This document shows, piece after piece, positions 1-64,000 of a stretch of DNA of 64,000 bases. Where the stretch lies: assembly GCF_000292915.1 (NCBI RefSeq), contig NC_018513.1:3224001-3288000 (forward strand), read 5' to 3'. Source of the stretch: Burkholderia cepacia GG4 (GTDB lineage Bacteria > Pseudomonadota > Gammaproteobacteria > Burkholderiales > Burkholderiaceae). The stretch's first letter is position 1. Every line of letters begins with the position of its first letter. The position numbers were made by a program, and so were the translations under genes. Under the pieces are notes generated by a model. That model ran no database searches. It worked only from the letters and a program-made list of their open reading frames with translations, and was not told the origin of the DNA.

Positions 1-117
1 CCAGCGGAACGCGGTAGCGGCATTCCAGTCGACGGCCGTCGGCGCAGGCGGCAGTATCCCCTCGAGGCGGCCGAGCAACGCTTCCGCGCGCGTCAGAAAC
101 TGTTCGAGCTTGTCCAT
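1..117 (-). CDS. DUF815-family AAA ATPase, N-terminal fragment
   Basis: Only the first 39 codons are inside the window; the rest runs off the left edge. The ATG is at 117 and the translation begins MDKLEQFLTRAEALLG, then continues with a proline-rich stretch and ends in ATAFRW. I recognise this start as that of the DUF815 P-loop ATPase that commonly follows argJ in Burkholderia. No catalytic motif is visible in this fragment, so the call rests on the N-terminal sequence and gene order. It begins 18 bases after the argJ stop and is probably co-transcribed with it. The cellular role of DUF815 ATPases is not well defined. Confidence 0.55.
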   Translation of the reverse strand, partial: MDKLEQFLTRAEALLGRLEGILPPAPTAVDWNAATAFRW

Positions 118-135
118 GTTCTTCAAGCGCCCCGA

Positions 136-1377
136 TCAGGAGCGGTAATCCGCGTTGATGCTCACGTAATCGTGCGACAGGTCACACGTCCAGACGGTTG
201 CGTGCGCATCGCCACGGCCGAGCAGCACGCGAATCGTGATTTCGCTCTGCTTCATCACGCGCTGGCCATCTTCTTCCTGGTACGCCGGGTTGCGGCCCCC
301 GGCCTTCGCGACGAGCACGTCGTCGAGATAAAGATCGATCTTGCCGACATCGAGATCCGTGACGCCCGCATAGCCGATCGCCGCGAGAATTCGGCCGAGG
401 TTGGGGTCGGATGCATAGAAGGCCGTCTTCACGAGCGGCGAATGGCCGATCGCGTACGCGATCTGGCGGCACTCGGCGACGTTCTTGCCGCCTTCGACCT
501 GCACCGTCATGAATTTCGTCGCGCCTTCGCCGTCGCGCACGATCAGCTGCGACAGCACCTGGGCGACCTGCGTGACCGCGTCGCGCAGCGCCGCATAGGC
601 CGGCGAGTCGGTCGACGTGATCGCGGGCAGCGTGCTCTTGCCCGACGCGATCAGGATGAACGAGTCGTTCGTCGACGTGTCGCCGTCGATCGTGATGCAG
701 TTGAACGAGCGGTCGGCCACTTCCTTCACGAGCGTGTCGAGCACCGGCTGCGCGACATTGGCGTCGAATGCGAGGAAGCCAAGCATCGTCGCCATGTTCG
801 GCTTGATCATGCCCGCACCCTTGCTGATGCCCGTCAGCGTGACCGTGTGGCCGTCGATCGTCACCTGGCGCGACGTGGCCTTCGGCAGCGTGTCGGTCGT
901 CATGATCGCCTGCGCGGCGTCGAACCAGTGCGCGGCCTTGCGGTTCGCGAGCGCAGCCGGCAGCCCGGCCTTCAGGCGATCGATCGGCAGCGGTTCGAGA
1001 ATCACGCCGGTCGAGAACGGCAGCACCTGCGCGGCGTCGATGCCCGCGAGGCGTGCGAGTTCCGAGCAGGTTTCGCGCGCGTTCACGAGGCCCGGCTCGC
1101 CGGTGCCCGCATTCGCATTGCCCGTATTCACCACGAGCGCGCGGATGCCTGCGCCGCCCGCGCGCACCTTTGCCAGGTGTTCGCGGCACACCGTCACGGG
1201 CGCGGCGCAGAAGCGGTTTTCGGTGAATACGCCGGCGACCGTCGCCCCTTCTTCGACGGAAATGACCAGCACGTCCTTGCGATTCGGCTTGCGGATGTTC
1301 GCTTCCGCCCAGCCGAGCGTGACGCCGGCGACGGGATGCAGTTGGGCGGGATCGATCGACGGAAAATTGACAGCCAT
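136..1377 (-). CDS. argJ: bifunctional glutamate N-acetyltransferase / N-acetylglutamate synthase
   Basis: The ArgJ family moves the acetyl group from N-acetylornithine to glutamate and, in bifunctional members, also acetylates glutamate from acetyl-CoA. It is a cytoplasmic enzyme of the cyclic arginine pathway. The 413-residue product has the self-cleavage motif KPNMATM, with Ala196-Thr197 as the expected cut site and Thr197 as the nucleophile of the beta chain. The frame is open 28 codons further upstream, but homologues begin at [10 protein letters not shown], so I use the ATG at 1377. The gene lies downstream of secA behind a likely terminator and directly upstream of a DUF815 ATPase gene. 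Whether this copy is mono- or bifunctional cannot be told from sequence alone. Confidence 0.95.
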
Positions 1378-1396
1378 GGGGCACACCTGCCGGATG

Positions 1397-1420
1397 GAAA
1401 ATGCCGGCACGCGCCGGCAT
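1397..1420 (-). terminator. likely secA terminator
   Basis: A perfect 8-base inverted repeat (ATGCCGGC / GCCGGCAT, four-base loop) lies 24 bases upstream of the argJ start. Read on the minus strand it is followed by TTTT. It would end the secA transcript, possibly only in part. Confidence 0.55.
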
Positions 1421-1521
1421 CGATTGGAAGAACCGGCGGCCGCACGAGCGGGCCGCCGCAACTCACATCACTGACTCGAAGCTGCGAACGAAGCGGCACG
1501 CGCGATGCGCGCCGCCGCCGA

Positions 1522-4320
<2,799 letters not shown>

Positions 4321-4539
4321 CGGATCGGATCCTGCGTCGCAGCACCGGCGCCCGGCGCGTAGTGCGCGCCCCGACGCCCGAGCCTCGGCGGCTTAGCGAA
4401 TTAGTGGAATCAAACGAGGAATTTTAGCACGCGGGGACGCCTGCGCCCGTGTCCCGGCCGGACCCGCACCATGCGGGGAAAGGGCGCCGACAACCGCTCG
4501 GACGGCCCGAAAGCCGCGCGTGCGCGGGCCGGCGCGGGG

Positions 4540-4545
4540 TACAAT
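4540..4545 (+). promoter_or_regulatory. candidate -10 of the DUF721 gene
   Basis: TACAAT, in the context GGTACAATCGGCG, sits 44 bases before the DUF721 start. The same GGTANAATNG context occurs before rpe and ychF in this window. No good -35 is visible in the GC-rich sequence upstream. Confidence 0.35.
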
Positions 4546-4588
4546 CGGCGTCAACGTCCGCGCGCTTGCGCGCCCGAAGAATGCCTCG

Positions 4589-5068
4589 ATGAATCGATTT
4601 TCCAAGCGTTTCGGCCCGCTCGCCGCGTATCGCCCGCAACCCGTGTCCGAAGTGCTCAACCGCACCGACGCGTTCGCGGCGCTGCGCGCCGGCGTCGAAC
4701 AGGTCGCGTCGCTGCAACGCGACCTCTCCACGCTCCTGCCCGACTACCTGGCGAATCATGTCGAACCGGGCTCCATCAAGGATGGCACCCTGACCCTCTT
4801 TGCCGCGCACAACGCGCTCGCAGCCAGACTGCGGCAGGTCGAGCCGCGGCTGCTCGCCGATCTCCAGAAGCGCGGCTGGCCGGTCGCCGCGCTGCGCGTG
4901 CGCGTCCGTCCGAAGGACGCGCCGCCGCCGCCACATGTAAAGCAGGCGCGGATGACGTCCGTCGGCGCCGCCGCGTTGCGCGACCTCGCCGACCACCTCG
5001 AGCCGTCGCCGCTGCAGGCCGCGCTGGCGCGGATGGCCGCGCGGCACGGCGCGAAATCGCCACGCTGA
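4589..5068 (+). CDS. DUF721 / DciA-like protein
   Basis: A 159-residue protein with the DUF721 fold signature: an N-terminal segment with a hydrophobic, Leu-rich pattern (VASLQRDLSTLLPDYL), then the LTLFAAHNALAARLRQ stretch and a basic region. DUF721 includes DciA, the replicative helicase operator or loader found in bacteria without DnaC, and Burkholderia is expected to use DciA. That role is inferred from the family. I start at MNRFSKRFGPL (4589) because the 23 upstream in-frame codons have no family resemblance. It is the only plus-strand gene in the first 25 kb and converges on lpxC at a shared terminator. Confidence 0.8.
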   Translation: MNRFSKRFGPLAAYRPQPVSEVLNRTDAFAALRAGVEQVASLQRDLSTLLPDYLANHVEPGSIKDGTLTLFAAHNALAARLRQVEPRLLADLQKRGWPVAALRVRVRPKDAPPPPHVKQARMTSVGAAALRDLADHLEPSPLQAALARMAARHGAKSPR

Positions 5069-5094
5069 GCACCGCGCCGACAACGGCCGACCAA

Positions 5095-5125
5095 TAAAAA
5101 AGCGACCCGAAGGTCGCTTTTTTTA
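5095..5125. terminator. bidirectional terminator between DUF721 gene and lpxC
   Basis: Inverted repeat AGCGACC / GGTCGCT with a four-base loop, preceded by six A and followed by seven T. It can act on both strands between the two convergent genes. Confidence 0.85.
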
Positions 5126-5145
5126 TCGCTTGCGCCGGACGCCGG

Positions 5146-6063
5146 TTACGCGAAGGCCGTCTGCGTGTCGAACGCGAAGCCGCTCGGTGCGGACTGCGGA
5201 TCCTCGAACGTGACGATCTCGTACGCGTCTTCGTTCGCGAGCAGTTCGCGCAGCAGCGCGTTGTTCAGCCCGTGCCCCGACTTGTACGCCGTGTACGACG
5301 CCAGCAGCGGATGACCGACCACGTACAGGTCGCCGATCGCGTCGAGCATCTTGTGCTTCACGAACTCGTCGTCGTAGCGCAGCCCGTCGTTGTTCAGGAT
5401 CCGGTATTCGTCGAGCACGATCGCGTTGTCCATGCTGCCGCCGCGTGCGAGGCCCAGCTCGCGCATCATCTCGACTTCATGGGCGAACCCGAACGTGCGC
5501 GCGCGCGCGATCTCGCGCACGTACGACGTGTTCGCAAAGTCGACCTCGAGTTCCTGGCCGGTCTTGTCGACGGCCGGGTGACGGAAGTCGATCGTGAACT
5601 TCAGCTTGAAACCGAAATACGGATCGAGGCGTGCGAACTTGTCGCCGTCGCGGATCTCGACCGGCTTCTTCACCTTGATGAAGCGCTTCGGCGCGTTCTG
5701 CTCCTCGATGCCTGCCGACTGGATCAGGAACACGAAGGACGCGGCGCTGCCGTCCATGATCGGGATTTCCTCGGCCGTCACGTCGACATAGAGGTTGTCG
5801 ATCCCGAGGCCGGCGCACGCCGACATCAGGTGCTCGACGGTCGACACGCGCGCACCATCCTTCTGCAGCACCGACGCGAGCCGCGTGTCGCCGATCGACA
5901 TCGCGGATGCCGGAATGTCGACGGGCGTGGGCAGGTCGACGCGCGAGAAAACGATACCCGTGCCCGGCGCGGCCGGACGGAGCGTCAGTTCAACCTTGCG
6001 GCCCGAGTGGAGACCGATGCCCACGGTCTTCACGATCGATTTGATGGTGCGCTGCTTCAGCAT
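5146..6063 (-). CDS. lpxC: UDP-3-O-acyl-N-acetylglucosamine deacetylase
   Basis: LpxC removes the acetyl group from UDP-3-O-acyl-GlcNAc, the committed step of lipid A synthesis. The 305-residue protein has the zinc ligands expected of the family: His78 in STVEHLM, and the HKMLDAIGD motif near residues 237-245 that supplies a His and an Asp. The ORF is open ten codons further upstream ([10 protein letters not shown]), but the family start is [10 protein letters not shown] at 6063; MKNTMLK at 6075 is a possible alternative. A strong TATAAT lies 56 bases upstream of the start, and an inverted repeat sits in the leader. Confidence 0.96.
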
Positions 6064-6077
6064 GGTGTTCTTCATCT

Positions 6078-6096
6078 TGATTGAGAATATCAATCA
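6078..6096. repeat. inverted repeat in the lpxC leader
   Basis: TGATTGA and TCAATCA arms separated by GAATA lie 15-33 bases upstream of the lpxC ATG, between the -10 box and the start codon. It may be an operator or an RNA hairpin affecting ribosome access. The Shine-Dalgarno sequence of lpxC is weak. Confidence 0.5.
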
Positions 6097-6118
6097 GGAG
6101 TTATATTCGATAGGTGGG

Positions 6119-6147
6119 ATTATAGCGTAATTCCCTATTCGACGCTG
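6119..6147 (-). promoter_or_regulatory. candidate lpxC promoter
   Basis: A perfect TATAAT (minus strand, 6119-6124) stands 56 bases upstream of the lpxC start in AT-rich sequence. A -35 at 17-base spacing would be CAGCGT, a poor match, so only the -10 is convincing. Confidence 0.5.
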
Positions 6148-6198
6148 TTTGAAACTGCGTATCAATCTGTTTCGACTGTTTACCCGCGCCGATACGGG

Positions 6199-6243
6199 AC
6201 GGGCCGATGCCCGGAACGGAGGCGTTTCCGGTCATCGGCCCGT
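6199..6243. repeat. long imperfect hairpin downstream of the peroxiredoxin gene
   Basis: Perfect 11-base arms (ACGGGCCGATG / CATCGGCCCGT) enclose a second stem CCGGAA / TTCCGG. It lies between the peroxiredoxin stop and the lpxC promoter. There is no T-run, so it is not a standard terminator. Confidence 0.6.
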
Positions 6244-6303
6244 GTTACAACTGTCCCGAGGCGGGTGAGCAGCGTTGCCGGCAGGCAACGGCGCACCGCA
6301 CGA

Positions 6304-6810
6304 TCAGGACTTCAACGTCGCAAGCACACTCGCCGCATCGCTCACTTCGAACTTGCCCGGCGCTTCGACGGCCAGCGTCTTGACCACACCGTCGTCGACC
6401 ACCATCGCGTAGCGCAGGGAACGGATTCCCATGCCACGCGCGGACAAATCCTGCGTCAGCCCCAGCGCATGAGTGAAAGCAGCGCTGCCGTCCGCCATCA
6501 TGCGCACCTTGCCCGCGGTGTGCAGATCACGTCCCCATGCGCCCATCACGAATGCGTCGTTGACGGACACGCACCAGAGCTCGTCGATGCCCGCCGAGCG
6601 CAGTTGCTCGGCGTGCTCGACATAGCCCGGCACATGCTGCGCCGAGCAGGTCGGCGTGAAAGCGCCCGGCAATCCGAAGATCACCACCCGCTTTCCCGCA
6701 ACCTGGTCGCGCACGCTGTAGGCATTTGGCCCCAGCGTGCAGCCTTCGCGCGCGTCGTCGATGAACTCGAACAGTTGCGCGTCGGGCAGCGCGTCGCCCA
6801 CTTGAATCAT
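6304..6810 (-). CDS. Prx5-type peroxiredoxin
   Basis: A 168-residue thiol peroxidase of the AhpE/Prx5 (AhpC-TSA) family, which reduces hydrogen peroxide and organic peroxides in the cytoplasm. The active-site motif PGAFTPTCS places the peroxidatic cysteine at residue 55. A further cysteine in ELWCVSV may or may not act as resolving residue, and no glutaredoxin domain is fused. Start MIQVGDALPD. It sits between ftsZ and lpxC, on the same strand, with 191 bases separating it from ftsZ. The peroxiredoxin call is secure; the natural reductant is unknown. Confidence 0.92.
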   Translation of the reverse strand: MIQVGDALPDAQLFEFIDDAREGCTLGPNAYSVRDQVAGKRVVIFGLPGAFTPTCSAQHVPGYVEHAEQLRSAGIDELWCVSVNDAFVMGAWGRDLHTAGKVRMMADGSAAFTHALGLTQDLSARGMGIRSLRYAMVVDDGVVKTLAVEAPGKFEVSDAASVLATLKS

Positions 6811-6961
6811 GGCTGGTCCCTCATAGCGATTCGGTTTTTCGGCGTATTGCGGACAGCACGTCCCATCCCGCTCCGCTCATGCGAAGAGGGCACGTTTCCC
6901 GGCCCGGCGTCGCATCCGACGCGGCCTGTCGTGGTCCGTAGCATCCGTCACGCCGGCGTTA

Positions 6962-6981
6962 CCGCGGCGACCCCGCCGCGG
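6962..6981 (-). terminator. possible hairpin after ftsZ
   Basis: CCGCGGCG / CGCCGCGG with a four-base loop, 21 bases downstream of the ftsZ stop. No U-run follows, so termination would have to be Rho-assisted, or the hairpin may only protect the mRNA end. Confidence 0.35.
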
Positions 6982-7001
6982 CTTCGCCTGTGTGTGCGTC
7001 G

Positions 7002-8198
7002 TCAGTCAGCCTGCTTGCGCAGGAAAGCCGGGATGTCGTACGTGTCGACACCCTTCTCCTGCAGCGCCTGCACGTGCGATGCCGCGGTTTCGCGCGAATT
7101 GCGCCATACCGCCGGCGTATCGAGCGCGCCGTAGTCGGCCGTGCTGACGTGATGCTGCTGTGCATAGCCGTGCGACACCGCGCTGACCGGCTGGTTGTCG
7201 GTACCGGTACGCAGCAGCGTCATCGGAGCCGATTGCTGCTTCTTCGCCGCACGGCCCAGACCCGTCGCCACGACCGTCACGCGCAGTGCATCGCCCATCG
7301 CGTCGTCGTACACCGCACCGAAGATCACCGTCGCATCTTCCGCCGCGTAGCTCTTGATCGTGTTCATCACTTCGCGCGTTTCCGACAGGCGCAGCGAACG
7401 GCTCGACGTGATATTGACCAGCACGCCACGCGCGCCCGACAGATCGACGCCTTCGAGCAGCGGGCTCGCCACGGCCTGTTCCGCCGCGAGGCGTGCGCGA
7501 TCGACGCCGGCGACCGTCGCCGTGCCCATCATCGCCTTGCCCTGTTCGCCCATCACCGTCTTCACGTCTTCGAAGTCGACGTTCACGAGGCCATCGACAT
7601 TGATGATTTCAGCAATGCCTGCAACCGCGTTGTTCAACACGTCGTCCGCGCACTGGAAGCACTTGTCCATCTCGGCGTCATCGCCCATCACGTCGAACAG
7701 CTTGTCGTTCAGGACGACGATCAGCGAGTCGACGTGATCCTCCAGTTGCTGCGAACCTGCTTCCGCGACGCGCATCCGCTTGCCGCCTTCGAACTCGAAC
7801 GGCTTGCTGACGACACCCACCGTCAGAATGCCCATCTCCTTCGCGATCTGCGCGACCACCGGCGCTGCGCCCGTGCCCGTGCCGCCACCCATGCCGGCCG
7901 TGATGAACACCATGTGCGCGCCGCGCAGTGCATCGGCGATGCGCTCGCGCGCTTCTTCCGCCGCGGCACGGCCCATTTCCGGCTTCGCACCGGCGCCGAG
8001 GCCCGTGTTGCCCAGCTGAATCACCGACGATGCGCGCGAACGCGACAGCGCCTGGGCATCCGTGTTCATCACGATGAAGTCGACGCCTTGCACGCCGCGG
8101 TTGATCATGTGCTGAACGGCATTGCCGCCAGCGCCGCCAACGCCGACCACCTTGATGATGGTGCCGTTGGTTTCGGTTTCCAGCATTTCGAATTCCAT
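7002..8198 (-). CDS. ftsZ: cell division GTPase FtsZ
   Basis: FtsZ polymerises into the Z-ring that recruits the divisome. The 398-residue protein has the GTP-binding signature GGGTGTG near residue 106, the N-terminal glycine-rich GVGGAGGNAV, and the T7-loop region (NVDFEDVKTVM). The conserved C-terminal peptide YDIPAFLRKQ binds FtsA and ZipA. I choose the ATG at 8198, preceded by GGAGG at five-base spacing; a TTG five codons earlier overlaps that ribosome site. It is the last core gene of the dcw cluster. A C-terminal linker of about 60 residues is present. Confidence 0.98.
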   Translation of the reverse strand: MEFEMLETETNGTIIKVVGVGGAGGNAVQHMINRGVQGVDFIVMNTDAQALSRSRASSVIQLGNTGLGAGAKPEMGRAAAEEARERIADALRGAHMVFITAGMGGGTGTGAAPVVAQIAKEMGILTVGVVSKPFEFEGGKRMRVAEAGSQQLEDHVDSLIVVLNDKLFDVMGDDAEMDKCFQCADDVLNNAVAGIAEIINVDGLVNVDFEDVKTVMGEQGKAMMGTATVAGVDRARLAAEQAVASPLLEGVDLSGARGVLVNITSSRSLRLSETREVMNTIKSYAAEDATVIFGAVYDDAMGDALRVTVVATGLGRAAKKQQSAPMTLLRTGTDNQPVSAVSHGYAQQHHVSTADYGALDTPAVWRNSRETAASHVQALQEKGVDTYDIPAFLRKQAD

Positions 8199-8309
8199 TG
8201 TTGCCTCCGTCAAGAAAATAAACCTACTCGGCCGTTATTCGGCAGGAGATCGGGCAACCCCCTGTCGCGCGCCAGCCGCCGGCACCAGCGCGAATTTCGA
8301 TTCGGTCGG

Positions 8310-9542
8310 TCAGAAGTTGCTCAGAAACCATTCCTTCATCCGCGAGAAGACCTGCCCCGCGTTGCCGGACTGCACGGCGACCTTGCGGCCGCGCATGCGC
8401 TGCGCACTCCCTTCGACGAGCAGGCCCATCGCCGTCGAGTAGCGCGGATTGCGCACGACGTCGGCGAGGCCGCCTGCATATTCCGGCGCGCCGATGCGCA
8501 CCGGTTTCAGGAAAATGTCTTCGCCGAGCTCGACCATGCCCGGCATCATCGAAGCCCCGCCGGTAATGACCACGCCGGAGCTCAGCAGTTCTTCGTAACC
8601 CGACTCGCGCACGACCTGCTGCACGAGCGAGAACAGTTCCTCGACGCGCGGCTCGATCACGGCCGCGAGCGCCTGCCGCGACAGCGTGCGCGGGCCGCGT
8701 TCGCCGAGTCCCGGCACTTCGACCATCTCGTCCGGATCGGCGAGCGCCTGCTTCGCGATCCCGTAGCCGACCTTGATGTCTTCCGCGTCCGGCGTCGGCG
8801 TGCGCAGCGCCATCGCGATGTCGCTCGTGATCTGGTCGCCGGCGATCGGAATCACCGCGGTGTGGCGGATCGCACCTTCGGCGAAGATCGCGATGTCGGT
8901 CGTGCCGCCGCCGACGTCGACCAGCACCACGCCGAGATCCTTCTCGTCTTCCGTCAGCACGGCCAGCGACGACGCGAGCGGCTGCAGGATCAGGTCGTTC
9001 ACTTCCAGCCCGCAGCGGCGCACGCACTTGACGATGTTCTGCGCTGCGCTGACCGCGCCCGTCACGATGTGCACCTTCACCTCGAGGCGGATGCCGCTCA
9101 TCCCGATCGGCTCGCGCACGTCTTCCTGGCCGTCGATGATGAATTCCTGCGTGAGGATGTGCAGCACCTGCTGGTCGGTCGGGATGTTGATCGCCTTCGC
9201 GGTCTCGATCACGCGCGCGACGTCGGTCTGCGTGACTTCCTTGTCCTTGATCGCAACCATCCCGCTCGAATTGAAGCTGCGGATGTGGCTGCCCGCGATC
9301 CCCGTGAACACGTTGGTGATCTTGCAATCAGCCATCAGCTCGGCTTCCTCGAGCGCGCGCTGGATCGACTGCACGGTGGCCTCGATGTTGACCACCACGC
9401 CCTTCTTCAGACCTTTCGATTCGCTCTGGCCGAGGCCGATCACCTCGTAATGGCCCTCGCCCTTCAGCTCGGCGACGATGGCCACCACCTTCGACGTGCC
9501 GATGTCGAGGGAAACCAGCAGATCCTTGTAGTCTTTGCTCAT
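8310..9542 (-). CDS. ftsA: cell division protein FtsA
   Basis: An actin-like ATPase that tethers FtsZ to the membrane and recruits later division proteins. The 410-residue product begins MSKDYKDLLVSLDIGTSKVV, with the phosphate-1 loop of the actin fold. The phosphate-2 region (VLVDVGGGTTDIAIF) and a C-terminal amphipathic helix (FSRMKEWFLSNF) suited to membrane binding are visible. The ORF is open 51 codons upstream into ftsQ; the start at 9542 matches family length. It follows ftsQ by 26 bases and precedes ftsZ by 111 bases. Confidence 0.97.
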   Translation of the reverse strand: MSKDYKDLLVSLDIGTSKVVAIVAELKGEGHYEVIGLGQSESKGLKKGVVVNIEATVQSIQRALEEAELMADCKITNVFTGIAGSHIRSFNSSGMVAIKDKEVTQTDVARVIETAKAINIPTDQQVLHILTQEFIIDGQEDVREPIGMSGIRLEVKVHIVTGAVSAAQNIVKCVRRCGLEVNDLILQPLASSLAVLTEDEKDLGVVLVDVGGGTTDIAIFAEGAIRHTAVIPIAGDQITSDIAMALRTPTPDAEDIKVGYGIAKQALADPDEMVEVPGLGERGPRTLSRQALAAVIEPRVEELFSLVQQVVRESGYEELLSSGVVITGGASMMPGMVELGEDIFLKPVRIGAPEYAGGLADVVRNPRYSTAMGLLVEGSAQRMRGRKVAVQSGNAGQVFSRMKEWFLSNF

Positions 9543-9568
9543 AAAGTGCTCTTGCGTGTGATCTATCG

Positions 9569-10321
9569 TTACTTCTTGCGCTTGTCGGTATCGGTCAGGA
9601 ACCGCATGCCTGCCGCACGAATCGCGAATCCGTTCGGATAACGCAGGTCCGCGTACTCGATGTCGTTGCCCCAGCGCTCCGTGACGGCCGGCCACGCGGC
9701 GACGAGGCGCTGGCTCCGGTCATGCAGGGTTTCGCCGGTACGCTCCTTGCCCAGTTCGACCTGCATGCCGTTCGACAGCTTCACCGTCCACGCATAGCGC
9801 GCCGACAGCGTCACTTCTTCCGGCGCCGCCTTCAGCGGCGCAAACCAGTTCGCGAAGTCGCGATACCGCGTGACGACTTCCTTCGCACTGCCCTCCGGGC
9901 CGTCGAACGCCGGCAGTTCCTGATCCAGCTCGCCTTGGTTCGCGGTGAACAGCTCGCCGTCGACGCTCACGAGCTGCGCGCTGCCCCAGGTCCCGAGCGG
10001 TTTGTACTCCTCGAGCGTGACAGCCAGCGCATTCGGCCACACGCGGCGCACGCTCGCGTGGCGCACCCACGGCATCTGCTCGAATGCGGCGCGCGCCGTG
10101 TCGAGATCGACCGTGAAGAAATTGCCCTTCAGCCGGCCAACCACGCCCGCGCGCACCGTCGGCGTGTTGATGTGCTCGGTGTCGCCATCGATCCGGATTT
10201 CGCGCAGCGCGAACGTCGGACGCTGGATCAGCCAGTAGCAGCCGGCCGCCGCCAACACGAGCAGCAGCAGCGCGTACAGCGCGCTGGCGGCAAGGTTGAG
10301 TTGGCGAACGTTGTTCCACAT
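9569..10321 (-). CDS. ftsQ: cell division protein FtsQ
   Basis: A bitopic inner-membrane protein that links early and late divisome proteins through FtsB and FtsL. The 250-residue product has a short cytoplasmic N-terminus, one transmembrane segment at about residues 12-31 (ALYALLLLVLAAAGCYWLI), then a POTRA domain (FALREIRIDGDTEHIN) and a beta domain (WPNALAVTLEEYKPLGTW). It sits between ddlB and ftsA, as in most beta- and gamma-proteobacteria. Confidence 0.96.
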   Translation of the reverse strand: MWNNVRQLNLAASALYALLLLVLAAAGCYWLIQRPTFALREIRIDGDTEHINTPTVRAGVVGRLKGNFFTVDLDTARAAFEQMPWVRHASVRRVWPNALAVTLEEYKPLGTWGSAQLVSVDGELFTANQGELDQELPAFDGPEGSAKEVVTRYRDFANWFAPLKAAPEEVTLSARYAWTVKLSNGMQVELGKERTGETLHDRSQRLVAAWPAVTERWGNDIEYADLRYPNGFAIRAAGMRFLTDTDKRKK

Positions 10322-10340
10322 ACGTCGTTCCGTTCCTGCG

Positions 10341-11282
10341 TCAGTCGTTGAGCGTAAGCGACAGCACCTTCACGACCAGCTCGGAATAGCTGATGCCGAT
10401 CGAGCGCGCGGCCTTCGGCGGCAGCGAGTGGTCGGTCATCCCGGGGGCCGTGTTCACTTCGAGGAAATACGCGTTGCCGGCGGCGTCGAGCATGAAGTCG
10501 GCCCGGCCCCAGTCGGTGCAGCCGAGCACGTCGAACGCGCGGCGCGCAATGCGCTTCAGTTCCGTTTCCTGTTCGGCCGGCAGCCCGCACGGGATCAGGT
10601 ACTGGGTATCGTCGGCGACGTACTTCGCGTGGTAGTCGTAGAACTCGCCCGCCGGCACGATCTTGATCAGCGGCAGGTCGAGGTCGCCGGCGATGCACGC
10701 GGTGTATTCGCCGCCGCCTTCGATGCTCTTCTCGACGATCACGATCTTGTCGTGCGTCGCGGCTTCCGACAGTGCGGCGGGCAACGCGTCGGCCGTCTTC
10801 ACCTTCAGCACCGCGACGCTCGAGCCTTCGCTCGCCGGCTTCACGAACAGCGGCAGGCCGAGCTTTGCGACGATTTCCGTCGCGCGCGTCGCGTAGTCGT
10901 CACCGCGCAGCACCGTCTCGAACGGCGGCGTCGGCACGCCCGTCTGTTGCCACACGAGCTTCGTGCGGAACTTGTCGAGGCCGAGCGCCGAGCCGAGCAC
11001 GCCGCTGCCCGTATAGCGGATCCCGTAGAAATCGAGCGCGCCCTGGATCTGGCCGTTCTCGCCATAGCCACCATGCAGCGCATTGAACGCGCGCACGAAG
11101 CCTTCGTCCTTCAGCGCCGACAACGGCCGCTCGGCCGGGTCGAACGGATGCGCGTCGACGCCCGCGTCGCGCAGGCCCTGCAGCACGAGGCGGCCCGAGG
11201 TGAGCGACACCTCGCGCTCGGCGGATTCGCCGCCGAACAACACTGCCACCTTGCCGAAACGTTTCGGATCGATCCCGCTCAT
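10341..11282 (-). CDS. ddlB: D-alanine--D-alanine ligase B
   Basis: An ATP-grasp ligase that makes the D-Ala-D-Ala dipeptide used by MurF. The 313-residue protein begins [20 protein letters not shown], the usual Ddl start with the GGxSaEreVS loop. It carries the ATP-binding lysine region ([15 protein letters not shown]) and the C-terminal metal-binding EVNTAPGMT. The frame continues upstream into murC, but homologues and the one-base spacing after the murC stop support the ATG at 11282. Confidence 0.97.
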
Positions 11283-11283
11283 G

Positions 11284-12677
<1,394 letters not shown>

Positions 12678-12681
<4 letters not shown>

Positions 12682-13781
12682 TGCAGTGTTTCCAGGTTCG
12701 CGCCGGCTACCTTCGCGCAGATGCGCGCGACTTCGTCGGTGGCCTCGGGCTTCGCCAGTGAGCGCGAACGCTCCGCCATGTCCGCAAGCGAGGCCCGCGA
12801 CTGGTCGTGCAGCCAGTCGGCGAGCAGATCCGCCGACAGGTCGCGTTGTTGCACCAGCACCGCGGCCCCCGCATCGGCGAGGAACGCGGCATTGGTCGTC
12901 TGGTGATCGTCGACCGCGTACGGAAACGGCACGAACAGCGCCGCCACGCCCACCGCCGCGATCTCGGACACCGTCATCGCGCCGGAACGGCAGATCACGA
13001 GATCCGCCGCCGCGTACGCGCCCGCCATGTCGTCGATGAACGGCACGAGCCGAACGTCGTCGCCGCCCGCGAAACCGGCGGCCTCGTAGTTCGCCTTCAG
13101 CGCGTCGATGTGCTTCGCGCCGGCCTGGTGCACGATGCGCGGGCGCTCGCCCGGCGCCAGCAGCGCCAGCGCGCGCGGCACGACTTCATTCAGCGCGGCG
13201 GCGCCGAGACTGCCGCCGACGACCAGCACGTTCAGCGGACCGCTGCGCGCCGCATAGCGTGCTTTGGGCGTTTCCGTGCGCGCAAGTTCCACGCGAATCG
13301 GGTTACCGGTCCATTCCGCGTGCGGCAGCGCGCCGGGGAAGGCGACCAGCACGCGCTTCGCGAATTTCGCGAGCACCTTGTTCGTGAGACCCGCGATCGA
13401 ATTCTGTTCGTGCAGCACGAGCGGACGGCCCGACAGTGCGGTCATCACGCCCGCCGGGAACGTGATGTAGCCGCCCATCCCGAGCACGACGTCCGGCCGC
13501 ACGCGACGCAGCGCGCCGAGGCTCTGCCAGCACGCGCGCAGCAGGTTGAACGGCAGCATCAGCTTGGTCTTCAGGCCCTTGCCGCGCAGCCCGCCGAAGC
13601 GCACGTATTCCATCGGAATGCCGTGCTTCGGTACGAGCGTCGCTTCCATCCCGGCCGGATTGCCGAGCCATACGACGCGCCAGCCCGCCGCTTCCATCCG
13701 GTGCGCGACCGCGAGCCCCGGGAACACGTGGCCCCCGGTGCCGCCTGCCATCACCATCAGCGTGCGTCGCGACGCGGTCAT
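12678..13781 (-). CDS. murG: UDP-GlcNAc:undecaprenyl-pyrophosphoryl-MurNAc-pentapeptide transferase
   Basis: MurG transfers GlcNAc onto lipid I to give lipid II on the cytoplasmic face of the membrane. The 367-residue GT-B protein starts [20 protein letters not shown], with the conserved first glycine loop GGTGGHVFP. The C-terminal donor site has [14 protein letters not shown]. The reading frame stays open for a further 1.4 kb upstream, but that part is out of frame with ftsW and has no family resemblance. The ATG at 13781 overlaps the ftsW stop by four bases. Confidence 0.97.
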
Positions 13782-15061
13782 ACCTTCCCTCCGCGCATCA
13801 GCACCCGGTTTTCGTAGTCGACCCGCAGCAGCACCGCGAGCGAAACGCAGTTCAGCAGGATGCCGGAGCCGCCGTAGCTCACCAGCGGCAGCGTCAGGCC
13901 CTTGGTCGGCAGCAGCCCGAGGTTCACGCCCATGTTGATGAACGTCTGCGCCCCGAACCAGATGCCGATGCCCTTCGCCATCAGGCCCGCGAACGTGCGG
14001 TCGAGCGCGAGCGCCTGGCGGCCGATCTCGAACGCGCGGCGCACGATCCAGTAGAACAGCAGGATCACGACCAGCACGCCGACGAAACCGAGCTCCTCGC
14101 CGATCACCGCGAGGATGAAGTCGGTATGCGCTTCCGGCAGGTAGTTCAGTTTCTCGACGCTGCCGCCGAGGCCGACGCCGAACCACTCGCCGCGGCCGAA
14201 CGCGATCAGCGAGTGCGTGAGCTGGTATGCCTTGCCCTGCGCGTAGCGTTCGTCCCACGGATCGAGATACGCGAAGATCCGTTCGCGACGCCACGGCGAC
14301 AGCCATACGAGCATCGTGAACGTGCCGACCGCCGTCGCGACCAGGCCGCCGAACAGCTTGCCGTTCACGCCACCGAGGAACAGCACGCCCATCGCGATCG
14401 CCGCGACCACCATGAACGCGCCCATGTCGGGTTCGAGCAGCAGCAGCGCGCCGACGAGGCCGACCGCGAACGCCATCGGCAGGAAGCCCTTCGCGAAGCT
14501 CTGCATGTACTCCTGCTTGCGCACCGTGTAGTTCGCCGCGTAGATCGTCACCGCGAGCTTCATGATTTCCGACGGCTGCATGTTCGTGATGCCGAGCGGA
14601 ATCCAGCGGCGCGCGCCGTTCACGCCCTTGCCGACGTGCGGGATCAGCACGATCACGAGGCCGACCAGCGCGATCAGGAAGAGATGCGGCGCGTATTTGT
14701 CCCAGGTCGACACGGGCACGCGGAACGCGATCACCGCCGCGATGAACGCGACGACGAGCGACACGCAGTGGCGCATCAGGAATGCGTAATCGTGATACGA
14801 CGCGTATTTCGGCGAATCCGGCATCGCGATCGACGCCGAATACACCATCACGACGCCGAGCCCGAGCAGCGCGATCGCGACCCACAGCAGCGAGTAGTCG
14901 AAGTCGAGCATGCGCGAGCGGCTCGGCCGCACGCCGTTGACGACGCTCGCGAGGCCGCCGGTCGCAGCGCGCGTGGCCGAGGCGACGCGGCCGCCCGCGG
15001 CATTGCCGCCGGTGTCGCGCCGGTCGTTGAAACGGGAGACGAGGCGATCGGACCAGCTCAT
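13778..15061 (-). CDS. ftsW: peptidoglycan glycosyltransferase FtsW
   Basis: A SEDS-family polymerase that builds septal glycan strands from lipid II with FtsI. The 427-residue protein has a 60-residue cytoplasmic N-terminus, then about ten membrane helices starting near [20 protein letters not shown]. The SEDS signature [20 protein letters not shown] appears here as [20 protein letters not shown] near the C-terminus. Start [11 protein letters not shown] at 15061 overlaps the murD stop (ATGA). Confidence 0.96.
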
Positions 15062-16581
15062 GGCGTCGCTCCTTTGTCGATGGCGATTTCGTCCACCGCC
15101 GCGCGGAATACGTCCGCGCGATGGGCATAGTTCCTGAACATGTCGAGGCTCGCGCATGCGGGCGACAGCAGCACCGCGTCGCCCGGTTCAGCGAGCTCGG
15201 CCGCCGCACGCACCGCGCCTTCGAGCGTTGCGTGGTCGGCGAGCGGCACGCCGGTTTCGGCGAGCGTGTCGCGAATCGCCGGCGCGTCGCGGCCGATCAG
15301 CATCACCGCGCGACACCAGCGCGCGACCGGCGCGACCAGCGGCGCGAAGTCCTGCCCCTTGCCGTCGCCGCCCGCGATCAGCACGATCTTCTGTGCGAGC
15401 CCATCGAGCGCGGCAACCGTCGCGCCTACGTTCGTTCCCTTGCTGTCGTCGACGTAGTCCACGTCGTCGATCGTCGCGATCACTTCGACGCGATGCGCTT
15501 CGCCGCGGTATTCGCGCAGCGCGTGCAACAGCGGCGCGGCCGGCAGGTCGATCGCACGTGCGAGCGCGAACGCGGCCAGCGCGTTCGCCGCGTTGTGCAG
15601 CCCGCGGATACGCAGCGCATCGGCCGGCATCAGCCGCTTTTGCGCGATGTCCGGCGTATGTGCGCCGTCGCGCTTGCGCCGGCGGCTCGTCATCGTTTCG
15701 TCCGGCGCGTCGCGATCGACCGCTTCGACCAGCCACGCGATGCCGTTGTCGCGCGACAGGCCGTAGTCGCCCTGCTGCGCCGGTTCGTTCAGGCCGAACG
15801 TGACCGTGCGCGCGGCATCGGCCGCACCTGCAGCCGGCGCGAACTTCATCACCGCTGCATCGTCGCGGTTCAGCACGCGGGTCGTCGTCGCGCCGAAGAT
15901 CCGGCCCTTTGCCGCCGCATACGCGTCGAAGCTGCCGTGCCAGTCGAGGTGATCCTGCGTGATGTTGAGAATCGCGGCCGCGTCAGGCGCGAACGTGCGC
16001 GCGGTCTCGAGCTGGAAGCTCGACAGTTCGAGCACCCAGACGTCGGGCAGCGCGGTGTCGTCGATCGCGCCCGCGAGCCGGTCGAGCATCGCCGGGCTGA
16101 TGTTGCCCGCGACGGCGACCTTCTTGCCCGCGCGCTGGCACAGCAGGCCGGTGAGGCTCGTCGTCGTGGTCTTGCCGTTGGTGCCGGTGATCGCGAGCAC
16201 CTTCGGCTGGTAGCCGCTCGTGCCGAGCGCGCGCAACGCCTGCGCGAAGAATTCCAGTTCGCCCCACACCGCGATCCCGCGCTCGTGCGCGGCCGCGACC
16301 AGCGCCGCGAGTGCCGGTTCGAGCGGCGACAGGCCGGGGCTCAGCCCGACGATCTCGACACCGCCGTCAAGCAGCGCGGGCGTGAACGGCCCGCCGCCGA
16401 ACTCCGCATCGATGCCTTCGGCCTGCAGCGCGGCAAGGTTCGGCGGCGCCTCTCGGGTATCGGCAATACGCAGCCGGCACCCGTGCCTCGCGCACCATCG
16501 CGCGATCGCAAGGCCCGACTCCCCGAGCCCCAGTACGAGCACCATCGGCCGCTGCCGATCTCCAAACATCTCGCCAGACAT
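15058..16581 (-). CDS. murD: UDP-N-acetylmuramoylalanine--D-glutamate ligase
   Basis: This enzyme adds D-glutamate to UDP-MurNAc-L-Ala. At 507 residues it is about 60 longer than E. coli MurD. The N-terminal glycine loop [15 protein letters not shown], the ATP loop [10 protein letters not shown] near residue 130 and the C-terminal domain are all clear. A basic insertion near residue 300 ([18 protein letters not shown]) explains part of the extra length. Two starts are possible, at 16581 and at 16569; the upstream one has AAAGGAAAGG eight bases before it. It overlaps ftsW at its 3' end. Confidence 0.95.
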
Positions 16582-16597
16582 CCTTGTTACCTTTCCT

Positions 16598-17767
16598 TTA
16601 CCGCAGCTTGAGGGTGGACAGACCGAACAGGCACAGCATCAGCGTGATGATCCAGAAACGTACCACCACCTGCGTTTCCTTCCAGCCGGACAATTCGAAA
16701 TGGTGATGCAGCGGCGCCATCTTCAGCAGGCGCCGCCCTTCGCCGTAACGCTTCTTCGTGTACTTGAACCACGAAACCTGCAGCATCACCGACAGCGTTT
16801 CCGCGACGAAGATGCCGCCCATGATGAACAGCACGATTTCCTGGCGTACGATCACCGCGACCGTGCCGAGCGCGCCGCCGAGCGCCAGCGCGCCGACGTC
16901 GCCCATGAACACCTGCGCGGGGTGCGTGTTGTACCAGAGGAACGCGAGCCCTGCCCCACCCATCGCGGAACAGAAGATCAGCAGTTCGCCCGCGCCCGGG
17001 ATATGCGGGAACAGCAGGTATTTCGAATAGACCGAACTGCCCATCACGTACGCGAACACGCCGAGCGACCCGCCGACCAGTACGACCGGCATGATCACGA
17101 GACCGTCGAGACCGTCGGTCAGGTTCACCGCGTTGCTCGCGCCGACGATCACGAAGTAGGTCAGCACGATGAAGCCCCAGACGCCCAGCGGGTAGCTGAT
17201 CGACTTCAGGAACGGCAGCATCAGGTCCGCGCGAGCCGGCAGCCCCATCGACAGGCCGCTCCTCACCCACGCCATGAACAGGTCGAACACGCGCACGTTG
17301 TTCGCCTCGGACACGCTGAACGCGAGATAGACGGCGGCGAACAGGCCGATCACCGACTGCCAGAAGTACTTTTCGCGCGACGACATCCCGCGCGGGTCCT
17401 TGTAGACGACCTTGCGATAGTCGTCGACCCAGCCGATCACGCCGAAGCCGAACGTGACGAGCATCACGATCCAGATGAACCGGTTGGTCAGGTCGCCCCA
17501 CAGCAGCGTCGCAACCGCGATGCCGATCAGGATCAGCACGCCGCCCATCGTCGGCGTGCCGGATTTGACGAGATGACTCTGCGGGCCGTCCTTGCGCACG
17601 GCCTGCCCGACCTTCATTTGCGTCAGCTTGCGGATCACCCACGGTCCGCACACGAGCCCGATACCGAGCGCGGTGATGGTGGCCATCACCGCACGGAACG
17701 TCAGGTACGTGAACAAGCGCAAAAAGCTTGCGTCTCCTTGCAGCCATTGCGCCAGCGCCAGCAGCAT
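16598..17767 (-). CDS. mraY: phospho-N-acetylmuramoyl-pentapeptide transferase
   Basis: MraY moves phospho-MurNAc-pentapeptide to undecaprenyl phosphate, making lipid I. The 389-residue integral membrane protein has about ten helices. It shows the family motifs [14 protein letters not shown] (catalytic Asp and substrate binding) and the histidine motif [11 protein letters not shown]. The ATG at 17767 is preceded by AAGGAAGG, a strong ribosome site. It is flanked by murF and murD as usual. Confidence 0.97.
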
Positions 17768-17783
17768 GCTTCCTTCCTTCTAC

Positions 17784-19190
17784 TCAGTGTGCAGCGGGCG
17801 CCGTGCCCGCCGCGGGTTGGTTCATCAGCGCGTCGACCACGCGCTCCATCTTCATGTACCGCGAGCCCTTCACGAGCACCGTCGCCTGCGCGCCGTAGCC
17901 CGCCGCGAGCAGCGCCTCGACCAGTGCGCCGACGTCGCCGAAATGGCGGGCCGTGTCGCCGTACGCCGTACATGCATCGCGCGACGCATCGCCGAGCGCG
18001 AACAGCGCATCGATTCCGCGCTCGCGCGCATACGCGCCGATCTCGCGGTGGAATGCCGGGCCTTCGTCGCCGACCTCGCCCATGTCGCCGATCACCAGCA
18101 CGCGCGGCGCAGGCTGTGCGGCCAGCACGTCGATCGCGGCGCGCATCGAGTCGGGGTTCGCGTTGTAGGTGTCATCGACGACCGTCGCGCCTGCGAGGCT
18201 GCCGACGGCCGCCTGCCGGACCTGCAGCCGACCCTTGACCGGTTCGAACGATTCCAGGCCCCGCTTGATCGCGGCCAGATCGATGCCGGCCGCGAGCGCC
18301 GCGGCCGTTGCCGCCAGCGCGTTGCGTGCGTTGTGCTCGCCGAGCGCGCGCAACCGCATCGTCACCGCGCCGGCCGGCGTATCGATCGCGAGTTCTCCAC
18401 CGTGCAGGCGGCCCGTCACCTGGGCTGCGACTTGCCGCTCCGCGTCATGCAGCGCGAAATCGAGGATCCGGTTGCCCGTCGCCGCGACACGCCAGATGCC
18501 GGCGTATGCATCGTCGGCCGGAAACACCGCGACACCGTCCGGCGTCAGCGCGTGGATCACGGCTGCGTGTTCGAGCGCGACCGCCTCGACCGTCGCCATG
18601 AATTCCTGGTGCTCGCGTTGTGCGTTGTTGACGAGCGCGACGGTCGGCGCGGCGATGCGCGCGAGGATTTCGGTCTCGCCCGGATGGTTCATCCCGAGTT
18701 CGATCACCGCGACGCGATGCGCGCCCGACAGGCGCAGCAGCGTCAGCGGCACGCCGATGTCGTTGTTCAGGTTGCCGGCCGTGGCCAGCCGTGCGTCGGC
18801 GCCGACTGCAGCGGCAAAGATCGACGCGATCATTTCCTTCACGGTCGTCTTGCCGTTGCTGCCCGTCACCGCGACGAGCGGTACCGCGAAGCGCTTGCGC
18901 CAGCCGTGGGCGAGCGCGCCGAGCGCGGCACGCGTTTCGCCGCCGTCGATGACCGGCATCGCGAGGCCCGCCGGCACGTGCGCGACGAGCGCCGCGGCTG
19001 CGCCGCGTGCGGCCACGTCGCCGAGGAAGTCATGCGCATCAAAGCGGTCGCCCTTCAACGCGACGAACAGGTCGCCCGGGCCGACCGTGCGGCTGTCCGT
19101 CGACACACGCTCGAACGTGGTGTCCGGATCGCCGTGGACGGTGGCGCCGGGGATCAGGCGAGCGGCTTCGCCGAGACCGAGCATCGTCAT
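17784..19190 (-). CDS. murF: UDP-N-acetylmuramoyl-tripeptide--D-alanyl-D-alanine ligase
   Basis: MurF adds the D-Ala-D-Ala made by Ddl to the UDP-MurNAc-tripeptide. The 468-residue product starts MTMLGLGEAARLIPGATVHG and has the ATP loop GSNGKTTVKEM, the AVIELGMNHPGE segment and a C-terminal domain with DDTYNANPDSM. The frame is open well into murE, but the ATG at 19190 overlaps the murE stop by four bases and matches family length. Confidence 0.97.
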   Translation of the reverse strand: MTMLGLGEAARLIPGATVHGDPDTTFERVSTDSRTVGPGDLFVALKGDRFDAHDFLGDVAARGAAAALVAHVPAGLAMPVIDGGETRAALGALAHGWRKRFAVPLVAVTGSNGKTTVKEMIASIFAAAVGADARLATAGNLNNDIGVPLTLLRLSGAHRVAVIELGMNHPGETEILARIAAPTVALVNNAQREHQEFMATVEAVALEHAAVIHALTPDGVAVFPADDAYAGIWRVAATGNRILDFALHDAERQVAAQVTGRLHGGELAIDTPAGAVTMRLRALGEHNARNALAATAAALAAGIDLAAIKRGLESFEPVKGRLQVRQAAVGSLAGATVVDDTYNANPDSMRAAIDVLAAQPAPRVLVIGDMGEVGDEGPAFHREIGAYARERGIDALFALGDASRDACTAYGDTARHFGDVGALVEALLAAGYGAQATVLVKGSRYMKMERVVDALMNQPAAGTAPAAH

Positions 19191-20725
19191 TCGCCGCCTC
19201 CCTTGCCGTGCGTCGCACGTGCCGCGAGCGCGAGCCGCGCGTGATCCTGATCGGAGAACGTGCGCTTCTTGCCCATGATTTCCTGCGTCGCCTCGTGGCC
19301 CTTGCCGGCCAGCACGACGACATCCTCGCGGGCGGCTCCGCGCACGGCCTGCAGGATCGCGCTCGCGCGATCCTCGATGCGGCGTGCGTGATCGGGCGCG
19401 GTCATGCCCGCGATGACCTGGTCGATGATGTGCTGCGGATTTTCGCTGCGCGGGTTGTCGCTCGTGACGACGACCTCGTCGGCAAGCCGCTCGGCGATCG
19501 CGCCCATCAGCGGCCGCTTCGTCGCGTCGCGATCGCCGCCGCAACCGAACATGCAGACGAGCCGGCCGCCGCGCGCCGCCGCGATCGGGCGCAACGCGTC
19601 GAGCGTCTTCTCGAGTGCGTCCGGGGTGTGCGCGTAGTCGATCACGACCAGCGGTTCGTCGTTCTGCAGCCGGCCGCCGAGACGCTGCATCCGGCCGTTG
19701 ACGGGCTCGAGTCGCGCAATCTCCGCCACGGCCGCGTCGAACGGCACGTCGGCCGCGAGCAGCGAGCCGAGCACCGCGAGCAGGTTGCTGACGTTGAACG
19801 TGCCGAGCGTGCCGACCTCGACGTCCGCATCGCCCCACGACGAGCGGAGGCGAAACGCCGTGCCGGTGGCGGTCGCGCGCACGTCGAGCGCGACCAGTTC
19901 GCGATCGGCGTCGGGCGTCTGCGCGTCACCGATCCCGTATGCGATCGTGCGCACGCGGCCGGCCAGCTTCTCGAGCAGGCGTCGGCCGGCTGCGTCGTCG
20001 CGGTTGACGACCGCCGCGCGCAGGCCGCGCCACGCGAACAGCTTCACCTTCGCGGCTTCGTATGCGTCGAACGTACCGTGATAGTCGAGGTGATCCTGCG
20101 TGAGGTTCGTGAACACGGCGATATCGAATGCCGTGCCGTTCACGCGACCCTGATGCAGCGCGTGCGACGACACTTCCATCGCGACGGCCTGCGCGCCCGA
20201 GTCGCGCAGCTGCGCGAGGCTGCGCTGCAGCTGCGGCGCATCCGGCGTCGTGAAGCCCGTCGGCACCAGCTGGCCCGGCATGCCGCTGCCGAGCGTGCCG
20301 ATCAGCGCGCACGGCTGGTGCAGCGCCGTCAGCGCGGCTGCTATCCAGTGCGTGCACGACGTCTTGCCGTTCGTGCCGGTCACGCCGACCGCAAGCAGGG
20401 TGTCGCTCGGGTCGCCGTACCATCCGCTGGCGATGTCACCCGCCAGCTGATCGAGCGCCGGCACGGCGAGCGCGACCGGCACCGACGGTGCGGCTGCGAG
20501 GCCGTCCGGCTGATACAGCACGGCGGCCGCGCCTTGAGCAACGGCGTCGGATATGAAGGCGCGATTATCGGCCCCGTCGACTGCATAGCCTAGAAACACG
20601 TCGCCAGCCTGCAGGCTGCGCGTGTCGGCATGCAGTTGCGCCGCGGGGGCCACATGCTGACGCAGCCACGCGAGCGCGGCTGCGATCTGCTGATGCGCCG
20701 GATGGGAACTGCGAGCGGCGCTCAT
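19187..20725 (-). CDS. murE: UDP-N-acetylmuramoyl-L-alanyl-D-glutamate--2,6-diaminopimelate ligase
   Basis: MurE adds the third residue of the stem peptide. The 512-residue protein has the ATP loop GTNGKTSCTHW and the specificity motif DNPR (TSDNPRSENP), which selects meso-diaminopimelate rather than lysine. That fits a Gram-negative wall. The start at 20725 has AGGAG eight bases upstream and overlaps the ftsI stop (ATGA). Asp/Ser variation inside the ATP loop is normal for MurE. Confidence 0.97.
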   Translation of the reverse strand: MSAARSSHPAHQQIAAALAWLRQHVAPAAQLHADTRSLQAGDVFLGYAVDGADNRAFISDAVAQGAAAVLYQPDGLAAAPSVPVALAVPALDQLAGDIASGWYGDPSDTLLAVGVTGTNGKTSCTHWIAAALTALHQPCALIGTLGSGMPGQLVPTGFTTPDAPQLQRSLAQLRDSGAQAVAMEVSSHALHQGRVNGTAFDIAVFTNLTQDHLDYHGTFDAYEAAKVKLFAWRGLRAAVVNRDDAAGRRLLEKLAGRVRTIAYGIGDAQTPDADRELVALDVRATATGTAFRLRSSWGDADVEVGTLGTFNVSNLLAVLGSLLAADVPFDAAVAEIARLEPVNGRMQRLGGRLQNDEPLVVIDYAHTPDALEKTLDALRPIAAARGGRLVCMFGCGGDRDATKRPLMGAIAERLADEVVVTSDNPRSENPQHIIDQVIAGMTAPDHARRIEDRASAILQAVRGAAREDVVVLAGKGHEATQEIMGKKRTFSDQDHARLALAARATHGKGGGE

Positions 20726-22569
20726 CGAACAACTCCTGGTGAATTACGCGTCGTGCTGGATACGATCATATGCTTCGCGCCGCCGCCCGCGGCCAGCTTT
20801 TGCGGGCCCGTCGCAGCGGGCGCGCCCGGCGCGTCGTCGGACACGACGAGCTGCTTGATCGGCATGTTCGGCGGTACGTTGAGCGCGCGCATCGTATCGC
20901 CGGCGATCGCCGAGAATACGGGGCCCGACACCTGGCCGCCGAAGTGGCTGCCGGCGGTCGGTTCATCGACCGACACCGCGACGACGATACGCGGATTCGG
21001 CATCGGCGCCATGCCGACGAACGATGCACGGTACTTGCGCGTATAGCCATGGCCTTCATGCTTGTACGCGGTACCGCTCTTGCCGCCGACGCGATAGCCG
21101 GGCACGGCGGCATCCGGCGACGTGCCGCCCGGCGCGACCACAGTCTCGAGCATCGTGCGCACTTCGCGCGCGGTGGTCGGGTTGAACACTTGCGTGCCCG
21201 TGATCTGCTGGTTGGGGTCAGTCTTGAAAATGGTCACCGGCATCATCTCGCCGTCGTGCGCGATCGCGGTGTACGCGCGCGCCAGCTGGAACAGCGACAC
21301 CGACAGGCCGTAGCCGTACGACATCGTCGCCTGCTCGATGCGGCGCCAGCTCTTCCACGGACGCAGGCGGCCGGCCGCGGCACCCGGGAAGCCGACCTTC
21401 GGCGCCTGGCCGAGGCCGATGCTCGTATACATATTCCACATTTCCTCGGGCCGCATCGTCATCGCGATCTTCGTCGCGCCGATGTTGCTCGACTTCTGGA
21501 TCACCCCGCCGACCGTCAGCGTGCCGAAGCCCGCATCGTCGGTGATCGGCGCGCCGTCGAGCACGAAATGCCCGTTGCCCGTCTCGACGAGCGTGTTCGG
21601 CGTCACGCGATGCAAGTCGAGCGCGAGCGACACCGTGAACGGCTTCATGATCGAGCCCGGCTCGAATACGTCGGTCAGGATCCGGTTGCGCAGTTGCTCG
21701 CCGGTCAGGCGCGTACGGTCGTTCGGGTTGTAGGTCGGATAGTTGACCAGCGCGAGCACCTCGCCGGTACGCACGTCGACGACCATCGCCGCGCCGGCCT
21801 TCGCCTTGAACTTCTCGACGGCGGCCTTCAGGTTCGCATAGGCGATGTACTGGATCTTGCTGTCGATCGACAGGTCGACGTCCGTGCCATTGTGCGGCGG
21901 AATCTGTTCGGCGACGTCCTCGATGATGTGCCCCATCCGGTCCTTGATCACGCGGCGCACGCCGGACGTGCCGGACAGCATCTTCTGGTCGCCGAGCTCG
22001 ACGCCCTCTTGCCCTTCGTCCTCGACATTCGTGAAGCCGATCAGGTGGGCGGTGATCTCGCCTTCCGGATAGAAACGCTTGTATTCGTTGCGCTGATAGA
22101 TACCGGGGATGTCGAGCGCGGCGACCTTGTCCGCGACGTCGATCGGCACCTGGCGCTTCACGTACACGAAACCCTTGTCTTCAGACAGCTTCACGCGCAG
22201 TTCCTTCGGCGTCATGCCGAGGAGCGTGCCGAGCTGGCTGACCTTGTCCGCGCCGAGATCGTCCGGCACGGCGTCCGGAATTGCCCAGATCGCGCGCACG
22301 GGCAGGCTCGTCGCGAGCACGAGCCCGTTACGGTCGAGGATCTTGCCGCGCGTGGCCGGCAGCTCGATCGTGCGCTGGTAGCGGCTTTCGCCCTGCTTCT
22401 GATAGAACGCGTTGCCGGGCCCCTGGATCCAGAACGCCCGCGCGGCCAGCGCGACGAACGCCATGAACAGCAGGAACACGACGAATTTCGAGCGCCACAT
22501 CGGCAGGTGCACGCCGAGCACCGGGCTCGCCGAGAATTTCACGTCCTGGCGCTTTTGCGACGGCTTCAT
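20722..22569 (-). CDS. ftsI: division-specific peptidoglycan transpeptidase FtsI (PBP3)
   Basis: A class B penicillin-binding protein that cross-links septal peptidoglycan with FtsW. The 615-residue protein has a cytoplasmic N-terminus, one membrane anchor at about residues 27-46 (FVVFLLFMAFVALAARAFW), a pedestal domain, and a transpeptidase domain. The SxxK motif is in EPGSIMKPFTV, SxN in QKSSNIGAT, and KSGTA in RVGGKSGTAYKHEG. The start [12 protein letters not shown] at 22569 overlaps the ftsL stop; the longer open frame upstream belongs to no homologue. Confidence 0.97.
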   Translation of the reverse strand: MKPSQKRQDVKFSASPVLGVHLPMWRSKFVVFLLFMAFVALAARAFWIQGPGNAFYQKQGESRYQRTIELPATRGKILDRNGLVLATSLPVRAIWAIPDAVPDDLGADKVSQLGTLLGMTPKELRVKLSEDKGFVYVKRQVPIDVADKVAALDIPGIYQRNEYKRFYPEGEITAHLIGFTNVEDEGQEGVELGDQKMLSGTSGVRRVIKDRMGHIIEDVAEQIPPHNGTDVDLSIDSKIQYIAYANLKAAVEKFKAKAGAAMVVDVRTGEVLALVNYPTYNPNDRTRLTGEQLRNRILTDVFEPGSIMKPFTVSLALDLHRVTPNTLVETGNGHFVLDGAPITDDAGFGTLTVGGVIQKSSNIGATKIAMTMRPEEMWNMYTSIGLGQAPKVGFPGAAAGRLRPWKSWRRIEQATMSYGYGLSVSLFQLARAYTAIAHDGEMMPVTIFKTDPNQQITGTQVFNPTTAREVRTMLETVVAPGGTSPDAAVPGYRVGGKSGTAYKHEGHGYTRKYRASFVGMAPMPNPRIVVAVSVDEPTAGSHFGGQVSGPVFSAIAGDTMRALNVPPNMPIKQLVVSDDAPGAPAATGPQKLAAGGGAKHMIVSSTTRNSPGVVR

Positions 22570-22907
22570 CGCGCGCCTCCGTTGCCCTTGGCAGTCGTGT
22601 CGGCCGAAGCGGGAATCGGCGCGTCGATCGCCCTCGCGGCGCCCGGCGGCAGCGTCAGGTATTGCGTGCGGCCCGTTGTGACCGGCTGCATCTTCAGCGA
22701 GTCGTTCGCGAGTTGCTCGATGCGCGACGTCTTCGACAGCGCGCTCTGCTGATATTGAAGCTGCGCATAGTCCTGCTGGAGCTGACGCTCCTGCGACTGT
22801 GCGCGCTGCAGCTGGATGAATATCTGGCGTTGCTGGTTCGTCGAATTGACGACCGACAGCGCGCATCCCATCACGATGATCAGCAGGAAGATATTGAAGC
22901 GGCTCAT
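22566..22907 (-). CDS. ftsL: cell division protein FtsL
   Basis: A small bitopic protein that forms a complex with FtsQ and FtsB and helps activate FtsWI. The 113-residue product has a membrane segment at about residues 5-20 ([16 protein letters not shown]) followed by a glutamine-rich coiled coil ([20 protein letters not shown]). It is identified by topology and by its place between rsmH and ftsI. It overlaps both neighbours by four bases. Confidence 0.93.
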
Positions 22908-23845
22908 GGCGTGATGCGCTCCGCAATGCGCATCACGGCCGACCTGGCGCGCGGATTCGCAACGACTTCCGCTTCGCTCGGGAACTGACGGCTGATTATC
23001 TTGAGCGGCGGGCTCGGGAGGTCGACGGCACGGATCGGCAGGCGACGATCAACCGCAGGCGCACTCGCGTGCGCCTGCATGAATCGCTTGACGATCCGGT
23101 CCTCGAGTGAATGAAAGCTGATGACCACCAGCCGCCCTCCTTGCTCCAGCAACGACAATGCCGCGTCTAGTACGACTTGCAGGTCCGCAAGCTCTTGATT
23201 GACGTGAATCCGTATAGCCTGAAAGGTGCGGGTTGCCGGATCCTTGCCCTTCTCACGGGTTTTGACGACGTGACCCACGATTTGGGCAAGCTCGCCCGTG
23301 GTGTCGAGAGGCCCAAGACGGTCGGACTCTGCCCGGCGAGCAACAAGCGCCTTTGCAATCTGAAAAGCAAACCGTTCTTCCCCATAATCCCGTATCACCT
23401 CCGTCAATTCCTGCACCGAAGCCCGCGCGAGCCATTCGGCCGCCGACTCGCCGCGCGTCGGATCCATTCGCATGTCCAGCGGGCCATCGGCGCGAAAGCT
23501 GAAGCCGCGCGCCGGATCGTCCACCTGCGGCGAGGACACGCCCAGGTCCAGCAACACACCCGACACCTTCTCGATGCCACGCGCCGCAAGCGCATCGCGC
23601 ATCGATGCAAAGCTGTCATGCACGATCGAGAAGCGCGCATCCTCGATGCCCTGCGCCGTCTCGATCGCCCTCGGATCCTTGTCGAACGCGATCAGCCGGC
23701 CAGCCGGCGCCAGCCGCGCGAGTACCGCACGGCTATGACCACCCCGCCCGAACGTGCCGTCGACATAAATGCCGTCGGGGCGCGTCACGAGCGACTCGAC
23801 CGCTTCGTCCAACAACACGGTCCGATGCTGCAATTCATTTCCCAT
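22904..23845 (-). CDS. rsmH: 16S rRNA (cytosine(1402)-N(4))-methyltransferase
   Basis: RsmH (MraW) methylates C1402 of 16S rRNA in the ribosomal P site, using S-adenosylmethionine. The 313-residue protein starts [19 protein letters not shown] and has the SAM loop [16 protein letters not shown] near residue 40. The substrate-side motif HVNQELADL and the C-terminal [14 protein letters not shown] are typical. The frame is open another 36 codons upstream, but that reaches back into the mraZ stop region, so the ATG at 23845 is preferred. Confidence 0.97.
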
Positions 23846-23868
23846 CGCGGGCGTCTCCGTCACCGCAA

Positions 23869-24297
23869 TCAGAACGTAAAGTTTTTCAGCGCGTCGGGCA
23901 TGCCCTGCGCCATCGCTGCCTGCTCCTTCGCGATGTAGGTCTGCGAATCCCACAGCTCGAAGTGACTACCCATTCCCAACAACATGACTTCCTTTTCCAG
24001 TCCGGCCGCCATCCGCAGCTCGGGCGATACGAGAATCCGGCCCGCGCTGTCGAGATCGACATCCATCGCATTGCCGAGAAAAATGCGCCGCCACCAGTGC
24101 GCGTCCATCGGCAGCGCGGCGATCTTGGCGCGGAAAACCTCCCATTCGGGGCGCGGAAACAGCAACAGGCAGCCGTCCGGGTGCTTGGTCACAGTCACCC
24201 GTCCTTCTGCCTGTCCTTGCAGCGCTTCGCGATAGCGAGCCGGCACCGACATCCGCCCTTTCGCATCGAGCGTCAGCGCCGACGCCCCTTGGAACAC
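23869..24297 (-). CDS. mraZ: transcriptional regulator MraZ
   Basis: MraZ is a ring-shaped DNA-binding protein (AbrB-like double domain) that represses its own dcw operon in E. coli. The 142-residue product has the paired signature: [20 protein letters not shown] at the N-terminus and [15 protein letters not shown] in the second half. The start codon is GTG at 24297, preceded by GGGAGAG. Four 10-base repeats of the MraZ-box type lie 70-109 bases upstream, which supports autoregulation. Confidence 0.96.
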
Positions 24298-24366
24298 GTT
24301 CCGCTCTCCCGTTCAGGGCACCGAAGCACCCGCTCAACGCCTCAGAATTTAGCCGGAATGGCTCGC

Positions 24367-24406
24367 TAAATCACACAAAAATACACTTTCTCACACTGTC
24401 TCCCAC
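24367..24406 (-). promoter_or_regulatory. MraZ operator: four 10-base direct repeats
   Basis: On the minus strand, reading toward mraZ, there are four in-phase 10-mers: GTGGGAGACA, GTGTGAGAAA, GTGTATTTTT and GTGTGATTTA. The first is a good match to the known TGGGA-type MraZ box, and the others drift from it. Ten-base spacing puts all sites on one face of the helix. In E. coli the equivalent repeats overlap the mra promoter and are bound by the MraZ ring. Confidence 0.85.
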
Positions 24407-24649
24407 TTTAGAGGAAGGGTTTGGCACGGTCAAGGGAGCGGCCCGGATTTTTGACGAATTTTGTTAGTTAGAACAAGGACTTACGCGCACATGCTCATGC
24501 CACCCCTCATTCTAAAAACCGTTATAAATGAATGAGCTAGTGCAACTTGTGAAGGTGATACGTGAGAAAGGTGGGCCAGACTGGCGTGCGGACGAGGCTT
24601 TCGGGGGCGGGAAAACGCGGAAAAAACGGGCGGTATCGGGGGCGGCGAA

Positions 24650-24676
24650 CCGGGGCGGCGTCGTGCGCCGCCCCGG
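24650..24676 (-). terminator. likely coq7 terminator hairpin
   Basis: A perfect 11-base stem (CCGGGGCGGCG / CGCCGCCCCGG) with a five-base loop begins just past the coq7 stop. The first T-run on the minus strand comes some 25 bases later, so intrinsic termination is uncertain. Confidence 0.5.
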
Positions 24677-24684
24677 CACAAATG

Positions 24685-25311
24685 TCACAGATAGTATGCA
24701 GTGCTCGTCATGACTTTCGACGCGGCGCGCATCAGCATGCGCGCGGGCAGCGGCAGTTCGATCCCGCCGGCGTCGGTCGCTGCCTTGCCGTGCTTCACCT
24801 CGTCGAGTCGCATCTGCTCGACGATCGCACGCGATGCCGTATCGGTCGCCGGCAACTCGGACAGGTGCCCGTCGAGATGGCTCTCGACCTGACGCTCCGT
24901 CTCCGCCATGAAGCCAAGGCTGACCTTGTCGCCCAGCGTGCCGGCCGCGACGCCGATCGCGAGCGCACCGGCGTACCACAGCGGGTTGAGGAGGCTCGGG
25001 CGCGAATCGAGTTCCTTCAGCCGGTGCGCGGTCCAGGCGAGATGGTCCTCCTCCTCGCGCGCGGCCTCCTCGAACATCGCCTTCGACGACGCCGAGCGCG
25101 CGGTCAGCTTCTGCGCCTGATAGAGCGCCTGCGCACAGACTTCGCCGACGTGGTTCACGCGCATCAGCCCGGCGGCATGCGTGCGCTCCGCGGGCGTCAA
25201 TTCGCCGGCCGGCGGCTCCGCCGGCACGGGCACCGCGCGGCTCATCCGGCTAATGCCGGTCAGCGATCGCAAGCCGCGATCGAATTCGCTGATCAGTTCA
25301 TCCAACACCAT
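24685..25311 (-). CDS. coq7: 2-polyprenyl-3-methyl-6-methoxy-1,4-benzoquinone 6-hydroxylase (Coq7)
   Basis: A di-iron monooxygenase that hydroxylates demethoxyubiquinone at C6 in ubiquinone synthesis; it replaces the flavoprotein UbiF in many beta-proteobacteria. The 208-residue product has the carboxylate and histidine ligands of the family: [22 protein letters not shown], and the second-half pair near [10 protein letters not shown] and MRLDEVKHG. The hydrophobic stretch [16 protein letters not shown] is the membrane-binding hairpin. A UbiH/UbiF-family flavoprotein occurs at 54.5 kb, so its likely role is another hydroxylation. Confidence 0.93.
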
Positions 25312-25467
25312 CCTGTTCTCCTGGCTGCGTGTGCTGCCGCGAGCGGCAAAGGCACGTGTCCGGCTGTGTAACCGACTTGATTATTCAGCGGAAATTGCGG
25401 TTAACCCGTGATTTTAACCATTGTTGCATAAAGGAAACATGGCGGCCTTGCGCCACGGCATTTCGCT

Positions 25468-25495
25468 TTGTCGGAAAAATCGGCTTTGCTACATT
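25468..25495 (+). promoter_or_regulatory. candidate porin promoter
   Basis: TTGTCG and TACATT separated by 16 bases, about 95 bases upstream of the porin ATG. A long 5' leader fits a highly expressed porin, but no control element was recognised in it. Confidence 0.4.
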
Positions 25496-25588
25496 ACGAG
25501 CGACTTCTTGCGAAGTTGATGGGGCCCGTCAACACAACATAACTATCCGCCCCGCCAAAAAAATTCAGTGAATCTTGGAGATCCGTTA

Positions 25589-26746
25589 ATGAAAAAGTCG
25601 CTTCTCGCGCTCGTCGCGCTGGGCGCGTTTGCTGGCGCAGCCCATGCGCAAAGCAGCGTGACGCTTTACGGCATCATCGATGAAGGCCTCATCTTCAACA
25701 ACAACGCGAAGGGCGGCCATCTGTACGGTCTGGCAAGCGGCGTGATGCAAGGCAGCCGCTTCGGCCTGCGCGGTACCGAAGATCTGGGCGCCGGCCTGAA
25801 GGCGATCTTCGTGCTCGAGAACGGTTTTGACGTCAACTCCGGCAAGCTCGGCCAGGGCGGCCTGATGTTCGGTCGTCAGGCGTACGTCGGCCTGTCGAGC
25901 CAGTACGGCACGGTCACGCTGGGTCGCCAGTACGACTCCGTCGTCGACTTCGTCGGCCCGCTCGAGGCAGGCGACCAGTGGGGCGGCTACATCGCTGCTC
26001 ACCCGGGCGACCTCGACAACTTCAACAACGCGTACCGTGTGAACAACGCGGTCAAGTACACGAGCCCGACCTACGCCGGCTTCTCGTTCGGCGGCATGTA
26101 CAGCTTCGGCGGTCAGGCCGGCCAGTTCTCGAAGAACCAGGTCTGGTCGCTCGGTGCCGGGTACAACAACGGCCCGCTCGTCCTGGGTGTCGGCTACTTG
26201 AACGCACGCACGCCGGCGAACTTCGGCGGCATGTTCAACACCGGCGCATCGGCTGCCGCGACGGCCGTGTCGTCGCCGGTCTACGGCGCGTACGCGAACA
26301 GCGCGAACACGTACCAGGTCATCGGTGCGGGCGGCGCCTACACGTTCGGCGCAGCGACCATCGGCGCGACGTACTCGAACACGAAGTTCAAGGGCTTCTC
26401 GGTTGGTCCGTTCGTGGACCAGACCGCGACGTTCAACAACGGCGAAATCAACTTCAAGTATCAGCTGACCCCGGCGCTCATCGTCGGCGCCGCGTACGAC
26501 TACACGCAAGGCAGCAAGGTCGACGGCAACTCGGCAGCCAAGTACCACCAAGGCTCGCTGGGCGTCGACTACTTCCTGTCGAAGCGCACGGACGTCTACG
26601 TGATCGGCGTGTACCAGCATGCATCGGGCAACGCGCTCGACGCAGAAGGCAACGTCGTTCAGGCCCATGCTTCGATCAACGGTCTCGACCCGTCGACCAC
26701 CAGCAACCAGGTCGCAGCTCGCGTCGGCATCCGTCACAAGTTCTAA
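25589..26746 (+). CDS. trimeric outer-membrane porin (OmpC/OpcP type)
   Basis: A general diffusion porin of the Gram-negative porin family 4 found in Burkholderia. The 385-residue precursor has a signal peptide ending AGAAHAQ (cleavage near residue 20). It continues with SSVTLYGIIDEGL, a hallmark start for these 16-stranded barrels. The RFGLRGTEDLGAGLKA motif follows, and the last strand ends RVGIRHKF with the terminal Phe needed for outer-membrane insertion. I start at the ATG at 25589 after GGAG; the frame is open seven codons earlier. A clear terminator follows, so it is a single-gene unit. Confidence 0.95.
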   Translation: MKKSLLALVALGAFAGAAHAQSSVTLYGIIDEGLIFNNNAKGGHLYGLASGVMQGSRFGLRGTEDLGAGLKAIFVLENGFDVNSGKLGQGGLMFGRQAYVGLSSQYGTVTLGRQYDSVVDFVGPLEAGDQWGGYIAAHPGDLDNFNNAYRVNNAVKYTSPTYAGFSFGGMYSFGGQAGQFSKNQVWSLGAGYNNGPLVLGVGYLNARTPANFGGMFNTGASAAATAVSSPVYGAYANSANTYQVIGAGGAYTFGAATIGATYSNTKFKGFSVGPFVDQTATFNNGEINFKYQLTPALIVGAAYDYTQGSKVDGNSAAKYHQGSLGVDYFLSKRTDVYVIGVYQHASGNALDAEGNVVQAHASINGLDPSTTSNQVAARVGIRHKF

Positions 26747-26776
26747 TCAGCTTGCCTGACAAGCCGCAGCATATTG

Positions 26777-26800
26777 AAGGCGCCTTCGGGCGCCTTTTTC
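26777..26800 (+). terminator. porin terminator
   Basis: AAGGCGCC / GGCGCCTT with a TTCG tetraloop followed by a T-run, 30 bases after the stop codon. A classical intrinsic terminator. Confidence 0.9.
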
Positions 26801-27052
26801 TATTGTGGTAGCGAAGCGTTAGCGTTGCGCCAGATGATCGTCGGGCGATGCATGCGCGGTGACCCGGCACATTCGCGGCACTTCGCCGATGGAGCGCCCG
26901 CGGCCGCGTGCGCCGAAGTCCTGCACCGTTCGACCCGCGAGCGGCCGCCGATGACCCGACTAGCGATACCGTGTTCATGATGGCCCCCTGAAAGGACAAA
27001 ATCCTCACTCAGCGTAGTCCACTGAGTGAGGATCGGGCTGACCATCCTATTA
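26801..27052. other. intergenic region between porin and fadD
   Basis: No supported gene. ORFs here on both strands have no family resemblance. The only structure is the long inverted repeat at 27001-27033, listed separately. Confidence 0.5.
27001..27033. repeat. 12-base perfect inverted repeat
   Basis: Arms ATCCTCACTCAG and CTGAGTGAGGAT enclose a nine-base loop. No T-run follows on either strand. It lies downstream of both convergent genes (porin and fadD). It could be an operator remnant, a mobile-element scar or an mRNA 3' hairpin. Confidence 0.7.
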
Positions 27053-27072
27053 AGCCCGGCACAGGCCGGGCT
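27053..27072 (-). terminator. likely fadD terminator hairpin
   Basis: AGCCCGGC / GCCGGGCT with a four-base loop, 20 bases past the fadD stop, followed on the minus strand by TTAAT. A weak U-run makes this only probable. Confidence 0.5.
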
Positions 27073-27091
27073 CGTTCGTTCGACTTCGGTA

Positions 27092-28765
27092 TTACGCGCG
27101 GCCGTCGCGCAGTTCGCGCCGCAGGATCTTGCCGACGTTCGTCTTCGGCAGCTCCGTGCGGAACTCGACGAGTTTCGGCCGCTTGTAGCCGGTGAGCCGC
27201 TCCTTGCAATACGCGAGGATGTCCTTGTCGGTGAGTGCCGGGTCCTTCTTCACGACGAACAGCTTCACGGCTTCGCCCGAGTGCTCGTCCGGCACGCCGA
27301 CCGCCGCCACCTCGAACACGCCCGGGTGCGACGCCACCACGTCCTCGACTTCGTTCGGATACACGTTGAAACCGGATACGAGAATCATGTCCTTCTTCCG
27401 ATCGACGATCTTCACGTAACCGCGCGCGTCCATCACGCCGACGTCGCCGGTCTTGAAGAACCCGTCCGGGCACATGACCTTCTCGGTTTCTTCCGGACGG
27501 TTCCAGTAGCCGGCCATGACCTGCGGCCCGCGGATGCAGATCTCGCCCGGTTCACCGAGTGCGACATCGTTACCCGCGTCGTCGCGGATCGCAACCTCGG
27601 TGGACGGCAGCGGCAGGCCGATCGTCCCGCTGTACTCAGTCGCCGTCACCGGGTTGCAGGTCGCGACCGGCGAGGTTTCCGACAGGCCATACCCTTCGAC
27701 GATCGCCGTATGGGTCTTCTCATACCAGCGCTTCGCGACGCCTTCCTGGATCGCCATGCCGCCGCCGTTGGCGATCACGAGCTTCGACAGGTCGAGCTGG
27801 TTGAATTCGGGATGGTTCAGCAGTGCGTTGTACAGCGTGTTGACGGCCGGAATCGTCGAGATCTGGTACCCCTTCAACTCCTTGATCATCCCGCCGATGT
27901 CGCGCGGGTTGGGGATCAGGATACCCATGCCGCCCGTGCGCATCGTCAGGAAGCCGCAAACCGTCAGCGCAAACACGTGATAGAGCGGCAGCGCGACGAC
28001 CGTCACGAACTGCTTCACGTCAGGGTACTTCTCGTGCGCGGGATGGTGCCACGCGCCGGCCTGCAACACGTTCGACACGATGTTCCGGTGCAACAGCGTC
28101 GCGCCCTTCGCGACACCCGTCGTACCGCCCGTGTATTGGAGGAATGCGACATCGTCGGGGCCGAGCTTCTGCGGCTTGAAGGTCTGCCGCGCGCCTTCCG
28201 ACAGTGCAGCCTTGAAACGCGTGAACGACGGAAGCTGCCAGACCGGCACCATCTTCTTCACGTTGCGCACGACGTAGTTGACGAGCCAGCCCTTGATGCC
28301 CAGCAAGTCGCCCATCGACGCGACGACGACGTGCTTGACCGCGGTGTTTGCAATGACGGCCTGAAGCGTCGACGCGAAATTCTCGAGGATGACGATCGCC
28401 TCCGCCCCGCTGTCCTTCAACTGGTGTTCGAGTTCGCGCGGCGTATAGAGCGGGTTGACGTTGACGACCGTGTAGCCCGCGCGCAGGACCGCGACGATCG
28501 CTACCGGGTATTGCAGCACGTTCGGCATCATGAGCGCGACGCGCGCGCCGCGCTTCAGACCGCGCGACTGCAGCCACGCGCCGAACTGGCGCGACAACGC
28601 ATCGAGTTCGCCATACGTGATGCTCTTGCCCATGCAGACGAACGCCTTGCGGTCGCGATACTGCCGAAAGCTTTCGTCGAGGAGATCCGGGATGGAGGGA
28701 TACGGGGACGCGTCAATTTCGGCTGGAACGCCGGGTGGGTACGATTTCAGCCAAATTTTGTCCAT
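27092..28765 (-). CDS. fadD: long-chain-fatty-acid--CoA ligase
   Basis: An acyl-CoA synthetase of the ANL superfamily that activates fatty acids with ATP and CoA for beta-oxidation. The 557-residue protein begins MDKIWLKSYPPGVPAEID, a close match to FadD. It has the AMP-binding P-loop YTGGTTGVAKGATLLHRN, the EGYGLSETSP motif, and the C-terminal hinge and lysine motif near GKILRRELRD. An amphipathic basic region around residue 170 suits membrane association. Start has GGAG upstream. A perfect palindrome lies about 100 bases upstream and may be an operator. Confidence 0.95.
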   Translation of the reverse strand: MDKIWLKSYPPGVPAEIDASPYPSIPDLLDESFRQYRDRKAFVCMGKSITYGELDALSRQFGAWLQSRGLKRGARVALMMPNVLQYPVAIVAVLRAGYTVVNVNPLYTPRELEHQLKDSGAEAIVILENFASTLQAVIANTAVKHVVVASMGDLLGIKGWLVNYVVRNVKKMVPVWQLPSFTRFKAALSEGARQTFKPQKLGPDDVAFLQYTGGTTGVAKGATLLHRNIVSNVLQAGAWHHPAHEKYPDVKQFVTVVALPLYHVFALTVCGFLTMRTGGMGILIPNPRDIGGMIKELKGYQISTIPAVNTLYNALLNHPEFNQLDLSKLVIANGGGMAIQEGVAKRWYEKTHTAIVEGYGLSETSPVATCNPVTATEYSGTIGLPLPSTEVAIRDDAGNDVALGEPGEICIRGPQVMAGYWNRPEETEKVMCPDGFFKTGDVGVMDARGYVKIVDRKKDMILVSGFNVYPNEVEDVVASHPGVFEVAAVGVPDEHSGEAVKLFVVKKDPALTDKDILAYCKERLTGYKRPKLVEFRTELPKTNVGKILRRELRDGRA

Positions 28766-28867
28766 ACTGCGCGTCTCCTCACAGATTTTCGAATGGTCGT
28801 GCTAAAACGCATCGTAGCGGCTCGCCCGTCGCGAGACAACAGGGTTAGATGACCACCTCGAACTCAC

Positions 28868-28881
28868 GGACAAATTTGTCC
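28868..28881. promoter_or_regulatory. 14-base perfect palindrome upstream of fadD
   Basis: GGACAAATTTGTCC lies 103 bases upstream of the fadD start and 21 bases past the stop of the oxidoreductase gene. Its symmetry and AT-rich centre suit a dimeric repressor, for example a fatty-acid-responsive one, but no regulator gene is adjacent. Confidence 0.45.
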
Positions 28882-28901
28882 AATCATATCGAGATGTTCG
28901 G

Positions 28902-30977
28902 TCAAATCCGGCCAACTTCCACGAGGCAATCGTAAAACGTCGCCGAATTGCCGAGATCGGTCAGCGCCTGGCTCGTCACTTCGTTCGCGTTCCGGCCGTC
29001 CGCCGACAATTTCTTCCACCAGATCGACAGGCCGACGACGAGACCTTCGCGTGCGCGATCGGTAATTCTCGCCACCGCCTGCATCGATCCGCGGTCGTTG
29101 AAGATGCGTACGACGTCCCCATCCCCGATGCCGCGCGCCGCGGCATCTGCTGGGTGCATGTCGAGGTGCGGCTGGCCTTCCGTGCTGCGCAGGCTGTCCA
29201 CGTTCACGAAGGTGCTGTTCAGGAAATGCCGGGCCGGCGGTGAAATCATCGCGAGCGGATAGCGCGCGGCCAGCTCGGGCGCGGCCTCGGCTGATTCGTA
29301 CGGCGGCAGGTAATCGGGCACCGGATCCATGCCCATCTGCTCGAGTCGCGCGCTGTAGAACTCGCACTTGCCGGACGGCGTGCGGAAGCCGCCGTTCGCG
29401 AAAGGAGCATCCGCCAAATTGAGCTTCAACCAGCCGGCACGCTTCAGGGTGTCCCAGTCGCTGTCGAGCGCCGGATCGTCCCAGCGGAGTGCCGCGCGCG
29501 CGACCTCTTCGTCGCTGTGATAGAGCGCGGGCTCCTCGAGCCCCATGCTGCGCGCGATGCCGCGAAAGATCTCCGTATTCGGTCGCGCCTCTCCCACCGG
29601 GGGAATCGCCGGCAGATTCGCCATCACGTAGGTGTGACCATACGACTTGTGGACGTCGAGATGCTCGAGCTGCGTAGTAGCCGGCAATACAATGTCGGCG
29701 AAATCGACCGTATCTGTCTTGAAGTGCTCGAGAACGACTGTGAACAGGTCTTCGCGTGCGAAACCCGCGGCCACTTTCGACGAGTCCGGCGCGACGGCCA
29801 CCGGATTCGAGTTGTAGACGATCACCGCTTCGACCTTCGGCCCGAAAGTCGCATCGCCCGAATGCAGCAGCGCGTCGCCGATCGCGTTCATGTTGATGAT
29901 GCGCGGCAGCTTGTGCGGCCAGCCGGGCATCAAATCGGGGCGCAGCAGCGCCGCCTGGTTGACCGGTGCGGATTCCGACGACGACAGCAGCAACCCGCCG
30001 GCCCGGTCGCGCCACGCGCCCGTCAGCGCAGGCAGGCTCGCGATTGCGCGCACGGCATTGCCGCCGCCGCGCACGCGCTGCATCCCGTAATTGAGACGGA
30101 TCGATGCCTTGCGGGTCGCGCCGTAACGGCGGGCGAGTTCGATCAATTCGGATGCTTCGATGCCGCAAATCTGCGCGACCCGTTCCGGCGGATAGGAGAG
30201 GGCTCGCGCCTTGAGCGCATCGAAACCCAGCGTATGGTGCTCGATGTAGTCATGATCGAGCAGATCTTCGGTAATCAGCACATACATCATGCCGAGAGCG
30301 AACGCGCCGTCGGTGCCAGGCTTCAGTGCGATGTGCTGATGACACTTCTCCGCCGTCAGCGAGCGATAGGGATCGATTGCGACCAGACGGGCACCGCGAC
30401 GCTTGGCTTCCTGCGCACGCGTCCAGAAATGCAGGCTCGATGCGATCGGATTCGCGCCCCAGATCAGGATCAGTTCGCTCTCCTCGAAATGCTCGAGATG
30501 CATTCCGACGCTTCCGCCATACGTATAACGCAGCCCTGCCGCACCGGCGGCCGCGCAGATCGCGCGCTCGAGCCTGGATGCGCCGAGTTTGTGGAAGAAC
30601 CGCTGCGCGATGCCCTCCCCCTGCACAAGCCCCATCGTTCCCGCATAGCTGTAAGGCACGATCGCCTCCGGCGCACGCGCGGCGATTTCACCGAGGCGGC
30701 GACCGATCTCGTCGAACGCTTCGCTCCAGCTGATCGGCTCGAAGCGGCCTTCCCCCTTCGCACCGACGCGCTTGAGCGGAACGGTGAGACGGTCGGGATG
30801 ATGAACGCGGTCGGCGTATCGGCTGACTTTCGTGCACAACACGCCTTGCGTCGGCGGATGGTCGGGATCGCCCGTGACCTTGATCGCCTTGCCGTTTTCA
30901 ACGGTCACGCGCATTGCGCACGTGTCCGGACAATCGTGTGGGCAAACGGCCCGAGCTATCTGGGTGGCGACGTTCAT
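28902..30977 (-). CDS. molybdopterin oxidoreductase with [4Fe-4S] centre
   Basis: A 691-residue member of the DMSO reductase superfamily (bis-MGD enzymes such as formate dehydrogenases and assimilatory nitrate reductases). The N-terminal cysteine set CPHDCPDTC followed by GVLCTKV near residue 47 binds a 4Fe-4S cluster. The protein continues with the molybdopterin domain (LIWGANPIASSLH) and a C-terminal MGD-binding beta-barrel (YPLAMISPPARHFLNS). A cysteine near residue 140 (RAICAAAG) is a candidate molybdenum ligand. No twin-arginine signal is seen, so it should be cytoplasmic. No electron-transfer subunit or molybdenum gene is adjacent. The substrate is unknown. Confidence 0.85.
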   Translation of the reverse strand: MNVATQIARAVCPHDCPDTCAMRVTVENGKAIKVTGDPDHPPTQGVLCTKVSRYADRVHHPDRLTVPLKRVGAKGEGRFEPISWSEAFDEIGRRLGEIAARAPEAIVPYSYAGTMGLVQGEGIAQRFFHKLGASRLERAICAAAGAAGLRYTYGGSVGMHLEHFEESELILIWGANPIASSLHFWTRAQEAKRRGARLVAIDPYRSLTAEKCHQHIALKPGTDGAFALGMMYVLITEDLLDHDYIEHHTLGFDALKARALSYPPERVAQICGIEASELIELARRYGATRKASIRLNYGMQRVRGGGNAVRAIASLPALTGAWRDRAGGLLLSSSESAPVNQAALLRPDLMPGWPHKLPRIINMNAIGDALLHSGDATFGPKVEAVIVYNSNPVAVAPDSSKVAAGFAREDLFTVVLEHFKTDTVDFADIVLPATTQLEHLDVHKSYGHTYVMANLPAIPPVGEARPNTEIFRGIARSMGLEEPALYHSDEEVARAALRWDDPALDSDWDTLKRAGWLKLNLADAPFANGGFRTPSGKCEFYSARLEQMGMDPVPDYLPPYESAEAAPELAARYPLAMISPPARHFLNSTFVNVDSLRSTEGQPHLDMHPADAAARGIGDGDVVRIFNDRGSMQAVARITDRAREGLVVGLSIWWKKLSADGRNANEVTSQALTDLGNSATFYDCLVEVGRI

Positions 30978-31278
30978 CGTTCTGGATGCGGAAAGCGAGA
31001 TTCGCAGATTTTACGTGGGTGTGCCCAATAAGGCTTCATTTCACGCGGGTTTCCTGCCTGCTTGGCGGAAAAGCGGCAACGGGGAATGGTGAATATCGGC
31101 CCTGGGCCCAGCGTCGAACTGCCGGTGCGGCGATATCGGTGTGGAGTTGGTGAGGGAAAGGCACTGCGTGGCGGCTTCGTCCAGCCGAAACGAATCGCTC
31201 TTGGGCCGAAGAAGATACGAGCGAATGAGCCGGGGGCCGGGGAATGGCTCGGGATGGTGAATTTCGCCGCACCAATGC
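30978..31278. other. non-coding stretch upstream of the oxidoreductase and past the 5S terminator
   Basis: Overlapping 79-84 codon ORFs occur on both strands, but none resembles a known protein and they shadow each other. No tRNA or rRNA sequence is recognisable here. It should hold the promoter of the molybdopterin oxidoreductase gene. Confidence 0.5.
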
Positions 31279-31281
31279 AAA

Positions 31282-31306
31282 AACCCCCGCCTTTCGGGCG
31301 GGGGTT
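31282..31306 (-). terminator. terminator of the 5S rRNA
   Basis: A 10-base perfect stem (AACCCCCGCC / GGCGGGGGTT) with a five-base loop, followed on the minus strand by TTTTT. It starts 14 bases past the end of 5S rRNA, the normal place for an rrn terminator. Confidence 0.9.
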
Positions 31307-31319
31307 CTTGGCTTAGGGA

Positions 31320-31434
31320 GCCTGACGATTACCTACTTTCACACGGGAATCCGCACTATCATCGGCGTAGAGTCGTTTCACGGTCCTGTTCGGGATGGGA
31401 AGGGGTGGGACCGACTCGCTATGGTCATCAGGCA
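31320..31434 (-). rRNA. rrf: 5S ribosomal RNA, unlinked to 16S/23S
   Basis: The minus strand reads TGCCTGATGACCATAGCGAG at the 5' end, with the conserved loop-B and loop-C region CCCATCCCGAACAGGACCGT in the middle. It closes with GTAGGTAATCGTCAGGC, complementary to the 5' end. This is a full-length beta-proteobacterial 5S rRNA of about 113-115 nt. No 23S rRNA precedes it: within 80 bases upstream a DUF4148 coding region begins instead. The ends are placed to within a base or two by helix I pairing. Confidence 0.95.
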
Positions 31435-31511
31435 AAGAGGGTTGTCGCGTTGCTTCGCAGCGCGACCAATCTGGGAAGAAGCAGTAATTTTGAACCCCAA
31501 CCGTCGCAACG
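31435..31511 (-). other. pre-5S spacer remnant
   Basis: Non-coding sequence between the DUF4148 stop and 5S rRNA. On the minus strand it contains a hairpin with GTCGCG / CGCGAC arms and ends in ACAACCCTCTT directly before 5S. This resembles the 23S-5S spacer and processing site of an rrn operon. Its outer 22 bases (31490-31511) recur in inverted orientation at 34742-34763. Confidence 0.6.
31490..31511. repeat. 22-base inverted repeat, left copy
   Basis: Perfect reverse complement of 34742-34763; both flanking bases differ. The core reads TTGAACCCCAACCG on the plus strand. It marks the point where rRNA-spacer-like sequence meets the DUF4148 gene. Confidence 0.85.
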
Positions 31512-31512
31512 C

Positions 31513-31842
31513 TCAATGCCCGAAATAGATCGAACGCTCGGCCGTGCGAATCGCGCTGCGGCGGCCGGACTGCGTTGCGCTGTCGGCGTTGCTGCCGTAA
31601 CCGGATGCTTGCGTATCGGCTGCGACCGCATCGTTGTCGCGAATCTGTCTCAGCGCCGCCTGCAGGTTGTCCGGATAGTTCGGATCGTTCGGGCGGCTCG
31701 GCAGATAGCCGGCCTTCTGGAGCGCGGCCAGCTCCGCACGCACCTGCGCACGCGTCACGGTACTTTCGGCGGCGAATGCCGGCACGGCAGCGGAAGCCGA
31801 CACGGCGACGAGCAGGGCTGCAATCAATTGGGTCTTCATCAT
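31513..31842 (-). CDS. DUF4148 protein, copy 1
   Basis: A 109-residue secreted protein of the DUF4148 family, abundant in Burkholderia and of unknown function. It has a signal peptide (MMKTQLIAALLVAVSASAAV, cleavage after PAFA near residue 24). The conserved TRAQVRAEL motif and the LQKAGYLP...YPDNLQAAL segment follow, and the end is RSIYFGH. The second ATG (M2) is better spaced from GAGG. Two paralogues of the same length lie directly upstream on the same strand. Its stop codon abuts the 22-base repeat that borders the 5S spacer. Confidence 0.85.
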   Translation of the reverse strand: MMKTQLIAALLVAVSASAAVPAFAAESTVTRAQVRAELAALQKAGYLPSRPNDPNYPDNLQAALRQIRDNDAVAADTQASGYGSNADSATQSGRRSAIRTAERSIYFGH

Positions 31843-31916
31843 TTACCTCGATGGAAAAAGGAGTATGCGGAGTGTGAGCGTCGCACGCCGGCAACCGGCG
31901 CCGATCGCGGTTTCGT

Positions 31917-32246
31917 TCAATGGCCGAAGTAGATCGAGCGCTCGGCGACGCGCGTCGCAGGGCGGCTGCCCGATTGCGCGACGGCCGCGGCATCGCTGCC
32001 ATAACCGGACGTCGCCGTATCGGCCGCCACGGTGTCGTTCGCGTGAATACGCGTCAGCGCGGCCTGGAGGTTGTCCGGATAGTGCGGATCGTTCGCGCGG
32101 CCCGGCACATAGCCGGCTTGCTGCAGCTGCACGAGTTCGGCACGTACTTGCGCACGGGTCACGGTGGCTTCACTGGCAAACGCGGGCGCGGCAACGGCAG
32201 CGGACACGGCAACGAGAACGGCAGCGATCAATTGGGTTTTCATCAT
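31917..32246 (-). CDS. DUF4148 protein, copy 2
   Basis: Second of three tandem DUF4148 genes, also 109 residues. It has the same signal peptide type (MMKTQLIAAVLVAVSAAVAA), the TRAQVRAELVQLQQAGYVP motif and the AERSIYFGH end. It is closer to copy 3 than to copy 1 in the signal peptide and in its leader sequence GTCGAGGTGA. It is 74 bases from copy 1. The spacing and separate Shine-Dalgarno sites would allow a single transcript. Confidence 0.85.
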   Translation of the reverse strand: MMKTQLIAAVLVAVSAAVAAPAFASEATVTRAQVRAELVQLQQAGYVPGRANDPHYPDNLQAALTRIHANDTVAADTATSGYGSDAAAVAQSGSRPATRVAERSIYFGH

Positions 32247-32302
32247 TCACCTCGACAGAATCAGTTGGAAAAATGTGGGGTTCAGGCCGGTGCAGGCCGC
32301 GC

Positions 32303-32632
32303 TCAATGACCGAAGTAGATCGACCGCTCGGCCACGCGCACGACCGCGCGTCGGCCCGCTTGCGTCGACGCACTGGCGTCGCCGCCGTAGCCGGCCGTCG
32401 ACGGCGAGTTGGCCACCGCATCGTCGGCCTGGATCTGCGTCAACGCGGCCTGCAGGTTGTCCGGGTAGGTCGCGTCGCTTGCGCGGTTCAGCGCATAGCC
32501 GGTCTTTTCAAGCTGCACGAGCTCGGCGCGCACTTGCGCACGGGTCACGACGGCTTCACTGGCGAAGGCCGGCGCGGCAACGGCAGCGGACACGGCAACG
32601 AGAACGGCGGCGATCAATCGGGTTTTCATCAT
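32303..32632 (-). CDS. DUF4148 protein, copy 3
   Basis: Third tandem DUF4148 gene, 109 residues, with MMKTRLIAAVLVAVSAAVAA as signal peptide. The mature part differs in the middle (LEKTGYALNRASDATYPDNL) but keeps TRAQVRAEL and AERSIYFGH. It is the promoter-proximal copy, 63 bases downstream of ohr on the same strand. Near-identical signal peptides and leaders in copies 2 and 3 point to a recent duplication or gene conversion. Confidence 0.85.
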   Translation of the reverse strand: MMKTRLIAAVLVAVSAAVAAPAFASEAVVTRAQVRAELVQLEKTGYALNRASDATYPDNLQAALTQIQADDAVANSPSTAGYGGDASASTQAGRRAVVRVAERSIYFGH

Positions 32633-32695
32633 TCACCTCGACAAGAAGATGGCAGGACAGTCGGGAGGGCGGCAGCTGGCCGCCCAATGCAATGT

Positions 32696-33118
32696 TCAGA
32701 CGATGCGGATCTCGACATCGATGTTGCCGCGCGTCGCCTTCGAATACGGGCAAGTCTGATGCGCGGTATCGACGATCTGCTGCACGACGTCACGATCGAA
32801 CCCTGGCGCGCTCACGTTCAGGCGGGCCTGCAGGAAGTACGCATTGCCGCCCATGCCGAGGTCGACTTCGGCATCGACTGCGAGGTCGGCCGGCAGCGTC
32901 ACCTTTGCCGCGCGCGCCGCAAGCTGCATCGCGCCGATGAAGCAGGCCGACCAGCCGGCCGCGAACAGCTGTTCCGGATTGGTGCCGGTGCCGGCGCTGC
33001 CCGGCGACGACAGCTGGATGTCGAGGCGGCCGTCGGAACTGCGCGCCGCGCCGTCGCGGCCGCCGGAAGTCGTGTGCGTCTTGCCCGTGTACAGCACTTT
33101 TTCGATCTTGCTCATCAT
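32696..33118 (-). CDS. ohr: organic hydroperoxide resistance protein (OsmC/Ohr family)
   Basis: Ohr is a thiol-dependent peroxidase that detoxifies organic and lipid hydroperoxides. The 140-residue protein begins KIEKVLYTGKTHTTSGGRDG, typical of Ohr rather than OsmC. It has the two active cysteines: one in GWSACFIGAM near residue 60 and one in HQTCPYSKATRGN near residue 124. Two ATGs are adjacent; the second, at 33115, is better spaced from GGAG. Two copies of a TCGCATGCGA palindrome lie upstream, suited to the MarR-family regulator OhrR, but no ohrR gene is next to it. Confidence 0.95.
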   Translation of the reverse strand: MMSKIEKVLYTGKTHTTSGGRDGAARSSDGRLDIQLSSPGSAGTGTNPEQLFAAGWSACFIGAMQLAARAAKVTLPADLAVDAEVDLGMGGNAYFLQARLNVSAPGFDRDVVQQIVDTAHQTCPYSKATRGNIDVEIRIV

Positions 33119-33149
33119 TCACTCCGTCAGGTTTGAAGGTTTTCCTCTG

Positions 33150-33173
33150 ATGCGATTCGATCGCATGCGATGC
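33150..33173. promoter_or_regulatory. candidate OhrR operator 1
   Basis: ATGCGAT and ATCGCAT arms with a three-base spacer (33150-33166), overlapping a perfect ATCGCATGCGAT palindrome (33160-33171). It lies 32 bases upstream of ohr. The assignment to OhrR is by position only. Confidence 0.5.
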
Positions 33174-33210
33174 AGTTTGGTCGAGGCGATCCATCGCGTC
33201 AAGCGGATTC

Positions 33211-33229
33211 GATTAAATCGCATGCGACA
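33211..33229. promoter_or_regulatory. candidate OhrR operator 2
   Basis: GATTAAATCGCATGCGAC repeats the core of operator 1 (both share GATT, then ATCGCATGCGA) with 57-base spacing. It also contains CGATTAAATCG, itself a palindrome. Confidence 0.5.
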
Positions 33230-33388
33230 TTTTGTATTTCAATGTATCTGGATCGTGTACGGCCTTGTGGAGCAAGGCTTTCTGGCGATCACTCCCTTAT
33301 ATTCAAAAGACGAAGCAGGCGGGAAATTTCACGGCGGGCAGGGCAGACGCCCCGTGGACTCGCTGCTGCCTCGGGGGCGACAACCCGG

Positions 33389-33853
33389 TTATGCCGGGCG
33401 GATTTCAGCGATCACGACCAGGATCACGGCCGCGTCGGCCGGCAACTGGTGCTGGGAAAAGGCCGAGCGCGCGTGTCCCGCCTTGTCGCCGAGCACCGCG
33501 GCAAACAGGTCGGACGCACCGTCGATCACGGCCGGCTGACCGTAGAAGCCGTCGGCCGATGCGACGTGTCCCTCGACTCGCACGATGTGATGCAGGCGGT
33601 CGAACCCGCCCAGGTGCCTTCTGATCTGCGCGAGCACGTTCAGCGCGGCGAGCTGCGCCGCGTGACGCCCGTCATCGACGCTCAGCTGTTCGCCGACACG
33701 GCCCGTATAGAAGACCTTGCCGTCGACGAGCGGCAGTTGTCCGGAAACGAACAACAGGTTGCCGGCTTCGCTGACGGCCGTATAGCTGCCAAGCGGTTGC
33801 GGCGGTTCGGGTAGCGTGAAGCCGAGTTCGGCCAGCTTCTGTTCGATCGTCAT
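33389..33853 (-). CDS. RidA/YjgF-family protein
   Basis: A 154-residue member of the RidA (YjgF/YER057c/UK114) family, whose best-known members hydrolyse reactive enamine/imine intermediates. The protein belongs to the longer subgroup with the N-terminal IEQKLAELGFTLPEPPQP. It shows the family pattern NLLFVSGQLPL, LAALNVLAQI and, near the C-terminus, HARSAFSQHQLPADAAV, with the expected substrate-binding Arg. AAGGAG precedes the ATG by seven bases. It is divergent from the broken LysR gene. Its exact substrate is unknown. Confidence 0.85.
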   Translation of the reverse strand: MTIEQKLAELGFTLPEPPQPLGSYTAVSEAGNLLFVSGQLPLVDGKVFYTGRVGEQLSVDDGRHAAQLAALNVLAQIRRHLGGFDRLHHIVRVEGHVASADGFYGQPAVIDGASDLFAAVLGDKAGHARSAFSQHQLPADAAVILVVIAEIRPA

Positions 33854-34229
33854 TGCGTGCTCCTTCGGGGAAGTTTGATTGGGCGGCCGCCGCGCGGAAG
33901 CTTCGCTCGCCAGGGCCTCTGTCAGTCACTCTAGTGATGCGGTCGATGCCGGTAAATATCGTTCGCGCAATTGATTCGACACGCGATGTAACGAATCGCG
34001 CGCGGCACGAAGCGGCGCGAACGCGTGCCGGAGGGTCGTCCGGCGCCGCCTGCCGCGCGCGTCGGTGCGCTGGTTTCGCGCCCGGGATTCATGCACACTC
34101 GCTGCTTCGACTCCCGCGACGCAAGCAACGGGCGCCGGCAGACGGGAAGCCCGATGCCCAATCGCAAGCGCTCGGTGGACTCACCGACTTGAGATCGCGC
34201 CAAGCACCGGAGACAGCAGGAGCGGGCCC
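33854..34229. other. intergenic region between the RidA-family gene and the LysR remnant
   Basis: A 376-base divergent region. The part near 33930-33985 is relatively AT-rich and likely holds promoters. The rest, 34000-34200, is GC-rich with overlapping ORFs on both strands that I cannot assign. No convincing gene was seen. Confidence 0.45.
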
Positions 34230-34741
34230 ATGCAAAGAAAATTCGACGATCTGCTGCTCGGCAGCATCGAGCTGTTCTGCCTGGCGGCCGAACTCGGCAG
34301 CTTCACGCTCGCGGCAGCCGCGGCGAGCGTCACGCCGGCCGCGGTCAGCCGGTCGGTCGCGCGGCTCGAGGAGCGTCTCGGCGTACGCCTGTTCGTACGC
34401 ACGACGCGGCAGATCCGCCTGACCGATTCCGGGCGGCGCTACTTCGAGCAATGCCGTGATGCGCTGTCGCAGCTCGTCGACGCGGAGCGCGAAGCGACGG
34501 GCCAGCAGGCGACCCCGGCGGGCGTGTTGCGCATCAGCATGCCGACGCCGTACGGACACTATCGCGTGCTGCCGCTGCTGCCCGCATTTCGCGAGCAATA
34601 TCCGGACGTACGCGTCGAAACACACCTGAGCAATCGCAACATCGACTTCGCCGAGGAGGGTTTCGACCTGGCGATCCGCGGCCGCGCGCCGGCGGATTCG
34701 AGCCTGGTCGCGCGCAAGCTCGAGGACGCCGAACTCGTCGT

Positions 34742-34763
34742 CGTTGCGACGGTTGGGGTTCAA
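34742..34763. repeat. 22-base inverted repeat, right copy
   Basis: Reverse complement of 31490-31511, exact over 22 bases. It starts in codon 171 of the LysR remnant and spans the point where LysR similarity ends. Confidence 0.85.
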
Positions 34764-34847
34764 CTTCGTGTGCGCCTGGGTCGCTACAACAACCCCGACA
34801 GCACCGCTTCCCTTCCCTCCCGCGCTGCGTTTCCGTTAGCGCGAAAG
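34764..34847 (-). other. stable-RNA leader remnant
   Basis: Sequence downstream of the rRNA-type promoter on the minus strand, starting with CACGCCTC, then a CGCGCT / AGCGCG hairpin and a purine-rich run. I take it as the 5' leader of an rRNA or tRNA transcript; no mature RNA follows. Confidence 0.5.
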
Positions 34848-34910
34848 AGGCGTGATTCTAAGCACCCTGCCCCATCTCCGCAAGCCCCTTTGTGAAAATA
34901 TTTTGAAAAA
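34848..34910 (-). promoter_or_regulatory. rRNA-type promoter with UP element
   Basis: On the minus strand: TTGCGG (34878-34883), a 17-base spacer, and TAGAAT (34855-34860), followed by a GC-rich CACGCCTC discriminator of the kind found at stringently controlled rRNA promoters. Upstream, at about -43 to -62, there is an AT-rich UP-like region TTTTTCAAAATATTTTCACA. It points toward the LysR remnant and, 3.4 kb on, the 5S rRNA on the same strand. Confidence 0.7.
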
Positions 34911-34940
34911 GCCCCCGTGCGCTGCCGCGCACGGGGGCTT
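34906..34940 (-). terminator. paaF terminator
   Basis: A 13-base perfect stem (AAGCCCCCGTGCG / CGCACGGGGGCTT) with a six-base loop, followed on the minus strand by TTT. Its U-run merges into the UP region of the rRNA-type promoter. Confidence 0.9.
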
Positions 34941-35015
34941 TGGGTTCGTTGCATCGGCCGATCACCCCGGCGACCGATACCAGTCGCTCGCCAGGCTCCG
35001 CCCGTCGCCGCCGAA

Positions 35016-35792
35016 TCAGCGGTTCTTGAATACCGGCTTCCGCTTCTCGACGAATGCCGCCATCCCCTCCTTCTGGTCCTCCGTCGCGAACAGCGAATGG
35101 AACAGTCGACGCTCGAAATGAACGCCTTCGGCCAGCGTCGTCTCGTATGCGCGGTTCACCGACTCCTTGACCATCATGACCGCCGGCAGCGAAAACTCGG
35201 CAATCGTCGTCGCAGCGGCAATCGCTTCGTCGAGCAACTTGTCGGCCGGCAGCACGCGCGACACGAGCCCGGCTCGCTCCGCCTCGGCCGCGTCCATGAA
35301 GCGCGCGGTCAGGCACATGTCCATGGCCTTCGCCTTCGATACTGCGCGCGGCAGGCGTTGCGTGCCGCCCGCGCCCGGCATGACGCCCAGCTTGATTTCG
35401 GGCTGGCCGAACTTGGCCGTATCTGCCGCGAAGATGATGTCGCACATCATCGCGAGTTCGCAGCCACCACCGAGCGCAAAGCCCGACACGGCGGCAATGA
35501 TCGGCTTGCGGATCTCGCGGATGGTCTCCCAGTTACGCGTGATGTAGTCGCCGCGGTAGACATCCATATAGGAATAGGTCGCCATCATGCCGATGTCGGC
35601 CCCGGCCGCGAACGCCTTTTCGCTGCCCGTCACGATGATCGCGCCGATATCGTCGTCCGCGTCGAACGCTTTCAGCGCAGCGCCCAATTCATCCATCAGC
35701 GCATCGTTCAGCGCGTTCAGCGCCTTCGGACGGTTCAGCGTGACCAGCCCGACTCGTCCACGGGTCTCCACCAGGATGTTCTCGTAAGACAT
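35016..35792 (-). CDS. paaF: enoyl-CoA hydratase (2,3-dehydroadipyl-CoA hydratase, PaaF-like)
   Basis: A 258-residue crotonase-fold enzyme. Both catalytic glutamates of true hydratases are present: Glu in [11 protein letters not shown] and Glu in [16 protein letters not shown]. The oxyanion-hole residues lie in [10 protein letters not shown] and GFALGGGCE. In phenylacetate degradation PaaF hydrates 2,3-dehydroadipyl-CoA. The start has AGGAG seven bases upstream. It diverges from paaN across a palindromic operator. It could equally serve general beta-oxidation; the pathway assignment comes from the neighbours. Confidence 0.85.
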
Positions 35793-35859
35793 CTATTTCT
35801 CCTCGATCAATGAAATGAGAAACGCCTCGCACATGCGAATAGTTTGATGCTACCATTCT

Positions 35860-35875
35860 CCGACCAACCGGTCGG
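35860..35875. promoter_or_regulatory. palindromic operator between paaF and paaN (PaaR-type)
   Basis: CCGACC and GGTCGG arms around AACC form a 16-base palindrome in the divergent paaF/paaN promoter region. This suits a TetR-family dimer. In Burkholderia the paa genes are controlled by the TetR-type repressor PaaR, released by phenylacetyl-CoA. Assignment here is by position and symmetry. Confidence 0.6.
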
Positions 35876-35921
35876 TTAATTAATCGATCCAACCCTTCTC
35901 AACGTCCATCAGGCCGCCGTC

Positions 35922-37628
35922 ATGACCCATGCACTGTTCACGAAGCACGAAGACACGCTGAAACACGCCCTCGCCGCCATCGAGAGCCGCGGGTACTGGA
36001 GCCCGTTCGCGGAAATGCCGAGTCCCAAAGTGTACGGGGAAAGCGCCAATGCCGATGGTGAAGCCGCGTTCAAAGCCCACCTCGACAGCACGTTCGGACT
36101 AGACCAGCCGGCATCCGGCGGAACCGTCGGCGCGGAGCAGTCGCCGTACGGGATCGCGCTGGGCATCCGCTATCCGAAATCGACGCCCGACGAGCTGATT
36201 GCCGCGGCCGCCGCCGCTCAGCGCGCGTGGCGCGAAGCCGGCCCGAGCGCCTGGATCGGCGTCAGCCTCGAAATCCTCGCGCGCCTGAACCGCGCGAGCT
36301 TCGAGATTGCCTACAGCGTGATGCACACCACGGGCCAGGCGTTCATGATGGCGTTCCAGGCCGGCGGCCCGCACGCGCAGGATCGTGCGCTCGAAGCGGT
36401 CGCCTATGCATGGGACGAACTGCGCCGCATCCCCGCCGATGCGCACTGGGAAAAGCCGCAGGGCAAGAATCCGCCGCTCGCGATGCACAAGCGCTATACG
36501 GTCGTCCCGCGCGGCACCGGCCTCGTGCTCGGCTGCTGCACGTTCCCGACCTGGAACGGCTACCCCGGCCTGTTCGCCGACCTGGCGACCGGCAACACCG
36601 TGATCGTCAAACCGCACCCGGGCGCGATCCTGCCGCTCGCGATCACGGTCCGCATCGCGCGCGACGTGCTGCGCGACGCCGGCTTCGATCCGAACGTCGT
36701 CACGCTCCTCGCGACCGAACCGAACGACGGCGCGCTCGTGCAGGACCTCGCGTTGCGCCCCGAAATCAAGCTGATCGACTTCACCGGCAGCACGCAAAAC
36801 GGCACGTGGCTCGAACGCCATGCCCATCAGGCACAGGTGTATACGGAGAAGGCGGGCGTCAACCAGATCGTAATCGACTCGACCGACGACCTGAAGGCCG
36901 CTGCCAAGAACATCGCATTCTCGCTGGCGCTGTACTCCGGCCAGATGTGCACGGCACCGCAGAATATCTACGTGCCGCGCGACGGCATCCGGACGGCGGA
37001 TGGCCATGCGAGCTTCGACGAAGTCGCCCAGGCGATCGCCGTCTCCGTACAGAAGCTCACCAGCGACCCGGCGCGCTCGGTCGAACTGATCGGCGCGATC
37101 CAGAACGACGGCGTGACCGCACGCATCGACGACGCCCGCAAGCTCGGCCGCGTGCTCGCCGACAGCCAGACGCTCCAGCACCCGGCGTTCCCCGACGCAC
37201 GTGTGCGCACGCCGCTCGTGCTGCAGCTCGACGTGGCCGACCGCGCGAAATTCACGCAGGAGTGGTTCGGCCCGATCTCGTTCGTGATCGCGACCGACTC
37301 GACCGCACAGTCGCTCGATCTCGCCGGCGAAATCGCCGCGGAGCATGGCGCGCTGACGCTCTCCGTCTACAGCACCGACGACCAGACCCTCGACGCTGCA
37401 CACGATGCCGCGGTGCGTGGCGGCGTCGCGCTGTCGATCAACCTGACGGGCGGGGTGTTCGTCAATCAGTCGGCCGCGTTCTCCGACTTCCACGGCACCG
37501 GTGCAAACCCGGCAGCCAACGCGGCGCTGGCCGACCCGGCGTTCGTCGCCAACCGGTTCCGCGTGGTGCAAAGCCGAGTCCATGTTGCGCCGAAGGCAGC
37601 GCCCGCGGAAGCTGGCCAGACGGCATAA
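35922..37628 (+). CDS. paaN: phenylacetic acid degradation protein PaaN (aldehyde dehydrogenase family)
   Basis: PaaN is the aldehyde dehydrogenase that oxidises the ring-opened semialdehyde-CoA intermediate of phenylacetate breakdown. The 568-residue protein has the ALDH fold: GLVLGCCTFPTWNGYPGLFA, then TVIVKPHPGA for cofactor binding, LIDFTGSTQNG, and the catalytic cysteine in ALYSGQMCTAPQ. Unlike E. coli PaaZ it lacks the C-terminal MaoC-like hydratase domain, so a separate hydrolase must act. It is the first gene of the plus-strand paa run. Confidence 0.9.
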   Translation: MTHALFTKHEDTLKHALAAIESRGYWSPFAEMPSPKVYGESANADGEAAFKAHLDSTFGLDQPASGGTVGAEQSPYGIALGIRYPKSTPDELIAAAAAAQRAWREAGPSAWIGVSLEILARLNRASFEIAYSVMHTTGQAFMMAFQAGGPHAQDRALEAVAYAWDELRRIPADAHWEKPQGKNPPLAMHKRYTVVPRGTGLVLGCCTFPTWNGYPGLFADLATGNTVIVKPHPGAILPLAITVRIARDVLRDAGFDPNVVTLLATEPNDGALVQDLALRPEIKLIDFTGSTQNGTWLERHAHQAQVYTEKAGVNQIVIDSTDDLKAAAKNIAFSLALYSGQMCTAPQNIYVPRDGIRTADGHASFDEVAQAIAVSVQKLTSDPARSVELIGAIQNDGVTARIDDARKLGRVLADSQTLQHPAFPDARVRTPLVLQLDVADRAKFTQEWFGPISFVIATDSTAQSLDLAGEIAAEHGALTLSVYSTDDQTLDAAHDAAVRGGVALSINLTGGVFVNQSAAFSDFHGTGANPAANAALADPAFVANRFRVVQSRVHVAPKAAPAEAGQTA

Positions 37629-37715
37629 CCCGAATGGCCGACGTGCAAACGCCGCCACGTTCTCTACCATGAACGAATCCGCCAACCGGCGGGTTCGTTG
37701 CACATCGATACGCCC

Positions 37716-38918
<1,203 letters not shown>

Positions 38919-38963
38919 CCGACGCGCCGCGCGCCTATAACGAATTCATGAAGGAGACACTGC

Positions 38964-39755
38964 ATGTCATATCAGGCGATCCAGCTGGATATCGATCAGG
39001 CGGCCCGCGTGGCCACAATCACCCTCAACCGCCCGGACAAGCTCAACAGCTTCACACGCGCGATGCACCGCGAACTGCAGTCGGCACTCGATGAAGTGGA
39101 AGCAGCCGGCGCACGGGCGCTGATCCTGACGGGTGCCGGGCGCGGCTTCTGCGCGGGCCAGGACCTGGCCGACCTCGACTTCACGCCGGGCGCGTCCACG
39201 GATCTCGGCACACTGATCGACGAGCATTTCAATCCGCTGATCCGCCGCCTCCAACGCATGCCGATTCCGGTAATCGCCGCTGTCAACGGCACGGCGGCCG
39301 GCGCCGGCGCGAACCTCGCGCTCGCCTGCGATCTCGTGTTCGCCGCGCGCTCGAGCAGTTTCATCCAGGCTTTCGTGAAGATCGGGCTCGTGCCCGATTC
39401 GGGCGGCACATGGTTCCTGCCGCAACGCGTGGGCATGGCACGCGCGCTGGGGCTCGCCTTGACCGGCGACAAGCTTGGCGCCGAACAGGCCGAACAATGG
39501 GGCTTGATCTGGCGCGCGGTCGACGACGACGCGCTCGCCGCGTCGGCCCGACAGCTCGCGAACCAGCTCGCGCAGCAACCGACGCTCGCGATCGCGTCGA
39601 TCAAGCAGTCGATGCGCGACAGCGTCACGAACACGCTCGACCAGCAACTCGACCTGGAGCGCGACCTGCAGCGCAAGCTTGGCCAGTCACACGACTACGC
39701 GGAAGGCGTCAGGGCATTCATCGAGAAGCGCGCGCCGCGTTTCGAGGGGCATTGA
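38964..39755 (+). CDS. paaG: 1,2-epoxyphenylacetyl-CoA isomerase
   Basis: PaaG isomerises ring-1,2-epoxyphenylacetyl-CoA to the oxepin and also shifts the double bond of a later intermediate. The 263-residue crotonase-fold protein keeps the oxyanion-hole stretch FCAGQDLADL but has GAGANLALACD in place of the hydratase GGxCELA. So it lacks the first catalytic Glu and uses the Asp in GLVPDSGGTWFLPQ, as PaaG does. One base separates its stop from the paaI start. Confidence 0.93.
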   Translation: MSYQAIQLDIDQAARVATITLNRPDKLNSFTRAMHRELQSALDEVEAAGARALILTGAGRGFCAGQDLADLDFTPGASTDLGTLIDEHFNPLIRRLQRMPIPVIAAVNGTAAGAGANLALACDLVFAARSSSFIQAFVKIGLVPDSGGTWFLPQRVGMARALGLALTGDKLGAEQAEQWGLIWRAVDDDALAASARQLANQLAQQPTLAIASIKQSMRDSVTNTLDQQLDLERDLQRKLGQSHDYAEGVRAFIEKRAPRFEGH

Positions 39756-39756
39756 C

Positions 39757-40209
39757 ATGACGACCGCCACCGACACGCTCGACCCCGATTCGCTCGCCCG
39801 CGCCACCGCGCGGGCCATGTACGACGCTGACGCGTGCAGTCGCGCGTTCGGCATGGAAATCGCCGAGGTGCGTGCCGGCTACGCACGGCTGCAGATGCGT
39901 GTGAGGCCGGAATTCCTGAACGGGCACCAGACCTGCCACGGCGGCATCATCTTCACGCTCGCCGATTCGACGTTCGCGTTCGCATGCAACTCGTACAACC
40001 TGAATGCCGTTGCGGCCGGCTGCTCGATCGAATACCTGCGTCCCGTTTACGGCAACGACTTGCTGACGGCCGAGGCGATCGAGCAGACGCGCAGCGGCCG
40101 GCACGGCATCTACGACATCCGCGTCACGAACCAGCGAGGCGAAACGGTCGCGATGTTTCGCGGTAGATCGACCCAGATCAAGGGCATGGTCCTTCCGGAA
40201 GACCGCTGA
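39757..40209 (+). CDS. paaI: hydroxyphenylacetyl-CoA thioesterase PaaI
   Basis: A hot-dog-fold thioesterase that hydrolyses dead-end CoA esters formed during phenylacetate degradation. The 150-residue product has the HGGIIFTLADSTFAFACN motif, with catalytic Asp in LADS and His in CHGG, and the late region YDIRVTNQRGETVAMFRG. The open frame begins 26 codons earlier inside paaG, but MTTATDTLDPDSL at 39757 matches family length and directly follows the paaG stop. Confidence 0.93.
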   Translation: MTTATDTLDPDSLARATARAMYDADACSRAFGMEIAEVRAGYARLQMRVRPEFLNGHQTCHGGIIFTLADSTFAFACNSYNLNAVAAGCSIEYLRPVYGNDLLTAEAIEQTRSGRHGIYDIRVTNQRGETVAMFRGRSTQIKGMVLPEDR

Positions 40210-40247
40210 CATCAACGGCTCGCTCATAACAAACACTGGAGACAGGC

Positions 40248-41546
40248 ATGACTACCCCGCTACCGCTCGAGCCGATCGAGACCGCCTCACGCGACGAGCT
40301 GACCGCGCTGCAGCTCGAACGCCTGAAGTGGTCGCTCCGACATGCGTATGAACACTCCCCCGTCTATCGCCGCAAATTCGACGAAGCGGGTGTACACCCC
40401 GACGACCTGAAGACGCTCGCCGACCTGTCGCGCTTCCCGTTCACGACCAAGAGCGACCTGCGCGACAGCTACCCGTTCGGGATGTTCGCTGTACCGCAGG
40501 ATCAGATCTCGCGCATTCACGCGTCGTCGGGCACGACCGGCAAACCGACCGTCGTCGGCTATACGGCGCGCGACATCGACACGTGGGCGAATCTGGTCGC
40601 GCGCTCGATCCGCGCGGCCGGCGCGCGGCGTGGCGACAAGGTACACGTCAGCTACGGCTACGGGTTGTTCACCGGCGGGCTCGGCGCACACTACGGCGCG
40701 GAACGCGCGGGGCTGACCGTGATCCCGTTCGGCGGCGGCCAGACCGAGAAGCAGGTGCAGCTGATCCAGGACTTCCGGCCCGACATCATCATGGTAACGC
40801 CGAGCTACATGCTGTCGATCGCCGACGAGATCGAGCGCCAGGGCCTCGACCCCGCACAATGCTCGCTGCGTATCGGCATCTTCGGCGCCGAACCCTGGAC
40901 CAACGACATGCGTGTCGCGATCGAGCAGCGGATGGGGATCGACGCAGTCGACATCTATGGGCTGTCCGAAGTGATGGGGCCCGGCGTCGCGTCGGAATGC
41001 GTCGAGACCAAGGACGGCCCGACCATCTGGGAAGACTACTTCTACCCGGAGATCATCGACCCCGAGACCGGCGAAGTCCTTCCGGACGGCGAACTCGGCG
41101 AGCTGGTCTTCACATCGCTGACGAAGGAGGCGCTGCCGATCATCCGCTACCGGACCCGCGACCTCACGCGCCTGCTGCCCGGTACCGCCCGCACGATGCG
41201 CCGGATGGAAAAGATCACCGGCCGATCGGATGACATGATGATCGTGCGGGGCGTCAACGTATTCCCGACGCAGATCGAGGAACAACTGCTGAAGCAGCAC
41301 GCGCTCGCCCCGCACTATCAGATCGTGCTGACGAAGGAAGGTCCGCTCGACGTGCTGACGCTCAACGTCGAGCCGTGTCCCGAAACGGCCCCCGACACGG
41401 CGGCGATCCGCGCGGCCAGCCAGGCGCTCGCACACGACATCAAGTCGCTGATCGGCGTGACCGCCGTGATCAACGTGCTGCCCGTAAACGGGATCGAACG
41501 CTCGGTCGGCAAGGCACGCCGCGTCGTGGACAAGCGCAAGGGCTGA
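40248..41546 (+). CDS. paaK: phenylacetate--CoA ligase
   Basis: PaaK activates phenylacetate to phenylacetyl-CoA with ATP, opening the pathway and making the inducer. The 432-residue protein has the ATP loop SSGTTGKPTVVGYT, the adenylate motif DIYGLSEVMGPGVA, the hinge DDMMIVRGVNVFP and a C-terminal basic motif ERSVGKARRVVDKRKG with the adenylation-step lysine. It is last in the plus-strand paa run, 38 bases after paaI, and ends at a strong terminator. Confidence 0.96.
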   Translation: MTTPLPLEPIETASRDELTALQLERLKWSLRHAYEHSPVYRRKFDEAGVHPDDLKTLADLSRFPFTTKSDLRDSYPFGMFAVPQDQISRIHASSGTTGKPTVVGYTARDIDTWANLVARSIRAAGARRGDKVHVSYGYGLFTGGLGAHYGAERAGLTVIPFGGGQTEKQVQLIQDFRPDIIMVTPSYMLSIADEIERQGLDPAQCSLRIGIFGAEPWTNDMRVAIEQRMGIDAVDIYGLSEVMGPGVASECVETKDGPTIWEDYFYPEIIDPETGEVLPDGELGELVFTSLTKEALPIIRYRTRDLTRLLPGTARTMRRMEKITGRSDDMMIVRGVNVFPTQIEEQLLKQHALAPHYQIVLTKEGPLDVLTLNVEPCPETAPDTAAIRAASQALAHDIKSLIGVTAVINVLPVNGIERSVGKARRVVDKRKG

Positions 41547-41597
41547 TAGCCGCCGCTGCACGACGGCCGCGCGGAACAGCCATGCGGCGCGCGCCCA

Positions 41598-41640
41598 AAA
41601 AAAACAGCCCGACCGGCGAACACCGATCGGGCTGTTTCGT
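41598..41640. terminator. bidirectional terminator of paaK and mltA
   Basis: ACAGCCCGA / TCGGGCTGT arms extended by three more pairs after one mismatch; eight A precede it and TTTCGTTTT follows. It serves the two convergent genes. Confidence 0.85.
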
Positions 41641-41682
41641 TTTGACGCGCCGGCTGCACGCGTGCGCCGGCACCTCGACCCT

Positions 41683-42807
41683 TTACGAATTCGGGAACAG
41701 CAGCCACATCCGGCCGATCTGCTTCATCCGCCCGGCCTGGTCGCCAGCGTCGTCGCCGAGTCCCCAGAAGTAGTCGGCCCGCACGCCGCCCCTGATCGCG
41801 GAACCCGTATCCTGCGCGAACACGAGCCGGTTCATCGGCGTATTCGTCAGCGGACGCGTGGTCTGCAGGAACACGGGCGTGCCGAGCGGAATCGACGACG
41901 GATCGACCGCGATCGAACGCTCCGGCGTGAGCGGCACGCCGAGCGCGCCGATCGGGCCGTCCGCGCCGCCGTGCGGTGCATCTTCCTTCGTCGGCATGTC
42001 GCGGAAGAACACGAAGCGCGGATTCGTGTCCAGCAACGCGTCGACGCGGTTCGGGTTCGCCTTCGCCCACGCCTTGATGCCCTGCATCGTCGCCTGCGCG
42101 GGCGTCAGCTCGCCGCGATCGAGCAGCCACTTGCCGATCGACCGGTACGGCTGGTTGTTGGTGCCGCCGAACCCGACCCGCATCACCGAACCGTCGTCGA
42201 GCAGCACGCGGCCCGAACCCTGCACCTGCAGGAAGAACGCCTCGATCGGATCGTCGACCCACACGAGTTCGTTGCCGTTCAGGATGCCGGCGCGCTCGAG
42301 CTGCGAGCGAACGGGCAGCGCGGCACCAGTGCGATAGCCAGCCGGCCAGCGGTACAGCGCGTACTGGTAAGGACCGCGACGCACGCGGGAGCCGTGCAGC
42401 AGCGGCTCGTAATAACCGGTCACGAGCCCGTCGAGCGTGCCGTCGGTGTTCGCCAGCTGAAACGGCGTGAAATACGCTTCGAAGAACGCGCGCGCGCTGC
42501 TGACGTCGAGCTCGTCGAGGCGGTCGGCGGCCGCGCAGGCACGCTGCCACGCCGGCTGGCGCGCGAGCCGCACGCAGTTCTGCCGCAGCGCGGCCGTCGC
42601 GCCGATCAGTGCATCGTCCTGCCAGCCCGGCACCTGCTGCCACGCGACCGGCGTGAGCCGCTTCGCGGCGACCTGCCCCGGCACGATCGCCGCGCCGGTC
42701 TGCGGCTTGAGGGTCGACGTCCGCGTCGGCGCGCCGCCGCACGCGGCAAGCAGCGCCGCCGCCGCAGCCGCCGCGACCCAGCCGGCCACCCGGGGCCCAA
42801 ACCACAT
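41683..42807 (-). CDS. mltA: membrane-bound lytic murein transglycosylase A
   Basis: MltA cuts the glycan strands of peptidoglycan, leaving 1,6-anhydromuramic ends. The 374-residue precursor starts MWFGPRVAGWVAAAAAAALL and has a lipobox LAAC, so it should be an outer-membrane lipoprotein. The MltA beta-barrel (GLVTGYYEPLL, EAFFLQVQGSGRV) and the 3D domain with catalytic Asp (RLVFAQDTGSAIRGGVRADYF) are clear. An earlier ATG at 42837 would overlap the start of the divergent small gene, so I prefer 42807. Confidence 0.93.
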   Translation of the reverse strand: MWFGPRVAGWVAAAAAAALLAACGGAPTRTSTLKPQTGAAIVPGQVAAKRLTPVAWQQVPGWQDDALIGATAALRQNCVRLARQPAWQRACAAADRLDELDVSSARAFFEAYFTPFQLANTDGTLDGLVTGYYEPLLHGSRVRRGPYQYALYRWPAGYRTGAALPVRSQLERAGILNGNELVWVDDPIEAFFLQVQGSGRVLLDDGSVMRVGFGGTNNQPYRSIGKWLLDRGELTPAQATMQGIKAWAKANPNRVDALLDTNPRFVFFRDMPTKEDAPHGGADGPIGALGVPLTPERSIAVDPSSIPLGTPVFLQTTRPLTNTPMNRLVFAQDTGSAIRGGVRADYFWGLGDDAGDQAGRMKQIGRMWLLFPNS

Positions 42808-42835
42808 ACAATGTCCGTTCTTGATGGAAACCGCC

Positions 42836-42979
42836 ATGTCAGATTTTCTCGACCAATATCCGATGCTCATCTTCGCGCTCGAAGCTTTCGTAGCGCTTGC
42901 CCTGCTGATCTTCATCGTCGTGTGGACGTCGTCGGGCAGGAAGAAGCACGCCCGCAACAACGACCGCCAGCCGCGCTGA
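42836..42979 (+). CDS. 47-residue single-span membrane protein
   Basis: A short ORF running from MSDFLDQYPMLIFALEAFVA through LALLIFIVVWTSS to a basic tail RKKHARNNDRQPR. One membrane helix at about residues 10-30 and a positive C-terminus predict a bitopic inner-membrane protein with its tail in the cytoplasm. It is divergent from mltA with only 28 bases between starts, and its stop is 14 bases before the apaG stop on the other strand. Function is unknown; the coding call rests on clean hydrophobicity and codon use. Confidence 0.65.
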   Translation: MSDFLDQYPMLIFALEAFVALALLIFIVVWTSSGRKKHARNNDRQPR

Positions 42980-42993
42980 CCCGCTCCGCACGC

Positions 42994-43368
42994 TCAATGC
43001 AGCGTGCGCGGCATGTGCAACGCAAACTCGTCGACCGGCGCGTCGAACCGCTCGCCGTCCTCCGCCACGCAGAAGTACGCGCCACGCATCGTGCCGACCG
43101 GCGTCGCGATCACGGCCCAGCTCGTGTATTCGAACTGTTCGCCCGGCTGCAGTAGCGGCTGGTGCCCGACGACGCCGAGCCCCTTCACTTCCTGCACGTG
43201 GTTGTCGCTGTCCGTGATGATCCAGTGACGCGCGATCAGCTGCGCCGCGACCTGCCCGGTATTGCGGATCGTCAGCGTGTACGCGAATGCGTATTGACGT
43301 CGATCGGGGTCGGATTGTTCCGGCAAGTAGCTGGTTTTCACCGAAACGGTGAACTGATACTGACTCAT
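42994..43368 (-). CDS. apaG: ApaG (Co2+/Mg2+ efflux-associated protein)
   Basis: A 124-residue fibronectin-III-like single-domain protein. The product starts MSQYQFTVSVKTSYLPEQSD and has the family core YTLTIRNTGQVAAQLIARHW, VVGHQPLLQPGEQFEYTS and GTMRGAYFCVAEDG. ApaG mutants in Salmonella have altered cobalt and magnesium handling, but its molecular role is unclear. The ORF is open 25 codons upstream; the start at 43368 matches homologues. It is divergent from rpe. Confidence 0.94.
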   Translation of the reverse strand: MSQYQFTVSVKTSYLPEQSDPDRRQYAFAYTLTIRNTGQVAAQLIARHWIITDSDNHVQEVKGLGVVGHQPLLQPGEQFEYTSWAVIATPVGTMRGAYFCVAEDGERFDAPVDEFALHMPRTLH

Positions 43369-43502
43369 GGTGTTTCCGCTGTAGGTAACCGCCCGCGCCG
43401 ACTCGAGCGGCCAGGCCGCGGGCGCGCCGCATTGGTTCGGCATTCTATGCGGAATCGGGCCGCAACCGCACGGCTCTCGCCGCGCACCGGGTCGCCGGAC
43501 GG

Positions 43503-43508
43503 TAGAAT
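43503..43508 (+). promoter_or_regulatory. candidate -10 of rpe
   Basis: TAGAAT in GGTAGAATGGCGG, 37 bases before the rpe start. Same context as the boxes before the DUF721 gene and ychF. No clear -35. Confidence 0.4.
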
Positions 43509-43544
43509 GGCGGTTTTGCGCCGCAGCGTCCCCGCTCCCCTGTC

Positions 43545-44231
43545 ATGACTCAATTCCGCATCGCTCCCAGCATCCTGTCGGCCGACTTTGCACGGCTCGG
43601 CGAAGAAGTCCGCAATGTAGTCGCCGCCGGCGCCGACTGGATTCACTTCGACGTGATGGACAACCATTATGTGCCGAACCTGACGATCGGCCCGCTCGTC
43701 TGCGAGGCGATCCGCCCGCACGTGCAGGTGCCGATCGACGTGCACCTGATGGTGCGCCCGGTCGACCGGATCGTGCCCGATTTCGCGAAAGCCGGCGCCA
43801 ACCTGATCAGCTTCCACCCGGAAGGCTCGGACCACATCGACCGTACGCTGTCGCTCATTCGCGATCACGGCTGCAAGGCCGGCCTCGTGTTCAATCCGGC
43901 CACGCCGCTGAACTATCTCGATCACGTGATGGACCGCCTCGACTTCGTGCTGCTGATGTCGGTGAACCCCGGCTTCGGCGGCCAGTCGTTCATTCCGGAA
44001 ACGCTGAACAAGCTGCGCGAAGCGCGCGCCCGCATCGACGCTTACACCAAGCGCACCGGCCGCGAGATCCTGCTCGAGGTGGACGGCGGCGTGAAAACCG
44101 ACAATATCGCGGAAATCGCAGCGGCCGGCGCGGACACCTTCGTCGCGGGTTCGGCGATCTTCGGCAAACCCGACTACCGCGAGGTGATCGACGAAATGCG
44201 CGCCGCGCTCGCCACTGTCGAGCGGAGCTGA
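43545..44231 (+). CDS. rpe: ribulose-phosphate 3-epimerase
   Basis: A TIM-barrel enzyme that interconverts ribulose-5-phosphate and xylulose-5-phosphate in the pentose phosphate and Calvin cycles. The 228-residue product has the family signatures [31 protein letters not shown] (metal-binding His and Asp) and [27 protein letters not shown] and [10 protein letters not shown] with the second catalytic Asp follow. It is followed after four bases by gph, an arrangement common in proteobacteria. Confidence 0.97.
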
Positions 44232-44235
44232 CGCC

Positions 44236-44991
44236 GTGGCCGACTCCTCGCTTGCCGGTCACGCACCGGCTACAGCCGACGGCCCGATCCGTTTTGCGAC
44301 GCCGCGCATCGACGCGGCGCTGATCGATCTCGACGGCACGATGGTCGACACGGCCGACGATTTCACGGCCGGGCTGAACGGGATGCTCGCGCAGCTCGGC
44401 GCGCCGGCCACATCGCGCGACGAGGTGATCGGCTACGTCGGCAAAGGCTCCGAGCATCTGATCCAGAGCGTGCTGAAGCCGCGCTTCACGCCCGACGAAG
44501 CGCACGCGCGCTTCGACGACGCGCTCGCGATCTACCAGACCGAATACGCGAAGATCAACGGCCACCATACGCGCCTCTATCCCGAGGTCGCAGCCGGTCT
44601 CGACGCGTTGCGCGCGGCCGGCATCCAGCTCGCGTGCGTGACGAACAAGCCGCACCGCTTCGCGGTCGAGCTGCTCGAGCAATACGGGCTGATCGATCGC
44701 TTCGGCATCGTGCTCGGCGGCGACAGCGTCGCGTGCAAGAAGCCCGATCCGCTGCCGATGCTGACGGCCTGCGATGCGCTCGGCGTCGCGCCGGACGCGG
44801 CGGTCGCGATCGGCGACTCGGAAAACGACGCGCTGGCGGGCCGCGCGGCTGGGATGGCGACGCTGACGGTGCCGTACGGCTACAACCACGGCAAAGCTAT
44901 ACAAACGATAAATTCGGATGGTATAGTCAATTCGTTGCTGGTCGCAGCCCGCGCGATCACCGCGCACAACGCCGGCCGGCCAACCATCTGA
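44236..44991 (+). CDS. gph: phosphoglycolate phosphatase
   Basis: A HAD-superfamily phosphatase that removes 2-phosphoglycolate formed by DNA repair or oxygenation. The 251-residue protein has motif I IDLDGTMVDT with the nucleophilic Asp, motif II in ACVTNKPHR, and motifs III/IV in CKKPDP and AIGDSENDALAG. The start is GTG at 44236, about 20 residues upstream of motif I. The last 60 bases of the gene are unusually AT-rich and may carry the trp promoter. Confidence 0.93.
   Translation: MADSSLAGHAPATADGPIRFATPRIDAALIDLDGTMVDTADDFTAGLNGMLAQLGAPATSRDEVIGYVGKGSEHLIQSVLKPRFTPDEAHARFDDALAIYQTEYAKINGHHTRLYPEVAAGLDALRAAGIQLACVTNKPHRFAVELLEQYGLIDRFGIVLGGDSVACKKPDPLPMLTACDALGVAPDAAVAIGDSENDALAGRAAGMATLTVPYGYNHGKAIQTINSDGIVNSLLVAARAITAHNAGRPTI
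44898..44927 (+). promoter_or_regulatory. candidate trp operon promoter inside the gph end
   Basis: TATAGT (44922-44927) with TATACA 18 bases upstream, in an AT-rich island within an otherwise GC-rich gene. Transcription from here would begin about 75 bases before the leader peptide. Only the -10 is a fair match. Confidence 0.4.
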
Positions 44992-45008
44992 TTATTTCTT
45001 CCATCCGC

Positions 45009-45083
45009 ATGTTTCTGAATAAAAAACGGAGTCTGAGCAGCATCGACCGGGGAGCCTGGCCCTGGCGTCGCTGGTCGCGCTAA
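45009..45083 (+). CDS. trpL: trp operon leader peptide
   Basis: A 24-codon ORF, MFLNKKRSLSSIDRGAWPWR followed by RWSR and TAA. Codons 17, 19 and 22 are Trp, three in six, which is far above chance. It lies 266 bases upstream of trpE and is followed by an attenuator hairpin. In classical attenuation, ribosome stalling at these codons under Trp shortage changes RNA folding and lets polymerase continue into trpE. It is too short for usual gene calling. Confidence 0.85.
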   Translation: MFLNKKRSLSSIDRGAWPWRRWSR

Positions 45084-45099
45084 CCTCTTCGATGAGGTA

Positions 45100-45130
45100 C
45101 GCTGAGGCTCGTCTTCAGCGCCGTTTTTTA
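45100..45130 (+). terminator. trp attenuator terminator
   Basis: CGCTGAGG pairs with 45113-45120 (CGCTGA/TCAGCG plus a G-U and a G-C pair), followed by CCG and six T. It stands 17 bases past the leader stop. An alternative hairpin ACCTC / GAGGT (45083-45098) lies between the leader stop and the terminator. Confidence 0.75.
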
Positions 45131-45349
45131 TCTCGCTGCGCATCCGCGCGCCGATCGTCGCACCACCTCGAGTTCTACCGCGCCCGAACGCTTGCGTTCA
45201 GGATCGGCCGCAGGCTCGCGACGTTCACGCCCGGTATGCCGGCCGGCAACAGGCACTTCTCGATCGACCGCCCTTTCGCCGACGGCAGCCCGCGCAGCGT
45301 CAAGTGATCCCTGGCGCACGCCGCCGCTCGTCCCGAACAGGACCGGAAC
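45131..45349 (+). other. trpE leader between attenuator and start codon
   Basis: A 219-base non-coding stretch. A local hairpin GAACGC / GCGTTC lies near 45186-45201. Nothing else was recognised. Confidence 0.4.
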
Positions 45350-46843
45350 ATGACCGAACTCGAATTCCAATCGCTTGCGAACGAAGGCTACAACCGCATC
45401 CCGCTGATCGCGGAAGCGCTCGCCGACCTCGAAACGCCGCTGTCCCTCTACCTGAAGCTGGCCCAGCCTGAACGCGCGGGCGCCAACTCGTTCCTGCTCG
45501 AATCGGTGGTCGGCGGCGAACGCTTCGGCCGCTATTCGTTCATCGGCCTGCCCGCCCGCACGCTGGTGCGCACCCGCAACGGCGTGTCCGAAGTGGTGCG
45601 CGACGGTCAGGTGGTCGAGACGCACGACGGCGACCCGTTCCAATTCATCGAGTCGTTCCAGGCGCGCTTCAAGGTCGCGCAGCGCCCGGGCCTGCCGCGC
45701 TTCTGCGGCGGCCTCGCCGGTTATTTCGGCTACGACGCGGTGCGCTACATCGAGAAGAAGCTCGCGAACACGGCACCGCGCGACGATCTCGGCCTGCCCG
45801 ACATCCAGTTGCTGCTCACCGAGGAAGTCGCGGTGATCGACAACCTCGCCGGCAAGCTCTACCTGATCATCTACGCGGACCCGGCCCAGCCCGAGGCCTA
45901 CACGAAGGCGAAGCAGCGCCTGCGCGAACTGAAGCAGCGCCTGCGCACGACCGTGCAGCCGCCCGTGACGTCGTCGAGCGTGCGCACCGAGACGTTCCGC
46001 GAGTTCAAGAAGGACGACTACCTCGCCGCCGTGCGCCAGGCGAAGGAATACATCGCGGCCGGCGAACTGATGCAGATCCAGGTCGGCCAGCGGCTGACGA
46101 AGCCGTACCGCGACAATCCGCTGTCGCTGTATCGCGCGCTGCGTTCGCTGAATCCGTCGCCGTACATGTATTACTACAACTTCGGCGATTTCCATGTGGT
46201 CGGCGCGTCGCCGGAAATCCTGGTGCGCCAGGAACAGCGCGGTGAAGACCAGATCGTCACGATCCGCCCGCTCGCCGGCACGCGTCCGCGCGGCAACACG
46301 CCCGAGCGCGATGCGGAACTCGCGACCGAACTGCTGAACGATCCGAAGGAAATCGCCGAGCACGTGATGCTGATCGACCTCGCGCGCAACGACGTCGGCC
46401 GCATCGCGGAAATCGGCTCGGTGCAGGTGACCGACAAGATGGTGATCGAGAAGTACTCGCACGTGCAGCACATCGTCAGCTCGGTCGAAGGCAAGCTGAA
46501 GCCCGGCATGACGAACTACGACGTGCTGCGCGCGACGTTCCCGGCCGGCACGCTGTCCGGCGCGCCGAAGGTGCGCGCGATGGAACTGATCGACGAACTC
46601 GAGCCGATCAAGCGCGGGCTGTACGGCGGCGCCGTCGGCTACCTGTCGTTCTCGGGCGAGATGGATCTCGCGATCGCGATCCGCACGGGCCTGATCCACA
46701 ACGGCAACCTATATGTGCAAGCGGCGGCCGGCGTCGTCGCCGACTCGGTGCCCGAATCCGAATGGCAAGAGACCGAAAACAAGGCGCGCGCGGTGCTGCG
46801 TGCGGCCGAACAGGTCCAGGACGGCCTCGATAGCGACTTCTGA
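45350..46843 (+). CDS. trpE: anthranilate synthase component I
   Basis: TrpE converts chorismate to anthranilate with ammonia supplied by TrpG. The 497-residue protein has the tryptophan-feedback motif LLES near residue 49 ([11 protein letters not shown]). The chorismate-binding domain shows [27 protein letters not shown] and [19 protein letters not shown] precedes the ATG. It is controlled by the trpL attenuator and by Trp binding to the enzyme. trpG follows at 13 bases. Confidence 0.97.
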
Positions 46844-46856
46844 CCGGAGACTGACC

Positions 46857-47456
<600 letters not shown>

Positions 47457-47469
47457 CGGGAGACGCACG

Positions 47470-48501
47470 ATGACGATTACCCCGCAGGAAGCGCTGCAGC
47501 GCACGATCGAGCACCGCGAAATCTTCCACGACGAGATGCTGCACCTGATGCGGCTCATCATGCGCGGCGACATGTCGCCCGTGATGGCGGCCGCGATCAT
47601 CACCGGGCTGCGCGTGAAGAAGGAGACGATCGGCGAGATCGCCGCTGCCGCGACCGTGATGCGCGAGTTCGCGAACCACGTCGAGGTGCAGGACAACTCG
47701 AACTTCGTTGACATCGTCGGCACGGGCGGCGACGGCGCGCACACGTTCAACATCTCGACCGCGTCGATGTTCATCACGGCGGCGGCCGGCGCGAAGGTCG
47801 CGAAGCACGGCAACCGCGGCGTGTCGAGCAAGTCCGGCAGCGCCGACGTGCTCGAGGCGCTCGGCGTGAACATCGACCTGCAGCCCGACCAGGTTGCGGC
47901 GTCGATCGCCGAAACAGGCATGGGCTTCATGTTCGCGCCGAACCATCATCCGGCGATGAAGAACATCGCGGCCGTGCGCCGCGAGCTTGGCGTACGGACG
48001 ATCTTCAACATCCTCGGCCCGCTGACCAATCCGGCCGGCGCGCCGAACCAGCTGATGGGCGTGTTCCACCCCGACCTCGTCGGCATCCAGGTGCGCGTGA
48101 TGCAACGCCTCGGCGCGCAGCACGTGCTGGTTGTGTACGGCAAGGACGGGATGGACGAGGTGTCGCTCGGCGCCGCGACGCTCGTCGGCGAATTGCGCGA
48201 CGGCCAGGTGCACGAATACGAGATCCATCCGGAGGACTTCGGCCTGCAGATGGTGTCGAACCGCACGCTGAAGGTGGAAAATGCCGAGGAATCGCGCACG
48301 ATGCTGCTCGGCGCGCTGGACAACCAGCCGGGCGTCGCACGCGAGATCGTCACGCTGAACGCGGGCACCGCGCTCTATGCGGCCAATATCGCCGAATCGA
48401 TCGCGGACGGCATCCAGCTCGCCCGCGAAGCGATCGCGAGCGGCAAGGCACGCGCGAAAGTCGACGAACTCGTGCGCTTCACACAGCAGTTCAAGCGCTG
48501 A
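47470..48501 (+). CDS. trpD: anthranilate phosphoribosyltransferase
   Basis: TrpD attaches anthranilate to PRPP. The 343-residue protein has the PRPP-binding glycine loop [15 protein letters not shown], the [21 protein letters not shown] segment that lines the anthranilate site, and [14 protein letters not shown]. Start [15 protein letters not shown] at 47470, 13 bases after trpG; a longer open frame upstream is within trpG and not family-like. Confidence 0.97.
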
Positions 48502-48530
48502 CTCCCCTTACGAATCAAGCAGGAACCCAC

Positions 48531-49316
48531 ATGAGCGACATTCTCGACCGAATCATCGCCGTCAAGCGTGAAGAAATCGCGGCGGCCATGCGCAGCACGC
48601 CGCTCGAGGCACTGAAACTGGAAGCGTCCGCGCGTGACCTGCGCGACTTCGTCGGCGCGCTGCGCGCGAAGCAAGCGGCCGGCAACGCGGCGGTGATCGC
48701 CGAAGTGAAGAAGGCCAGCCCGTCGAAGGGCGTGCTGCGCGAGCATTTCGTGCCGGCCGACATCGCGCGCTCGTATGCAGCCCACGGTGCCGCGTGCCTG
48801 TCGGTGCTGACCGACGAGCAGTTCTTCCAGGGCAGCGTCCGCTATCTCGAGGAAGCACGCGCGGCCTGCACGCTGCCGGTGCTGCGCAAGGACTTCATCG
48901 TCGATGCATACCAGATCCTCGAAGCGCGCGCGATGGGCGCCGACGCGATCCTGCTGATCGCGGCCGCGCTCGACACGCCGCTGATGCAGGACCTCGAGGC
49001 GTATGCGCACTCGCTCGGCCTCGCGGTGCTGGTCGAAGTGCACGACCGCAACGAGATGGAACAGGCGCTGACGCTGAAGACGCCGCTGCTCGGCATCAAC
49101 AACCGCAACCTGCGCACGTTCGAGACGACGATCCAGACCACGCTCGACATGCTCGACATGATTCCGCCGGACCGCATGGTCGTGACCGAGTCGGGCATCC
49201 TGTCGCGCACCGACGTCGACACGATGCGCGCGGCGAACGTGAACGCGTTCCTCGTCGGCGAGGCGTTCATGCGCGCCGACCAGCCGGGCGAGGAACTCGC
49301 GCGGATGTTCTTCTGA
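48531..49316 (+). CDS. trpC: indole-3-glycerol phosphate synthase
   Basis: A TIM-barrel enzyme that closes the indole ring. The 261-residue protein shows [16 protein letters not shown] with the catalytic Lys and substrate-binding Ser, [33 protein letters not shown], and [12 protein letters not shown]. It is monofunctional, with no TrpF domain. Its TGA overlaps the next ATG (TGATG), so the CYTH gene is translationally coupled to it. Confidence 0.97.
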
Positions 49317-49942
49317 TGGCGATCGAAAAGGAAATCAAGCTCGCGCTGCCGGCTGGCCAGGCCGATGCCGCGCGGCGCTTTTTCGCGACGCTGACCGGTG
49401 AAGCCGGCGACGTCATCACGCTCGCGAACGTCTACTACGACACGCCCGATCTCGCGCTGGCCCGCTCGAAGAGCGCGGTGCGCGTGCGACGCACGCCGCA
49501 CGGCTGGCTGCAGACCTTCAAGACGGTCGGCAGCGCGGAAGCCGGCCTGCATCGCCGCCATGAATGGGAAATGCCCGTCACCGGCGATGCGCTCGAAATC
49601 GATGCACTCGTCGCCGCGTGCGACGTGCCGGACGCGGCCGTCGCACTGCGCGACGCGGCGCCCGCGCTGCACGCGCTGTTCCGGACGGATTTTTCGCGTA
49701 CGCTGTGGCGCATCGCAATCGGCGGCGCAACCGTCGAGGCCGCGGTGGACGTCGGCGAGATCATCGTCCAGACGGAAAACGACACGCGCCGCGAACCGAT
49801 CAGCGAAATCGAACTCGAACTGATCGACGGCCCGGAAGCGGCGCTCGCGACGCTCGCCACCGAACTGCAGCAAGCGCTGCCGGGCCTCGCCCCCGAAAAC
49901 ATCAGCAAGGCGCAGCGCGGCTACCGGCTGCGCGCGCAATAA
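49316..49942 (+). CDS. CYTH-domain triphosphatase
   Basis: A 208-residue protein of the CYTH (CyaB-thiamine triphosphatase) superfamily. The signature ExExK is at the extreme N-terminus (AIEKEIKLAL). Charged residues lining the tunnel appear in SAVRVRRTPHGW, RHEWEMP, EAAVDVGEI and ISEIELELIDG. Bacterial members such as YgiF hydrolyse inorganic triphosphate; a cyclase role is less likely without other domains. There is no CHAD domain. Its start overlaps the trpC stop, an unexpected partner for tryptophan synthesis. Confidence 0.85.
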   Translation: MAIEKEIKLALPAGQADAARRFFATLTGEAGDVITLANVYYDTPDLALARSKSAVRVRRTPHGWLQTFKTVGSAEAGLHRRHEWEMPVTGDALEIDALVAACDVPDAAVALRDAAPALHALFRTDFSRTLWRIAIGGATVEAAVDVGEIIVQTENDTRREPISEIELELIDGPEAALATLATELQQALPGLAPENISKAQRGYRLRAQ

Positions 49943-49955
49943 ACACGCATCACGC

Positions 49956-50861
49956 ATGGCAACCCGCAAGACTCTCCGCACGCCGCAGCAGGCGTCGCTG
50001 TTCGACGATCCCGTGCCGGAAACGGCGCTGGACGCTGTTCCCGCTCCGGCGCCCGTGCCGGCCGCATCCGGGCGCAAGCCCGCGAAGAAGGCCGCGGCAG
50101 CCGCCCCGGCTTCCGCCGCGCCGCAGCCCGTTGCCTCGGACGTCCCGCATCTGGCCGCACAATTCGACGCGCTGCCGGCCGTCTGGCGCGACGTGCTGAA
50201 GCCCTTCACCGACAGCGACGCCTACGCGCCGCTGTGCCGCTTCGTCGACGACGAACGCGCGGCCGGCAAGACGGTCTACCCGACCGACGTGTTCCGCGCG
50301 CTGCGCCTGACGAGCCCGGACGACGTGAAGATCGTGATCCTCGGCCAGGACCCGTACCACGGCGACGACCGCGGCACGCCGCAAGCGCACGGCCTGGCAT
50401 TCTCGGTGCCGCCGGCCGTCCGCACGCCGCCGTCGCTGCGCAACATCTTCAAGGAAATCGCCGCGAATTTCGGCCACGACACGCCGCGCCACGGCTGCCT
50501 CGACACCTGGGCACGCCAGGGCGTGCTGCTGCTCAACACCGTGCTGACGGTCGAGCGCGGCGCGGCCGCAAGCCACGCGAAGCGCGGCTGGGAACAATGC
50601 ACGGACACGCTGATCCGCGAACTGGCCAGCCGCCATCGCGGGCTCGTGTTCATGCTGTGGGGCGCGCATGCGCAGGCGAAGCGCACACTGTTCGATGCGA
50701 ACGCGCACTGCGTGCTCGAGGCACCGCATCCGTCGCCGCTGTCCGCTCACCGCGGCTTCCTCGGTTGCCGCCACTTCGCGCTCGCGAACGACTATCTGGT
50801 CGACGCGGGCCGCCAGCCGATCGACTGGCGCCTGCCGGAGGTGGCCGAGACGCTCGCGTAA
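49956..50861 (+). CDS. ung: uracil-DNA glycosylase
   Basis: Family 1 UNG, which excises uracil from DNA at the start of base-excision repair. The 301-residue protein has the catalytic motif VILGQDPYHGDDRG and the second motif APHPSPLSAHRGFLGC. About 70 N-terminal residues precede the core domain, rich in Ala and Pro, and they include QQASLFDD at residues 11-18. This resembles the QxxLF sliding-clamp-binding motif. E. coli Ung is only 229 residues, so the extension is extra. A bidirectional terminator follows. Confidence 0.95.
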   Translation: MATRKTLRTPQQASLFDDPVPETALDAVPAPAPVPAASGRKPAKKAAAAAPASAAPQPVASDVPHLAAQFDALPAVWRDVLKPFTDSDAYAPLCRFVDDERAAGKTVYPTDVFRALRLTSPDDVKIVILGQDPYHGDDRGTPQAHGLAFSVPPAVRTPPSLRNIFKEIAANFGHDTPRHGCLDTWARQGVLLLNTVLTVERGAAASHAKRGWEQCTDTLIRELASRHRGLVFMLWGAHAQAKRTLFDANAHCVLEAPHPSPLSAHRGFLGCRHFALANDYLVDAGRQPIDWRLPEVAETLA

Positions 50862-50895
50862 CCGCGTTCCGCTCCCCGCTTTCGCCCCCGCCATG

Positions 50896-50934
50896 CAAAA
50901 ACGCCGCGCCCCTTTCGGGACGCGGCGTTTTTTC
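50896..50934. terminator. bidirectional terminator of ung and azoR
   Basis: AACGCCGCG / CGCGGCGTT arms with a CCC...GGA inner part, flanked by A-rich sequence on one side and six T on the other. The two genes converge here. Confidence 0.85.
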
Positions 50935-50973
50935 ATCGGACCAGGCAGCGGGTGCGATGCACCCGCGCCGGCC

Positions 50974-51570
50974 TTATGCGGCAGCGATCGCTTCGCGTGC
51001 GCCGGCGAGCGCGGCGCTCTGTGCATCCGGCCCGAGGTTCAGGCCTTCAGCGTGGATGAAGTTCACGTCGGTCAGGCCGATGAAGCCGAGGAACGAGCGC
51101 AGGTACGGCGTCTGGCTGTCGTTCGGCGTACCCAGGTACTTGCCGCCGCGGGCCGTCACCACGTGAACCTTCTTGCCCTTGATCAGGCCTTCCGGACCGT
51201 TCTCGGTATAGCGGAACGTGACGCCGGCACGTGCGATCCAGTCGAAATACGACTTCAGTTGCGACGAGACGCCGAAGTTGTACATCGGCGCGCCGATCAC
51301 GATGATGTCGGCGGCTTGCAGTTCGGCGATCAGTGCATCGCTCTTGGCGACGATCGCATTCTGTTCCGCGGTACGCTGGTCGGCCGGCGTGAAGAATGCG
51401 CCGAGCACCGATTCATCGAGGTGCGGCAGTGCATCGGCCAGCAGGTCGCGAACCACAACCTTCGCGCCGGGGTTCGATTGTTGCAGCTTTGCCGTCAGTT
51501 CGTTGGCCAGCAGCGTGGATTGCGCACCTTGCGAACGCGCAGCGGAATTGATTTGCAGAATGGTCGTCAT
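50974..51570 (-). CDS. azoR: FMN-dependent NADH-azoreductase
   Basis: A flavodoxin-like quinone and azo reductase that protects against quinone stress. The 198-residue product begins [20 protein letters not shown], the phosphate-binding start for FMN. It has the family segments [20 protein letters not shown] and [10 protein letters not shown]. An in-frame opening continues upstream through the neighbouring gene, but GGAG six bases before 51570 and homologue length fix the start. An inverted repeat about 90 bases upstream may be its operator. Confidence 0.95.
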
Positions 51571-51659
51571 GTCAGGCTCCAGTTTGGCTGCGCTTCGGTA
51601 GCGCGAGTGAAGCCATTGTGCGTGTCCGCAGCGCCGCGAAAAAGCGGGTTCACGGCGAC

Positions 51660-51685
51660 GGATTGTTGCAATAGCAGAACAATCC
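51660..51685. promoter_or_regulatory. inverted repeat upstream of azoR
   Basis: GGATTGTT and AACAATCC arms with a 10-base spacer, 90-115 bases upstream of the azoR start. The ATTGTT-N10-AACAAT layout is like a LysR-type or other dimeric regulator site. No regulator gene is adjacent. Confidence 0.5.
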
Positions 51686-51722
51686 TCGATCGCGCCCCGT
51701 AACCCGCTCCCCGCTCCCGCGC

Positions 51723-53522
51723 TCAGCCCTTCAGCCAGGCTTCCCGGGCCTTGTGCGCGGCGGCCGGCTTTGCGGCCGCCGTCAGCCGGTAGCGTGCGAC
51801 TTCCGGACCGTCCAGCTTCAACTTCGCGGTCCGCAGTTCGTCGCGGCGGAATGCGTGCACCTCGACCTTGTCGCCCGGCCGGTAGCGTGCGAGCAGAGAG
51901 TCCAGGTTCGAGCCGGTGACGCGCAGCCCGTCGAGCGCGATCAGCGTGTCGCCGGCCGACAGCCCCGCGCGATGCGCGCCGCCGCCTTCGTAGATCGCCG
52001 CCAGCGTGCAGTCCGCGCCGCCGCGCAGGCGCGCGCCGATGGTCGGCTTCGCGGCCGCGCCGGACGCGACTTCGGGCGCGAGTGTCACGCCGAACGGCGC
52101 AAGCAGCTCGGCGAGCGGCAGGTCGCGCGTGCCATGCACGGCGTCGGCGAACAGCCTGCCGAGCGCGACGCCCGTCGCTTCCTCGATCAGCGCCTCGACC
52201 TCGTCTTCCGCGACGCCCGCCTGCTTGCCGCGATAGAAATCGCGGCCGTAGCGTTGCCACAGCAGACGCATCACGTCGTCGAGCGACTTGCGGTTGCGCG
52301 TCTGCGCACGAATCGCGAGATCGAACGCGAGCGCGACGAGTGAACCCTTCGTGTAGTAGCTGACGATCGCGTTGGTCGCGTTCTCGTCCTGACGGTAATA
52401 CTTGATCCACGCGTCGAACGAGCTTTCTGCGACGCTCTGCTTCAGGCGCCCCGTGCCGCGCAGCACGCCGCCGACCGTGCGGCCGAGCGCCGCGAAATAT
52501 TCGTCCTGCGACATCAGCCCGCTGCGCACGAGCATCAGGTCGTCGTAATACGACGTGAAGCCCTCGAACAGCCACAGCAGTGACGTGTAGTTTTCCCGCG
52601 CAAGGTCGTACGGCACGAACGCGGCCGGCTTGATGCGCTTCACGTTCCACGTATGGAAGTATTCGTGGCTGCACAGGCCGAGATAGGTGCGATAGCCTTC
52701 CGTGGTTTCCGGCCGCCCCTTCACCGGCAGATCGGTGCGGTTGCAGATCAGCGCGGTCGACGCCCGATGCTCGAGGCCGCCGTAGCCGTCGCTGACCGCG
52801 AGCGTCATGAACACGTAGCGGTCCATCGGCGCCTTCTTCGATTTCGGCTCGAACAGCGCGATCTGCGCTTCGCACACGCGCTTCAGGTCGGTGCGCAGCC
52901 GCTCGAGGTCGAGCTGCGTCACGCGTCCGGCGATCACGATGTCGTGCGGCACGCCGTGCGCGTCGAACGTCGCCAGCGCGAATTCGCCGAGCGTCACCGG
53001 ATGGTCGGCGAGCTCGTCATAGTTCGATGCGCGATACGCGCCGAAGCCATAGCGCTTGGTACCGCGCGCCTCGGGCAGCGAGGTGCCGACGCGCCACGTG
53101 CGGAACGCCGGGCCTGCCGGTTTCGAAATGTCGACTTCGCACGGCGCATCCTCGCGGCCGGCGACGCTCAAGAATACGGCCGTGGCGTTGAAGAAGCCGC
53201 CCGAGTCGTCGAGATACGCGGAGCGGACCGACAGGTCCCATGCGTACACGTCGTAGCGCAGCGTCAACGCGCCGTTCACCGGCGCGGCCTGCCACGTGTT
53301 CTTGTCGGTTTTCGCGATCCGCACCTTGCGACCCGCGTCGTTGAACGCGGCGAGCGTCACGATGTTGCGCGCGAACTCGCGCACGAGATAGCTACCCGGA
53401 ATCCATACCGGCAGCGCGAAGCGCTGGCCTTCGGGATCGGGGTCGGCGACCGTCACCGACACTTCGAACAGGTGCGCGGCAAGATCTTTCGGGACAATCG
53501 AATAACGGATCGGCTGGGTCAT
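51723..53522 (-). CDS. M61-family glycyl aminopeptidase
   Basis: A 599-residue zinc metallopeptidase of family M61. The zinc motif [11 protein letters not shown] is near residue 280, with the downstream Glu in [14 protein letters not shown]. An N-terminal beta domain comes first and a C-terminal PDZ domain ([20 protein letters not shown]) follows the peptidase domain. No signal peptide is apparent, so it is probably cytoplasmic. M61 members prefer N-terminal glycine or alanine. It lies between azoR and dsbC on the minus strand; dsbC ends 116 bases upstream. Confidence 0.9.
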
Positions 53523-53637
53523 CGTGGCAATCGGTCGAAAATCGGACGAAATACGGCGGCGGAAACGAAGAGAGGCGCCGGCAGATACCGCGGGCGCCCC
53601 TCGCTGGCCGGACCGTGCGGCCCGGCATGTCGGTCGG

Positions 53638-54366
53638 TTACTTGCTCGACGCGAGCGCCTGGTTCAGCTGGTCGGCCGACACCGCGCCCGGCAGGCGACG
53701 GCCGTCGGGCAGGAAGATCGTCGGCGTGCCCGTGACGTTCATCCCGCGGCCGAGCGCGAGGTTCTTGTCGAGTGCGGTCGTATCGCAATTGCCGGCGCCG
53801 GACGGTACGCGATGGTCGAGCATCCAGCCCTCCCAGGATTTCGCACGGTCGGTCGCGCACCAGATCACCTTCGACTTCGCGGTCGAATCGGGCGACAGCA
53901 CCGGGTACAGGAACGTGTAGACGGTCACGTTGTCGATCGACTGCAGCGTCGTCTCGAGTCGCTTGCAGTACGGGCAATTCGGATCGGAGAACACCGCGAT
54001 CTTGCGCGCGCCGTTGCCCTTGACGACCTTGATCGCGTTCGCGAGCGGCAGGCTCGCGAAGTCGATCTTGTTGAGGTCGGACAGGCGCGCGTCGGTCAGG
54101 TTCTTGTGCGTCTTGGTATCGACGAGATCGCCGAGCAGCACGTAGTCGCCGGCTGCATCGCTATAGATGATCTGCGAGCCGAGGTTCACTTCGTACAGGC
54201 CCTCGACCGGCGATTTCGATACGCTCTTGATCGGCGCGTCGCTGCCGAGACGCGTTTGCAGCGTGGCTTTCAGCTTGTCGGTGGTTTGGTCGGCCTGCGC
54301 GGTGCAGCCGAGCGTCGCCATCGTGACGGCCAGCGCCAGCGATGCGATGCGGATCGTTTTTTTCAT
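53638..54366 (-). CDS. dsbC: thiol:disulfide interchange protein DsbC
   Basis: A periplasmic disulfide isomerase that reshuffles wrong disulfides and is kept reduced by DsbD. The 242-residue precursor has a signal sequence (KKTIRIASLALAVTMATLG, cleavage near QADQ). A dimerisation domain follows, then a thioredoxin domain with the active site SDPNCPYCKRLE. The cis-proline segment is NVTGTPTIFLPDG, and a second Cys pair (IWCATDR, GNCDTT) corresponds to the structural disulfide of DsbC. A Cys at residue 21 is inside the signal region, so a lipoprotein form cannot be excluded. Confidence 0.93.
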   Translation of the reverse strand: MKKTIRIASLALAVTMATLGCTAQADQTTDKLKATLQTRLGSDAPIKSVSKSPVEGLYEVNLGSQIIYSDAAGDYVLLGDLVDTKTHKNLTDARLSDLNKIDFASLPLANAIKVVKGNGARKIAVFSDPNCPYCKRLETTLQSIDNVTVYTFLYPVLSPDSTAKSKVIWCATDRAKSWEGWMLDHRVPSGAGNCDTTALDKNLALGRGMNVTGTPTIFLPDGRRLPGAVSADQLNQALASSK

Positions 54367-54456
54367 CCTGTGGTTCCTTCAGCTCAATCGGAGTGCTCGG
54401 CACAGTGTACGCCGTAACGGAACGCTGTCCGACCCGCAACACGCGCGAAGGTTCGA

Positions 54457-55635
54457 TCAGCCGAGCGCGGCCGACACGAGCCAGCGCTTCACGAGCGGCT
54501 GCGCACCGACGAAGGCCATCCCCGCGTTGCGTACCGCCTTCGCAAACGAGCCGGGCACCGCGAACAGCCGCTGCAGCCCGTCGGTCGCGACCATCAGTGC
54601 GCGAATGTCCTCGCGGCGCGAACGCTCATAGCGGCGCAGCAGCACCGTATCGCCGAGGTTGCGGAAGCTTTCCTTGTTCGCGATCGCGTCGGCGAGCGCC
54701 GCGACGTCGCGCAACCCGAGATTCATCCCCTGCCCCGCGAGCGGGTGGATCAGGTGCGCGGCATCGCCGACGAGCGCGACGCGCGGGGCGATCAGCTTGT
54801 CGACAGTCTGCAGTGCTAGCGGGAAGCCGGCGGCCGGCGTCACGCATTCGAGCGCGCCGACCCGGCCGTGCGACACGCGCTCGACCTCGGCCGCGAGTTG
54901 CGCGGGATCGAGCGCGAGCAATTCGTCCGCGTGTGCGGTGTGCGCGGACCACACGAGCGATACGTGGCCGTCCGGCAGCGGCAGCAGCGCGACGATCTCG
55001 CCGTCGCAGAACCATTGGCTCGCGGTCTCGCGATGCGGAAGCGACGCCTTGAAGTTCGCGACGACGCCCGTCTGCCGGTAATCGCGTCGTTCGACCTTGG
55101 CCCCCATTTGGGAGCGCACCCACGAATGCGCGCCGTCCGCACCGACCACGAGGTCCGCTTCGAGCACCTGCCCGGACGACAGCGTCAGCACGGCCGCGTC
55201 GTCGTGCACGTCGAAACCCTGCGCGCGCGCATCGAACCACGTGAGGTTCGGCTGGAATCGCAGCGCGGCATCGAGCGACGTCTCGATCAGCGACGATTCG
55301 GCGATCCACGCCAGCTGCGGCACGGAAGCCTGGTATGCGGAGAAATGCAGTTCCGCCTGCGCATCACCGTACACGCGCATGTCGTAGACCGGTGCGAGCC
55401 GGCCATGGTCGAGCGCCTGCCAGACCCGCAGTCGCTCCAGCAACGCCTGCGAACTGGACGACAGCGCGTAGATGCGCGTGTCGAACGCGAGATCGGCGGG
55501 GCGCGGTGTCGCCGGCTGGGCGAGCAAGGCGGTCTTGTAGCCGGACTGGGTCAGCGCGAGCGCGGCCGTCTTGCCGACGAGCCCGCCGCCGACCACGGCG
55601 ACATCGAAGGTGTGGTGGGCAGTCATGGCGGGCAT
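54457..55635 (-). CDS. UbiH/UbiF/VisC-family FAD-dependent hydroxylase
   Basis: A 392-residue flavoprotein monooxygenase of the ubiquinone hydroxylase family. The FAD dinucleotide motif is at the N-terminus (VAVVGGGLVGKTAALAL), with the DG motif in LVVGADGAHSWVR and the GD motif in RVALVGDAAHLIHPLAGQGM. It probably hydroxylates the ring at C5 or C1 in ubiquinone synthesis, while Coq7 handles C6. Family members are hard to tell apart by eye, so no gene symbol is given. A second ATG, at 55626, is equally likely as start. It diverges from ychF. Confidence 0.88.
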   Translation of the reverse strand: MPAMTAHHTFDVAVVGGGLVGKTAALALTQSGYKTALLAQPATPRPADLAFDTRIYALSSSSQALLERLRVWQALDHGRLAPVYDMRVYGDAQAELHFSAYQASVPQLAWIAESSLIETSLDAALRFQPNLTWFDARAQGFDVHDDAAVLTLSSGQVLEADLVVGADGAHSWVRSQMGAKVERRDYRQTGVVANFKASLPHRETASQWFCDGEIVALLPLPDGHVSLVWSAHTAHADELLALDPAQLAAEVERVSHGRVGALECVTPAAGFPLALQTVDKLIAPRVALVGDAAHLIHPLAGQGMNLGLRDVAALADAIANKESFRNLGDTVLLRRYERSRREDIRALMVATDGLQRLFAVPGSFAKAVRNAGMAFVGAQPLVKRWLVSAALG

Positions 55636-55769
55636 TATAGCCGCGGGGCCAATCCCTTACGCGGCCGGACTTTGCGGGAAATCAGCAGAATCGCGGGCGA
55701 CGCCGGCAACGCGGCGGCCCGTCGCATCGGCCGTTCGGGCCGAGCCCGGAAACCGGGGCGTCGGCACGG

Positions 55770-55775
55770 TACAAT
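55770..55775 (+). promoter_or_regulatory. candidate -10 of ychF
   Basis: TACAAT in GGTACAATAGCGCC, 108 bases before ychF. The downstream GCGCC is GC-rich like a stringent discriminator. No clear -35. Confidence 0.4.
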
Positions 55776-55882
55776 AGCGCCTTTGAACGTCGGCCCGCCG
55801 CGTCCCACGCGCCGGCCGTCCCTATTTTCCCGCGCCGCCGTGCCTTGTCCGGCCGCGCCGCTCCACCCGTCCGAAGGATTCC

Positions 55883-56977
55883 ATGAGTCTCAAATGCGGC
55901 ATCGTCGGCTTGCCCAACGTCGGCAAGTCCACCCTGTTCAATGCGCTGACCAAGGCCGGCATCGCCGCCGAGAACTACCCGTTCTGCACGATCGAGCCGA
56001 ACGTCGGCATCGTCGAAGTGCCTGACACGCGTCTGAAGGCGCTCGCCGAAATCATCAGTCCCGAGCGCGTCGTGCCGGCCGTCGTCGAATTCGTCGACAT
56101 CGCGGGCCTCGTCGCAGGCGCGAGCAAGGGCGAAGGCCTCGGCAACCAGTTCCTCGCGAACATCCGCGAAACCGATGCGATCACGCACGTCGTGCGCTGC
56201 TTCGAGGATGACAACGTCATCCACGTCGCCGGCAAGGTCAGCCCGATCGACGACATCGAAGTGATCAACACTGAACTCGCACTCGCCGACCTCGGCACCG
56301 TCGAGAAGGCGCTCACGCGCTATTCGAAGGCCGCGAAGTCGGGCAACGACAAGGAAGCGGCGAAGCTCGTCGCGGTGCTCGAGAAGGTGCGCGCACAGCT
56401 CGACCAGGGCAAGGCCGTGCGCAGCCTGTCGCTGTCGGACGACGAACAGGCGGTGATCAAGCCGTTCTGCCTGATCACCGCGAAGCCGGCGATGTACGTC
56501 GCGAACGTGAAGGACGACGGCTTCGAGAACAACCCGCACCTCGAAGCGGTGCGCAAGTACGCTGAAGCCGAGAACTCGCCGGTGGTCGCGGTGTGCGCGG
56601 CAATCGAGGCGGAAATCGCCGATCTCGACGATGCGGACAAGGAAGCGTTCCTCGCCGACATGGGCATGGAAGAGCCGGGCCTCGACCGCGTGATCCGCGC
56701 GGGCTTCAAGCTGCTCGGCCTGCAGACCTACTTCACCGCTGGCGTGAAGGAAGTGCGCGCGTGGACGATCCACATCGGCGACACGGCGCCGCAAGCAGCC
56801 GGCGTGATCCACACCGACTTCGAGCGCGGCTTCATTCGCGCGCAGACGATCGCGTTCGACGACTTCGTCACGTACAAGGGCGAACAGGGTGCGAAGGAAG
56901 CCGGCAAGATGCGTGCGGAAGGGAAGGAATACGTCGTGCACGACGGGGATGTGATGAACTTCCTGTTCAACGTCTGA
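55883..56977 (+). CDS. ychF: redox-regulated ATPase YchF
   Basis: A universally conserved Obg-related P-loop protein that prefers ATP to GTP and affects translation and oxidative stress responses. The 364-residue product has G1 [15 protein letters not shown]3 [17 protein letters not shown], and a C-terminal TGS domain ([20 protein letters not shown]). The G4 position reads N(V)KDD in place of the canonical NKxD, as expected for the ATP-preferring YchF/OLA1 group. Clear terminator downstream. Confidence 0.97.
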
Positions 56978-57019
56978 CGCATCGACCGACGCTGTTTCGT
57001 GCAGTGTCACGGTAACCAG

Positions 57020-57051
57020 GGAAAGCCCGCGGAAGTCGCGGGCTTTTTTTC
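57020..57051 (+). terminator. ychF terminator
   Basis: AAGCCCGCG / CGCGGGCTT arms, followed by a run of seven T, 46 bases after the stop. Its 3' side lies just before the convergent LprI-like gene. Confidence 0.9.
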
Positions 57052-57064
57052 ATTTCGAACTGAT

Positions 57065-57490
57065 TCATGAAGGTTTGCGGGAAGCGCTCGCGGATAACCT
57101 TTTCGTCATTTCCTTCGTCGCCGCCGTTGCACAGATCGCCTGTGCCGCAGGTCGCATCGAGCCATTGCTCCACGCGTTACGCGTCGATTTTTCGCATGAT
57201 GCGTCGCGCGCCCTCTTCCACTGTGCGATCTGCGCGTCGAGCGCCTTCTTGCGCCCCGGTCGCTCGCTCACCTGTTTGTCGACGACCCGCTGCAAATCCC
57301 GCTCGGCGACGATCTGATCGCGCCACGCGCAAAAATTCATGCTCGCCTGGTTCGAGTTACAGTCCCTGAGCAGCGCGTTGACCTCGCTGGCCGGCAAACC
57401 GCTGTGCACCGCTATCTCGTCCGCTGGCGTCGGGTCGGCAAATGCATTCGTCGACACCAACACGAGCAAACCGGTCATGACCGTTCTCAC
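57065..57490 (-). CDS. secreted DUF1311/LprI-like protein
   Basis: A 141-residue protein with a signal peptide (MRTVMTGLLVLVSTNAFADP, cleavage near residue 18). Four cysteines (RDCNS, NFCAWRD, ASCEKS, AICATA) occur in a helical, charged mature domain. The pattern resembles LprI/DUF1311 domains, some of which inhibit lysozyme. Part of the C-terminal tail is rich in Ser, Lys and Arg. It is probably periplasmic. The family call is moderate; the secretion signal and cysteine spacing are seen directly. Confidence 0.6.
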   Translation of the reverse strand: MRTVMTGLLVLVSTNAFADPTPADEIAVHSGLPASEVNALLRDCNSNQASMNFCAWRDQIVAERDLQRVVDKQVSERPGRKKALDAQIAQWKRARDASCEKSTRNAWSNGSMRPAAQAICATAATKEMTKRLSASASRKPS

Positions 57491-57929
57491 TGGGCCCTCA
57501 GTTGTGACCGAAACGGCGCCGATTCGAGCCGACGCTGGTTAACAAGCCCATTCGAACGAACGGGCGGCAGGCGACGCCCGTTCTCGTCTCGCGGATGAAT
57601 CCAAATCAAGCTCTCATTCGCCATCTACCGCCCTCCCGGCGCGACCGCTGACGCGAGTCGACTTCATCATTTACTTCGGTTGTCGATGCGCTCAATGTAT
57701 GAAGTTGCCGTGGGCGATGAAATCAGACGAGTTAGATTTTGCGAGTCCTGATGTCAATGATTGCGCCGTGGTGCTGAACGCCCTACGGTGCCACGTTAAG
57801 TGCCTCCGTTTGCTGGTGCAAAACAAATGGCCCGATCGGCAAATGCCGATCGGGCCATTTTCACGACGGGAATCCCCGTGCCTACCGACAGCGAACGCTC
57901 AGGCCGGCAGCCACGTCGTCAATTCGTCA
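57491..57929. other. intergenic region with permease terminator
   Basis: A 439-base stretch between two minus-strand genes. The left part should hold the promoter of the LprI-like gene. Plus-strand ORFs crossing it are antisense shadows of the permease gene. The only clear feature is the hairpin at 57825-57860. Confidence 0.5.
57825..57860 (-). terminator. amino-acid permease terminator
   Basis: A perfect 16-base stem (AAATGGCCCGATCGGC and its complement) with a four-base loop. On the minus strand TTTGTTTTG follows. It lies 70 bases past the permease stop. Confidence 0.85.
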
Positions 57930-59321
57930 TCACATCGCCGACACGCGCCGCCCCGCCCCCGCCCGCGCATCGCGACCGCGCTTGTTCAGCCACGAAGCAA
58001 ACAGCACGATCAACGCAAGCACGGCCGTCGCGCCCACTTCCATCCGGTGCTCCTCGCTGACGAACATCACGGTCAGCGTGCCGCAGATGAACAGGATCAC
58101 CGCCCATGTGAGCCACGGGAACAGCCACATCCGCAGTGTCAGGTCGGCGCCGCTCGATTCGAGCGTCTTGCGCATCCGCAGTTGCGAGATCGCGATCACC
58201 AGATACACGAGCAGCGCGATCGCACCCGACGTCGCGAGCAGGAAGCCGAACACCTGCTCCGGCATCAGGTAGTTCGCGATCACGGTCAGGAAGCCGAATG
58301 CGGTCGAGGCGAGCACGGCCGCGCGCGGCGTGCCAGTCGAATCGGTGCTGTGCAGGAACGCGGGCGCGTCCTTGCGCTTGGACAGCGAGAACAGCATCCG
58401 CGATGCGGTGTACAGCGCGGAATTCAGGCAGCTCGCGACCGACACGAGCACGATCACGTCGATGATCGCCTTCGCGTTCGGAATCCCGATCAGCTCCATC
58501 GCGCGCTGATACGAGCCATGCTTCGGCAGCAGCGGATCGTTCCACGGCACGATGGCCGCGACGACGAGGATCGAGCCGAGATAGAACAGCGTGATACGCC
58601 AGATGACGGAATTCGTCGCGCGCACGATCTGGCGTTGCGGGTTGTCCGACTCGGCGGCTGCGATCGTCACGATCTCGGTGCCGAGGAACGAGAACATCGT
58701 CGTCAGCATCGCCGCAAGCACCGCACCGGCGCCGTTCGGCATGAAGCCCTGGTGCGCAAACAGGTTCGACACGCCCGACACGGCCGGCGCGGGCACGATG
58801 CCGACGATCGCCGCGCCGCCGATGCACAGGAACACGACGATCGCGACCACCTTGATCAGCGCGAACCAGAATTCGAATTCGCCGTAGTTCTTGACCGAGA
58901 AGAGGTTGGTGATCGTCAGCAGCAGCGTGATGCCGAGCGCGAAGATCCAGGTCGCGACGCCCGGGAACCACGCATTGAGAATGGTCGCGGCGGCCGTCGC
59001 CTCGATCGGGATCACGAGCACCCAGAACCACCAGTACAGCCAGCCGATGGAGAAGCCGGCCCAGTGGCCGATCGCACGATCGGCATAGGTCGAGAACGAG
59101 CCGCTGTCGGGATGCGCGACGGCCATCTCGCCGAGCATGCGCATCACCAGTACGACCAGGGCGCCCGCGATCGCATACGCGAGAATCGAAGCCGGGCCGG
59201 CTTCCGCGATCGCGTGGCCGGAGCCGACGAACAAGCCCGCGCCGATGACGCCGGCAATCGACATCATCGTCACGTGACGCTGCTTCAGACCCGTGCCGAG
59301 GCCTGTCTTGCTTCCACTCAT
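57930..59321 (-). CDS. APC-family amino-acid permease (GabP-like)
   Basis: A 463-residue secondary transporter of the amino acid-polyamine-organocation superfamily, AAT group, with about 12 membrane helices. It starts MSGSKTGLGTGLKQRHVTMM, followed by the family motif SIAGVIGAGLFVGSG in helix 1. The conserved AESDNPQRQIVRATNSVIWR loop is typical of GabP, CycA and related permeases. It most resembles GABA permeases by eye; the substrate is not proven. GGAG precedes 59321 by eight bases; the longer open frame upstream is not family-like. Two large palindromes are in its upstream region. Confidence 0.88.
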   Translation of the reverse strand: MSGSKTGLGTGLKQRHVTMMSIAGVIGAGLFVGSGHAIAEAGPASILAYAIAGALVVLVMRMLGEMAVAHPDSGSFSTYADRAIGHWAGFSIGWLYWWFWVLVIPIEATAAATILNAWFPGVATWIFALGITLLLTITNLFSVKNYGEFEFWFALIKVVAIVVFLCIGGAAIVGIVPAPAVSGVSNLFAHQGFMPNGAGAVLAAMLTTMFSFLGTEIVTIAAAESDNPQRQIVRATNSVIWRITLFYLGSILVVAAIVPWNDPLLPKHGSYQRAMELIGIPNAKAIIDVIVLVSVASCLNSALYTASRMLFSLSKRKDAPAFLHSTDSTGTPRAAVLASTAFGFLTVIANYLMPEQVFGFLLATSGAIALLVYLVIAISQLRMRKTLESSGADLTLRMWLFPWLTWAVILFICGTLTVMFVSEEHRMEVGATAVLALIVLFASWLNKRGRDARAGAGRRVSAM

Positions 59322-59586
59322 GTGTCTCTCTCCAAAAAACGGTTCCGGTATGACCGGGTGTCGCGTGAAGGCGGCGCGGGGAATTGTCGTTGTTGAATCC
59401 GGCGGCCCGCCGCGCGTGCGCGGCATGCAGGCAGGGAGCCGGATCGAGCCTGTTCCGGTCGGGGCGCGACGCACTCTGCGAAGCTGCGGGTGCGATGCGG
59501 CGCACGAAGCGCCGGCGCATCGCGTGCGCCCTTTCCGTCGGCTGTCGGTCAGCCGCCTTCGAAGCGAAGGAGTGTAAGCATCAAAC

Positions 59587-59604
59587 GGTTCTTCACTAAG
59601 AACC
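59587..59604. promoter_or_regulatory. palindrome GGTTCTT-N4-AAGAACC
   Basis: Seven-base perfect arms around CACT, about 265 bases upstream of the permease start, next to a larger palindrome. Possible operator or short hairpin. Confidence 0.45.
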
Positions 59605-59624
59605 AATTGAAGAATTTCGATGGA

Positions 59625-59664
59625 ACCACTTGTTGCATCGATGCGAACCGATGCAACAAGTGGT
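59625..59664. promoter_or_regulatory. 40-base palindrome with 16-base arms
   Basis: Arms ACCACTTGTTGCATCG and CGATGCAACAAGTGGT around an eight-base spacer. Perfect arms of this length are unusual. It could be an operator for a dimeric or tetrameric regulator, or a transcript hairpin. No T-run follows on either strand. Confidence 0.6.
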
Positions 59665-59790
59665 CCGGTTCGGCAGCGGTTCGGGAGCCGCTGGATGAGG
59701 AGATTGCCGTCGATGCAGGTGCGCCCGGCATCGCGCCGTACAGGCGCGGCCAAAGACACTCGCGTGCCCCGCCGGTGCCGCGCCGAATGC

Positions 59791-60135
59791 TCAGTTCGCG
59801 CCGTTCGCCCCTGCGTCCCGCCATTTGGCCGGCACGATCGCGTGCCATTCTCGCAGAAGCAGGTTTTTCACGGCGTCGGGATGCGCGGCCGACAGGCGCA
59901 CCAGCACGATCGGCCAACCGGCATAGTGGTCGGTCACGTAATACACGTCGGGTTCCGATTCGATCAGCCACGCACGCTCGTCGGGGCCGACGCCCGTCAC
60001 GACGAGCGTGTCGCCGTCCTCGCGCAGGCGCGCGAGCATCTTGCCCCTCACCTTGAGGGCGGGCGTGCCGTACGACGTGGCCTCCTCGACGCCCCGCCAT
60101 GCCAGCGCGATCTGCCGAACTTGGTCGAATGTCAC
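59791..60135 (-). CDS. YjbR/MmcQ-family protein
   Basis: A 114-residue protein of the YjbR/MmcQ (DUF419) fold, a CyaY-like DNA-binding-type domain of unknown function. It shows the family pattern FDQVRQIALAWRGVEEATSY, PALKVRGKMLARL and the C-terminal HYAGWPIVLVRL. The start is GTG at 60135 with GGAGG seven bases upstream, so an ATG-only search would miss it. The frame stays open upstream through the MFS gene in another frame. That part is a shadow. Confidence 0.8.
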   Translation of the reverse strand: MTFDQVRQIALAWRGVEEATSYGTPALKVRGKMLARLREDGDTLVVTGVGPDERAWLIESEPDVYYVTDHYAGWPIVLVRLSAAHPDAVKNLLLREWHAIVPAKWRDAGANGAN

Positions 60136-60239
60136 GATGCGCCTCCGTCCGTCGATGATCGACGTTCCGGCCACCGTAGCGGAAATCGTGGATAACGCCT
60201 GGCCGCGAGGCGTCTGACCGTGCGCTCGGCGACGCGTGG

Positions 60240-61502
60240 CTAGCGGCCGGCCGCGCGCGCCGCCGCCGGCGCGCGGCCGGTAGTGGCAACGATCGCGAAC
60301 GCGATCGCATTGGCGGCCGCGCTGGCCAGGATCGGCACGAGATAGCCGCCGCCCGCGTCGTAGATGAAGCCGGCCGCGGCGGGCCCGATCAACGTGCCGA
60401 ACGCGACGCTCGTGTACAGCACGCCGATGATCGCGCTCACGTTGCGACCGCCGAAGTAGTCCATCACGACGGCGGGCAACACGGCAACCCAGCCGCCGTA
60501 GAACACGCCGAATACGAGTGCGAACGCGGCCAGCCTCGCGACGGTCCCGGCGCCGGCCCATGCGACGAGCGCGACGGCCATGCCCGCGAACATCGCGAGC
60601 AGCGACGCGCGGCGGCCGAAGCGATCGGCAAGGCCGCCGAGGAAGAAGCGCCCTGCGGTGCTGCCGACGCCGATCGCGCCGAGCAGCAGCACGGCCGTCG
60701 ACGGCGCGACGCCATGATCGAGCGCATACGGCACGAGGTGCACGAACGGCACGAAGACACCGAACGAGCACACGAGACACGCCGCGTAGAGACTCGCGAA
60801 CGGCCGCGACGTGACGGCCTCGCGCACGGTCGCGCCGGCAGGCACCGATGCGGCGGCGCCACGCGCTCCGTCGCCCGAATGCGCACGCGCCGCATCGCCG
60901 TCGGGCACCAAGCCGCGTCCGCGCGGATCGTTCTCGATCAGCAGCGACATGCCCACGCCCACCACTACCGCGATCGCCGCCAGCGTGACATACGCACCGC
61001 GCCAGCCGACGTGCGCGATCAGCGCGGACGCGAGCGGCGGCATCACGAGCGTGCCGACGCCGATCCCCGCGACCGCGAGCCCCGACGCGAAGCCGCGCCG
61101 GCGCACGAACCAGCGTTGCACGGCACCGACGGCGGGCACGTATGCGCAACCGACGCCGAGGCCGACACCGAGCCCGTACGCGACATAGACCTGCAGCAGG
61201 GTATGCGCGGCACCGGCCGCCGCGAGACCTGCAGCCGTCAACAGCATGCCGGCGACGGCGAGCCGCCGCGAGCCGAAGCGATCGGCGAGCGGGCCGCTGA
61301 TGATGCCGAAGCCGAAATACAGGAAGCCGGCCAGTGAAAACACGAGCGAGATCTGTCCGCGCGACGCAGCGAAATCCCGCTGCAGCGATTCGACGAACGC
61401 GCTGAACGTGTACGCACTGCCGAAGCCGACGAACGTGACGGCGAACGCGGCCGCCACCACATACCAGCCGTAAAAGACGCGCGATGCGCGCGGGCCGTTC
61501 AT
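60240..61502 (-). CDS. MFS transporter (monocarboxylate/OFA-like)
   Basis: A 420-residue major facilitator with 12 predicted helices. The N-terminal FYGWYVVAAAFAVTFVGFGS start and the motif GPLADRFGSRRL between helices 2 and 3 are typical. A second copy, GGLADRFGRR, follows helix 8. The YGWYVV start occurs in monocarboxylate and oxalate/formate-type carriers; the substrate is unknown. It diverges from a LysR gene that may control it. A 22-base palindrome lies 24 bases before its start. Confidence 0.87.
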   Translation of the reverse strand: MNGPRASRVFYGWYVVAAAFAVTFVGFGSAYTFSAFVESLQRDFAASRGQISLVFSLAGFLYFGFGIISGPLADRFGSRRLAVAGMLLTAAGLAAAGAAHTLLQVYVAYGLGVGLGVGCAYVPAVGAVQRWFVRRRGFASGLAVAGIGVGTLVMPPLASALIAHVGWRGAYVTLAAIAVVVGVGMSLLIENDPRGRGLVPDGDAARAHSGDGARGAAASVPAGATVREAVTSRPFASLYAACLVCSFGVFVPFVHLVPYALDHGVAPSTAVLLLGAIGVGSTAGRFFLGGLADRFGRRASLLAMFAGMAVALVAWAGAGTVARLAAFALVFGVFYGGWVAVLPAVVMDYFGGRNVSAIIGVLYTSVAFGTLIGPAAAGFIYDAGGGYLVPILASAAANAIAFAIVATTGRAPAAARAAGR

Positions 61503-61525
61503 GACGGTGCTCCTCTCAGGTTCAG

Positions 61526-61547
61526 CCGGGCGCCGCGCGGCGCCCGG
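61526..61547. repeat. 22-base perfect GC palindrome before the MFS gene
   Basis: CCGGGCGCCGC directly followed by its complement, with no spacer, 24-45 bases upstream of the MFS start codon. As RNA it could hide part of the leader; as DNA it could be an operator. Confidence 0.55.
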
Positions 61548-61695
61548 ATTGCCTCATGGATATAGATGACCTATGTTGATCGCATCGACCGCGTAAATGC
61601 CGGCCACGACGATACGATCCAATGCAACAAAGGTACTCGCGCATACCCGTCGCCTCAAACGATATTTCATCGGCCTTTCGCTTTAGAAAAACTCA

Positions 61696-62613
61696 ATGAT
61701 CCGTTCCCGTCTGCCACCGCTCAACGCGTTGCGTGCGTTCGAGGCGGCCGCCCGCCACCTGTCGGTGAAATCCGCGGCCGAGGAGCTGTCGGTCACGCCC
61801 GGCGCGGTGAGCCAGATGATCCGTACGCTCGAGACGCACCTCGGCGTGCAGCTGTTCGAGCGCGTGAACCGCGGCATCCTGCTGACCGCCGCAGGCCGCG
61901 ACTACCTGCCGCCCGTGCGCAACGCGTTCCGGCAGATCGCCGACGCGTCGCAGCGTGTGTCGGGCGCCGCCGACAGCGGCGTGCTGACGGTGAGCGTCAC
62001 ACCGTTTTTCGCGTCGGCATGGCTCGTGCCGCGCCTCGCGCAGTTCCGCGACGCGTGCCCGGACGTCGACCTGCAGATCGTCGCGAGCCACGCGCTCGCC
62101 GATTTCTCGCGCGACGGCGTCGACGTCGCGATCCGTCACGGCCTCGGCCGCTACATCGGGCTGTGCAGCGAACGACTGCTGACGGTGGAGATCGTCGCGC
62201 TTGCGGCGCCGGAACTCGTCGCGCGGCTTGGCATGCCGGCCACGCCCGCCGACCTGGCCGGATGGCCACATCTGCACGACGCCGAGCGCAAGGGCTGGCA
62301 CATCTGGTTCGACGCGCAGCGGATCGACGATTTCGGTCCGCCGCGCGGCCCCGCGTTCGATGATTCCGGCCTGTTGCTGCAGGCGATCCTCGCCGGTCAG
62401 GGCGCGGGCCTGCTGCCGGCGGCGATGGTGCGCAACGAGCTCGCGAGCGGCCGGCTCGTGCAGCTTGCCGACGTCGCATGGCTCGACGACTTCGCGTACT
62501 ACCTCGTCTATCCGCCACATCATGCGGAACGGTCGAAGGTCGCCGCGTTCCGCCGGTGGATTCTCGATGCCGCGCAGGCCGACGGCGCGGCATCGATGAC
62601 GGGCGCCGCGTAG
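61696..62613 (+). CDS. LysR-family transcriptional regulator (GcvA-like)
   Basis: A 305-residue regulator. The N-terminal winged helix begins LPPLNALRAFEAAARHLSVK, a hallmark of the GcvA/AmpR branch, with the recognition helix in VTPGAVSQMIRTLE. The C-terminal co-inducer domain runs from GVLTVSVTPFFASAWLVPRL. Length is normal. It is divergent from the MFS transporter gene with 193 bases between the starts, the usual layout when a LysR protein controls its neighbour. The co-inducer is unknown. Confidence 0.92.
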   Translation: MIRSRLPPLNALRAFEAAARHLSVKSAAEELSVTPGAVSQMIRTLETHLGVQLFERVNRGILLTAAGRDYLPPVRNAFRQIADASQRVSGAADSGVLTVSVTPFFASAWLVPRLAQFRDACPDVDLQIVASHALADFSRDGVDVAIRHGLGRYIGLCSERLLTVEIVALAAPELVARLGMPATPADLAGWPHLHDAERKGWHIWFDAQRIDDFGPPRGPAFDDSGLLLQAILAGQGAGLLPAAMVRNELASGRLVQLADVAWLDDFAYYLVYPPHHAERSKVAAFRRWILDAAQADGAASMTGAA

Positions 62614-62722
62614 CGTCGCTGCGCCGTACGGCTGCGGCACCGATACGCAGCCGACCCGCTAACATCCGGCCCGGGCCGTCGGCCCGCCATCGACAGCAGC
62701 TAACAACATCCGGAGAGAGACC

Positions 62723-63037
62723 ATGCCTGCCCTGCTCCGCCGCACGACGCGCATCGCGACGCTGTCGGCCGCGCTGTTCGTCGCGTGCGCCGCCCTGCCG
62801 CCTCCGGCGCATGCATATCGCGCATCGCCCGGCTATGGCTACGGCAACGAAGCCGACCTCGACCGGCACGACACGTACCGCAATCGCGACGGCGACACCG
62901 TCCATGCGCCGGCTCATTCGAAATCGGGCCGCGTGCCCGACGGCGCGAGCGCGCGTTGCCGCGACGGCACCTACAGCTTCAGCCGCCATCGGCGCGGCAC
63001 CTGCTCGGGGCACGGCGGCGTCGCCGCGTGGCTGTGA
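62723..63037 (+). CDS. secreted DUF3761 protein
   Basis: A 104-residue precursor with a signal peptide (about residues 1-31, ending PPPAHAY) and a C-terminal DUF3761 motif: RCRDGTYSFSRHRRGTCSGH followed by GGVAAWL. Two cysteines in this motif likely form a disulfide. The linker is rich in Tyr, Asp and Arg. It is predicted to be periplasmic or secreted. Function is unknown. It is a lone plus-strand gene between the LysR gene and ettA. Confidence 0.75.
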   Translation: MPALLRRTTRIATLSAALFVACAALPPPAHAYRASPGYGYGNEADLDRHDTYRNRDGDTVHAPAHSKSGRVPDGASARCRDGTYSFSRHRRGTCSGHGGVAAWL

Positions 63038-63090
63038 CCGCAGGGGCGGCCGAATGGCCAGGTGCGTGCCAGCGGCAGGCGGCGGCGCAG

Positions 63091-63096
63091 TACAAT
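63091..63096 (+). promoter_or_regulatory. candidate -10 of ettA
   Basis: TACAAT followed by ACGCGC, 131 bases before ettA, in a GC-rich region. No clear -35. Confidence 0.3.
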
Positions 63097-63226
63097 ACGC
63101 GCTCGCGCCGCCAACCCGCGGCGGCGCCGCCGCGCCCCGCGCGGCACGCTCCGTACCGAATCACCCGACGCCGCCACGCCCGCGCGCTGCGCGGCCGTCT
63201 CAACCACTTCTGACTTTCACACCGAA

Positions 63227-64000
<774 letters not shown>

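Follow-up and report, generated by a model that had tools for sequence, protein, structure and literature searches.

A coreless rRNA operon in the genome record of Burkholderia cepacia GG4 as a likely assembly or finishing artefact

Ribosomal RNA (rrn) operons are known sites of error in finished bacterial genomes. The accessible parts of two reports describe misjoins at rRNA operons in the published genomes of Bacillus pumilus SAFR-032 (PMC4924849) and Porphyromonas gingivalis TDC60 (PMC5771137), and closing rDNA gaps by PCR and Sanger sequencing is a practice described in the accessible text of two others (PMC4301005; PMC5592918). Among publications on rrn misassembly and rDNA gap closing we found no title on the locus discussed here. 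This locus lies in a window of 64,000 nucleotides (contig NC_018513.1, positions 3,224,001 to 3,288,000; all window coordinates below count from its first letter), where the core of an rrn operon is replaced by protein-coding genes. Comparison with the rest of the record and with related genomes suggests that the replacement is most likely a product of genome assembly or gap closing.

Layout of the locus

The minus strand carries, in this order, an rrn P1 promoter with its leader, a group of protein genes and a complete 5S rRNA. The promoter, as read from the sequence (34855-34883, minus strand), has a -35 element TTGCGG, a 17-nt spacer, a -10 element TAGAAT and an AT-rich tract upstream; four relatives have it in the same position. 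The leader (34741-34864, minus strand) is cut off 11 nt into a motif that it shares with the adjoining block, and the remainder of the leader that precedes 16S is missing from the locus. Its sequence is 98% identical to the leader at C2:3003445 and 97% to that at C1:1298211, and the longer stretch 34741-34951 is 98% identical to operon 1 at C1:264043; the leader at the start of C1 is more distant (84%). Alignment to other rrn operons had been set beforehand as the point on which the first-pass annotation of this promoter and leader could fail, and the matches found (84-98%) indicate that promoter and leader are genuinely of rrn origin.

At the other end, the 5S rRNA (31320-31432, minus strand) matches Rfam RF00001 over the full model (positions 1-120, 78.2 bits). 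It is followed by the terminator of the operon, a GC-rich hairpin with a T-run read from the sequence at 31280-31316 (minus strand), and an equal stretch stands behind other 5S genes. The stretch 31280-31492 is 99% identical to three other operons and also matches a cut 5S at C1:272635, which agrees with the complete 5S, pre-5S spacer and terminator annotated earlier. The spacer needs one correction: it is real, but its rrn-derived part (31433-31492, minus strand) ends at 31492, and 31490-31511 is an inverted piece of the leader. Of the parts of a functional rrn operon, promoter, leader and 5S with terminator are thus present, while 16S and 23S between leader and 5S are absent; the window as a whole has no matches to 16S, 23S or tRNA genes, whose absence from the operon itself had been noticed from the start. 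The operon is flanked upstream by an enoyl-CoA hydratase gene (35016-35792, minus strand; Pfam PF00378) and downstream of the 5S by a molybdopterin oxidoreductase gene (28902-30977, minus strand; PF00384).

Between leader and 5S there are three DUF4148 genes (31513-31842, 31917-32246 and 32303-32632, all minus strand; PF13663, E 3.7e-17, 9.1e-17 and 5.5e-13), an OsmC-family gene (32696-33118, minus strand; PF02566, E 5.3e-16), a RidA/YjgF-family gene (33389-33853, minus strand; PF14588, E 2.1e-24) and a LysR-family gene (34230-34757), whose substrate-binding domain is broken off where the rrn leader adjoins. Pfam supports the gene content proposed in the first-pass annotation, with two qualifications: the gene named ohr there is identified at the level of the OsmC family, and the LysR gene lies on the plus strand. 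No transposase or recombinase was named by Pfam among the six genes.

Origin of the block and comparison with relatives

The segment 31502-34751 (minus strand) is identical at 3250 of 3250 positions to C1:1843785-1847034 of the same record, a native locus 1.4 Mb away. The LysR gene is whole at the native locus, where it covers profile positions 2-208 of 209 (Pfam), versus 2-85 of 209 in the window copy. A match to the block at E <= 1e-100 is found somewhere in 33 of 41 genus genomes, our own included, and none at that level in the remaining eight.

Out of 60 relatives matched, we fetched the 26 with no more than 7 contigs (L156-L181). All 26 have 16S, 23S and 5S at this locus beside the same enoyl-CoA hydratase gene, the molybdopterin gene follows the 5S in 24 of the stretches, and the P1 region is the same in the four compared. 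The operons of these relatives resemble the window in their upstream gene and 5S (26/26) and in the molybdopterin gene (24/26), yet differ from it in having 16S, ITS and 23S and in lacking the 3.25-kb block, which was seen at the rrn locus in none of the 26. Between the hydratase and molybdopterin genes lie about 4.0 kb in the record (30977 to 35016) and about 6.2 kb in two of the relatives. An ancestral presence of the block at the rrn site was considered and rejected, since no match of 90 bp or longer occurs in the rrn neighbourhoods of any of the 26 relatives. The junction pattern itself was found in one of 65 genus genomes, namely our own, and is absent from the 64 others searched. The record holds two 16S and two full 23S genes; among 28 relatives of 7 or fewer contigs, 25 have at least five 16S genes and three have four.

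The first-pass annotation had offered two options, an operon that lost its core and captured other genes, or a misjoin at an rrn repeat. The inserted sequence duplicates another place of the record exactly, the structure is absent from relatives, which agree on another one (26/26; 1/65 genomes), and other rrn repeats of the record are broken or misjoined. Together with the low 16S count these observations support the second option. On this comparative evidence, the replacement of the 16S-ITS-23S core by an exact 3250-bp copy is very probably a false join that arose when the genome was assembled or its gaps were closed, and a complete rrn operon is likely to be present at this locus in the cell. 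A real gutted operon finds no support, with all 26 relatives carrying 16S, 23S and 5S, the block being a perfect duplicate and two more rrn operons of the record being broken or misjoined. Because of this, the earlier suggestion that ohr and the DUF4148 genes are read from an rRNA promoter most likely rests on a junction that the cell does not have.

Block ends and possible routes

The block is bounded at both ends by 22 nt of rrn leader sequence that form a perfect inverted repeat. The right arm (34742-34763, minus strand) is the leader in its normal orientation, and the left arm (31490-31511, plus strand) is a leader fragment in inverted orientation, whose inner 10 nt lie within the copied block and which overlaps the pre-5S spacer by 3 nt where the two are joined. 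The 3' 10 nt of the repeat recur at either end of the native locus and the outer 12 nt do not. Junction microhomologies are 11, 10 and 3 nt. Two other readings of these ends were rejected. A mobile element ending in the 22-nt inverted repeat does not fit, as the outer 12 nt come from the rrn leader and do not occur in the native flanks, and as none of the six genes in the block was named a transposase or recombinase by Pfam. Nor can 31490-31511 be an ordinary post-23S spacer or processing stem, since operon 1, operon 2 and the start of C2 differ there.

One rival explanation is a real, very recent, strain-specific rearrangement by replication template switching, which would have deleted 16S-23S from one of about five operons. 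A fork in the rrn leader would have moved to the LysR locus through the 11-nt microhomology, copied 3.25 kb, switched to the inverted leader through 10 nt and then to the pre-5S spacer, with the result that ridA, ohr and the three DUF4148 genes would stand behind the rRNA promoter. The flanks are genuine rrn sequence, every breakpoint has microhomology, and bacteria tolerate the loss of one among several rrn operons. However, this path requires three switches and leaves zero divergence across 3250 bp, none of the 64 other genus genomes searched has the structure, and the two other coreless operons of the record are found where contigs end or where a join is bad. Microhomology at breakpoints does not tell template switching from an artefact, and we consider such a rearrangement highly improbable.

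If the locus is an artefact, a misprimed PCR is a possible route, which we regard as a guess with slightly better than even chances. A gap-closing primer of about 22 nt of rrn leader would be intended to walk towards 16S; its 10-nt 3' end would prime both strands of the native locus and yield a product of 3.25 kb that carries the primer at each end, and this product would then have been placed in the rrn gap, abutting the pre-5S end. As in a single-primer product, the inverted ends are equal and of primer length (22 nt), their 3' 10 nt match the template and their 5' part does not, and the template sites are convergent at an amplifiable distance (3250 bp). The native 10-mer pair is the only convergent pair less than 9.5 kb apart besides the window copy. 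Chance alone would, however, give a convergent pair within 5 kb in 39% of random placements, and we did not accept the single pair as strong proof that such a primer was involved. Mispriming also does not account for the last step, in which the 22-mer came to adjoin the pre-5S spacer.

Another possibility, which is a variant of the artefact reading and to which we give about one chance in three, is an artefact without a leader primer, where the block entered the rrn gap through a chimaeric clone, amplification product or read, or through a gap-filling program. Amplification chimaeras also show inverted ends with microhomology, and an apparent raw-read tail near operon 1 shows poor sequence accepted at another rrn join; this route does not by itself explain the primer length (22 nt) of the inverted piece or its 3' end exactly at the start of the native match. 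The conclusion that the locus is an artefact is independent of the primer step.

Other rrn sites of the record and described cases

Two further rrn operons of the record also lack their core; these are found at contig ends or at a join. C2 opens within a post-23S spacer and closes within a leader, and a leader also stands at the start of C1. Behind operon 1, a piece of 23S sits between tRNA-Tyr and the cut 5S. Its errors per 50 columns run 2, 1, 2, 3, 7, 7, 12, 11, 15 and 12, and 54 of its 55 extra bases repeat a neighbour. The piece resembles the end of an unprocessed read. The same place in three relatives has tRNA-Tyr-Gly-Thr followed by the stretch that ends C1 in this record, and a misjoin near 272 kb of contig 1 is probable. 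Against an artefact in the window speaks that it contains no N and that the flanks of the block have no indel-rich stretch of their own.

The record is rated 100% complete and 0.06% contaminated. Despite these ratings its rRNA regions look unreliable: 16S genes are too few, a gene duplication looks false and a misjoin is probable. Recognizing this prevents later studies from building on an attractive but probably false feature, in which ohr stands under an rRNA promoter, a 5S is left alone and an rrn operon has captured genes. Screening older records for exact duplicates between inverted, primer-length rrn-leader ends may also offer a simple way to find similar gap-closing errors.

The gap closing described in PMC4301005 and PMC5592918 is the same kind of practice as we infer for the window; the accessible text of these papers describes no mispriming product left in a genome, and such a product is our own suggestion here. 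SAFR-032 and TDC60, as far as their accessible accounts go, were likewise finished-looking records whose rrn-repeat errors were noticed through comparison with relatives. Those cases involved stretches that were out of place or wrongly joined, and operons that were corrected, whereas in the window a foreign block with inverted leader ends takes the place of the operon core.

Anatomy of the locus and origin of its block

The first-pass annotation had described an rrn promoter and leader followed by protein genes and a lone 5S rRNA, and this anatomy was confirmed by the 5S match, the leader matches and the gene calls. The sole match of the RNA-family search at gathering score in the whole window was a complete 5S rRNA (minus strand, 31320-31432); a tRNA search of the window found none. 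About 3.3 kb upstream of the 5S, on the same strand, lies an rrn P1 promoter with its leader, matched by other rrn leaders of this genome, in which a -35 TTGCGG, a 17-nt spacer and a -10 TAGAAT can be read. Between leader and 5S are three DUF4148 genes, an OsmC-family gene, a RidA-family gene and a cut LysR gene.

The genome comprises 6.47 Mb in two contigs (C1 and C2), and the window spans positions 3224001-3288000 of C1. The block at 31502-34751 equals C1:1843785-1847034 at 3250 of 3250 positions, so the rrn locus carries a second, perfect copy of sequence from 1.4 Mb away. The flanks of this native locus are unlike those of the window block. There the LysR gene is whole, its substrate domain covering profile positions 2-208 of 209, while the window copy covers only 2-85 of 209.

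Terminator, P1 and leader (34741-34951) are 98% identical over 212 bp to C1:264043-264254 at another rrn operon, operon 1. Since the promoter/leader stretch shows lower identity (82-86%) to the same locus in four relatives, this suggests an exchange between the two operons within the genome.

The same locus in relatives

All 61 genus genomes searched, our own counted, gave a match to the upstream neighbour, an enoyl-CoA hydratase gene; among named loci, the closest to its protein belongs to Burkholderia seminalis (97% amino-acid identity). Neighbourhoods were compared in the 26 of 60 relatives assembled in seven or fewer contigs. In all 26, 16S, 23S and 5S follow this gene in that order, and beyond the 5S the compared stretch holds a molybdopterin oxidoreductase (24/26) and an acyl-CoA ligase (25/26). 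No match to the block reaching 90 bp turned up in any of the 26 rrn neighbourhoods, and the junction pattern, with up to three mismatches allowed, was found in one of 65 genus genomes, our own. A gutted rrn operon is thus most likely not a real feature.

Not all of the relatives' operons are perfect, the 23S match being broken by an insertion in two of the 26: about 1.2 kb at 4863-6068 of L163 (G058:C1) and about 94 bp at 4514-4609 of L168 (G009:C2), perhaps an inserted element in the first case and an intervening sequence in the second. Of two named loci also compared, that of B. seminalis has a 16S start, masked N, then 23S and 5S; a Paraburkholderia locus has 16S, and its contig end cuts inside the 23S. 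Many Paraburkholderia, Caballeronia and Cupriavidus contigs (e.g. L046-L064) stop a few hundred bases past the enoyl-CoA hydratase gene, as if an rrn operon had long been located behind it across Burkholderiaceae.

Other rRNA loci of the record

The record holds two 16S, two full 23S plus one 23S fragment, and four 5S genes over cut-off. Among 28 relatives in seven or fewer contigs, 25 have at least five 16S matches (five candidates were scored per genome, making five a lower bound) and three have four. More fragmented relatives mostly have 0-1, as expected where rrn repeats are unresolved; the exceptions have 2, 3 and 5. Both ends of C2 lie in rrn sequence, a post-23S spacer at its start and a leader at its end. 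C1 opens in an rrn leader and closes beside tRNA-Trp, in sequence that we take to be a tuf gene.

Behind operon 1, at C1:271.9-272.7 kb (C1:271913-272684; 9914-10685 of stretch L022), tRNA-Tyr stands immediately before a 23S piece and a cut 5S. Aligned to operon 2, another rrn operon of the record, the piece has 2, 1, 2, 3, 7, 7, 12, 11, 15 and 12 errors per 50 columns, a steady rise (the tenth block being shorter), and 54 of its 55 extra bases repeat a neighbouring base, as in homopolymer errors. It looks like a raw chromatogram tail kept in the consensus. In three relatives compared (G011, G055 and G041), tRNA-Gly and tRNA-Thr come after tRNA-Tyr, and next to them lies the stretch found at the end of C1. 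In G011 and G041 a single operon lies between the C1 start and the sequence after the cut 5S; G055 matched on the C1-start side only, and the same query gave weaker matches (65-68%) near the operon 1 counterpart in G011 as well. A large misjoin of contig 1 at C1:271913-272684 is probable. The three coreless rrn loci of the record, the window's included, thus look like assembly ends or joins.

Operon 2 has a 16S-23S spacer some 150 bp longer than that of operon 1 (C1:266080-266473; L022:4081-4474). ARAGORN found neither tRNA-Ile nor tRNA-Ala in the operon 1 spacer, while the counterpart operon has both in G011, G055 and G041; the short spacer may be a real variant or another assembly error.

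An inverted repeat and a possible origin of the join

A perfect 22-nt inverted repeat, TTGAACCCCAACCGTCGCAACG, bounds the block (31490-31511 and 34742-34763). The repeat belongs to the leader: operon 2 and the C2-end operon have it unchanged, operon 1 with one mismatch and the C1-start leader piece with four at best. The native block begins and ends with the 3' 10 nt of the repeat, CGTCGCAACG, the two copies being convergent, and the outer 12 nt of the repeat are absent from the native flanks. A leader primer walking towards 16S and priming both strands of the native locus would yield such inverted ends. The record contains 53 copies of this 10-mer; the window copy aside, no convergent pair other than the native one is less than 9.5 kb apart. 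As 39% of random placements give a convergent pair within 5 kb, this is compatible with the model rather than strong evidence for it.

Template switching in the cell, with microhomologies of 11, 10 and 3 nt, would leave identical letters at the junctions. It would require three switches, however, and sits poorly with the zero divergence between block copies, the lack of the junction in the other 64 genus genomes searched and the coincidence of coreless operons with assembly trouble; we consider it very improbable. The probable false join may well have arisen by leader-primer mispriming. The 22-mer joins the pre-5S spacer with a 3-nt overlap; mispriming leaves this last join unexplained, and it would have had to be forced during assembly.

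The perfect duplicate, the 16S-23S-5S operons of the relatives and the rrn loci at assembly ends or joins support a misjoin at an rrn repeat, the other option of the first-pass annotation. Most likely, then, the duplicate LysR-ridA-ohr-DUF4148 block and read-through into its genes from the rRNA promoter are, like the gutted operon, not real in the organism. Closing of rDNA gaps by PCR and Sanger sequencing is a practice described in PMC4301005 and PMC5592918, and misjoins at rrn operons of published genomes are documented in PMC4924849 and PMC5771137.
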